Source: Nitrospirota bacterium (GTDB taxonomy: Bacteria > Nitrospirota > Thermodesulfovibrionia > Thermodesulfovibrionales > UBA6898). Taken from it: DNA of 37,702 nt. Below are positions 1 through 37,702 of this stretch, piece by piece. Location of the stretch: positions 1 to 37,702 of the forward strand of contig JACRLO010000002.1 in the NCBI GenBank assembly GCA_016235245.1, read 5' to 3'. Made by a program: the position numbers and the translations under genes. Position 1 is the first letter of the stretch. Every line of letters begins with the position of its first letter. The notes under the pieces were generated by a model. That model was not told the DNA's origin. It ran no database searches and saw only the letters and a program-made list of their open reading frames with translations.

Positions 1-941
1 GGCCATGAAGAAAGACCATAGAGTTTGGCGGTGCGAGGCATCAGTTGAAACAGACCGGCCGCTCCTGCCGGACTGAGGGCAGATGGAGTAAAAGACGATT
101 CAACTTCTGCCAGCCAGACTAGTTTTTCCGGTACTTTTTGCGCGGCAAAAATCGGTTTCAGACGGGCCACGTACGCTTCGGCTCCTTTTGGCAAAGGTCT
201 TTTTTCGAGTTGTTTTTGCCATGCTTTTCGTTCCACATCCGGCTCCGGGTTGGGAACCGGTTTGGGCGGTTGGCCAGGTTCGACTTTCGGTGGAGGCGCA
301 ACACGTTTAAATTGATCTGCCATTTCGAGATAATCCAGCCGGGTTTTCAACCATACTGCATAAGGCCAGGTTTCTTCATATTTTTCCAGCAGGGGCAATA
401 CTGTGGCGGCCGTTTCCTTGATTGAAGTAGTGTTCATCACGTTTTCGCCGTAAAGCCACTGTTGAAAATCGCGCATGAGCTTCTGAACTTTTGCCTGGTC
501 CATGTCCCCCAGGAAACGGAGAACGTCCGGATCGATGTTTTCCTGTATCCACTGCCCACCATTCTGCAGAATGTCGTCGAAATTCATCTGGTCCTTTCGC
601 CCGGCATACGAAAAGTCAGGGCACCGGGTGCCGGCATCAGAACAGAGGATAACGACTCTGTCGAACGTGCAGTCCATAAACAGATCTACGTGCTTTGACC
701 AGTGGCCGGCAAGATCGATCCCGATTTCGTTCATCACCCGTATCACATCTTTTTGTACCTCCATCGGCATGGTCCCTGCTGAAAACGCAGCCCATCGGTC
801 CTGATAAAAATGATTAACAATTCCCTCGGCAATCTGTGACCGTACGGCATTGCCTGTGCAGACGAACAGGATCGTAGAGATTCCGACATCCCGTGCAGCG
901 CGATACCGTATCAGTTCGTGTTTTGCCTTTTCTGTGATCAC
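1..941 (-). CDS. LMW phosphatase/ArsC-like domain fused in frame to a lytic transglycosylase-like region (partial)
   Basis: One open frame of 313 codons runs from a GTG at 941 off the left edge. Residues 1-118 resemble a low-molecular-weight protein tyrosine phosphatase or ArsC fold, with the P-loop C28-TGNAV-R34 followed by SQIAEG. From about residue 120 the sequence changes to a helical region, a Pro-rich linker (216-236) and the start of an SLT lytic transglycosylase domain, with AEVESSF (likely catalytic Glu281) and SPAGAAGLFQLMP. The phosphatase part lacks its usual last 30-40 residues, including a clear Asp-Pro acid motif. The transglycosylase part lacks any signal peptide, although such enzymes are exported. 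The GTG overlaps the upstream stop as GTGA, so the first half belongs to the oxidoreductase operon. The second half recalls transglycosylases of Verrucomicrobia. A deletion fusion or a chimeric contig is likely, so no function is claimed for the hybrid. Confidence 0.6.
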   Translation of the reverse strand, partial: MITEKAKHELIRYRAARDVGISTILFVCTGNAVRSQIAEGIVNHFYQDRWAAFSAGTMPMEVQKDVIRVMNEIGIDLAGHWSKHVDLFMDCTFDRVVILCSDAGTRCPDFSYAGRKDQMNFDDILQNGGQWIQENIDPDVLRFLGDMDQAKVQKLMRDFQQWLYGENVMNTTSIKETAATVLPLLEKYEETWPYAVWLKTRLDYLEMADQFKRVAPPPKVEPGQPPKPVPNPEPDVERKAWQKQLEKRPLPKGAEAYVARLKPIFAAQKVPEKLVWLAEVESSFTPSALSPAGAAGLFQLMPRTAKLYGLSSW

Positions 942-2866
942 AAGGCTCCGCTCTTCCTGCAGGCATAGAGGAGGACCCGGTAACAGCGTAGACATCGTGA
1001 GGCCTCGGCAACCGCTTCGGTATCAGTATAGCCATGATCGACCTCACGGAAATCACGACGCCGGTCGGCAGGCGGTTCGTGGCGGACCGGGATCCTTTTC
1101 AGCCCTCCCGGTATATCGATTTTCTCGTGTGGGTCATATACCCTGAGCCTTGCAAGCAGCAGCTCGTCCTTCTGCTCATCGAAGACCGGCACCTCACCGT
1201 GCTCCAGATAATGATCAATCTTCATGGCGCTCATCCTGCCGTGGGCGCAGGCGCGGATGACAACGTCAGGGCCGGTGACGCAGTCACCCCCGGAAAAAAC
1301 TCCATCGCGCGTTGTCATGAAGTTTTCGTTTATGACGATCGCACCCTTTTCGGTCACGTCAACGCCGGGAAGGTTGCAGAAGCAGGCGAAGTCCCCTTCC
1401 TGCCCGATTGCAGCCACAACAACATCTGCGTCGACCACAAAGTCGGAGCCGGCAACCTCAACCGGTCTTCGCCGGCCTGTTGCATCAGGCTCTCCCAGTT
1501 CAATGGCGAGGCACTCGATCCCCCGCACCTTTTTGTCTTCAGCAAGGATCTTCTTTGGAGCGGTCAGGAAATGAAACTGCACGCCTTCTGCCTCGGCATC
1601 AGCCACTTCAACCGCATCCGCAGGCATCTCCTTTTTCGTCCTGCGGTACACGAGATGGGCCTCTTCAAAACCGATCCTCAGGGCAATCCGCACACAGTCT
1701 ATCGCGACATTGCCGCCGCCGACCACAACGATCTTTCTGCCCCTGGGGACCTCATCGAGAAGTCCGAGGTTGATATTTCGGAGAAAGTAAACACCCGGCA
1801 CATATCCGTAGTACCCCTTGTCTTCTCCTTCAACGCCCATGCTTTTGTGGCAGTGGCAGCCCATGCCTATAAAGACCGCCCTGAATCCTTCTGCCTGGAG
1901 ATCGTCAAGCGAAAAGCTTGCACCGAGGGCCTTGCCGTATACAATGGTAACTCCACTGTCTTCAATAGTCCTTATCTCGTCCCGCAGGATTTCACGCGGC
2001 AGCCGGTAATCAGGGATTCCGACCGCAGCCATTCCTCCCGGCTCAGTCAGCATCTCGAAGATCGTAACCGGATATCCCAGCCCTGCCAGAAAGTGGGCAG
2101 CAGTGAGGCCGGCAGGGCCTGAACCTATTATTGCTATTTTCTGCTTATTTTTCTTCAGGCCTTTTTTACGAAGAGCAGGCTTCTTCAGGCTGCGCCCGTG
2201 GTCAGCAGCAAAACGCTTCAGGTGTTTGATCTGGAGGGGTTCGTCGATCAGGCCTCTGCGGCAGTTGAATTCGCATGGCCTTACACATACCCGTCCGAGC
2301 ACGCCGGGCAGAGGGAGGCGCTCCCTGATAGTGCCAAGAGACGCCTCAAAATTATAAGATTTTATCTCTTCGATATATTTTGGAATATCGAGATGGATGG
2401 GGCAGGCCTGTATGCAGGGCGCAGTCTTCAGGGAATGGTACACAAACGCCCCGTCTTCACGCGGCGTTACTTTTTTCTGCTGTTTCAGGGCTTCTTCGTG
2501 CTGATCGATCAGGTGGAGAATAACCCTTGGAGAACTGCGGCCGAGTTCGCACATCGAGGTGAGACTCATTGTCTCTGCGATCTCCCGGAGCGTATCGAGA
2601 TCTGTTTTTGAAGCATTCCCCTTTTTCATGCGGCCCACCACTCCGGTGATTACTCGTGAGCCGACCCTGCAGGGAATGCACTGACCGCAGGAATAGTGTT
2701 CGACTGCCTTGCAGTATTCATGGCAGAGTTCCAGAAGATCGATATCGTTATCCATAATCCGGATGCCTGCCCAGCCGATTATTGCCGATACGGTTTCACT
2801 GCCGTGCTGAAGTGGCGGCAGGGCCTCATTTTGTGCGTTATTCCAGAACGAAAAAGGTCTTTTCAT
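938..2866 (-). CDS. NuoF-like iron-sulfur / GltD-like FAD-NAD(P) oxidoreductase subunit
   Basis: This 642-aa protein probably moves electrons between NAD(P)H and the iron-sulfur subunits encoded just upstream. Residues 60-106 match the 4Fe-4S region at the C-terminus of NuoF/HoxF (C60-GQ-C-IP-CR, then C106). Residues 147-220 form the Cys-rich domain found at the start of glutamate synthase small subunits. Next come an FAD-binding IGSGPAGLTAAH motif and an NAD(P)-binding VVGGGNVAIDC motif. NuoF's own FMN and NADH domain is absent, so the GltD-type half supplies the nucleotide sites. The ATG at 2866 overlaps the previous stop as ATGA. A longer frame begins at 2929 but would overlap the neighbour by 67 bases. 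The combination resembles flavin subunits of NAD-linked formate dehydrogenases and NADH-dependent Mo reductases. Confidence 0.85.
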   Translation of the reverse strand: MKRPFSFWNNAQNEALPPLQHGSETVSAIIGWAGIRIMDNDIDLLELCHEYCKAVEHYSCGQCIPCRVGSRVITGVVGRMKKGNASKTDLDTLREIAETMSLTSMCELGRSSPRVILHLIDQHEEALKQQKKVTPREDGAFVYHSLKTAPCIQACPIHLDIPKYIEEIKSYNFEASLGTIRERLPLPGVLGRVCVRPCEFNCRRGLIDEPLQIKHLKRFAADHGRSLKKPALRKKGLKKNKQKIAIIGSGPAGLTAAHFLAGLGYPVTIFEMLTEPGGMAAVGIPDYRLPREILRDEIRTIEDSGVTIVYGKALGASFSLDDLQAEGFRAVFIGMGCHCHKSMGVEGEDKGYYGYVPGVYFLRNINLGLLDEVPRGRKIVVVGGGNVAIDCVRIALRIGFEEAHLVYRRTKKEMPADAVEVADAEAEGVQFHFLTAPKKILAEDKKVRGIECLAIELGEPDATGRRRPVEVAGSDFVVDADVVVAAIGQEGDFACFCNLPGVDVTEKGAIVINENFMTTRDGVFSGGDCVTGPDVVIRACAHGRMSAMKIDHYLEHGEVPVFDEQKDELLLARLRVYDPHEKIDIPGGLKRIPVRHEPPADRRRDFREVDHGYTDTEAVAEASRCLRCYRVLLYACRKSGAL

Positions 2867-3654
2867 CTGATATCTGCCGCGGGCGGGAACTGCCCGGTGA
2901 GGGCAGTGGCAAAGCGGTTTCTGCTGCAATCAGGACAGACATGACCGATGCTGCGTCTAAGCGGATCATCGACACGGGAAAGCACTGAAAGGATAAACTG
3001 TTCTGTGGTGAACGGTCTGTTGCAGAGATCGCAGGAAGCCAGAGGAAGTTTGTTAACGGTCTTGCCGCAGAGAACGATCCTGCGCACCGCCCCTTTGTCT
3101 TCAATGCCTATAGCCCCGACAGGGCATACGGCAGCACAGGTGCCGCAGCCGATGCAGCGCTCTTTTGTCATCGCGACCGTCTCGGCCACTTTATGACGGC
3201 CGGCTCCGGTAAATCCGAAACTCAGGGCATTGGCCCTGATCGTATCCCTGCAGACCCTGATGCAGAGTCCGCAGAGAATACAGGGATCAGTGCGCCTGAG
3301 AGAAAACCGTTTTTTGGTGAGTCCTGCTTCAGCTGACAGGGCAAGAAGCTCTGGCGAGGGCTTGGTTGCCGAAAGCATCAGTTGCAGGATCGTCCTGCGC
3401 ATAGCCTGAATGCGCGGTGTTGCAGTCTCGACCATAAGTCCGTCAACCGGCATAAGGTTGCAGGACGTGGTTATGGTATGGCTCAGTGACGGGCCCTCGG
3501 CCTCAACAATGCAGAGCCTGCAGGAGCCGTAAGGCCCGAGCGCCTTATGATAGCAGAGCGTCGGAATAGCAATGCCAACGGAGCGGGCGGTATCGAGTAC
3601 CGTCTTCTCCGGTTCGGCAGCAATATCACGTCCATCGATCGTGATCGTGGTCAT
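2863..3654 (-). CDS. NuoG/HoxU-like 2Fe-2S and 4Fe-4S electron-transfer subunit
   Basis: This is a 263-aa electron-transfer protein. Residues 1-75 form a plant-type 2Fe-2S domain with ligands C34, C45, C48 and C65. Two ferredoxin 4Fe-4S motifs follow (CILCGLCIRVC and CIGCGTCAAVC). A C-terminal segment adds two CxxC pairs (CDLC and CPDC), a zinc-ribbon-like extension beyond the usual NuoG N-terminal module. It lies between the four-cluster ferredoxin gene (17-bp gap) and the flavoprotein gene (4-bp overlap). It most likely wires the flavin subunit to the molybdopterin subunit, as HoxU or the NuoG N-terminus does in diaphorase modules. No signal peptide is present, so the complex should be cytoplasmic. 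Confidence 0.88.
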   Translation of the reverse strand: MTTITIDGRDIAAEPEKTVLDTARSVGIAIPTLCYHKALGPYGSCRLCIVEAEGPSLSHTITTSCNLMPVDGLMVETATPRIQAMRRTILQLMLSATKPSPELLALSAEAGLTKKRFSLRRTDPCILCGLCIRVCRDTIRANALSFGFTGAGRHKVAETVAMTKERCIGCGTCAAVCPVGAIGIEDKGAVRRIVLCGKTVNKLPLASCDLCNRPFTTEQFILSVLSRVDDPLRRSIGHVCPDCSRNRFATALTGQFPPAADIR

Positions 3655-3671
3655 AACCGTATTGGGGTATT

Positions 3672-4181
3672 TCAGTAGGGCAGATTTTCGGCGATCTCGC
3701 GGGCGAACTTCTCGCGCTTGTCAAGGGACGCCATGTCCGGCGTGATCCACTTGAGGGCTTTTGTGGTACAGCCGGTTACGCAGGCCGGTTCAAGCCCCTC
3801 ATCCACGCGATGTCTGCAGTAGTCGCACTTGAAGACCCTGCCGGTATCCCGGTTCCACTGCGGCACCCCCCATGGGCAGGCGGTGATGCAGGACTTGCAG
3901 CCCACACAGAGCGAGGGCTCGACAAAGACGATCCCGTCTTTTGCGCGCTTCTGCATCGCGCCGGTTGGGCAGGCAGAGACGCACCAGGGGTTTTCGCAAT
4001 GAAAGCAGGGCATGAAGATAAAGTTCATCCGGGGGACATTTTCGACCACCTTTGGGCCGACCGGGACGATAGCGCAGAACCGGGGGCCGACCGGCACGTC
4101 GTTTTCAGTCTTGCAGTGTATTTCGCAGGCGCGGCAGCCGATACAGCGCTTCTGGCTCTGATGTATATAGTAGATGCTCAT
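3672..4181 (-). CDS. Four-cluster 4Fe-4S ferredoxin subunit (DmsB/PhsB/HycB type)
   Basis: This 169-aa protein carries four Cys clusters: CIGCRACEIHC, CFHCENPWCVSAC, CVGCKSCITAC, and CDYC with the later CVTGC. This is the standard fold of the electron-transfer subunit paired with DMSO-reductase-family molybdoenzymes. There is no twin-arginine or Sec signal, consistent with a cytoplasmic partner. It starts 30 bp after the catalytic subunit gene, with AAGGAGGCAATAATACC before its ATG as a clear ribosome site. The family assignment is firm; the partner enzyme's substrate is not. Confidence 0.9.
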   Translation of the reverse strand: MSIYYIHQSQKRCIGCRACEIHCKTENDVPVGPRFCAIVPVGPKVVENVPRMNFIFMPCFHCENPWCVSACPTGAMQKRAKDGIVFVEPSLCVGCKSCITACPWGVPQWNRDTGRVFKCDYCRHRVDEGLEPACVTGCTTKALKWITPDMASLDKREKFAREIAENLPY

Positions 4182-4211
4182 GGTATTATTGCCTCCTTCT
4201 GATATCGATGC

Positions 4212-6302
4212 CTATGCCGCTGTCTTTTTTACGGCAACAACACATTCGGTGAGCGGACAGTTGCCTCCGACCGCTGTTTTGAGAAGTCCTCTCTGGAGCC
4301 GGATGTCACTCACCCCTTTGCCAAAAGATTTTGTTCTGAGCGGCACCGTATCGCCAAATCCATGGAGCATAAAAACCACCTCAGGGTGTATGTGGTCAGT
4401 AAGTTTTGCCCCGATCTTTTTGGCATAGCCCTCTACCGAGACCTCGACAGTATCCCCATCACTGATCCCGAGCTTCCGTGCCTCTTCTGTATTCATCCAG
4501 AGATGGTTTTCTGAATAGAGTTCATTTAAGATCCCGATGTTTGCGGTAGTCCTGCCCTGGGTATGGACCGCAACCTTGCTGGTGACCAGCCTGAAGCTGC
4601 CTTCTGCCGGCTTCGGAGGGCTCTCATATGGGATAAAGGACGGGATATTATGTTTTTCGAGCATCGAAGATATAAGCTCGATCTTGCCTGAGGGTGTATT
4701 GAATTTTATGCCGTCTTTCCGGTCATACCATATCTGCTCTTTCGACGGCTCGATGACGCCGGTGGCGTCGAAGCTCTCGATTGTATATCCGGAGCCCTCA
4801 AGCTGCCAGGCAACCAGTTCCTCAGGTGAATTATACGGGAAGAACTGCCCCACTCCCATGCGATCGGCAAGGGCCTTGAATATCTCGCCCCTGCCTTTGG
4901 TATCGAATCTCGGCTTTACTGCCTGCCTGATCAGCGTCAGATGCGGTGTCAGACCGGAGCCGCTCCTGACATAGACATGGTCTGTGCGCTCCAGGAAGGT
5001 ACTCTCCGGAAGGATCACATCAGAGAACCAGCCTGTCTCGCTATAGTTGATATCGATCGAGACGAGGAGGTCCAGTTTTGCAAAGGCCTTTTTCATCAAA
5101 TCAGGGTCAGGCAGCGATGCCAGCGGGTCATGGCGCATCACAATATAGGCCTTGATCGGATAGGGGTCTTCATTTAAAATTGCATGCGGCAGCATCTGGG
5201 CAAGACCCCACTGATCGCTCAGGTGCGGGAACTTCGTGCCGACGCCGTCGAAACGCTCTTCCTTGACCTTCGGGATCTGTCCGATCAGGGTCCTGTATTT
5301 AAGGCCCACCTCGCCCGGCTTCTTGTTGATATAGATGCCGCCCTTTGTTTCATAGGAACCCATGAGGGCGTTCAGGGTGTAGATGGCCCGCCGCAGATAA
5401 TAGTCATTGCTGAACCACGAGGTCATCCAGCCGGGATGGAAGATTACCGCAGGCTTTGCTTCGCCGGCCTCGTGCGCGATCCTGATGATCTCTTTGGCAG
5501 GTATACCGGTCTCCTTCTCTGCCCACTCGGGGGTGTAGGGGATGGTAAAGCGTTTGATCTCGTCGAAGCCCAGTACCCAGCGGTTCACAAAATCAGGGTC
5601 ATAGAGATTGTCCTTTATAATCTGATGGATCAGTGCCAGGGTAAGTGCATAATCAGTGCCGGGTCTGATGATGAAGAATTTGTCGGATTTTGCAGCAGTA
5701 TAGTTCCATCGCACATCAACACAGACCATCTTGCCGCCGGCCTCCTGCATGTCCATAACCGTCTTGGCCTCGGTCGTCTTTATCGACTCATAGATATTCC
5801 TGCCGAAAAGCACCATGTATTTACAGTTTTCGTAATCATAGTCGACCGAGTTTCTGGCATGGCCCGCAATCGACATATGTGCGTTATGGACACTGTTGGA
5901 ACAGGTTGCGTGGTGGTTAAAATAATTCGGCGAACCGATGGCCGCAAGGAAGGTCCTCTCAAACTCGGTCATCGGCCCTCCGCGGTCGCTCAGCAGGATG
6001 CTCTTTGCACCGTATTTTTCCTTCGCAGTCTTAAGCCTGTCGGCAATGTAATCATAGGCCTCGTCCCATGAGGCCTGCCGCCACTTCCCTGACCCCCGCT
6101 CTCCGTCGCGGATAAGCGGATGCTGCGGCCGTTCATTGTCAGAGAGAAGTGCCTTTGCTGCGGCCCCGCGCGGGCAGCACTGCTGGCCTCCCTGTACATG
6201 GGGGTTACCCCAGATATGTTTTACCTCACCGTCCAGCACCTCCACCATCAAAGGACAGCGGCCGGTGCACATCTCGCAGGTGGTATAGACGAATTTTTTC
6301 AT
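4212..6302 (-). CDS. Molybdopterin oxidoreductase catalytic subunit, PhsA/PsrA-like, cytoplasmic
   Basis: This 696-aa member of the DMSO reductase superfamily has an N-terminal 4Fe-4S motif using C9, C12, C16 and C42 or C43. Further on are HHATCSNS with Cys134 as the probable Mo ligand, the internal DVILPE segment typical of the family, and a C-terminal molydopterin-dinucleotide-binding domain. The closest-looking subfamily is thiosulfate, polysulfide and arsenate reductases. Unlike exported PhsA or PsrA it begins directly at the iron-sulfur domain with no twin-arginine signal, so it should act in the cytoplasm. Its neighbours supply a ferredoxin, a 2Fe-2S subunit and an NAD(P)-flavoprotein rather than a membrane quinol subunit, so NAD(P)H coupling is likely. 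The permease genes ahead suggest a sulfur or other oxyanion substrate; this is inference. Confidence 0.85.
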   Translation of the reverse strand: MKKFVYTTCEMCTGRCPLMVEVLDGEVKHIWGNPHVQGGQQCCPRGAAAKALLSDNERPQHPLIRDGERGSGKWRQASWDEAYDYIADRLKTAKEKYGAKSILLSDRGGPMTEFERTFLAAIGSPNYFNHHATCSNSVHNAHMSIAGHARNSVDYDYENCKYMVLFGRNIYESIKTTEAKTVMDMQEAGGKMVCVDVRWNYTAAKSDKFFIIRPGTDYALTLALIHQIIKDNLYDPDFVNRWVLGFDEIKRFTIPYTPEWAEKETGIPAKEIIRIAHEAGEAKPAVIFHPGWMTSWFSNDYYLRRAIYTLNALMGSYETKGGIYINKKPGEVGLKYRTLIGQIPKVKEERFDGVGTKFPHLSDQWGLAQMLPHAILNEDPYPIKAYIVMRHDPLASLPDPDLMKKAFAKLDLLVSIDINYSETGWFSDVILPESTFLERTDHVYVRSGSGLTPHLTLIRQAVKPRFDTKGRGEIFKALADRMGVGQFFPYNSPEELVAWQLEGSGYTIESFDATGVIEPSKEQIWYDRKDGIKFNTPSGKIELISSMLEKHNIPSFIPYESPPKPAEGSFRLVTSKVAVHTQGRTTANIGILNELYSENHLWMNTEEARKLGISDGDTVEVSVEGYAKKIGAKLTDHIHPEVVFMLHGFGDTVPLRTKSFGKGVSDIRLQRGLLKTAVGGNCPLTECVVAVKKTAA

Positions 6303-6334
6303 ATTATGTTCTCCTCAGTCCCTCGCTCATGCTT

Positions 6335-6724
6335 CTAATAGAGCCCCAGCAGGTTTAAGGCAAGAATCAGCAGTCCTGCGACCGCGACTCTTTTGACCAT
6401 CAGGGGGCTTATCCGCTTAGCGATCTGCGGTGCGATAAACCCGCCGAGTATCGCTGCGGGGAACATGATCAGAAACAGGGTGAGATCAAAATTCCCGAAC
6501 TGATAGTGGCGCATTGTGCCCATCAGCGTATTGAAAAAGATGGCCAGAAGCGAACTGCCGACCACAACGTACATAGGCAGGCCGAGCCCCACGGTCATCA
6601 GCGGGACCATGAACGGTCCGCCGCCGAAGCCGAACATGGAGGATATGACTGCGATGATAAAGCCGCCGAGGCAGCCGATGATAAGATTAACCTTGAACTC
6701 ATGTCCCCAGAATGTAACGATCAT
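6335..6724 (-). CDS. Half-size TauE/SafE-type permease, second repeat
   Basis: This 129-aa membrane protein has about four transmembrane segments and carries the glycine-rich motif SSMFGFGGGPFMVPLM, the hallmark of one TauE/SafE repeat. Full TauE/SafE permeases have two such repeats in about 250 residues. This protein has one, and the gene 11 bp upstream encodes the other. The two probably assemble into one transporter. TauE/SafE proteins are proposed to move sulfite, sulfonates or related organosulfur anions. Its ATG at 6724 follows a GGAGGCCTGATATG context. Confidence 0.85.
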   Translation of the reverse strand: MIVTFWGHEFKVNLIIGCLGGFIIAVISSMFGFGGGPFMVPLMTVGLGLPMYVVVGSSLLAIFFNTLMGTMRHYQFGNFDLTLFLIMFPAAILGGFIAPQIAKRISPLMVKRVAVAGLLILALNLLGLY

Positions 6725-6735
6725 ATCAGGCCTCC

Positions 6736-7995
6736 TTATGCCTTTGATTTGGCCGATGCCTCGGCCTTGCTCTTGAATTCCTTCAGTATCGCCTGTTCCT
6801 TTTTGTTTTTGGCAATGTAGCCCGACGTTGTCTGCCAGAACATCAGCCCTGCAAGGACGATCAGTATCCAGCCGAAGACGAACTTGAACTGTTCGAGGGT
6901 GATCAGCTCGGTCAGCTTCGGACCGATGAACCCGCCGACCACCATCGCCAGCCCGATCGCTACCCCGAGCTTCCAGTTGATGAACTTGATCTTCGAGTAA
7001 TTATATATGCCGCTTGCCTGGGAAAATAAAACGGTCGGCATGACCGTCCCTGCCACGATGGTATGCGGCAGAGGCCAGAGCATTACCAGCAGCGGGTTCA
7101 TGATAAAGCCGCCGCCTGCGCCCATCAGAACGCCGAAGATGGCGATGCCGAGGGCCAGAAAAAACGGACCGATGAGGTTCAGGCTGGTGCCGGCATTGCT
7201 TAGATACAGGTTCGGGAAGCTGATCGTATTTTCGAAGGAGACCGGCTGACTCCTGGCGTTCTTGTCTGCAACCGCAACGATGGTATATTTGCCGTCGGCC
7301 ACCCCTTTCCTGATCTTGATTTCTGCCTTGTACGTGCCGTCAGGGTTTGTAACCACATCGGCGCTGAAAACCTTGTCCGGGTTTCTGAAGCGGGCCTTTA
7401 CCAGCTGCATGGAGCGTTTCTTATTGTCCTTGTCGTCCATCTGCGGCAGCAGGTCTCCGCGGGAGCCGATGATACTGCCGGTCAGGGTTGCCTGATAGCG
7501 GTCGATCTTTGCCTTTGCCGGCGCGGAATAGGCGATGTCAGCTCCCATGTCTTTCAGGGCCTGGGAATAGGACCATTTGTTCCCTTCTTTTTTGAACTTG
7601 TCTATAAGTTCTTTCTGTTCTTTCGGCATAAAAATCTTATAGTAGGCCGGCATCTCCAGTGTCATATAGAGCACGTACGGCCGCTTGCCGGTCTCCTTGT
7701 CCTTTTCAGCATCGAAACGGGAGGCCTTAACCTTTTTATCAGACCAGATTTCGAGATAGACCGGTTTACCGGCAGGCGCTGTCCCGGTTACAGTGATTGT
7801 CCCTCCGTTGTTCAGGGTAGTCTTGTCGATCTGGATCGTCGGCGCTCCTGCTGCCTCGGGGGCAGGGACTGCCTCTGCCTTTTGCGCCTGTTGAGGGGCC
7901 GCTTCTTTCGGCTTTTCTGCAAAGGCCCCGTCCTGGATCACAGCTGCCACAGCAGCAAGAATCATGAGTCCGAATACTACAAGGAATCGCTTCAT
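6736..7995 (-). CDS. TauE/SafE-type permease, first repeat, with large periplasmic domain
   Basis: This is a 419-aa protein. The ATG at 7995 is chosen because AAAGGAGGAG precedes it and a signal peptide (residues 1-26, ending GAFA) follows; an open frame extends upstream without support. Residues 40-270 form a soluble, mostly beta region beginning with an Ig-like stretch (IQIDKTTLNNGGTITVTG) and containing a possible internal Ig-like unit near residues 215-265. The C-terminal third has four or five transmembrane segments with VLMGAGGGFIMNPLL, one TauE/SafE repeat. The second repeat is the next gene. It is the first gene after the sigma-54 promoter. The periplasmic domain could capture substrate or a partner protein. 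Confidence 0.82.
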   Translation of the reverse strand: MKRFLVVFGLMILAAVAAVIQDGAFAEKPKEAAPQQAQKAEAVPAPEAAGAPTIQIDKTTLNNGGTITVTGTAPAGKPVYLEIWSDKKVKASRFDAEKDKETGKRPYVLYMTLEMPAYYKIFMPKEQKELIDKFKKEGNKWSYSQALKDMGADIAYSAPAKAKIDRYQATLTGSIIGSRGDLLPQMDDKDNKKRSMQLVKARFRNPDKVFSADVVTNPDGTYKAEIKIRKGVADGKYTIVAVADKNARSQPVSFENTISFPNLYLSNAGTSLNLIGPFFLALGIAIFGVLMGAGGGFIMNPLLVMLWPLPHTIVAGTVMPTVLFSQASGIYNYSKIKFINWKLGVAIGLAMVVGGFIGPKLTELITLEQFKFVFGWILIVLAGLMFWQTTSGYIAKNKKEQAILKEFKSKAEASAKSKA

Positions 7996-8033
7996 ACCAC
8001 TCCTCCTTTGGATTAATGCATTACGTCTGGAGT

Positions 8034-8049
8034 TGCAATAGATGTGCCA
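8034..8049 (-). promoter_or_regulatory. Sigma-54 promoter of the permease/oxidoreductase operon
   Basis: On the minus strand the sequence reads TGGCAC, five bases, TTGCA, a perfect match to the sigma-54 -24/-12 consensus. It ends 38 bp before the ATG of the periplasmic-domain permease. Transcription should start near 8022. The gene immediately upstream encodes a sigma-54-dependent activator. Confidence 0.9.
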
Positions 8050-8131
8050 TGACAGCGGGAAGTCTGCAGGAGAGATTATCCGCTGAAAAGCGGGGTTGGG
8101 GGGAAAAGGGAGATATCGGGATGACGGCCTG

Positions 8132-8149
8132 TTGTCCAAAACGGGACAA
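8132..8149 (-). promoter_or_regulatory. Proximal activator-binding palindrome (UAS1)
   Basis: This is a perfect palindrome, TTGTCC, six bases, GGACAA. Its centre is about 118 bp upstream of the predicted start site, the normal range for an NtrC-type enhancer site. A related copy sits 31 bp further upstream. It is the likely target of the response regulator encoded at 8181-9533. Confidence 0.75.
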
Positions 8150-8162
8150 TGAAGAGAAATAA

Positions 8163-8180
8163 TTGGCCCTTTTGGGACAG
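8163..8180 (-). promoter_or_regulatory. Distal activator-binding palindrome (UAS2)
   Basis: This site reads TTGGCC, six bases, GGACAG on the plus strand, with two differences from the proximal palindrome. The centres are 31 bp apart, about three helical turns, so two regulator dimers could bind the same DNA face. It abuts the stop codon of the regulator gene. Confidence 0.7.
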
Positions 8181-9533
8181 CTAATCCTCTGATGTGAGAC
8201 CGTAGTTTTTCATCTTGGTCCTGAGCTGTTTCCGGGTGATGCCCAGGACATCGGCTGCCTTTGTCTGGTTCCCTGAGGTTTTTTCGAGTGCCTTCAGGAG
8301 CAGCCTCTTTTCAACGGCCTGTATATTGAACTCCTCTGCCGGCTTTTCAGTTGCAGCATTTTTCGGCCGAAGTGATGCAGGCAGATACTTGAGCGTGATC
8401 GAATCCGAAGGGCAGAGTACAACGGCCCGCTCTATCGTATTTTCGAGTTCCCTGACATTGCCCGGCCAGTCGTGTTCAAGCAGGACTGCCATGACAGCGG
8501 GATCGAAACCCTGAATGGCTTTGCCGTTTTCTTCATTGAACCGGTCGAGAAATTTTCTGCAGAGAAGGGGTATGTCCTCTTTCCGGTCCTGAAGGCAGGG
8601 TACCGGTATCGTCACTACATTGAGCCGGTAGAAAAGATCTTCGCGGAAATGCTCCTGCCGGACGTCACGGGCAAGGTCGCGGTTTGTTGCTGCGATGATC
8701 CTGACATCGACCTTTATCCGGTTCTTTCCGCCAACGCGGAGGATCTCCCGTTCCTGAAGAAAACGCAGGAACTTTTTCTGTATGCCCAGAGGGAGTTCGC
8801 CGACTTCGTCGAGGAAGACGGTGCCTGTTTCAGCCAGTTCGATCTGGCCTGATTTCCGCTCATGGGCGCTGGTGAAGGAGCCCTTCTCATGACCAAAGAG
8901 CTCGCTTTCGAGAAGCTCCTCAGGCAGAGAGGCGCAGTCTATCGGGATGAAGGGGCCGCCGGCCCGCGGCGACTCGTTATGGATTGCCCTGGCGACAAGC
9001 TCCTTGCCGGTGCCGCTTTTGCCGAGGATCAGCACATTTGAATTCGACCTCGATACGGTCTCTATCAGCTGATAGAGGTCCTGCATCACGGCACTTTTGC
9101 CGATAATCCTCTTGAAGCCGTGGCGCTCCCTGAGCCGGGATTTGAGGACGATATTTTCTTTCAGCAGCTGATGCTTTCCGCTTGCTTCGCGTACTACGGT
9201 GAGGAGCCGCTCCGGGCTGACCGGCTTTGCGAGATAGTTGAAGGCCCCTTTGGTCATCGCTTCAACCGCACGGTCGATCGAGCCGTAGGCAGTCATTAAA
9301 ATGATCGGCACCTGATTGCCGGCTTCCCTGAGTTTTGCAAGAAGGTCACTCCCTGTAATGCCGGGAAGGCGATAGTCGGTGACAACCGTATCGAAATCAC
9401 CGCCGATACATCTGGTCAGTGCCTCTTCCCCTGATTTTGCCGTTGTAACTTCATATCCGTCTTTTTTCAGGATTGCGGAGAGGACTTTAAGCGTATTGAC
9501 CTCGTCATCGACCAGCAGGACCTTTCCTTTCAT
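8181..9533 (-). CDS. NtrC-family sigma-54-dependent response regulator
   Basis: This is a 450-aa regulator. The receiver domain (1-120) has acidic residues D9/D10, phospho-acceptor D53 and K103. The AAA+ domain (about 140-370) has Walker A GKSGTGKE (171-178), Walker B GTVFLDEVGELP (239-250) and the sigma-54 contact loop as GSFTSA (218-223) instead of the usual GAFTGA. The C-terminus is a Fis-type helix-turn-helix (GNQTKAADVLGITRKQL). The ATG at 9533 lies 7 bases after the kinase stop, with GGGGAAG before it. The frame upstream to 9581 would overlap the kinase. It probably activates the sigma-54 promoter at 8034-8049 through the two palindromes beside its own 3' end. Confidence 0.93.
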   Translation of the reverse strand: MKGKVLLVDDEVNTLKVLSAILKKDGYEVTTAKSGEEALTRCIGGDFDTVVTDYRLPGITGSDLLAKLREAGNQVPIILMTAYGSIDRAVEAMTKGAFNYLAKPVSPERLLTVVREASGKHQLLKENIVLKSRLRERHGFKRIIGKSAVMQDLYQLIETVSRSNSNVLILGKSGTGKELVARAIHNESPRAGGPFIPIDCASLPEELLESELFGHEKGSFTSAHERKSGQIELAETGTVFLDEVGELPLGIQKKFLRFLQEREILRVGGKNRIKVDVRIIAATNRDLARDVRQEHFREDLFYRLNVVTIPVPCLQDRKEDIPLLCRKFLDRFNEENGKAIQGFDPAVMAVLLEHDWPGNVRELENTIERAVVLCPSDSITLKYLPASLRPKNAATEKPAEEFNIQAVEKRLLLKALEKTSGNQTKAADVLGITRKQLRTKMKNYGLTSED

Positions 9534-9540
9534 GGCCGGG

Positions 9541-11151
9541 TCACTTCCCCGCAGGCAGAGAGATTTCGATCCGTGTCCCATTGCCTACGGAACTGAAAAT
9601 GGAGATTTCACCCTTATGGTCCTTTACAATGCGTTCAACGCATGCAAGGCCGAGTCCTGAGCCGCGCGTCTTGGTGGTATAAAATGGCTTGAAAATATTT
9701 GCCACTGTCTCCTCGCTCATCCCGCAGCCGGTATCCTCAATCCCGATCGTTACCATCGGACCTGCCAGCCGCGTACATATCTGGATGTCATCTCCTGGCC
9801 TTGTCGCATCCACCGCATTTACGAGCAGGTTCAGCAGGGCCTGTTTGATCTGCTGGCTGTCAAAGCTGAACTGCGGTATTGTATCATGAAGGGAGAGAAG
9901 GACTTCAATATTGTTATCGGTCGCTTCCTGCCGTATAAGCGCTGCGGTTTCCCGTATCAGCTGGTTCAGGTCTCCCCGCTGGAGCGTCAGCGGAGCAGGT
10001 CTTGAGTATCTGAGGATACTGGTAACAATCTCATTGAGACGGCGGGTCTCTTCGTCTATGATCTGAAGAAACTCCTGAAGCACCTCGCCCTCGAAATTCT
10101 CCCGCAGATACGTGGTTGCCCCCTGTATCGAATTCAGAGGGTTTTTGATCTCATGGGCTACAGTCATCGACATCTCTCCGAGGGCAGACAGCTTTTCGAG
10201 TTTTGACTTTTCTCTGTTTGACTCCTCGAGCTCGACGATCGAGGTCCGGAGCCGGCCGATCATTTCGTTGAAGACCTCGATCAATTCCCCGATCTCATCC
10301 CCGCAGGACTCACGGTATACCTTGCATTCCCTGCAGGTACTCAGCTTATTGAAGACGTCGCCCTGCTGTGACCCGAAACAGTTTGTCCCGGAGATGCTCC
10401 AGCACCTCGTCTTGCCAAAGGCAGGACAGGTCTCTTCTGCGCAGCCCATGATTTTATGGCATAAAACCGGTTCTTTCCCCGGGATTTCGAGATCGAGGTT
10501 CCCTGCCTGGACCTGGGCCATCTTCTCCTTTACCTTTCGCATAGGCGTTGTCAGAATACTGGCAAAACCGAAGGCGCCCCATATGCCTACTGACCCGATC
10601 AGCAGAGAGATCATGAGGGTGTAGCGCTTGAGACCGGCGAGATCTGCTGCAATCGCATTTTCGATATTGTCCGGAGAAAAACCGGCAATAACGGTCCCTG
10701 TCAGGTCGTATCCCACCTTGACCGGTACGATGATCTCCCTGACCGACCCGGAAGACAGTTCCCTTATAACATAATCGCTGCCAGAGCTGTCAGAGGACGG
10801 CAGCGCGATCAACTGCTCGCCCAGTTTTTTTCGGTTTGTATGGGCAACGATGCGGTTGTTCCTGTCGACAATGCCGGCGTAGGTGCAGCCAGGTGTCTGG
10901 AGCATTGTCCTGACCAGCTCATCCAGACGAAGAGGGTCCAGGATAATCAGGGGTTCTATCGAATCCTTTGCCAGACTCCTTACGGCGCCGAGATGGCTCT
11001 TCTGCATCTCTGCGCGCAAGGAGTTTCTCTGATGGGATATGATAAGAGTATTAAAGACAATGCTGCTTACCAGCAGCAGGAAGATAACCGCAAAGGAAAA
11101 CTTCTGGACCAGCCGTAATCTTCTGAAATAACTGCCGGCCTTCTTCAGCAT
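9541..11151 (-). CDS. Membrane sensor histidine kinase with Cys-rich insert
   Basis: This is a 536-aa kinase. Transmembrane segments at about 17-38 and 177-200 enclose a periplasmic sensor of about 140 residues. A HAMP region follows, then an insert with eight cysteines (C231, C237, C242, C250, C258, C273, C276, C283) including CW and CREC pairs. The DHp domain has H333 in TVAHEIKNPLNS, followed by a HATPase domain with DTGCGM and GSGLGL motifs. Similar two-CW-type inserts occur in sensor proteins of delta-proteobacteria and may bind a metal or respond to redox; that role is inferred. The ATG at 11151 begins one base after the binding-protein stop, with AGGA nine bases before it. It is the likely partner of the regulator at 8181-9533. 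Confidence 0.92.
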   Translation of the reverse strand: MLKKAGSYFRRLRLVQKFSFAVIFLLLVSSIVFNTLIISHQRNSLRAEMQKSHLGAVRSLAKDSIEPLIILDPLRLDELVRTMLQTPGCTYAGIVDRNNRIVAHTNRKKLGEQLIALPSSDSSGSDYVIRELSSGSVREIIVPVKVGYDLTGTVIAGFSPDNIENAIAADLAGLKRYTLMISLLIGSVGIWGAFGFASILTTPMRKVKEKMAQVQAGNLDLEIPGKEPVLCHKIMGCAEETCPAFGKTRCWSISGTNCFGSQQGDVFNKLSTCRECKVYRESCGDEIGELIEVFNEMIGRLRTSIVELEESNREKSKLEKLSALGEMSMTVAHEIKNPLNSIQGATTYLRENFEGEVLQEFLQIIDEETRRLNEIVTSILRYSRPAPLTLQRGDLNQLIRETAALIRQEATDNNIEVLLSLHDTIPQFSFDSQQIKQALLNLLVNAVDATRPGDDIQICTRLAGPMVTIGIEDTGCGMSEETVANIFKPFYTTKTRGSGLGLACVERIVKDHKGEISIFSSVGNGTRIEISLPAGK

Positions 11152-11152
11152 A

Positions 11153-12826
11153 TCAGTATTTCCTGAGCTGCTCATAGTCAGCCTCCCGCGCCATTCTGAA
11201 GCCTCTGATCCTGGCAGCATCAAGGATCTCACTATCCTTCAGATGTATGAGGAGATCCGCGACCTTTGCTTCGAGCGGCTTATTGCCGTGTCTGACTGCA
11301 GCAAAGGGCCAGTTCGGGAGTGGTGTGGTTACTGCCAGTACCCTGATTTTTTTCATATCAACAACGTCTTTCCATACGACCAGCGCTGATTCACGCACGA
11401 AGCCTGCGTCTGCCTCGCCCTGGTACACACCGAGGATGACGCGTTCCTGCTTCTTTGCATCGATCATCCTCAAGTCCCGGTCAACATCAATGCCATGGCC
11501 GGCAAGAAAGATCTTCTGGGAAAGGAACCCTCCCGCAGACAGCGCCGATGTGATGAGGACCCGCCTGTCTTTGAGATCCTGGATTGTCCTGATGCTGCTT
11601 CCCGCTCTGGTGATGATCACGCCCCTGAAGAATTCTCCTGAACCTGCTTCTGTTTCGGGCAGCCTGTCCTCGCCTATCGTTGTAGCCAAGGGAATGAGAT
11701 CCGTCTCCCGGGATAAAATGACATAGCTGTAGGGGTTCTGATAGGAAAAGTCGGCCTTGCCCGATTTAACGATCGTGTAAAAGTCATCGAAGTCCTTTGG
11801 TATGAGCAGTTTGAATTCATAGCCGGTCTCCCGTGACAGATAGCGCATCAGAGGGTCGTAACGGTCATAAATGGTTATTGCCGAATACAGGGGAAGGACC
11901 GCCACCCGGACAGTTTTGGGGCCATACTCGACATAGTCCCTGCCGGTGATATTGCGGATCATCACCCTCATCATATCGAAGTCCCTGTCCGCTGTTCTGC
12001 CAAACGTCCCTGCGGTAGTACTGTGGCTGCCCTCTTTTGCTGCCGGACTGAGCAGTCCATCGAGCAGGCGTTGCCTCATCGGGGCAGGGAGAAGAGGGGA
12101 GGCGCAGAGTACATACTCCGGGATCGTCTCTGACGTCTTTATGATCTTCAGTCCATCCTGCAGATACTTGAGGGCCACGGCTTCGCTGATTGCTCCGGCG
12201 TCATGCGTCCCGATCAGGACTGAGAGAGCGACCCTGTCTTCCTGCTGCAGGTATGAGACGGAAGCAAACTCCTTTATACCGATGTCCACGTCATTGAGCA
12301 TGGCCATGGGCATGAGATAGCTGAAGGAGGAATGCTCAGAGCCGAGGGCTACGCGTTTTTTCTTCAGGTCGACCAGCCGCTCTATCCCGCTTGACGATTT
12401 CACCACGAATACGCTGCGTGACCCCCCTTCTTCCCCTGCGGGACGGGCAAGTGGGACGATCCCTCTGCCGTATCTGGCCCTGATTTCGCAGTAGACTGCC
12501 GGGTCAAGACAGGCCAGGTGCACGCTTCCCTCTCCAATCTCCTTAATGGCGGAATCATAATCACGGGCAACATGAATGGTAACCTTTCGCTTAAGAATCT
12601 TCTCAAGGTAATAGCGCAGCGGCAGAAATTTTTCATACATTGCACCGGCGCTCTCGACCGGCAGGATGGAGAGGACAATCGGTGCGGTACCGTCATCTGT
12701 CTGCAGGGCAGAAGGCCCGACTGCGATACTGCTGCCGGGCTCCTTCTCCGAGCATGCCATCAGGATTATCAGGAGAAAGCAGGCAGCAAGCCAGCGTGCT
12801 GAGGGTCTGTAATCAGATTCAGACAT
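11153..12826 (-). CDS. Tandem PhnD-type binding lipoprotein, likely sensor partner
   Basis: This 557-aa lipoprotein has a signal peptide with lipobox ending LMAC (C25). It contains two PhnD-like type 2 periplasmic-binding domains, about 45-280 and 310-545. Each starts with a typical strand (VLSILPVESAGAMYEKFLPLRYYLE; VRVAVLPLYSAITIYDRYDPLMRYLS). PhnD-family proteins bind phosphonate, phosphite or similar oxyanions, and AioX of this family binds arsenite and signals to a kinase. No ABC permease or ATPase genes are adjacent. Instead the gene is one base from a histidine kinase, so a sensory role is more likely than uptake. The ATG at 12826 is preferred over a TTG at 12847 because the signal peptide starts soon after it. 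Confidence 0.85.
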   Translation of the reverse strand: MSESDYRPSARWLAACFLLIILMACSEKEPGSSIAVGPSALQTDDGTAPIVLSILPVESAGAMYEKFLPLRYYLEKILKRKVTIHVARDYDSAIKEIGEGSVHLACLDPAVYCEIRARYGRGIVPLARPAGEEGGSRSVFVVKSSSGIERLVDLKKKRVALGSEHSSFSYLMPMAMLNDVDIGIKEFASVSYLQQEDRVALSVLIGTHDAGAISEAVALKYLQDGLKIIKTSETIPEYVLCASPLLPAPMRQRLLDGLLSPAAKEGSHSTTAGTFGRTADRDFDMMRVMIRNITGRDYVEYGPKTVRVAVLPLYSAITIYDRYDPLMRYLSRETGYEFKLLIPKDFDDFYTIVKSGKADFSYQNPYSYVILSRETDLIPLATTIGEDRLPETEAGSGEFFRGVIITRAGSSIRTIQDLKDRRVLITSALSAGGFLSQKIFLAGHGIDVDRDLRMIDAKKQERVILGVYQGEADAGFVRESALVVWKDVVDMKKIRVLAVTTPLPNWPFAAVRHGNKPLEAKVADLLIHLKDSEILDAARIRGFRMAREADYEQLRKY

Positions 12827-12961
12827 GATGGATAATAGCGGCGGCAAGGCTTTTTATGGTATTGGTCATAACAGATTGCGCGATCCGTTTCGCATTCTTT
12901 ATTCTGGCATATAACAATAGATTTTTCTCTTATGCTCTGCTATCCTTGCCTTATGATCAGC

Positions 12962-12979
12962 ATTACAAACTAATGTAAT
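12962..12979. promoter_or_regulatory. Palindromic putative operator before the MFS gene
   Basis: ATTACA, six bases, TGTAAT is a perfect inverted repeat ending 18 bp before the MFS start codon, in the divergent region between the sensor operon and the transporter. A regulator could bind here, but none can be named. Confidence 0.4.
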
Positions 12980-12997
12980 ATTCAGAGGAATAATTTA

Positions 12998-14440
12998 ATG
13001 CAGAATAAAGGATGGACCGTAACAGTTGCAGGCATAGGCATTAACCTCGCCCTTGGCGTGCTCTACGCCTGGAGCGTTATCAAGAAGGCGATTCCGTCAG
13101 AGTGGGGCTGGTCTGACGCTGACAAGGCTCTTCCCTACTCCATCGCCTGCATCGTCTTTGCGTGCGTGATGGTGCCTGCCGGCAGGCTTCAGGACAGGAT
13201 TGGACCGCGGTGGGTCGCAACGGCCGGCGGCATTCTGACAGGGATAGGCTGCATTATCGCCTCGTATGCGGTCACCGTGCTCTGGTTTGTGATCGGTTTT
13301 GGGATCTTTGCCGGAGCAGGCATAGGCCTGGGGTATGCATCGGCCACGCCGCCTGCGGTCAAGTGGTTTCCAGCCCGCAAGACCGGTCTTATTGCCGGCC
13401 TCGTGGTCGCAGGCTTCGGCCTTGCCTCGGTCTATATTTCACCTGTGGCAAACCACCTCACCGGCTTCAGCCTTACCGGGCAGCCGCTTCCTGCGGTGGT
13501 GGAGCTGAGCAATGCAAAGGCTCTGGCCGATGCAGAGTATGAGAAGGCACGAACGGTCATAACCGTGTCTGAGGCCGAATTCGGAGGTCTCGACGTTACC
13601 TTTGTTGCAAAGGAACTCGAGGGGAAGGATCTGGCCCGTAAAGATGCGGCAGCGCAGCTGCTCAGTCTCAAGGAGCGCAATATCCATAGGACCCTGCTGT
13701 CCTTCGGGATCGGCTTCCTGGTCGTTGTGACGCTGCTTGCGCAGTTTCTGGTCGCCCCGCCGCCGGGGTATCAGCCGCCTGACGCCGGAGCCGGTGTGGT
13801 GAAGGCCGCCGCTGCCGCAGTGAACCTGGGGCCTTCGGAGATTCTGCGGACGCCGCTTTTTTATCTGCTCTGGACCATGTATGCCTTTGCTGCAGGCGCG
13901 GGTCTTATGATTATCGGAAACATCACCACCATTGCGAAGCTCGGCAAGATCGAGGCAGGGTTCATCCTGGTCGCCCTGCTTGCAGTCGGCAACGCCGCAG
14001 GCCGGATCATCGCCGGAATGCTCTCTGACCGGATCGGCCGTCTCTGGACCATGTTCATCATATTCCTGTTTCAGGCAGGCCTGATGATGATACTCCGAAC
14101 AGGCCTTACGGATATGATCGCCTTTGTCGTCGTCTCGATGCTCCTGGGGTTTAATTACGGGGCATGTCTTTCGGTATTCCCTTCAGCGGTGAAGGACAAC
14201 TTTGGTCTGAAGAACTTCGGTATTAATTACGGACTGGTCTTCACTGCCTGGGGTGTCGGCGGATTTATCTTTCCGCTCTTTGCCGGAAAGCTGTTTGAGG
14301 CAGCGAAAAAGAGTACGGGTGCGGGCAGCTACAATGACGCCTATCTGACTGCTGCGGTGGTGCTGGTGCTGGCTGCGGGGCTTACCTTTGCTACGCGAAC
14401 GATCGAGAAGGCCCACAAGAAACGGATCTGCGGGTCGTAG
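12998..14440 (+). CDS. MFS transporter, OFA (oxalate/formate antiporter) type
   Basis: This 480-aa membrane protein has about 12 hydrophobic segments. The start GWTVTVAGIGINLALGVLYAWSV and the loop motif GRLQDRIGPRWVATAGG are characteristic of the OFA family. Residues about 160-230 form a hydrophilic extracytoplasmic insert between transmembrane halves. OFA carriers exchange small carboxylates such as oxalate, formate, lactate or pyruvate; the substrate here is unknown. AGAGGA precedes the ATG. It is divergent from the sensor operon and stands alone. Confidence 0.88.
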   Translation: MQNKGWTVTVAGIGINLALGVLYAWSVIKKAIPSEWGWSDADKALPYSIACIVFACVMVPAGRLQDRIGPRWVATAGGILTGIGCIIASYAVTVLWFVIGFGIFAGAGIGLGYASATPPAVKWFPARKTGLIAGLVVAGFGLASVYISPVANHLTGFSLTGQPLPAVVELSNAKALADAEYEKARTVITVSEAEFGGLDVTFVAKELEGKDLARKDAAAQLLSLKERNIHRTLLSFGIGFLVVVTLLAQFLVAPPPGYQPPDAGAGVVKAAAAAVNLGPSEILRTPLFYLLWTMYAFAAGAGLMIIGNITTIAKLGKIEAGFILVALLAVGNAAGRIIAGMLSDRIGRLWTMFIIFLFQAGLMMILRTGLTDMIAFVVVSMLLGFNYGACLSVFPSAVKDNFGLKNFGINYGLVFTAWGVGGFIFPLFAGKLFEAAKKSTGAGSYNDAYLTAAVVLVLAAGLTFATRTIEKAHKKRICGS

Positions 14441-14476
14441 CGGCACTTAAAATCTGTAGCCTTGACGCTGCCTGCT

Positions 14477-15163
14477 TCACCGTGTATTGATACTGAAATT
14501 CATATATCCCTCAAGCACGGTAATTTGGATCTGTACTCCGGCGTATCCGAGCGAAAATGCGGACGGCGGCGGCACAATGCTCCAGTTGATCTCTTCAAGG
14601 AAGGCCTTCAAATCCGGTGATGCGGACTCGACACTGACCTCATGCAACGAGCCGTCGGTCCCAAACTGCAGACTGACGACGGCAATGCCGCCATAGAATT
14701 CACGTCTGTTTGTCTTGAGAGCCTCACCTATCAGTTCATTCACTTTGATCCCTGCCTGCCTGCCGAAAAGTTTCTTATGCAGAATAAGGAATTGGTGATA
14801 AGCCTCCAGGCTTGAGAAACCCTCTGTCCTGATGGGAGGCTGAAGGGCAGCTTCAGGTATTGCAGGTACTGCTGCGGGTTCTGCCTTCTTTTGAGACTCC
14901 GGAACTATTGCCCGTTCCTTCGGCTGATTGCTCATATCCTGATCCGGCAGCACCATGGGCTGGTTCTGGTCCTGAGGCGGCTCCTCTTCAGCGTTGCTGC
15001 GGAATGCAGGCTGATCTTTACTTTTTTCGATTGCAAGTTCAATCGGGATGATCTTCCCGATGCCCCCGGGCAAGCCTGCCGTGAAATTTACGGCCGCTAT
15101 CATGAGCAGGAACATGATCAGGTGAAAAAAGAAAGAGGATATGAGCGATTCTTTCAGATTCAT
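14477..15163 (-). CDS. TonB-like energy-transducer protein
   Basis: This 228-aa protein has one N-terminal transmembrane anchor (about residues 9-30), a charged and Pro-rich linker (40-110) and a C-terminal domain (about 150-228). That domain has the pattern of a TonB C-terminal beta domain (GGIAVVSLQFGTDGSLHEVSVESAS, then VQIQITVLEGY). TonB links the inner-membrane proton gradient to outer-membrane receptors; no ExbB, ExbD or receptor gene is adjacent. It converges on the MFS gene and is divergent from lexA. No clear ribosome site precedes the ATG, so the start is less certain. Confidence 0.75.
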   Translation of the reverse strand: MNLKESLISSFFFHLIMFLLMIAAVNFTAGLPGGIGKIIPIELAIEKSKDQPAFRSNAEEEPPQDQNQPMVLPDQDMSNQPKERAIVPESQKKAEPAAVPAIPEAALQPPIRTEGFSSLEAYHQFLILHKKLFGRQAGIKVNELIGEALKTNRREFYGGIAVVSLQFGTDGSLHEVSVESASPDLKAFLEEINWSIVPPPSAFSLGYAGVQIQITVLEGYMNFSINTR

Positions 15164-15293
15164 GGTCGGACTATTCTACCCGATTTATTATACCTGATTT
15201 GGTGTTCAGGCAGGCCCGCCGGACAGCACTGATTTCTCTTAACCGGACGGAGGCCGGGCTGGCCGGTTTAGCGTGCTGCCGGGCAGGCGTACG

Positions 15294-15322
15294 TTGACAA
15301 AAAGTCTCCCATATAGTAAACA
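15294..15322 (+). promoter_or_regulatory. lexA promoter
   Basis: A perfect -35 TTGACA (15294-15299) is followed after 17 bases by TAAACA (15317-15322). The predicted start site is near 15329, inside the LexA-type palindrome. Confidence 0.7.
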
Positions 15323-15324
15323 TA

Positions 15325-15340
15325 TGTATATCACTATACA
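15325..15340. promoter_or_regulatory. LexA-type operator (SOS box) of the lexA operon
   Basis: TGTATA, four bases, TATACA is a perfect inverted repeat just downstream of the -10 box and 12 bp before the lexA start. TGT and ACA ends ten bases apart match the general size of LexA boxes. It sits where LexA binding would block its own operon. Confidence 0.75.
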
Positions 15341-15352
15341 AATGGGTGCTCT

Positions 15353-15955
15353 ATGGACAACTTGACCGACAGACAACAAGACATTCTGGATTTTCTGAAA
15401 GCCTATGCACTCAGACATGGCTATCCTCCAACCTTCAGGGAAATAGGTGAGCATTTCGGGTTTGGCTGGGCTGCCGCGAGAGCTCATCTCAAGGCGATAG
15501 AACGGAAGGGATTTCTGAAGATCATCCCTTCGAAGTCAAGGGGGATAGAAATACCGGGCAGACCTGATCCGTCTGAAGGGCGTATGATCCCGGTTGCAGG
15601 CAGGGTTCGGGCGGGGCAGCCTATCCTTGCCTATGAAGACATCGAGTCCCACTTATTTGTGGACAGCACGCTCTTTCCGGCTGACGATGCATTCTCTTTA
15701 AGGGTCATGGGAGACAGCATGATAGAGGCCGGCATTTACAACGGTGACTATGTTGTCGTAAAGCCGCAGCAGGTTATCGGAAATGGAGAGATCGGCATTG
15801 TGCTGATCGGGGATGAAGCGACCGTCAAGAGGGTATATATACGCAAGGGGCACATAACGCTGCAGCCTGAAAACAGAACTATGCAGGCTGTGACCTACAA
15901 GGCAGATGAAGTGTCTGTTGTCGGCAAGGTGCTGGGCGTCATCAGGAAGCTGTAA
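15353..15955 (+). CDS. lexA: LexA repressor
   Basis: This is a 200-aa LexA. The N-terminal winged helix (LTDRQQDILDFLKAYALRHGYPPTFREIG) binds DNA. The self-cleavage bond is A87-G88 in VRAGQPIL. The serine-lysine dyad is S122 (GDSMIEAG) and K159 (ATVKR). The recognition helix region (FGFGWAAARAHLKAI) differs from the common S-x-x-T-V-x-x-H-L form, in keeping with a lineage-specific SOS box. It is first in a three-gene operon with a small protein and DNA polymerase IV, and is probably autoregulated. Confidence 0.96.
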   Translation: MDNLTDRQQDILDFLKAYALRHGYPPTFREIGEHFGFGWAAARAHLKAIERKGFLKIIPSKSRGIEIPGRPDPSEGRMIPVAGRVRAGQPILAYEDIESHLFVDSTLFPADDAFSLRVMGDSMIEAGIYNGDYVVVKPQQVIGNGEIGIVLIGDEATVKRVYIRKGHITLQPENRTMQAVTYKADEVSVVGKVLGVIRKL

Positions 15956-16194
15956 TGCAGATCGGAGAGGGTATAACCGTACTGGCGTCCTTTGGCAGGC
16001 CTTACCGCATCAAACCCCTCAGCTTCACCTGGTCCGGAAGAACAATCGAGGTAAAGGAAGTGACCTATGCCTGGAAGACAAGGGAAGGGCAGAAAGATCT
16101 GCACCACTTTTCCATAACCGACGGAAGCACCCTCTTTGAGCTGTCGTTTGATGCGGTCTCTCTGCTCTGGAAAATCGAGTCCCTCGAAACCTGA
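15955..16194 (+). CDS. Small SOS-operon protein, DUF6504-like
   Basis: This 79-aa protein overlaps the lexA stop by one base (TAATG), so translation is coupled. The body reads as beta strands with FTWSGRTIEVKEVTYAWKTR and a final ELSFDAVSLLWKIESL. It resembles the short DUF6504-type proteins found beside translesion polymerases in other phyla (a recollection of family features, not a search). It lies two bases before dinB. A role in damage-induced replication is likely from context, but no activity can be assigned. Confidence 0.75.
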   Translation: MQIGEGITVLASFGRPYRIKPLSFTWSGRTIEVKEVTYAWKTREGQKDLHHFSITDGSTLFELSFDAVSLLWKIESLET

Positions 16195-16196
16195 TC

Positions 16197-17420
16197 ATGT
16201 CCCCCATAATCATCTGCATAGATATGGATGCCTTTTTTGCCTCTGTGGAGCAGCAGGCTAATCCCCGGCTCAGAGGCAAACCTGTAGCGGTTATCGGTTC
16301 AGGCGGCAGGACAGTCGTCACCACGCGTTCCTATGAGGCGCGGGCGTTCGGGGTAAAGACAGGGATGAATATCTATGAGGCAAGAAAGCTCTGCCCCCAT
16401 CTCATTCTGGTAGTCGGCGATAACGAAAAATATACCCATACCTGCAGAGAACTTTCCGTGCTCTACAACCGTTATACGCCTGATATCGAAATCTACTCAA
16501 TTGATGAGGCATTTCTTGACGTAACAACAACCCATCACCTCTTTGGCGGCCCGGTTGCCATAGGAGCCTCCATCAAAAAAGAAGTAAAGGATCAGTTCGG
16601 CATCAACTGCACTGTCGGGATAGCGCCCAATATCCTTATGGCAAAACTTGCCAGTGACATCGCAAAGCCTGACGGCCTCAAATGGATAAAGCCCGAAGAA
16701 ACGGAAACCGTGCTGAAAGACCTTCCGGTCGGAGAACTCTGGGGGATTGGGTCGGCCACTACGGAAAGACTTGAGCAATTTGGCATCAGGACATGCGGTG
16801 AGCTGGGTAAGGCGCCGGTAAGCCTGTTACGGAACAAATTCGGCATCATGGGGGAGACCTTGAAGCATATGGGTCTTGGGCGCTGTGACAGACCCCTCAT
16901 CGTCAGGGAAGGAAACCCGAAATCCATAGGGCACAGCATGACCCTGCCGGAAGATATATCCGACAGGGAAGCCATAACGTCAGAGCTTTTGAAATTAAGC
17001 TCAATGGTCGGCAGAAGGGCAAGAACGTATGGGTTTGCCGGCAAGAAGATAACGCTTACGGTACGGTATGCCGATTTTAAGACCTTCACAAAACAGGCTG
17101 CGCTTCAGGCCTATAGCAACGGCACGCATGAGATCTACCATGCTGCACGGGATATCCTGGATTCGATAAGACTTGCTGACAAGGTCAGACTGCTTGGTGT
17201 GAGCCTTTCTGAGCTGCTGCAGGATAATGGCGGCCAGCTGGCCCTGTTTCATGACGATGCAAAGGAGAAATCCATCTTAAAGGCGGTCGACCGTCTCAAT
17301 GACAAGTTCGGTGATTTTACGGTCACATGGGCATCCTATCTGAAAACAATGGAACCTCCCGGCGTCATATCCCCTGCATGGAGACCAAGCGGCGTCCGGC
17401 ATATCGATATAAAAAAATGA
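16197..17420 (+). CDS. dinB: DNA polymerase IV (Y family)
   Basis: This 407-aa translesion polymerase has the catalytic Asp in CIDMDAFFASVE (D9, with D11 nearby) and SIDEAFLDV for the second acidic pair. It also has a helix-hairpin-helix region (LWGIGSATTERLEQFGIRTCGEL) and the little-finger domain. Near residue 350 there is a QLALF beta-clamp-binding motif, here followed by about 55 further residues. It is the last gene of the lexA operon, so induction by DNA damage is expected. Confidence 0.96.
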   Translation: MSPIIICIDMDAFFASVEQQANPRLRGKPVAVIGSGGRTVVTTRSYEARAFGVKTGMNIYEARKLCPHLILVVGDNEKYTHTCRELSVLYNRYTPDIEIYSIDEAFLDVTTTHHLFGGPVAIGASIKKEVKDQFGINCTVGIAPNILMAKLASDIAKPDGLKWIKPEETETVLKDLPVGELWGIGSATTERLEQFGIRTCGELGKAPVSLLRNKFGIMGETLKHMGLGRCDRPLIVREGNPKSIGHSMTLPEDISDREAITSELLKLSSMVGRRARTYGFAGKKITLTVRYADFKTFTKQAALQAYSNGTHEIYHAARDILDSIRLADKVRLLGVSLSELLQDNGGQLALFHDDAKEKSILKAVDRLNDKFGDFTVTWASYLKTMEPPGVISPAWRPSGVRHIDIKK

Positions 17421-17479
17421 GGCAGTATTTAAACTGACAACACCCGGATTATCATAAAAAAAGGCATTTCCTGTGAAAT

Positions 17480-17516
17480 AACAGGCAGGTCCGGAAGCAG
17501 GACAGACCTGCCTGTT
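17480..17516. terminator. Hairpin terminator between dinB and a convergent small gene
   Basis: A perfect 12-bp stem (17480-17491 with 17505-17516) encloses a 13-base loop. It lies between the convergent dinB gene and the 41-aa gene at 17523. On the minus strand a smaller hairpin and seven T follow, so it could serve both directions. Confidence 0.6.
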
Positions 17517-17522
17517 GCACAG

Positions 17523-17648
17523 TTACTTCGGTATCAGCTGCGAGGGCTTGCCGTCAGCTTTCTCTTTTTTTGCCTGTCTCTTTTCTTTCAGACTGTGCTG
17601 TGCTTTTTTCTTTGTATTGGGCTTCTGTTTGTTCGTTTCTTTGCTCAT
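17523..17648 (-). CDS. Small Lys-rich conserved protein, 41 aa
   Basis: A strong ribosome site (AAGGAGG, 6 bases before ATG) precedes a 41-codon frame. The product is highly basic and rich in Lys, Gln and Ala, with SLKEKRQAKKEKADG in the middle. Very short proteins with a SLKEKRxxKKxK core are scattered across bacterial phyla as hypothetical proteins. It has no membrane segment or Cys. A nucleic-acid or ribosome-associated role would fit the charge, but this is only inference. Confidence 0.7.
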   Translation of the reverse strand: MSKETNKQKPNTKKKAQHSLKEKRQAKKEKADGKPSQLIPK

Positions 17649-17779
17649 GAAATCCTCCTTGATACGTCTTGATTTCATTCTACCGTATCCCCGGGCATAG
17701 TCAATAGCAGGCAGCCCGGGAAAGTCTCATCAGCTCCGCGTGGTATAATAAGAGGGTAGAAGATAAAGGAGGATGACAA

Positions 17780-18001
17780 ATGCAGACCTTGGATGCCTTA
17801 TATAATACGCTTACCAGAAAAGTCCAGATAGTAAACAAGGATATAACCAGGGAAATAGTCGAAGATTGGGTGGGAGATGCCGGTTCTGTCGACAGGCAGA
17901 TAGCCTTCATGTCCGGAGCGCTGAGCGCCTTGTATAGCGGGCAATATACCCCTGATAAAATGGTTGAGGATATACTTCAGTCAAATCACCTGGATAACTG
18001 A
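17780..18001 (+). CDS. Hypothetical protein, 73 aa
   Basis: AAAGGAGG stands nine bases before the ATG. The product is a small, mainly helical, soluble protein (TRKVQIVNKDITREIVEDWVGDAG in the middle) without Cys or membrane segments. Its stop overlaps the next start as TGATG, so the two are coupled. I do not recognise the family. Confidence 0.75.
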   Translation: MQTLDALYNTLTRKVQIVNKDITREIVEDWVGDAGSVDRQIAFMSGALSALYSGQYTPDKMVEDILQSNHLDN

Positions 18002-18306
18002 TGAAAAAGAAAACAGTGCACTTTTCGGTTGAAGACATAATCAGAAGCGAGTTCAGGAAACCTGTCAGCAGAGGAACGATCGGCAAGGATGCCAATGGGT
18101 TACTCTGGGCCTATGGTGTTGTCCTGAAAGACGCCCGCTACACTGTCGGGGTTATCACCATAAACATGGAGACTCATAACGTAGAACGGGTAAAGGACAA
18201 AGAAAGCTCATATGAACAAAGGGCGGATGCCGCCGCTTATATCTCGGAATTGATAAAGGGAATTCTTCCCATAGAAATTCCGGCAGTTCAAATAACGCCG
18301 GCTTAG
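18001..18306 (+). CDS. Hypothetical protein, 101 aa
   Basis: This protein is translated from an ATG that overlaps the upstream stop. It has a basic N-terminus (MKKKTVHFSVEDIIRSEFRKP), a beta-like centre (LLWAYGVVLKDARYTVGVITINMETHNVERV) and a helical tail. No signal peptide or metal motif is seen. Conservation as a pair with the 73-aa gene would be informative. Family not recognised. Confidence 0.75.
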   Translation: MKKKTVHFSVEDIIRSEFRKPVSRGTIGKDANGLLWAYGVVLKDARYTVGVITINMETHNVERVKDKESSYEQRADAAAYISELIKGILPIEIPAVQITPA

Positions 18307-18522
18307 CCCGCCGGGAACCCTCTGTGTCCTCCTTTGCCGGGCAGGCGGGTGAGACTGATGAAGATGACATGCCGGGCGATCAGCAGGGCCAGAAGGTCAG
18401 GCACGACCCCCCAAAGAGCAGACCACGTGAGTGAGAACCGGTGCCGGACCTCCTTCTCGGAGAAGATGCCCGGTGGCGGGAGTCGCTGTCTGACGGTAAG
18501 GTAAACGGAGGTTGTCTTTCTT

Positions 18523-18894
18523 ATGGAAGAGCAAATTGTCTGGGGGAAAAGCCTTGGAAGCGCGCTTGAGCAGGCGCGAAAGGAACATAAGCTTGTGCTT
18601 GCCGCTTTTTTCGGCAAGGACTGCGAGGCATGCATAAGAATGAACAAATGCACATTGATCACCGAAAGCGTTATGGAATACATAAAGAAATATTTTATTG
18701 CTGTTAAATATGAATCAGGCATAGATTCCGAGCAGTTCATGCGTTTCGATGTAACAGCAAAGCCGGCGAGCATTGTGCTTGATGCTTCCGGCAATGAAGT
18801 ATTCAGGAAGATAGGCTATTTTGAGCCTGAGGTATTTATCGAAAAGCTCGAAAAGGCCAGAAAAAAGGCTCTCCACATGGCGGCTGCACACTAG
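18523..18894 (+). CDS. Thioredoxin-like protein with CEAC motif
   Basis: This 123-aa thioredoxin-fold protein has the redox pair CEAC in FFGKDCEACIRMNK and a cis-Pro region TAKPASIVLDASG. There is no signal peptide, so it should be cytoplasmic. It resembles the Thioredoxin_7/DUF255 group rather than classical thioredoxin (no WCGPC). The Glu-Ala between the cysteines is unusual and will alter redox potential. AACGGAGG precedes the ATG at some distance. It is separated from both neighbours and is probably a single-gene unit. Confidence 0.85.
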   Translation: MEEQIVWGKSLGSALEQARKEHKLVLAAFFGKDCEACIRMNKCTLITESVMEYIKKYFIAVKYESGIDSEQFMRFDVTAKPASIVLDASGNEVFRKIGYFEPEVFIEKLEKARKKALHMAAAH

Positions 18895-18954
18895 ACCGTC
18901 TCTTTTTCCAGGTCTCAGGCCCCTGCCCGATAACGCTCGTTAATTGTTAATCGC

Positions 18955-19425
18955 TCAGTGCAATGCTCCGCCGTGGCCTGCCCATACTCCCACGCCGATC
19001 GCCAGGAGGCTCAGGCTGAGGACGACCCAGTGAAAACGGGAAAGCAGAACAAAGATCTTGTCCGCATCCCGGCCTTCCTTTCCCTTAAAGAGCATGCCGA
19101 AGATCTTTGCCTCGAACAAAAGCACCAGCAGATAGAAGGTCCAGACGATCAGCATCAGCGTCGGGCCTATGCCTGCTGTGCTGAAGAGCATGCGCCATTC
19201 CCCGGTCTGATACAGGAGCCATGCGCCGGTCAGGCCGACCACAGCAAGAGAACCCTTTGCGATCCCGGCAAAACGGTGTTCTATGCCCTGAAAGAAGATG
19301 ACCTTTTCGAGCGAGTTCTCCATCCTGGTGAGCATCGGGAAGACGATCATCGTGACGAACGCAACACCACCGATCCAGATCACCACGCCCAGGACATGTA
19401 TTGCTGTTAAAACGGAAACAAGCAT
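18955..19425 (-). CDS. CopD-like integral membrane protein
   Basis: This 156-aa protein has four transmembrane helices. The ATG at 19425 is chosen for its AAAGGAGG site. The N-terminus AIHVLGVVIWIGGVAFVTM and conserved-looking His residues (H9, EHRFAG, RFHWVV, terminal GHGGALH) fit the CopD/DUF2269 type of heme- or copper-linked membrane proteins. It could take part in metal or redox handling, and the divergent neighbour is a heavy-metal-associated-domain protein. Substrate unknown. Confidence 0.75.
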   Translation of the reverse strand: MLVSVLTAIHVLGVVIWIGGVAFVTMIVFPMLTRMENSLEKVIFFQGIEHRFAGIAKGSLAVVGLTGAWLLYQTGEWRMLFSTAGIGPTLMLIVWTFYLLVLLFEAKIFGMLFKGKEGRDADKIFVLLSRFHWVVLSLSLLAIGVGVWAGHGGALH

Positions 19426-19746
19426 GAGGACCTCCTTTGCTGCTGCATCTCTTGCCTGCTTATAGTCTATGCCGTTTGGACTGGCCCTGCCATGATGCAT
19501 ATCATGCCCAGCTTGGACGGTCTGGAGAGGGGAACAGGGCGGATAGGTCTCGAAATGGTAACTGTAATTATCGGTTAATCTGCAGTCCGAATATCACTTT
19601 GACAGACAGGGATTTCCCTGTTACTGTTTAACGGAGCAGAGGGTTCAGGTCACGAATGAGTCCGGGTTTTCCGGTAAGCAGAGCGAACATAACCGAGGCT
19701 CATCTGCAGGAGCAGCGCATAAATATCATCTATCAGGAGGAGCGTT
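19426..19746. other. Intergenic region between divergent CopD-like and HMA-like genes
   Basis: No gene is seen in these 321 bases. A small hairpin (ACAGGGA/TCCCTGT, 19606-19621) lies in the middle. The end carries the ribosome site AGGAGG of the selenoprotein candidate. Short frames here have no ribosome site. Confidence 0.5.
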
Positions 19747-20055
19747 ATGAAAAAAAGAAAACAGGCTGCTGCGGGTATTCTGATCCTGCTTTTTTTGACA
19801 TTGGCCGGCCTTGTCCATGCCGAAGAGATAAAGGTCAGATTGAGTGTGCCGACCGTATTTTGAGCATCAGCAGCAATGACGGCAAGTTTTGCCGTAGAGG
19901 CCCTTGACGGGGTGAAGAAGGTTGATGATGATCAGGAGAAACATACGCTCACGATCGTTTTTGATGACAGGAAAGTGACTGTTGATGCCATTAAAGAGGC
20001 CCTGATAAAGGCAAACCACAGGGTTGAGGGCAATGGTGAAATAGTGCCGAAGTGA
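19747..20055 (+). CDS. Probable selenoprotein, periplasmic HMA/MerP-like (in-frame UGA = Sec39)
   Basis: AGGAGG precedes an ATG and a 25-residue signal peptide (ILILLFLTLAGLVHA). The frame then reads EEIKVRLSVPTVF, UGA, ASAAMTASFAVEALDGVKKV and continues open for 63 more codons through a heavy-metal-associated-type beta-alpha-beta ending EGNGEIVPK and TGA. The UGA (19861-19863) falls exactly at the first Cys of the usual CxxC metal motif, and the second Cys is Ala. A perfect hairpin begins 15 bases after the UGA. Together these support selenocysteine insertion rather than a stop. The alternative is a pseudogene from a Cys to stop change. Ordinary gene callers would end the protein at 38 residues. 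It could handle mercury, copper or another soft metal, or have a redox role. Confidence 0.7.
19879..19895 (+). promoter_or_regulatory. Bacterial SECIS-like hairpin
   Basis: ACGGCAA, GTT, TTGCCGT forms a perfect 7-bp stem with a three-base loop whose first base is G. The loop starts 22 bases after the in-frame UGA. Bacterial SECIS elements need an apical G near the loop start and a spacing of roughly 16-37 bases, so the fit is good. Confidence 0.65.
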
Positions 20056-20108
20056 GCAATAAGAGTATCTATAAGGAGGATCGCGTTTCAGCGCAATGTA
20101 TGGTGTGT

Positions 20109-20127
20109 TATAATTTTAGAAAAGGAG
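20109..20127 (+). promoter_or_regulatory. hicBA -10 box and ribosome site
   Basis: A perfect TATAAT (20109-20114) is followed by AAAAGGAGG just before the hicB-like ATG. The -35 region is poor (TTTCAG at 17 bases). A leader of only about 10-15 bases is expected. Confidence 0.5.
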
Positions 20128-20133
20128 GATGCC

Positions 20134-20376
20134 ATGGCTGAAATATTTCTGAAGCTGCATCTTGAGGCCCTTGAAGAAGGCGGTTTTGTTGCAACGAGCC
20201 CTGACTTGCCCGGTCTTGTGGCACAAGGCAGAACAATGTCAGAGACCGTGGAAATAGCGCACGATGTTGCGAGGAAACTCTTCGAATCCTACGAAGAGCA
20301 CGGCGACCCTCTTCCTGCCAGCATCAGAAGACCATCAAGAGAGATTGATATCGATATTGCTGTCGGCATTGCCTGA
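20134..20376 (+). CDS. hicB: HicB-like antitoxin
   Basis: This 80-aa protein has the HicB partial RNase H-like fold signature: LHLEALEEGGFVATSPDLPGLVAQGRTMSETVEIAHD. HicB neutralises the HicA mRNA interferase. It lacks the C-terminal DNA-binding domain of longer HicBs, so autoregulation would need the complex or another factor. Its stop overlaps the toxin start (TGATG). Confidence 0.88.
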   Translation: MAEIFLKLHLEALEEGGFVATSPDLPGLVAQGRTMSETVEIAHDVARKLFESYEEHGDPLPASIRRPSREIDIDIAVGIA

Positions 20377-20600
20377 TGGGTCCGCTTGCCGGATTCAGGT
20401 ATAAGGAGGTTGTGCGTAAACTCAGAAATACAGGATTTGTTTTTGACCGTAATGCAAAAGGCAGCCACGAGATCTGGTGGCACCCAACTACCCGCAAAAG
20501 AACCACCATTCCAAACCATCCCGGAGATATTCCTGAAGGCACCTTGAGGGCCATACTGAAACAGGCGGACCTTCCCGTTGAAGAATTTCTGAAATTGTAA
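20376..20600 (+). CDS. hicA: HicA-like mRNA interferase toxin
   Basis: This 74-aa HicA/YcfA-type double-stranded-RNA-binding-fold toxin has the catalytic His in KGSHEIWWHP. It also has the basic stretch TRKRTTIPNHPGDIPEGTLRAILKQADLP typical of the family. It is coupled to HicB by overlapping stop and start. A relic of a second HicA C-terminus occurs at 23718-23763. Confidence 0.9.
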   Translation: MGPLAGFRYKEVVRKLRNTGFVFDRNAKGSHEIWWHPTTRKRTTIPNHPGDIPEGTLRAILKQADLPVEEFLKL

Positions 20601-20647
20601 CTACGGAACACGGCGGCTCAGATTTTTTGAAAGCATCTCTCAGATCA

Positions 20648-20780
20648 GTTTTCCATCTCTTCGATATATTCTCTCACCAACTCCATAACAATTCCGGCAT
20701 CACGGTATCTCTGCTGACATTCGCTCGCAGCAGCTTCAGCAAGCCCGTCGAAACTGCCAAATAGCAATAGGCAAGGCTGA
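20648..20780 (-). repeat. Dispersed repeat, copy A (before the ATPase gene)
   Basis: About 130 bases closely match copy B at 22147-22284 in the same orientation; the first 70 also match copy C at 24377-24446. On the minus strand it reads as the 3' end of a gene (DAGIVMELVREYIEEMEN, stop). Copies A and B bracket the DUF4143 ATPase. The stretch 20601-20866 holds no other recognisable gene. Confidence 0.8.
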
Positions 20781-20866
20781 CCATGCTCAGTGCTGCAGAG
20801 ATTTATTGAAAGCAGGCTATGCTGAGCGCCAGTGCTGCTATTCCCTGAAGGTGAATATATAAGCTG

Positions 20867-20900
20867 ATTTATTTGCTTTCAGGCAAATAAATTGTATAAT
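20867..20900 (+). promoter_or_regulatory. Leaderless promoter with 10-bp inverted repeat
   Basis: Perfect arms ATTTATTTGC (20867-20876) and GCAAATAAAT (20883-20892) surround TTTCAG and overlap the -35 (TTGCTT, 20873-20878) and spacer. The -10 TATAAT (20895-20900) ends six bases before the ATG at 20907, so the mRNA should begin at or next to the start codon. No ribosome site is present. Confidence 0.65.
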
Positions 20901-20906
20901 AGTTTC

Positions 20907-22079
20907 ATGCTGAAAAAACGGTATTTAACCTCATATATCGTTGATGACCTTAAGGATAAGATGGTATTTGTTGGCGGTCCGCGTCAGGTAGGAAAGACGA
21001 CCCTCTGTCAAAACTTCATTGGAGCCTCATTCAATAACCCCGCATATTTTAATTGGGATAACAGAACCGACAGAAAGACTATCATGACAGCCTCGTGGCC
21101 AGGTGACGCCGAACTCCTTATTTTCGATGAGATTCACAAATACCGGCAGTGGAAGGGGCTCATCAAGGGGGAATACGACAAACTTAAGGACAGGTTTAAG
21201 TTCCTTGTTACCGGCAGTGCGAGGCTTGATCTCTACAGAAGAGGCGGAGATTCTCTGCAGGGGAGGTATCATTACTACAGGCTTCATCCCTTTAGCCTGG
21301 CCGAGATGGAAGGGATTCCATACAGGTCCTTTGTGGCCGGTGAATTGCCGATGGGAAAGGATTTTTATCAGGATGCCCTCAATACACTGGACAACTTTGG
21401 AGGGTTTCCCGAGCCTGTAACAAAGCAGAGCAAACGGCAGCTCAGGCGCTGGCATAATGAAAAGATCGAGCGGATGTTCCGGGAAGATATACTGGACGTA
21501 CAGTCAATCAGGGATATCGGGAACATGAAGCTCCTTAGCGACATCCTGTCCTCAAAGGTCGGCGCCCTTCTGTCGCTCAATACCATACGGGAAGATCTCG
21601 AGGTCAGCCACCGCGCGGTGACGCACTGGATGGATATACTTGAGGCCTTCTACTACCACTTCCGCATCTATCCGTTCTCGGCAAAGAAGATACGATCTCT
21701 TAAAAAAGAGCCTAAGCTTTACCTGTGGGACTGGTCAGAAGTCGAGGATGAGGCTGCCCGTTTCGAGAACCTCATTGCGTCCCATCTCCTGAAATTCGTG
21801 CATTTCATCACAGATAATGAAGGCCACAAGGCTGAGCTTTACTATCTGCGGGATGTTGATAAGCGGGAGGTCGACTTTCTCGTGACCATAAAAAACAGAC
21901 CCTGGTTTGCCGTTGAGGTAAAGCTCAATGATACTGCCCCCTCCCCAAACCTGCTCTATTTCAGGGACAGGCTGGCTATCACGCATCTGTTCCAGGTGGT
22001 GAAGAAGGAGAAGACAGACCGGCTTGAGAAGGGTGTAAGGATAATTTCTGCAGGAAAATTCCTTGCAGGGCTTATATAA
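20907..22079 (+). CDS. AAA ATPase with DUF4143 domain
   Basis: This is a 390-aa protein. The N-terminal P-loop ATPase has Walker A VGGPRQVGKTT, Walker B LLIFDEIHKY and sensor FLVTGSARLDLYRRGGDSLQGRY. The C-terminal half carries the DUF4143 nuclease-like domain (YLRDVDKREVDFLVTIKNRPWFAVEVK, a PD-(D/E)XK-like pattern). Such proteins are common in genomic islands and are suspected of defence or toxin-like roles. The ATG at 20907 has no ribosome site but fits a leaderless mRNA; a TTG at 20892 lies within the promoter. It is flanked by direct repeats A and B and stands alone. Confidence 0.88.
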   Translation: MLKKRYLTSYIVDDLKDKMVFVGGPRQVGKTTLCQNFIGASFNNPAYFNWDNRTDRKTIMTASWPGDAELLIFDEIHKYRQWKGLIKGEYDKLKDRFKFLVTGSARLDLYRRGGDSLQGRYHYYRLHPFSLAEMEGIPYRSFVAGELPMGKDFYQDALNTLDNFGGFPEPVTKQSKRQLRRWHNEKIERMFREDILDVQSIRDIGNMKLLSDILSSKVGALLSLNTIREDLEVSHRAVTHWMDILEAFYYHFRIYPFSAKKIRSLKKEPKLYLWDWSEVEDEAARFENLIASHLLKFVHFITDNEGHKAELYYLRDVDKREVDFLVTIKNRPWFAVEVKLNDTAPSPNLLYFRDRLAITHLFQVVKKEKTDRLEKGVRIISAGKFLAGLI

Positions 22080-22146
22080 AACTGACTGCGTCCTTTACCA
22101 CGTCCTGCGCATCCATTTGCCGGTTTTCTTGACCGTCGCGTCTCAG

Positions 22147-22284
22147 GTTAATTTCCCAACTCTTCGATATATTCTATCACCAACTCTATGACAATTCCGG
22201 CATCACGGGTATCTCTGCTGACATTCGCTCACTGCGGCTTCAGCAAGCCCCGCGAAACCTGCCAAACAGCAATAGACAAGTCTG
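22147..22284 (-). repeat. Dispersed repeat, copy B (after the ATPase gene)
   Basis: This copy matches A across its length with a one-base difference in length in the coding-like part. On the minus strand it ends DAGIVIELVIEYIEELGN and a stop, but an upstream stop breaks the frame, so it is a relic. The rest of 22080-22396 shows no gene. Confidence 0.8.
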
Positions 22285-22396
22285 ATTTAGTTGTTGCTTG
22301 TTTTGCAAACAAAAGACTGAGAAATAATGCTGCATGATCATCGACATTTCTACTTTGACTTGAAACTCCAGCACACAAGCCTCCAGCGAATAAACC

Positions 22397-22425
22397 TTGA
22401 CAAGTGTTAACATGCAGGTTAACAT
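22397..22425 (+). promoter_or_regulatory. RelE/XRE promoter with embedded operator, leaderless
   Basis: The -35 TTGACA (22397-22402) and -10 TAACAT (22420-22425) are separated by 17 bases. Between them lies the inverted repeat TGTTAAC, six bases, GTTAACA (22405-22424). The -10 ends six bases before the GTG at 22432, which has no ribosome site, so the transcript should be leaderless. The operator is a good target for the XRE antitoxin. Confidence 0.7.
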
Positions 22426-22431
22426 ATTCCT

Positions 22432-22788
22432 GTGGGTAAGACCATAAGATTTTATAGAACCGTTGACGGGAAATGCCCGGTGCAAAGATTTCTCGATTCA
22501 CTGCCCGGCAAGGCAGCGCAAAAAGTAGCATGGGTGCTTGGCCTGATCGAGGACCTTGATGTCGTGCCCTCGATATACCTCAAGAAACTCGTGAATACTG
22601 AAGAGATATGGGAGTGCAGAATTCAGCTTGGCTCGAATGCATACCGGATATTCTGCTTCTTTGACGGCAATTCCGTTGTCGTGCTAACCCACGGATTGAC
22701 CAAGAAGACGCAAAAGACCCCTCAGCGTGAGATTGAGCGGGCCGAGGCTTATAGAAGAGACTATTTGCAAAGGAGGACAAAGAGATGA
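22432..22788 (+). CDS. RelE/HigB-type toxin (phage Gp49-like family)
   Basis: This 118-aa protein resembles the Gp49-like/HigB branch of RelE toxins: TIRFYRTVDGKCPVQRFLDSLPGKAAQKV, then VPSIYLKKL, ECRIQLGSNAYRIFCFF and LTHGLTKKTQKTPQREIERAEAYRRDYL. These toxins cut ribosome-bound mRNA. The start is GTG. The gene overlaps the XRE antitoxin by four bases, giving the toxin-first order usual in this type. Confidence 0.9.
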   Translation: MGKTIRFYRTVDGKCPVQRFLDSLPGKAAQKVAWVLGLIEDLDVVPSIYLKKLVNTEEIWECRIQLGSNAYRIFCFFDGNSVVVLTHGLTKKTQKTPQREIERAEAYRRDYLQRRTKR

Positions 22789-23060
22789 GTGATCTAAAGA
22801 AATATGTTACCGAAAGAAAGAAGAGGGATAAAGCTTTCGCCGAAGGATATGACGAGGGTTACGAACAGTTCAAGATCGGCGTGGTGCTCAAACATGCCCG
22901 TGAGACGGCAGGACTTACACAAGAAGAACTTGCCCACAGACTGAAGACCAAGAAGACCGCTATCTCAAGGATCGAAAACCATGCAGAAGATATAAAGCTC
23001 TCAACCCTGGAAAAAGTAGCCCATGCCCTTGGAAAACGGCTCGAAGTAAAAATAGCCTGA
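22785..23060 (+). CDS. XRE-family antitoxin
   Basis: This 91-aa protein has an N-terminal helical toxin-binding region (1-35) and a helix-turn-helix from about 36 to 88 (LTQEELAHRLKTKKTAISRIENHAEDIKLSTLEKVAHALG). It likely neutralises the upstream toxin and represses the promoter through the palindrome at 22405-22424. Confidence 0.9.
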   Translation: MSDLKKYVTERKKRDKAFAEGYDEGYEQFKIGVVLKHARETAGLTQEELAHRLKTKKTAISRIENHAEDIKLSTLEKVAHALGKRLEVKIA

Positions 23061-23107
23061 GTCAAAACAGACAGGCAATTTTATAAAAGTGGAACGTTGA
23101 AAAGAAT

Positions 23108-23455
23108 ATGGCACTGAACGACATAGAAAAGAAAAGGATAGAGAAGGCGGTAAGCGCCTCTATGGAGAAGTTACGGCCTGCTCCGCATATTCGCCCGGAC
23201 CTCGATTACGGGTATACGATCTCGGGCCAGAGTATTGAACTCTTCGAGATACGGCCACAGTGGAACAATCCGAAAATCAGGCATGAGAGCCCATTTGCCA
23301 AAGCGACATTTGTACGGACCAAGGGTAAGTGGAAGGTGTTCTGGATACGCGCTGATCTGAAGTGGCACAGCTACTCACCCCTGCCTGAGATGAAAGCGAT
23401 TGAGGATTTTCTGGCTGCAGTAAAAAAAGACGAATACCATTGCTTCTTTGGGTAA
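23108..23455 (+). CDS. DUF3024 family protein
   Basis: This 115-aa protein matches the DUF3024 pattern: SIELFEIRPQWNNP, then FAKATFVRTKGKWKVFWIRADLKWHSY and a final DEYHCFFG. The function of the family is unknown. It often lies in accessory regions next to toxin-antitoxin genes. It begins 48 bases after the antitoxin stop on the same strand and may be in the same transcript. Confidence 0.82.
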   Translation: MALNDIEKKRIEKAVSASMEKLRPAPHIRPDLDYGYTISGQSIELFEIRPQWNNPKIRHESPFAKATFVRTKGKWKVFWIRADLKWHSYSPLPEMKAIEDFLAAVKKDEYHCFFG

Positions 23456-23508
23456 GTTCGATGCCCAACTCACCAATAATCCAAACCGGCTCCACTTTTT
23501 GCACCAAT

Positions 23509-23645
23509 TATTAACCCGGCAATATATTATCGCAAGCCGTCATCCTCGCTTGTCGGGGATCGGACGGCGTAACACGGCAAAAACAAAGAAAGATTCCGGA
23601 CGAGCCGGAATGACAAGATTAAACTATTTGATTGCCGGGTTAATA
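23509..23645. mobile_element. Small inverted-repeat (MITE-like) element
   Basis: Perfect 15-base ends (TATTAACCCGGCAAT at 23509-23523 and its complement at 23631-23645) bound a 137-bp unit. The outermost TA on each side could be a target duplication, as in IS630/Tc1-type insertion. The inside contains a second palindrome (ATTCCGG/CCGGAAT). No coding frame. The stretch 23456-23789 otherwise holds only the HicA relic. Confidence 0.65.
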
Positions 23646-23717
23646 GCTGACTCTCGTAATGCTCTGATATCGAGCTGGAAGGTCACCCCAGCTTTTTTGC
23701 TGAAATCAAATCAGCTG

Positions 23718-23763
23718 CACTTGAAACAGATTGATCTCGCCGTAGAAGAATTTCTGAAATTGA
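23718..23763 (+). pseudogene. Relic of a HicA C-terminus
   Basis: The plus strand reads LKQIDLAVEEFLKLK, closely matching the last residues of HicA at 20376-20600 (LKQADLPVEEFLKL). The rest of the gene is absent and the relic lies directly after the small inverted-repeat element. Confidence 0.6.
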
Positions 23764-23789
23764 AGACAGTGCCTTTATTCTTTTCCCGC

Positions 23790-24043
23790 TTACTTGTAAA
23801 CATCTCCTCGCGGGCCGATCTTTGTGATCAATACGGTGTTCCCAATCATGGCAGCAAGTATTCTGTATTTCCCAACCCTGATTCTGTATGTATTTTCTTC
23901 TCCAGCGATTGGCTTGATGTCTGCAGGAAATCCGTTGGTAAGCTTTGACAGGACCAAATCAATTAAGCCCTTATATTCTTTTGGCAGCTTCTTGTAGTCT
24001 TTTTTGCGGCGCTCTGCGAAAATTCTATCTCAAATCTTGCCAT
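23790..24043 (-). pseudogene. RelE-family toxin gene with a one-base frameshift
   Basis: The ATG at 24043 opens MARFEIEFSQSAAKK. The frame must shift by one base at a run of six A (24000-24005 on the plus strand as T) to continue DYKKLPKEYKGLIDLVLSKL, then the typical IAGEENTYRIRVGKYRILAAMIGNTVLITKIGPRGDVYK and stop. Apart from the shift the toxin is complete, about 84 residues. The start overlaps the end of the antitoxin gene. A true mutation, sequencing error in the A run, or slippage on it are all possible. Confidence 0.75.
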
Positions 24044-24231
24044 TTAACGGTTTCGCCTTTTTTGTGTTCGCTTTTGGCTTTGCTGATAAGTTCTTTTTCT
24101 TCTTTGGCAAGAGGAGAAATATCACTCCCTACAACTGTTTTCCAGAAGACATCTATTAAAACATCTCCAGGCAGGGTCTTCAGCATATTAACGAGGGCAT
24201 CTTCAGGCATGGTCAAGGTTTTGCTACTCAA
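24025..24231 (-). CDS. Antitoxin of the RelE-type pair
   Basis: This is a 68-aa protein. A TTG at 24231 with GGAGGTGA eight bases before it is the best start (an ATG lies at 24210). The helical N-terminus LTMPEDALVNMLKTLPGDVLIDVFWKTVV and the Lys/Glu-rich tail SEHKKGETVKWQDLR resemble short antitoxins found with RelE/ParE toxins. Its last 19 bases overlap the toxin start. Confidence 0.75.
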   Translation of the reverse strand: MSSKTLTMPEDALVNMLKTLPGDVLIDVFWKTVVGSDISPLAKEEKELISKAKSEHKKGETVKWQDLR

Positions 24232-24375
24232 TTAAATCACCTCCATATACTTCATAGTCGATTTATTATATCACAGGGCCTGTGCAAACAGACTTGGGTA
24301 TCCCTTTATGTTGACTTCCATGCTCCCCTGCCAGCCCTCTGATTTTCCGGACCCGATCTACTTCACTTTTGTGCT

Positions 24376-24548
24376 TTAGTTTTCCAGCTCTTCGATATAT
24401 TCTCTCGCCAACTCAATAACAATTCCGGCATCACGGGTATCTCTGCTGTGTACAGACCAATAAGCTCCCTGCAAATAATAATCAAGCACGTCATCAATCT
24501 CTTGTTCGGCTTCTTTGATCTCTTCAATATCGCTAATAATAATGAATC
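24376..24548 (-). pseudogene. Gene relic including dispersed repeat copy C
   Basis: The minus strand gives an open stretch SDIEEIKEAEQEIDDVLDYY, then LQGAYWSVHSRDTRDAGIVIELAREYIEELEN and a stop. No start codon or ribosome site is found. The last 70 bases are copy C of the repeat also at 20648 and 22147, so the three copies are relics of one gene family's 3' end. The family is not recognised. The rest of 24232-24375 holds nothing clear. Confidence 0.6.
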
Positions 24549-24559
24549 AAGAAATCTTG

Positions 24560-24865
24560 TCAGTTATTTGTTGAGCCGTGAATAACCACAACTTTTCCGG
24601 CGACTAAATCAAGCTCATAAGCAACGCCAGTAATATTGCAAGCAATTTGAAAAGTGGAGATGTCATAGCTGTCTTCCTCGTCACGTTCACCAGTCGCAAT
24701 TTCAGCCTGCCAATCATCGAACTCTTCTTGTAACTCTGCAATTGCCTCTTCTAAAGACGCAAAGACATAAGGGCAGTCATTGTCGTCGTAAAGATTATTA
24801 ATCCATCCTTCGCAGAGGGAATATTGTAAGATTTCATGCCCACTGCTATTTCTAGTGCCCACCAT
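24560..24865 (-). CDS. Acidic hypothetical protein downstream of mcrBC
   Basis: This is a 101-aa acidic protein with a central helical stretch (FASLEEAIAELQEEFDDWQAEIATGERDEEDSYD) and a beta-like end (VAYELDLVAGKVVVIHGSTNN). It starts 32 bases after the McrC stop on the same strand and may be the third gene of that operon. It could be an unrelated passenger. Family not recognised. Confidence 0.65.
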   Translation of the reverse strand: MVGTRNSSGHEILQYSLCEGWINNLYDDNDCPYVFASLEEAIAELQEEFDDWQAEIATGERDEEDSYDISTFQIACNITGVAYELDLVAGKVVVIHGSTNN

Positions 24866-24897
24866 AAGATTCCGAATAAAACATAAATATCAAGTAG

Positions 24898-26388
24898 CTA
24901 CACTAAAGCGGTGCCAAGCTGAGCCACCATCTCATCAAGATTCTCGCCCATAGGCAGAGCCACCATTGCCAACTCAATTTTTCGTCTACCTGCATATATC
25001 GCAGCCTTATGACTTAACATGCCGCGCTCCTTTAGTGATATCCAAGTGTCGAGTGTGCACGGATAGGCAAGGCAGGCTGTCGTAGCCTGACTGTCTGATA
25101 ATGTTGAATAAGCCAGGACTTGAAGTAAATCATCACGATGACGTTCACGAAGTTCATCTTCCAAATCCGTCCAACGTTTTTGCTGTAAATTCTCCAAGTG
25201 ATCTTTGTATTTTGCGTCCACGAAAATAGTTCTGTCTTCCTGCTCGATGACCAGATCAGGCAGAAGATATTTTTGTGAACCAAGAAATGGACGCTCCCAG
25301 GCAATAGGGGTAATGGTTTCACGTCGTCGACCAACGCGAAGCACGCCGCCGTAGCGCTTTGTGAATTGTTGAAATACTGTTTCAACCCATGCTTCGTAGA
25401 ACTGCTCCATAGACATAACCCATGGAAGGCCAGACCAATCTGTCATTCCTCCTAGCCCGGTTTCCTCAGTGCTCCATGTGATAGCATGCAATCCATCAAA
25501 GAACACTTTCGAGGCAAGCGGGGCCCGAAACCAACAGTCCAATTGTTTTCGAGTCGGGGGCAGCGGCTTAACATCAGCGACTATGCGTAAAAGTGTCATG
25601 CAAATTTGCATGAGTTCTATTACGATCATGCCTGCATGACGTTGCGTTTCAAGAGATGCGAGCTGCTTTCTTAGGACATAGTGAATGGCCGCAAATAACT
25701 CGCGATTACTTCGAAGATCAGGATATCGACACGGGACTTCCATAAACTTCATGGCAGGTAGCTTTTCTGTAACGTAACGCCCCCAATCAACGGAACCACG
25801 TGGGGCAATGCGTACATCTTCAACGATTTCGAAACGCCGCGAAAGACTTGCGAGCATTGCTTTCAAGCGCGGGAGAATCGTTGCAGAGAGAATCCAGGGC
25901 GGTATTTCGCGCTCAGTCTTGGGTAAGAGTTGGAGCTGTAGAACTTCCGGGATAACTTTAAAGCCACTCAATCCAAGCGAACGGCCCAAGCCAGACCAGC
26001 CAAATCGAGGACGAACAATGAGCGTTATCTCAGCTTTTCCAGAGATGGGTGAGATTAATGGAAAGGCGCCTATCTGTGAGCCCGACCGAAAAACAATAAA
26101 AACTGTGGCCCCGTCAAAATCGACACGTGCCTCAATACTGAATTGTGCCAGAGTTTGTGCGTTGAGTTGTATAAAGCGATGCGCAAGTTTTGCTTCTCGC
26201 GTCGAGTCGACTTGGTTTGTTTTCGCAATTGCTGAAGCTGGAATACGAGCAATAGAAGTGTCGCTCAGCAAGATAGCTGCTGTCGTAGTTGGCTCGATGC
26301 GACCTATAGGCGAGGTTAGTCGACTGAGTCGGGTTCTTTTTTGAAGTCGCGGACTCAATCGGGAACTGCCGTCAGAGATTCTACCCAC
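24898..26388 (-). CDS. mcrC: McrC-like nuclease subunit of a type IV restriction system
   Basis: This protein has up to 496 residues. The C-terminal half holds a PD-(D/E)XK nuclease core (LLPDLVIEQEDRTIFVDAKYKDHL), as in McrC, which cuts modified DNA once the McrB motor has moved along it. The N-terminal part is the poorly conserved McrB-binding region. The GTG at 26388 overlaps mcrB by 34 bases and has no ribosome site. A TTG at 26358 overlaps the mcrB stop as TTGA and may be the real, coupled start. Codon choice looks less GC-biased than in the oxidoreductase operon, suggesting transfer. Confidence 0.85.
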   Translation of the reverse strand: MGRISDGSSRLSPRLQKRTRLSRLTSPIGRIEPTTTAAILLSDTSIARIPASAIAKTNQVDSTREAKLAHRFIQLNAQTLAQFSIEARVDFDGATVFIVFRSGSQIGAFPLISPISGKAEITLIVRPRFGWSGLGRSLGLSGFKVIPEVLQLQLLPKTEREIPPWILSATILPRLKAMLASLSRRFEIVEDVRIAPRGSVDWGRYVTEKLPAMKFMEVPCRYPDLRSNRELFAAIHYVLRKQLASLETQRHAGMIVIELMQICMTLLRIVADVKPLPPTRKQLDCWFRAPLASKVFFDGLHAITWSTEETGLGGMTDWSGLPWVMSMEQFYEAWVETVFQQFTKRYGGVLRVGRRRETITPIAWERPFLGSQKYLLPDLVIEQEDRTIFVDAKYKDHLENLQQKRWTDLEDELRERHRDDLLQVLAYSTLSDSQATTACLAYPCTLDTWISLKERGMLSHKAAIYAGRRKIELAMVALPMGENLDEMVAQLGTALV

Positions 26389-27836
26389 TGACAGTAACCG
26401 CGCACGTGATCCGCAAAGCTCGTCACGTAGCCTTGCGCCAGATATTCTGCCAGAAGAGGAAGCAAGTTTACCTGCAGGGAGTTCAACGCAGTGGAATCGC
26501 GCCCGTCTTTGGGTAAAAAGTAGGAGTGGCCGGGCATCAGCGCGAATGCATCTTCGGAAGCATACTCAGTAAATATCGTGAGTAAACGCTTAAATGCTTC
26601 TTCAGCCAGTTTGCTCCCAGAAGCCTGGACTACACCGAACTGGGGCCAGAGCTTTACGAAGGCGAAACGGCGGCGGATAGCAACATCTACGATTGCAATA
26701 CTTCGGTCGGCACTATTCATTGTTCCGAGAATATAAAGGTTTGCTGGCAGTGCGAGTTTGCTGTGAAACGGAGGACCAAAATCATATGGAAGCGTAATAG
26801 CGCGTGGTTTTTCCTCCGCATATTCAAGGAGAAAAACGGCTTCCCCGAGAACTTTGGAAAGATCAGCACGGTTAATTTCATCGACATGCAATAGATATGG
26901 TTTTGGGCTGCTATTTTTTGCAGCGACAGCAGCTTTCATCAGTTCTCCCATAACTGGCTCGAAGCGAAAGCCCATGTTACTAGTTGTCGCTGACGGTGCT
27001 AATCCTCCAACAAAATTCTCGTAAGTTGTGTTTGGGTGAAATTGTATTGAATGTCCCTGCCCTGCGTATTGATTCTGTAGAAGCTCCAAGGCCAGTCGAG
27101 TTTTGCCAGTTCCGGGTGGGCCTTCAAGCACAACATACTGACGTTCTGAAAGAAGCTTAGCTACTTCGTTTGTCGAGATGTCGGGCATAAGACATCTGAA
27201 ATATTCGGCGCGGACTGCCTCGTATTCGTCTTGGTAGCCTTTTAGAGGAAGGTAACCACGCTCCTCGAAGTAAAGATCAAGAAATGCTTTCAGTGCGAAT
27301 GCTGTCGCAGCACGATCCTCTGCCGGCCGATAAATCGCATGAACGTCTTTTCCGTAGCGTTTAAGAGGCGCAGCGTAATAATCGAATTCTTTGGCTACAT
27401 TTCCCGGGACAGGTAAGTCAGTGCGCGTTGGATCGTATTTTGCCCAAGCCGCAAAACGTTTCTCACGTTTATTAATCGCTTCACAAATCGCTTGTGTCTT
27501 TCGGGCATGGCCTTGTCTAGCGAGGATTGCCTCATCAGGATGCAATCCTGTTGTGCCGGTTCCAAGTGTAATCAAACATGGAGCACCTTCCACAGGAAAG
27601 ATACCAATACTCATGCCGCCGAAGGGTCCCGACTTCGGATTCGATGGCTCGATAAGGCAAGAAAAAGGGATATTGTTCTCGTCGTTAAATTTGGGAGCGC
27701 GAATCTGGACTGCTTTTTCGGCTCTCTTTTCGTAACGACCTGTGTCGCTCCCAAAGAGTTCCTTGAAGGCTGCCTCCGCAGTTTCGCTCCATGTGGCCAA
27801 ATCGTGATCGTAGATTAAGTCCAGAAGTTTTTCCAC
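26355..27836 (-). CDS. mcrB: McrB-like AAA+ GTPase of a type IV restriction system
   Basis: This is a 493-aa protein. Residues 1-200 are a specificity region with no obvious domain. The AAA+ motor has Walker A GPPGTGKT (239-246), Walker B LLHVDEINRADLSKVLGE and the GTMNSADRS signature that marks GTP-using McrB proteins (MNTADRS class). McrB recognises modified DNA and drives McrC. The GTG at 27836 has GAGGGG six bases before it. A TATAAT box on the minus strand (27865-27860) lies about 25 bases upstream. Confidence 0.88.
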   Translation of the reverse strand: MEKLLDLIYDHDLATWSETAEAAFKELFGSDTGRYEKRAEKAVQIRAPKFNDENNIPFSCLIEPSNPKSGPFGGMSIGIFPVEGAPCLITLGTGTTGLHPDEAILARQGHARKTQAICEAINKREKRFAAWAKYDPTRTDLPVPGNVAKEFDYYAAPLKRYGKDVHAIYRPAEDRAATAFALKAFLDLYFEERGYLPLKGYQDEYEAVRAEYFRCLMPDISTNEVAKLLSERQYVVLEGPPGTGKTRLALELLQNQYAGQGHSIQFHPNTTYENFVGGLAPSATTSNMGFRFEPVMGELMKAAVAAKNSSPKPYLLHVDEINRADLSKVLGEAVFLLEYAEEKPRAITLPYDFGPPFHSKLALPANLYILGTMNSADRSIAIVDVAIRRRFAFVKLWPQFGVVQASGSKLAEEAFKRLLTIFTEYASEDAFALMPGHSYFLPKDGRDSTALNSLQVNLLPLLAEYLAQGYVTSFADHVRGYCQWVESLTAVPD

Positions 27837-28157
27837 TATGTCCCCTCTCTTCGGTTGGTATTATATTATGCCATTCATGATATTCTCGTCGCATGCCTAT
27901 GGCCGATTCTATTTTGTCTTATTTTATTGTAAAGTCAGCCTCGACAATTGACATTTCTATTGCTCCCCAGCTTTCCCGTCAATCCTCACTGACCGTAAAT
28001 GGTGTTGCCTAAAGCGCGAACTGTTCCCATCTGCATGCCTGAATACGGCGTCCCCTTTGTTTTTTAAGAGCACATTCATCCGCTAAAGAAGACGGTAGGA
28101 GACCAAGATAATTCTGAACGCAGTGCGTTCATTTATTGCAGTAATTTTAGCCTTTCT
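27837..28157. other. Intergenic region upstream of mcrB and downstream of vsr
   Basis: No gene is seen. On the minus strand a TATAAT lies at 27865-27860 for mcrB. A perfect palindrome TGAACGC, AGT, GCGTTCA at 28115-28131 lies after the vsr stop and could act as a weak terminator or protein site. Confidence 0.45.
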
Positions 28158-28388
28158 TCATCCGGGAAGTCCCTCATGCCCATGCCAAAAACATCCATGC
28201 ACAAATATAACAGTTTTATGCTTTGGGAAAACAAGATCAGGTTTGCCCGGCAAAGTCTTGTCATGAAGTTTGTACCTGAATCCTTTTGAAAATAAGTATT
28301 TTCTGACAAGGAGCTCCGGCTTGGTATCCTTGCTCCTGATCCTCGACATATTATAACTTCTGGTTTTTTTGTCATGAACATCTGCCAT
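28158..28388 (-). pseudogene. vsr: Truncated Vsr mismatch endonuclease
   Basis: The 76-residue frame begins MADVHDKKTRSYNMSRIRSK like Vsr. It includes the Mg-binding Asp region LPGKPDLVF and the FVHGCFWHGH zinc/active-site segment. It then stops at EGLPG, where full Vsr proteins continue for about 60-70 residues. The missing C-terminal half holds zinc ligands and structural helices, so it is probably inactive. Vsr normally accompanies a cytosine methyltransferase, and none is seen. A further decayed copy of the same 3' part lies at 29645-29730. Confidence 0.82.
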
Positions 28389-28432
28389 TGCACTATTATC
28401 AGCAACTCATCGGAAAATGTCATGGCATTAGC

Positions 28433-28573
28433 AGCTTCTTCCCCCCGCTTTTGCCGAACAGATGCAATTTGCACAGACCGCCTGGTAGATCAGCTTCTCA
28501 ACACCATAACGGCAGTAACGCGTGATCAGTGATGCGTAATGAGTGAGACCACCTGCCGGCCAGCCGCTTTACA
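28433..28573. repeat. Direct repeat D1, upstream of vsr
   Basis: About 140 bases match 29736-29892 in the same orientation, including an almost identical stretch of about 60 bases with CATAACGGCAGTAA and GTGATCAGTGATGCGTAATG. With D2 it brackets the DUF1016 gene. Confidence 0.75.
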
Positions 28574-28609
28574 CTGACAGCGAGCGTGGACTGAATTGAA
28601 AGCATACAT

Positions 28610-29644
28610 TTATTTGCCCAGTCTCTGTTGCATTTCAATCTCCTGCTTTTCACGCAGCAGTTCTTTCTTCAGCTCGTCTTCTGATGGCAGATAGAGCTTA
28701 TACCGTGAGGCGAATATGCGTTTATTGCCCTCCGGCAGGGTGTAACGCACAACTGCGTCGCTTTTGTCAGCGCAAAGGACGATGCCGATGGGCGGATTTT
28801 CACCTTCCGCCATCATCTCCCGTTGGTAGTAATTGACATACATCTGCATCTGCCCGAGGTCCTGATGGACAATCTCGCCGATCTTCAGGTCGATCAGAAC
28901 GAAACTGCGGGTCAAGCGGTTGTAGAAAACAAGGTCAATAAAAAAATGCCGTCCGTCGAGCGTTATACGCTGCTGACGTGCCACAAATGCAAAACCCTTG
29001 CCCAGTTCAAGCAGGAAATGTTGCAGCTTGTTGATAAGGGCCTGTTCCAGATCTTTTTCAAAAAAGCGATCGGCCTGCGGGATGCCGGTAAATTCAAGCA
29101 CATAAGGGTCTTTTACGAGGTCAGTAGGTGAGGTGATTTCGTGCCCTTTCTGCGCCAGTTTCAGGACGCCTTTCTTGTCGCGGCTCAGAGCGAGCCGTTC
29201 AAAGAGAAGGGAGTTGATCTGCCGCTCAAGTTCGCGCGTTGACCAGCGGGCATTGACCGCTTCAATCTCGTAGAATGCACGAGCCTCGGGTTTTTCCACC
29301 CGTAAAAGGAGGCGGTAGTGGGTCCAGGTCAATTGTAGACGCACTGCGTCCACAATTGGATAGGCGAGATAAAAGGCCCGCATTTTTGATATGTTTGTCC
29401 TGTCAAAACCTTTGCCAAATTCGGTGGTCAGACGTTCTGAAAGAGCATCAAGGAGATAACTGCCGTAATCGGCTCTCTTTTTTCCTTTCTGCTCTTCTTC
29501 GATAATAATACGCCCAATCTCCCAGTAGCTCACTACCATAGCGGCATTGACCGCCTGCCACGCTTTGGCGCGGGCCTCGGAGAGTATGGCCTTAACCCGC
29601 TCAAATATGACATCGAGATTATTGGTGCGTTTGATTATTGACAT
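28610..29644 (-). CDS. DUF1016 / YhcG-type PD-(D/E)XK nuclease
   Basis: This is a 344-aa protein. The N-terminal DUF1016 region (VNAAMVVSYWEIGRIIIEEEQKGKKRADYG, then RTNISKMRAFYLAYP and LTWTHYRLLLRV) is followed by the C-terminal nuclease domain. Catalytic-type residues there are FIDLVFYNRLTRSFVLIDLKIGE. YhcG-type proteins are linked to mobile elements and DNA processing, and occur in defence islands and beside restriction genes. The gene stands alone between direct repeats D1 and D2, so it may have arrived as a cassette. No strong ribosome site precedes the ATG. Confidence 0.88.
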   Translation of the reverse strand: MSIIKRTNNLDVIFERVKAILSEARAKAWQAVNAAMVVSYWEIGRIIIEEEQKGKKRADYGSYLLDALSERLTTEFGKGFDRTNISKMRAFYLAYPIVDAVRLQLTWTHYRLLLRVEKPEARAFYEIEAVNARWSTRELERQINSLLFERLALSRDKKGVLKLAQKGHEITSPTDLVKDPYVLEFTGIPQADRFFEKDLEQALINKLQHFLLELGKGFAFVARQQRITLDGRHFFIDLVFYNRLTRSFVLIDLKIGEIVHQDLGQMQMYVNYYQREMMAEGENPPIGIVLCADKSDAVVRYTLPEGNKRIFASRYKLYLPSEDELKKELLREKQEIEMQQRLGK

Positions 29645-29892
29645 TGCCGTAATTTTACCCTTTTATTATTCAGAAAGTCCTATGTGTCCATGCCAGAAAC
29701 AAGCCTCTTATATTTTGGAAAATGGAATCAGAAGTTTTTTCCCCCCGCTCTTACAACCCCACTGCTTTTGCCGATCAGACTCACTCTATGCAGACCGCCT
29801 GATAGACCAACTCCTCAACACCATAACGGCAGTAATGCGTGATCAGTGATGCGTAATGAGTGAGAGCACCTGCCCGTCCAGCTGCTTTACAG
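29645..29892. repeat. Direct repeat D2: internally deleted copy of the vsr locus
   Basis: 29645-29730 is a decayed copy of the vsr 3' region (FPKYKRLV on the minus strand, then a stop), and 29736-29892 matches 28433-28573. The middle of vsr is missing. The rest of 29893-29989 has no recognisable gene. Confidence 0.7.
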
Positions 29893-29989
29893 CAGTCCGG
29901 CAATCAATGTCACTGCGGTCATCATGTATATTGCAGATCTCTTCATGTTCTCATCCCTGTGCATGCAACTCCTCTCATGTCCCGCTCAA

Positions 29990-30295
29990 TTAGGCTGCAT
30001 GACGATGGACGCGTTTCTCCACTTCAGCTCCGATTGTCCGTTGGGCAATACGAAGCTCAAAGTCAGTCTGCAGCCCCATCCATACCTCTGCTGACGTGCC
30101 AAAGTATCTGCTGAGACGGATTGCCGTGTCGGCAGTTATGGCACGCTTGTTGTTGACAATAGCGCTTATGCGACCAGGCGGCACGGAGATGTCGCGGGCG
30201 AGCCTGTTGATGCTGATCCCCATCGGCTTCATGAATTCCTCAAGGAGGATCTCCCCCGGGTGAATAGGCTCAAGAAGTTTCTGTTTTGCAGTCAT
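29990..30295 (-). CDS. higA: HigA-type antitoxin
   Basis: This 101-aa protein is of the HigA/VapI class: PIHPGEILLEEFMKPMGISINRLARDISVPPGRISAIVNNKRAITADTAIRLSRYFGTSAEVWMGLQTDFEL. It starts nine bases after the toxin stop. It should neutralise HigB and repress the promoter at 30595-30619. Confidence 0.95.
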   Translation of the reverse strand: MTAKQKLLEPIHPGEILLEEFMKPMGISINRLARDISVPPGRISAIVNNKRAITADTAIRLSRYFGTSAEVWMGLQTDFELRIAQRTIGAEVEKRVHRHAA

Positions 30296-30304
30296 ATCAC
30301 ACCT

Positions 30305-30583
30305 CTAATGGTAGTCGGTTATTTCAACGTCACAGGCATCTCCGTCTTTCCAGCAAAAACATATTCGCCATTGATCGTTGATCCTGATGCTGTATTGTCC
30401 CTTGCGGTCGCCCTTCAGGGCTTCAAGCAGGTTGCCCGGCGGGACCCTGAGGTCCTCCAGCCGCCTGGCCTGGTGAAGGTACAAAAGCTTACGCCGTGCA
30501 ACCCGCTCGAATGAACGAAACCCCGGCACGTCCAGGTCATTGAACAGTTTCTCGGTTCTTGCATTACGGAAGGACCGTATCAT
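30305..30583 (-). CDS. higB: HigB-type toxin
   Basis: This 92-aa RelE-superfamily toxin carries the HigB pattern: ARRKLLYLHQARRLEDLRVPPGNLLEALKGDRKGQYSIRINDQWRICFCW, ending VEITDYH. HigB cuts mRNA at the ribosome. It comes first in the operon, as usual for higBA. The ATG lies immediately after the promoter with no room for a ribosome site. Confidence 0.95.
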   Translation of the reverse strand: MIRSFRNARTEKLFNDLDVPGFRSFERVARRKLLYLHQARRLEDLRVPPGNLLEALKGDRKGQYSIRINDQWRICFCWKDGDACDVEITDYH

Positions 30584-30590
30584 TGCTTAT

Positions 30591-30619
30591 AATCTATTAC
30601 GTACTGCGTAATATGTCAA
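30591..30619 (-). promoter_or_regulatory. higBA promoter and operator, leaderless
   Basis: On the minus strand TTGACA (30619-30614) is followed after 17 bases by TAGATT (30596-30591), which ends seven bases before the ATG at 30583. The spacer holds a perfect inverted repeat TATTACG, five bases, CGTAATA (30595-30613), the likely HigA site. Confidence 0.7.
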
Positions 30620-30706
30620 GCGGTATGGATCGGTGAGGGACATGGTGGGATTTCAGGTGAGGATCTCAGCGATATACCTCCATCTTCATTCCTCAAAGGT
30701 TGCCGA

Positions 30707-31927
30707 TTACCCGAAAAAGTCGTGGTTCGGCAGGGTGTAGAGCTGTCTGATATACGAACCGAGCGTCTCCGGCAGATATCTGCCCCATATCTTGATCGGT
30801 ACATCTTCTATCTCGATGCGCGGACTGAAGCCGACTGCAAAGAGGAACTCCACAAGAAACTCCACGTTCATCGGGATGTAGCCCTTGTACCGGCTGCTGT
30901 CGCGCTGGTTGATGATCCGCTCTTCGTGGATGCTGCTGCCCAGCTCTGATTCCACCAGGTCGCTGAAGGTCGTAAGGATCACCTCGATACTGATCCGTTG
31001 GGAAGCCCCTTCAAGCAATGGCTCAATTCCCTTTCTCAGTTCATCTTCAGATATCCCGCGGTCTTTAACCCGCTCCCAGGCACGCGTATCCCTGTATCGC
31101 CGGCATACTGACTCAGCGTCCCAGGGCAGCTCAAGGACCAGGTTCAATGCCTGATACTTGCCCCTGAACCGCTCCTGCTCAAGAACCGTAATATCACCGG
31201 CAGCCTGAAGCTCCGCAGTTAAACGGTCAAATGCATCTTCGTCTCCGACAATCTTGATTGCGCCGGTGTCCTGTATCATCAGCGCATTCCGGTCGAACCG
31301 GATGCTGCTGTCTTTGAAGCTGCGTGCGATCAATTCCTCTGCCTCGATGAACTCCCTGTCCATCTCTCGGGGAGGGGTGATAAACTGCTCGAGCGGAACC
31401 CCTGAGCGCTCTGCCCTCTCCCGGGCCATCTGCCCGGCAGCTTCTTTCACGTTTCCGAAGATCCATTCGGCAATGCGGCGGTTGGCCTTTTCCGCTATCC
31501 TCTTGGGGCGCTTTACGCGATAGGACCCGAGCATGCGGCCGCGGTCGTCAAGAAAGACCGAGGCATTGATCGGCGTCTCCTGGTAATAATAATCAGGGTT
31601 CTTCCGGTATCTGCTTAGCAGCTCGGCAATACGGGCGGACTGCACTCTGCTGTCGCGGCAGAGCAGGTCACGCAGCTGTCCCTTTCGACGGATCTCTTCC
31701 TGCTGTAAGGGAGCCGTGCCGGTCATGCTGATCAAACGTCTGCTTAAGGCCTCAAGCGTTTCCCTGATGATGAAGACATCGCAGATCAGGATTTCGGTCA
31801 GGCTGCGGCCGTCACCCGGCTCAGGCCGGTTGCAGAACCAGCGCTCAACAATGCTGAAGAGTCTGTCCCTGTGTGCAAAGGAAGTAAGATACATCCGGAT
31901 ATGATACGCAAGCCGCAGGGGAAGCAC
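30707..31927 (-). CDS. Uncharacterised 406-aa protein
   Basis: This is a soluble protein without signal peptide or membrane segments. The N-terminal half is helical and Arg-rich (SYRVKRPKRIAEKANRRIAEWIFGNVKEAAGQ). The centre has IRFDRNALMIQDTGAIKIVGDEDAFDRLTAEL, and later come ERFRGKYQALNLVLELPW and EIEDVPIKIWGRYLPETLGSYI. The order of these blocks vaguely recalls RelA/SpoT-type nucleotidyltransferases (a D-x-G-x-(K/R)-I strand, then G-Y-Q-(A/S)-L), but key residues are not certain and I do not assign that function. The start is GTG at 31927; an ATG at 31894 is an alternative. It stands alone. Confidence 0.75.
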   Translation of the reverse strand: MLPLRLAYHIRMYLTSFAHRDRLFSIVERWFCNRPEPGDGRSLTEILICDVFIIRETLEALSRRLISMTGTAPLQQEEIRRKGQLRDLLCRDSRVQSARIAELLSRYRKNPDYYYQETPINASVFLDDRGRMLGSYRVKRPKRIAEKANRRIAEWIFGNVKEAAGQMARERAERSGVPLEQFITPPREMDREFIEAEELIARSFKDSSIRFDRNALMIQDTGAIKIVGDEDAFDRLTAELQAAGDITVLEQERFRGKYQALNLVLELPWDAESVCRRYRDTRAWERVKDRGISEDELRKGIEPLLEGASQRISIEVILTTFSDLVESELGSSIHEERIINQRDSSRYKGYIPMNVEFLVEFLFAVGFSPRIEIEDVPIKIWGRYLPETLGSYIRQLYTLPNHDFFG

Positions 31928-31959
31928 AACAAAAGCCCCGGGGAGTAAGGCGGGAAGAG

Positions 31960-31984
31960 CAGGGATGCCTGAGCGGCATCCCTG
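31960..31984 (-). terminator. Hairpin after dodecin
   Basis: A 10-bp perfect stem (CAGGGATGCC/GGCATCCCTG) with a five-base loop lies 33 bases after the dodecin stop. No long T run follows on the minus strand, so it is a weak or factor-assisted terminator. Confidence 0.5.
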
Positions 31985-32016
31985 TCTAGAAGAGAGTGAA
32001 CCGTTTTGAGTATCTC

Positions 32017-32229
32017 TTATTTCCCGTGATATTTGAACGAGAGTTTAACCTTTGCCCTGTATGCCTTGATCTTGCCGTCCTCGATATGCATATCGAGCTT
32101 CTCAACCTCTGCTACGCGCAGATCCTTAAGCGACTTGGAGGCGGTCTTGACTGCAACTGCCGCAGCTTTCTCCCATGATTCCGTGCTCGTTCCTACCAGT
32201 TCGATCACTTTGTAAACACTTTCAGACAT
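32017..32229 (-). CDS. Dodecin (flavin-binding)
   Basis: This 70-aa protein matches dodecin across its length: VYKVIELVGTSTESWEKAAAVAVKTASKSLKDLRVAEVEKLDMHIEDGKIKAYRAKVKLSFKY. The Trp in SESWEKA stacks on flavin in known dodecins. Twelve subunits form a shell that stores riboflavin, FMN or FAD. The ATG at 32229 has GGAAGGAG before it. A strong hairpin (32244-32278) ends just before this ribosome site and may affect translation. Confidence 0.95.
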   Translation of the reverse strand: MSESVYKVIELVGTSTESWEKAAAVAVKTASKSLKDLRVAEVEKLDMHIEDGKIKAYRAKVKLSFKYHGK

Positions 32230-32243
32230 GGTCTGCTCCTTCC

Positions 32244-32278
32244 GGCACATCTGCCCGGCCGAAGAGGCCGGGTGTGCC
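32244..32278 (-). promoter_or_regulatory. Hairpin in the dodecin leader
   Basis: Stems GGCACA/TGTGCC and CCCGGCC/GGCCGGG, separated by a four-base bulge, close on a five-base loop. The lower stem ends at the first bases of the ribosome site GGAAGGAG. It could tune translation, or be the tail end of the previous unit. Confidence 0.45.
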
Positions 32279-32381
32279 TGGCTCAGTATTTATAGAGACG
32301 GCAAGGCCGCCGTAAAAAAGTGTCTCGCAGGTCTGCTGATGTTTCCCCGTAATAACAGCCGGCAGGTGCCGGCCGTTCAGA

Positions 32382-32930
32382 TCATTTAGCCGGCTGCGGG
32401 GCAGGGTAATACTTCTTTACATCGGCCAGGATATCCTGCTTCAGTTTTTCGAGCTCCTTCCTGAAGGTATCACTGGCCAGAACCCTTTTGGACAATGCAT
32501 CAACCCTTGAGGAGATCGTGTCTTGCATAAGCTCGCCAACCTGCGCTGTCTGCTGGTTGAGCGATGCCTGGGTCTCACTGAGCGATGTCTGCGTATTGAG
32601 CGCAGCCTCGATGAGTCGTTCGATCTGCGCGTTGTTATCTGCCAGTTTTTGATCTATGAACTCAAGGACAAGAAGAAGCTGATCGAGCTTGTCTGCGGTC
32701 TGTCTCGTCGATATTGCCGTTAGCTGCGAAGTATCGGCTGTTTGTCCCTCGCAGACGCCGGATCTGCCTACATCCGGTGATGGCACCCATCTGCCGAGAC
32801 AGATGACCGAATTTGTTCCGCCCCGAATAATGGTATATCCTCCGATATCCTGAGTCTGAGCCAGGACCGGTGAGGAGCAAACGATAAAAAACGAAAACCA
32901 GATTGCCGTTGCATATATGAGACGCTTCAC
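32382..32930 (-). CDS. Secreted protein with helical (coiled-coil-like) body
   Basis: This is a 182-aa protein. The GTG at 32930 is chosen because AGGAGG precedes it and a signal peptide follows (LIYATAIWFSFFIVCSSPVLA, cut before QTQ). The mature N-terminus has a short beta region with two Cys (NSVICLGRW, SGVCEGQ). The rest is a long Gln-rich helix (LLLVLEFIDQKLADNNAQIERLIEAALNTQTSLSETQASLNQQ) with coiled-coil character. It is probably periplasmic. Family not recognised. It lies 64 bases after the metalloprotease-like lipoprotein gene on the same strand. Confidence 0.75.
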   Translation of the reverse strand: MKRLIYATAIWFSFFIVCSSPVLAQTQDIGGYTIIRGGTNSVICLGRWVPSPDVGRSGVCEGQTADTSQLTAISTRQTADKLDQLLLVLEFIDQKLADNNAQIERLIEAALNTQTSLSETQASLNQQTAQVGELMQDTISSRVDALSKRVLASDTFRKELEKLKQDILADVKKYYPAPQPAK

Positions 32931-32994
32931 AATTCCTCCTGTAATAAGACGGTTCGATATTGTTTCCATTGAGCAGGCTGCTGAAATTATTCCT

Positions 32995-34122
32995 TCACGT
33001 CTGACGCGGCGTCGGCATGCTCCATGCCTTTCCGGGAATCCCGGTGAGACTTGAAAGCAGAGGCTCCCATACCTGTCCTCTCATATAGGCCCGGTACCAG
33101 TTCATCCATCCTTCAGCCTCTGTTTCAGGATATCCATGCTCCAGCGCGGCATGCAGGTTTCCGACCGGCATGGTAAACCCAAGATTTTCATAATAGTTTG
33201 ATGCGCCGTGGAGCCACTCATGAAGAAATACTTCACCCCAGGGCCTGCCTTCCCGAAACCACCACCATTGCTCACCCGTAATGATACTTGAATAGGTAGT
33301 TGTCCCATCGTTTATGAATACACCTCCGAGACCAAAATATGCCGGTATTGGGCCGCTGTTCCAGACGATATGGACCGAATCATACTTCCCTTTGGGTGCA
33401 TATAGCCCAAGGTCATCCCGGACATCATCGTAACTCAACCAAAAATAGTCCCCGAAAGGAGAAACTTTTTCAATAATACGGTCTGACACAATAATGTCAT
33501 AATGCGTATCGACAACACCGTCTGAGGCGTCAGCTGCCAGATCGGAGAAATTCAGAAATGCCCGGAGCAATGAAGCGGTGTGGCTCTCCGTAATACTGCC
33601 GGCATATCTTTTTGCCGTTCCCTGTTCGACATATTCGGCATTGGTGTGGGGATAGACAATGAGGAGATGCGAGTATGTTGCCAGGCTGTTTGGAGGGGGG
33701 GCTGTTGTGAAGTCCCATGTAACGCTGTTTTCAAGGGGGATGCCGTGACTGTCTTTAACATCTCTGGTTATGGTAACCGTATACGTCCTGGCGTAATCAA
33801 AAGAGTTCATGGGGATAAATGTGGCAGAGGCCCCATTGACTGTTACAAAACCTTTCACTCCTTGTACCGTGACGGTAATGCCTGTTACGCTCATCGGGTC
33901 CATCGGCCGGGAGAATTCAATAGTTACCGCACTGTTAACAGCTACCTGCCGGGAGTCTGCTGCGGGACTGACTGATATAACAACCGGGCTTGACGTTGTG
34001 TCGGTAATCCCCTCGCCCCCGCCTCCCCCACAGCCGGAGATGAAAAGTATTACTGACAGAAGAGCAATGATCAGACTGAAACTGGCTGATTGCCGCGGAT
34101 TTATATAACGGTGTCTGTTCAT
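32995..34122 (-). CDS. Lipoprotein with Ig-like domain and HEXXH metalloprotease motif
   Basis: This is a 375-aa protein. The ATG at 34122 has GGAGGAG before it. The signal peptide ends in a lipobox-like LFISGC followed by Gly residues. Residues about 45-140 are a Big_5/SbsA-type Ig-like domain (VVISVSPAADSRQVAVNSAVTIEFSRPMDP). The C-terminal part has VFLHEWLHGASNYY, an HEXXH zinc-peptidase motif, with a possible third ligand in HAALEHGYPETEAEGW. A cell-surface protease is likely; the family is not one I can name. Product localisation is the outer membrane or cell surface. Confidence 0.8.
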   Translation of the reverse strand: MNRHRYINPRQSASFSLIIALLSVILFISGCGGGGGEGITDTTSSPVVISVSPAADSRQVAVNSAVTIEFSRPMDPMSVTGITVTVQGVKGFVTVNGASATFIPMNSFDYARTYTVTITRDVKDSHGIPLENSVTWDFTTAPPPNSLATYSHLLIVYPHTNAEYVEQGTAKRYAGSITESHTASLLRAFLNFSDLAADASDGVVDTHYDIIVSDRIIEKVSPFGDYFWLSYDDVRDDLGLYAPKGKYDSVHIVWNSGPIPAYFGLGGVFINDGTTTYSSIITGEQWWWFREGRPWGEVFLHEWLHGASNYYENLGFTMPVGNLHAALEHGYPETEAEGWMNWYRAYMRGQVWEPLLSSLTGIPGKAWSMPTPRQT

Positions 34123-34317
34123 GAGTCTCCTCCTGACCCAATTTATAGCATATAACAGGCAATATGTCATTATGTACTGCCAGGTGCTTAGCGCCAACGT
34201 GGACAATACCGGTTATGCCTTTCTGAATGAAGAAGCCTGGCAGCTCCGCAGGATAAGAGCGCGGCTGCTGCGCACGGTCTTGATCGGACTGCATAGAAAC
34301 ATGGCATAATAGAGAAG

Positions 34318-34506
34318 ATGATGGAAAACGAGTCTTCAGCTGCGGTGCTCTCTCTGCCAGGGGCAGATCAGACAGCTTCCCCGGAAGTTACGATATGGTG
34401 TATCCATTTCGAATGCTATAAGTATCTCAGAGTATGCAACCGGTGCCGCGTCAGGATAAAGTGCGCGAATTATCAGGATTACTGGTCTCCGCGTTTTGAT
34501 TATTGA
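34318..34506 (+). CDS. Small Cys-rich protein, 62 aa
   Basis: Two adjacent ATG codons follow AGAGAAG. The product has five Cys (WCIHFECYKYLRVCNRCRVRIKCANYQDYWSP) in a pattern that could bind zinc. Similar short Cys-rich proteins ending NYQDYW seem plausible in related genomes, but I cannot confirm this. It ends 27 bases before the tRNA fragment, so it lies on the ancestral chromosome side of the island border. Confidence 0.5.
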   Translation: MMENESSAAVLSLPGADQTASPEVTIWCIHFECYKYLRVCNRCRVRIKCANYQDYWSPRFDY

Positions 34507-34533
34507 TCTGCGGTGCACAGAACTGAAAATGAA

Positions 34534-34580
34534 TGGTGGAGCTGATCGGGATCGAACCGACGACCTCTTGAATGCCATTC
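34534..34580 (-). tRNA. 3' fragment of tRNA-Ala(GGC): integration site
   Basis: The minus strand reads from the anticodon loop (U33-GGC-A37) through the 3' anticodon stem TCAAG, variable loop AGGTC, T arm (GTCGG TTCGATC CCGAT) and acceptor CAGCTCC-A-CCA. The 5' half (acceptor 5' strand, D arm, 5' anticodon stem) is missing beyond 34580. This is the usual tRNA 3'-end remnant left by integrase-mediated insertion. The intact gene would lie at the far end of the element, to the right of the window. Confidence 0.82.
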
Positions 34581-34698
34581 GATTCAGGAGCAAATTAACA
34601 GATCGGCTACTGGTAACGTTTTGGTGATATCTCTTTGAATTTAAAGTCTTTTTAGGCTTCTGTATTTTTCTATATTTTCCTTTATTTTCTGTCCTCGG

Positions 34699-34726
34699 AG
34701 CTACATTCGGCTACAATTTGGCTACA
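34699..34726. repeat. Helically spaced GGCTACA repeats, likely integrase arm sites
   Basis: AGCTACA, GGCTACA and GGCTACA start at 34699, 34709 and 34720, 10-11 bases apart, with a partial copy at 34605. Short direct repeats beside a tRNA att site are typical arm-type sites of tyrosine recombinases. The remainder of 34507-34973 is AT-rich with no gene. Confidence 0.55.
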
Positions 34727-34973
34727 GTGACTTTCAATAGAAACAGCTCAAAAGATATTGTCTCTCTGAATATAATCACCCGCAGGTTCCATTATAGATG
34801 CCATCAGAGTGAAGCATATTTCAGCTGAAATGATCTTGCCTGCCCACGATGAATTATTATGTATTTATAGACTGTTAAGTTGCTATAATCCTCATAATTG
34901 TCTCGTTGCCTTATCCTTTTACTAATGAATATAATAGCCAACTGCTGGATTACATTAAATCCTGGGGGGAAGA

Positions 34974-35152
34974 ATGAGCGATTACAGTGCATGCCCACAT
35001 TGCGAAAGGGAAGCCGAAAAGGTCATTTCATCAAATTGGTTCCCGATATATTCATGTGATGAGTATGGTGAAAATATTGTTCTGAGGATGGACCGCCATG
35101 CCCGGAATGCGACGCATCAGGCTATAGTGAGATTGGAAAAGTGTATGCCTAA
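34974..35152 (+). pseudogene. Small zinc-ribbon protein gene with a one-base frameshift
   Basis: GGGGGGAAGA precedes the ATG. The frame gives ACPHCEREAEKVISSNWFPI and SCDEYGE. After one missing A in a run of four A (near 35069-35072) it continues in the next frame as KYCSEDGPPCPECDASGYSEIGKVYA and a stop. The repaired product of about 58 residues has paired CPHC, C-x-x-Y, YC and CPEC motifs of a small zinc ribbon. As sequenced, the frame instead runs to 35165 with an unrelated tail. It precedes the Clp-like gene by about 120 bases. Confidence 0.65.
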
Positions 35153-35271
35153 GTCGACAGGGTAAAATCCAATATTGGACAGCTTACAGCAGCGGGCAAA
35201 TTCGTGAGCTATGCACCTCAAGAGAATCAATCACTGGTTTGGATAAGGATATGACCAAGAAGGCCCCGACT

Positions 35272-37392
35272 ATGCAAAATCTAACCTCTGGCGCTCAGTA
35301 CTTGATCATGCTTGTTATTCAAAAGGTGAATGACAAGGATCGGGCCGAGCCTGGCATTAACGATTGGCTTTTAACTCTTTTGGAGCGTCACGCGGAGATG
35401 GTAAAGGCCAAGGTGAAGGTAATAGATATAGATCAACTCCATGGCCGCCTGAAAGAGCAGCTTCTGAAGGGAGATATTGGGGCGCTTCTGCCGGTGGATG
35501 CAATAATTAGCAGATCTGTCGAACATGCCCTTGCCAGAGATAAGAAGCAGGCATCAGAAGCAGACATCGCCGCAGTTATTCTTACTGCTGCCGGCTATGA
35601 GATAGAAGTAGCGGATGAATCTTCCACCAAAATCGAACAGATACAGTTCTCTCTGTCCATACCTACCCTGCAGAAATTTGGGCGCAATCTTACCAGGGAG
35701 GCATCAGAAGGTAAATTAAGCAGTGTGCTTGGTCGCGATGAGGAGGTGGAACTCCTGATCGAAACCCTATGCAGGCGCACCAAGCGAAATCCTCTGCTTA
35801 TCGGACCGGCAGGCGTCGGCAAAACCGCAGTAGTTGAATGGCTGGCTCAGCTCATTGATCAGAATAAAGTCCCTGAGCTGCTTTCCGGCACGATTATTGT
35901 GGTGCTGCAACCATCTTCTCTTACGGCGGGTGCAGCATTGGCGGGTGAGCTTGAAAAGCGGGTACAGGCCATCATTGCAGAAGCCGCTCAGGATGGGATT
36001 GTTCTCTTTATTGATGAGGTCCACACAATTATTGGGGCTGGGGGCGCATCAGAGCGGGCTGATCTGGCAAGTATGCTTAAGCCAGCGCTGGCAAGGGGTG
36101 AGATAGCCTGCATAGGAGCAACTACCGATGATGAATACCGCCGTTTTATAGAGACTGATTCTGCCCTTGAGCGCAGATTTCAGCCCATAAGGATACAGGA
36201 GTTGACTGCAGACCAGACGTTTGTTGTACTGCTGAGCCTGAGGGACGAGTATCAGCATTTAAGAGGTATTACGATTGAAGACAATATACTTCGGTGGCTC
36301 GTAGATTTTGCCCATAAATACATGCGGAACAGGTATTTCCCTGATAAGGCAGTTGATCTGCTGGAACAATGTGTAGCCCATAGTCTTGCCCTTAGAAAAG
36401 ACTCTGTACAGATAGAGGATGCTGAGGCGGCTGTCGAGCGCATGGTAGGAATGCCGACAGATCTTGATATAAAGCTAAGCCTTCTTAAAAAGAGCCTGTC
36501 TGAGCGCTCGTTAGCGAATGGGGCATTTCTTGAGTCCCTCCTGAACAGACTTCAGATTACCATGCGGGGACTTGATCTGCGTCCCTTGCGCCCTAATTCA
36601 GTCATATTATTCTATGCAGAAGCTGTCAGATATAGTGAATCCGTGGCTGAGACGATTGCAGAGACACTTTTTGGCAGCAATGAACGGATTGTTAAAATAG
36701 ATTTCAGCAGATTTTCAAATCCTGCGGATATATCCCTCCTATTGGGAGCCGCCCCGGGATATATCGGGTATAGTGAAAACCTGCCATTACATCGGATTAG
36801 GCAGATACCGTGGTGCGTGGTCTTTTTCGAAAATATCCATGAGGCAGCGCCTCAGGTCCGTGACGCGCTCAAACAGGCTCTTTATGACGGATTCTTTATT
36901 GATGGCCAGGGGAAAAGGATCTACCTGAGTGACACTGTTATTATCCTAACTGTGGGTCATTCCCTTGGATCGAATCATATACGTGGTTTTGACTGTAAAG
37001 AGAAAGCGACTGACCATGAGAATCGCAAGATGATCGGCGATATTTTGGGTCATGATTTCATGGGTGCTATTGACATGATCTACATGAACCCACCGGACCC
37101 AGACGAGGGCCTCAAGCTCTGGATCGAGCATAGTCTTCTATCTGACTTGTTATTGCGATGCAGGGAGCAGGGATTGAATTTGCAATGGGATGGCAGCCTT
37201 GTCGAATGGCTGTTTTCACAGCGTGATGATAATGCAGCTCAATGCGAATGGGAGCGTCTGATAGATGACAGTCTCAGCCCTGTCCTGATCCCCTATTTTC
37301 ATAAGGACGGAACATTAGGCAACAATTCTATTACCATAAGCTATGACGGACAGCGCATCGTTGCACAGTGCTGTCCGCTGAATAAGGAGTAA
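35272..37392 (+). CDS. Clp-family (ClpB/ClpC-like) ATPase with a degenerate second AAA+ domain
   Basis: This is a 706-aa protein. The ATG at 35272 has AAGAAGG eight bases before it; earlier starts at 35251 (ATG) and 35239 (TTG) are possible. A Clp N-like region is followed by an intact first AAA+ domain: Walker A GPAGVGKT (178-185), Walker B IVLFIDEVHT (243-252), and Arg finger ALERRF. Its pore loop is AALAGELEKR in place of the usual KYRGEFE. The second domain keeps GAAPGYIGYSE and DGQGKRIYLSDTVIILT but has lost Walker A (YAEAVRYSE replaces GPTGVGKTE), and the Walker B Asp is gone (FFENIHEA). There is no ClpP-binding loop to see. A specialised unfoldase or scaffold of the island is likely. 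Confidence 0.85.
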   Translation: MQNLTSGAQYLIMLVIQKVNDKDRAEPGINDWLLTLLERHAEMVKAKVKVIDIDQLHGRLKEQLLKGDIGALLPVDAIISRSVEHALARDKKQASEADIAAVILTAAGYEIEVADESSTKIEQIQFSLSIPTLQKFGRNLTREASEGKLSSVLGRDEEVELLIETLCRRTKRNPLLIGPAGVGKTAVVEWLAQLIDQNKVPELLSGTIIVVLQPSSLTAGAALAGELEKRVQAIIAEAAQDGIVLFIDEVHTIIGAGGASERADLASMLKPALARGEIACIGATTDDEYRRFIETDSALERRFQPIRIQELTADQTFVVLLSLRDEYQHLRGITIEDNILRWLVDFAHKYMRNRYFPDKAVDLLEQCVAHSLALRKDSVQIEDAEAAVERMVGMPTDLDIKLSLLKKSLSERSLANGAFLESLLNRLQITMRGLDLRPLRPNSVILFYAEAVRYSESVAETIAETLFGSNERIVKIDFSRFSNPADISLLLGAAPGYIGYSENLPLHRIRQIPWCVVFFENIHEAAPQVRDALKQALYDGFFIDGQGKRIYLSDTVIILTVGHSLGSNHIRGFDCKEKATDHENRKMIGDILGHDFMGAIDMIYMNPPDPDEGLKLWIEHSLLSDLLLRCREQGLNLQWDGSLVEWLFSQRDDNAAQCEWERLIDDSLSPVLIPYFHKDGTLGNNSITISYDGQRIVAQCCPLNKE

Positions 37393-37397
37393 GCCTC

Positions 37398-37601
37398 TTG
37401 GAGTTTTCGACAGAGGCTCAGAATATCTGTTATGAAAAAGTCCTGCATTGGCTCAAGGAATCTGGTGAAGACTACCTTAAACGGGAAGATGAACCGATAT
37501 TTTCCGTAAACAAGGGATCGGCCGTTGCCCATATAGGAATATGGTCCTTTGGTCATAGTGAGATAACGTATCATATTTTTCGCACAATTGAATCATGGTG
37601 A
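37398..37601 (+). CDS. Short ORF, probably the 5' part of a disrupted gene
   Basis: A TTG at 37398 with AAGGAG ten bases before it opens a 67-residue frame (helical start FSTEAQNICYEKVLHWLKES, then beta-like PIFSVNKGSAVAHIGIWSFG). It resembles the start of a YbjN/type III-chaperone-like fold and seems cut short where a new sequence with its own ribosome site and ATG begins. It follows the Clp-like gene directly and was probably in its operon. Confidence 0.5.
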   Translation: MEFSTEAQNICYEKVLHWLKESGEDYLKREDEPIFSVNKGSAVAHIGIWSFGHSEITYHIFRTIESW

Positions 37602-37656
37602 CCTCAAAACTGGTAATGTAATTTGTCGAGAAAAACATAGCCAGAGGAGGCACACC

Positions 37657-37702
37657 ATGACTCAGAAGAATTGTAGCAAAAAGATGGGCAAAATAATCCA
37701 GA
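37657..37702 (+). mobile_element. Start of an ORF at the window edge, possibly an insertion-element transposase
   Basis: AGAGGAGG precedes an ATG; only 15 codons (TQKNCSKKMGKIIQ) are inside the window. The sequence just before it (37598-37640) begins with a GGTGACCTCAAAACTGG-like stretch that may be an insertion-element end, and the preceding gene seems truncated there. Family cannot be named from this fragment. Confidence 0.3.

Follow-up and report, generated by a model that had tools for sequence, protein, structure and literature searches.

A predicted exported selenoprotein of the HMA/MerP fold in Nitrospirota, with a single selenocysteine at the metal-binding motif

Selenocysteine in HMA-type proteins and the gene in the window

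MerP and CopZ hold metal in a two-thiol clamp. Relatives of the MerP/HMA type that contain selenocysteine (Sec) have already been listed, and reviews of selenoproteins include a UxxU metal-binding protein, a Sec-containing MerT, and a Sec-containing cation ATPase. The UxxU metal-binding (seleno)protein (NF041115), an HMA-type domain with Sec in its metal-binding motif, is listed with two Sec residues (UxxU, PMC13188914), and the MerT/CopZ fusion-like selenoprotein (NF045683) likewise contains an HMA-type domain. The 2008 GOS survey (PMC2398784, Table 2) reports a Sec-containing “mercuric transport protein MerP” with no UxxC/UxxU motif, which derives from two reads of one sample and for which the text shows no sequences. 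For a secreted, single-Sec HMA family lacking a second ligand, we found no description in the open-licence literature and no entry in a 2026 review of prokaryotic selenoproteins. Here, we describe such a single-Sec type, a variant of the listed relatives that we term Sec-HMA, from a gene in a 37,702-nt stretch of a Nitrospirota genome (assembly GCA_016235245.1, contig JACRLO010000002.1, positions 1 to 37,702; hereafter, “the window”).

The Sec-HMA gene occupies a 309-nt frame on the forward strand (19747–20055, 102 codons plus stop) that begins with ATG at 19747, is interrupted by an in-frame UGA at codon 39 (19861–19863, forward strand), continues for 63 codons, and terminates with a second UGA (20053–20055): MKKRKQAAAGILILLFLTLAGLVHAEEIKVRLSVPTVF-UGA-ASAAMTASFAVEALDGVKKVDDDQEKHTLTIVFDDRKVTVDAIKEALIKANHRVEGNGEIVPK-UGA. 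Judged from the sequence, a ribosome-binding site (AGGAGG, 19735–19740, forward strand) lies 6 nt upstream of the start codon. Residues 1 to 25 (19747–19821, forward strand) are assigned to a signal peptide from the sequence and the alignment, and cleavage probably occurs after the residues VHA; by eye, the aligned relatives also have a hydrophobic N terminus ending in an A-x-A type site. If the UGA is translated as an amino acid, residues 32 to 90 match the HMA model of Pfam (PF00403) at 32.6 bits (gathering score, 24.8), in agreement with the first-pass annotation, which had described the 63 codons beyond the UGA as HMA-like. The same annotation had placed the UGA at the first Cys of the motif and an Ala at the second, and both assignments hold: alignment puts U39 at the first position of CxxC (U-A-S-A) and A42 at the last, and there is no Cys in the entire protein.

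The mature, Cys-free domain (19822–20052, forward strand) is predicted by AlphaFold2, run with two sequences, to adopt a beta-alpha-beta-beta-alpha-beta fold in which residue 39 directly precedes a helix spanning residues 40 to 51 (mean pLDDT 79, about 90 for the mature part, with one of five models that good). Foldseek searches pair the prediction with structures of MerP and CopZ, MerP 1osd being the top match (E value, 4.2e-6; TM score, 0.90 by target length). MerP (TIGR02052; PDB 1osd, 1afi), which resembles the window protein in its size, HMA fold, and apparent signal peptide, is its closest described counterpart by Foldseek and also gives the best NCBIfam model, although at 44.9 bits the match falls below the cut-off of 92.55. 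The two differ at the metal site: MerP has a CxxC two-ligand site, whereas the window protein and every other member of its family lack the second Cys. Relative to NF041115 (32.1 bits; cut-off, 95), the window protein has one Sec rather than two and no second ligand, and relative to NF045683 (22.5 bits; cut-off, 375), it is missing the membrane MerT part. The GOS “MerP,” likened here by description only, may or may not belong to the Sec-HMA family.

Conservation of the UGA and of the codons that follow it

When 121 related genomes and 396 genomes of the phylum were searched in all six frames, 24 Sec-type genes emerged in 20 genomes, which represent six families of one Nitrospirota order. Stops are not scattered among these relatives: in all 24 genes, the codon that aligns with Sec39 is UGA, and none has any other internal stop. 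The genome containing the window has a second Sec-HMA copy (contig C6:13509–13817). A search of public contigs with the window protein returned a sole match, a Nitrospirae groundwater MAG (G003), and a comparison with plasmid records returned none. In another genome (G109:C55), two Sec-HMA genes stand in tandem (L053:1227–1508 and 1546–1845), each with a single UGA at the motif position. NF041115 exceeds its cut-off in none of the 121 related genomes; HMA-type matches to this model at G072:C60:6171–6359 and G054:C73:49176–49394 each contain one UGA, which could be a terminal stop or mark a further selenoprotein.

The usual motif among Sec-HMA members is PGIT-U-ASSA, with A, S, G, T, K, or N occupying the position of the second CxxC Cys. 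The 22 Sec members that were checked all have a mature domain free of Cys, which leaves Sec as the sole Cys-type ligand, and they show no conserved His or Met. The earlier suggestion that Sec is the only soft ligand is therefore upheld for Cys-type ligands. In addition to the 24 genes with UGA, the alignment contains one homologue (G019; L026:1498–1806 on contig C1) in which Cys replaces Sec (PEMV-C-ATRA), the second Cys is again absent, and the loop GU of the hairpin described below is missing. This Cys-type gene falls inside the Sec clade, and the clade as a whole separates from MerP and CopZ proteins of the ordinary Cys type with support of 95/95.

Purifying selection acts strongly on the codons beyond the UGA. 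Across the 63 codons following the UGA (codons 40 to 102) in three close orthologues (those of the window, G003, and G002), pairwise dN and dS values are 0.03/0.71, 0.06/0.85, and 0.06/0.74 (dN/dS of 0.045 to 0.08), unlike the signal peptide, in which dN is 0.17. Such constraint downstream of the UGA argues that this codon does not end translation. A lone in-frame stop in one gene would permit the reading that the UGA is a true stop and that the remainder reflects decay, sequencing error, or chance, and neither selA nor selB can be seen in the assembly of this genome. Against a pseudogene or an error stand the sharing of the UGA by 24 genes from independent assemblies with no other stops, the strong constraint past it, and a covarying SECIS element, and we consider this explanation close to impossible; it was rejected on the conserved UGA, the dN/dS values, and the SECIS tests.

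A covarying SECIS hairpin and the selenocysteine machinery

Downstream of the UGA, the window sequence can form a hairpin (19879–19895, forward strand) with a stem at 19879–19884/19890–19895 and a loop at 19885–19889 that contains a conserved GU (19886–19887). The first-pass annotation had pointed to a hairpin with a loop G 22 nt past the UGA, and this G is found at 19886. On folding of the mRNA, the hairpin is present but its energy in the window gene alone is unremarkable: the 60-nt fold has a z score of −0.84, which is uninformative singly, and the evidence for a SECIS element is comparative.

When 22 genes are aligned without gaps over the 45 nt that start at the UGA, the family hairpin falls, counted from the U of UGA, at nt 19–24/30–35 (stem) and 25–29 (loop). 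Stem positions are paired in 91% of cases across the 22 genes, and the stem displays 18 double-sided changes, versus 6.1 ± 2.2 in shuffled alignments (0 of 500), including such compensatory versions as GCGGC/GCCGC, GAGAG/CTCTC, and TAGCG/CGCTA; slid versions of the pairing fail the covariation test. Because column shuffles could mirror the Ala-Ala-Ser motif and G+C-rich pairing that arises from the protein alone, we added a control in which synonymous codons were resampled for 5,000 rounds while each protein was kept fixed. Pairing is 90% as observed and 74 ± 3% under this resampling (0 of 5,000), and the loop GU is present in 21 of 22 genes, versus an expected 3.9 ± 1.8 with proteins fixed (0 of 5,000). 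The Ser codon in the loop is AGU in 19 of 19 cases, and AGU accounts for 19 of the 102 Ser codons elsewhere in the same genes. In the bacterial SECIS elements known so far, SelB recognizes a G and a U of the loop. An Rfam scan of window positions 19500 to 20300 returned nothing. For sequence data alone, this SECIS element is unusually well supported, and the UGA at codon 39 would be decoded as Sec under the direction of the hairpin 16 to 32 nt downstream.

The search for Sec machinery in the window's genome succeeded for two of its components. A tRNA-Sec with a UCA (TCA) anticodon scores 70.9 bits, and SelD (348.6 bits), itself with a catalytic UGA (SSCAG-U-AAKF), adjoins a TsoC-like gene that also contains a UGA. 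Profiles for SelA and SelB produced no match over cut-off in the assembly. These two genes are present and close together in all seven relatives of the same genus, as in G002 (contig C20:27431–31113). Contig C25 of the window's genome matches this G002 contig from the kdsD/kdsC side up to position 8000 and again from position 40001, and the intervening 32 kb (8001–40000) is a run of N in which, judging from synteny on both flanks, selA and selB should lie. Since the syntenic place of the two genes is a run of N, their absence is not counter-evidence, and we discarded it as a refutation; the reservation stands that both genes are placed by synteny and not seen directly in this genome. Nor does co-occurrence say much, given that 112 of the 121 related genomes have selA.

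The UGA might instead be read as another residue, such as Trp, or be passed by unspecific read-through, but no particular observation favors this. The aligned residue in homologues is Cys, the genome encodes both a tRNA-Sec(UCA) and a Sec-containing SelD, the SECIS element is conserved, and UGA also terminates the Sec-HMA gene itself, all of which make this alternative very improbable; as a candidate, it fell to the conserved UGA, dN/dS, and SECIS tests. The overlooked selenoprotein proposed in the first-pass annotation is supported by the conserved UGA, the constraint that follows it, the SECIS element, and the presence of tRNA-Sec and SelD, and on this combined evidence we regard it as nearly certain that the window gene would encode a selenoprotein.

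Gene neighborhoods and the possible role of a lone selenol

Neighbors of Sec-HMA genes differ among most genomes, with few conserved, and any reading of function thus rests on few loci. In the window, as well as in G003, the gene has as a neighbor a Thioredoxin_7-like protein with a CxxC motif (18523–18894, forward strand), a possible partner of the Sec-HMA protein; the window gene also adjoins a divergent membrane protein and a HicBA pair. Directly downstream of the Sec-HMA gene, this pair consists of a HicB-like antitoxin and a HicA toxin (20134–20600, forward strand), of which HicA is well over and HicB under the Pfam cut-off. Elsewhere in the window (6335–8139, reverse strand) are two adjoining membrane ORFs that by eye resemble parts of a TauE/SafE permease, one with a long exported N-terminal region and both without an NCBIfam match. 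In two other genomes, G001 and G005, the Sec-HMA gene comes after ABC/FtsX/HlyD export genes. No mer genes were recognized among the examined neighbors of Sec-HMA genes, part of which were scanned with profiles.

A further notable arrangement occurs in G283 (L137) and G296 (L149), where the operon is ordered ArsR–Sec-HMA–TsoC-like selenoprotein–TauE/SafE–SelD(Sec)–TauE/SafE. The Sec-HMA gene here lies between TsoR-like ArsR and TsoC-like genes, resembling the Tso operon (TsoC NF045708, TsoR NF045707; PMC13188914), although these neighbors fall below the curated cut-offs (38 versus 45 and 39.7 versus 115 bits). The window Sec-HMA gene itself is outside any Tso-type operon; its genome contains a related operon (L154:810–3321, on contig C35 around 104093–106604) ordered ArsR–TsoC-like–SelD(UGA)–TauE/SafE-like, in which the TsoC-like selenoprotein has its UGA at the motif NDPMGKR-U and the Sec-HMA gene is absent. 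Together, the ArsR, TsoC-like, TauE/SafE, and SelD genes of G283 and G296 lean toward the handling of selenium, sulfur, or metalloids over classical mercury resistance.

Compared with a thiolate, a selenolate has greater acidity and is the stronger nucleophile. The window gene would specify an exported protein of the HMA/MerP fold whose sole Cys-type residue, Sec39, sits at the start of helix 1, and we infer that in the periplasm it carries or scavenges a soft electrophile. As a single ligand, the lone selenolate would capture a soft metal ion, or else a species of selenium, sulfur, or a metalloid, and pass it on by ligand exchange, in contrast to the two-thiol clamp of MerP and CopZ. The loss of the second ligand throughout the family points to a selenol that works alone. 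Among the points against this explanation, one ligand by itself binds metal weakly unless a second comes from another molecule of the protein or from a partner, and one close relative (G019) manages with Cys.

The same selenoprotein could be redox active: it would be a peroxidase or reductase with one Sec, would depend on a separate thiol partner to restore its reduced state, and would carry no metal or metalloid. Redox enzymes make up most known selenoproteins (PMC9312934), a thioredoxin-like gene adjoins the Sec-HMA gene in the window and in G003, and an ORF judged from its sequence to be TlpA-like is near the gene in G114. By both profile and fold, however, the domain is HMA/MerP rather than thioredoxin-like; moreover, the thioredoxin-like protein of the window has no visible signal peptide, and no such gene was found within 20 kb around the G002 Sec-HMA gene or near most other members. 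We regard a redox function as unlikely, if more plausible than either alternative to Sec decoding, and moderately favor a periplasmic carrier or scavenger over a redox enzyme. The explanation as a whole, a selenoprotein acting as a periplasmic carrier or scavenger, has in our estimate a probability of roughly 0.6. Its more specific form, in which exported “one-handed” selenolate carriers would ferry species of selenium, sulfur, or metalloids across the periplasm in a Tso/SelD/TauE-type pathway, is a tentative and less probable proposal.

The Sec-HMA proteins add a small, probably exported family to the selenoproteins, one on which no NCBIfam model reaches its cut-off and for which automatic annotation is expected to give 38 residues or nothing. 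Their lone selenol departs from the usual picture, in which an HMA domain acts as a two-cysteine clamp, and the family offers a compact system in which one selenolate can be set against a pair of thiolates, with the Sec-to-Cys member of G019 as a natural comparison protein. If they do act in this way, “one-handed” selenolate carriers would show the metallochaperone fold in a new biochemical role.
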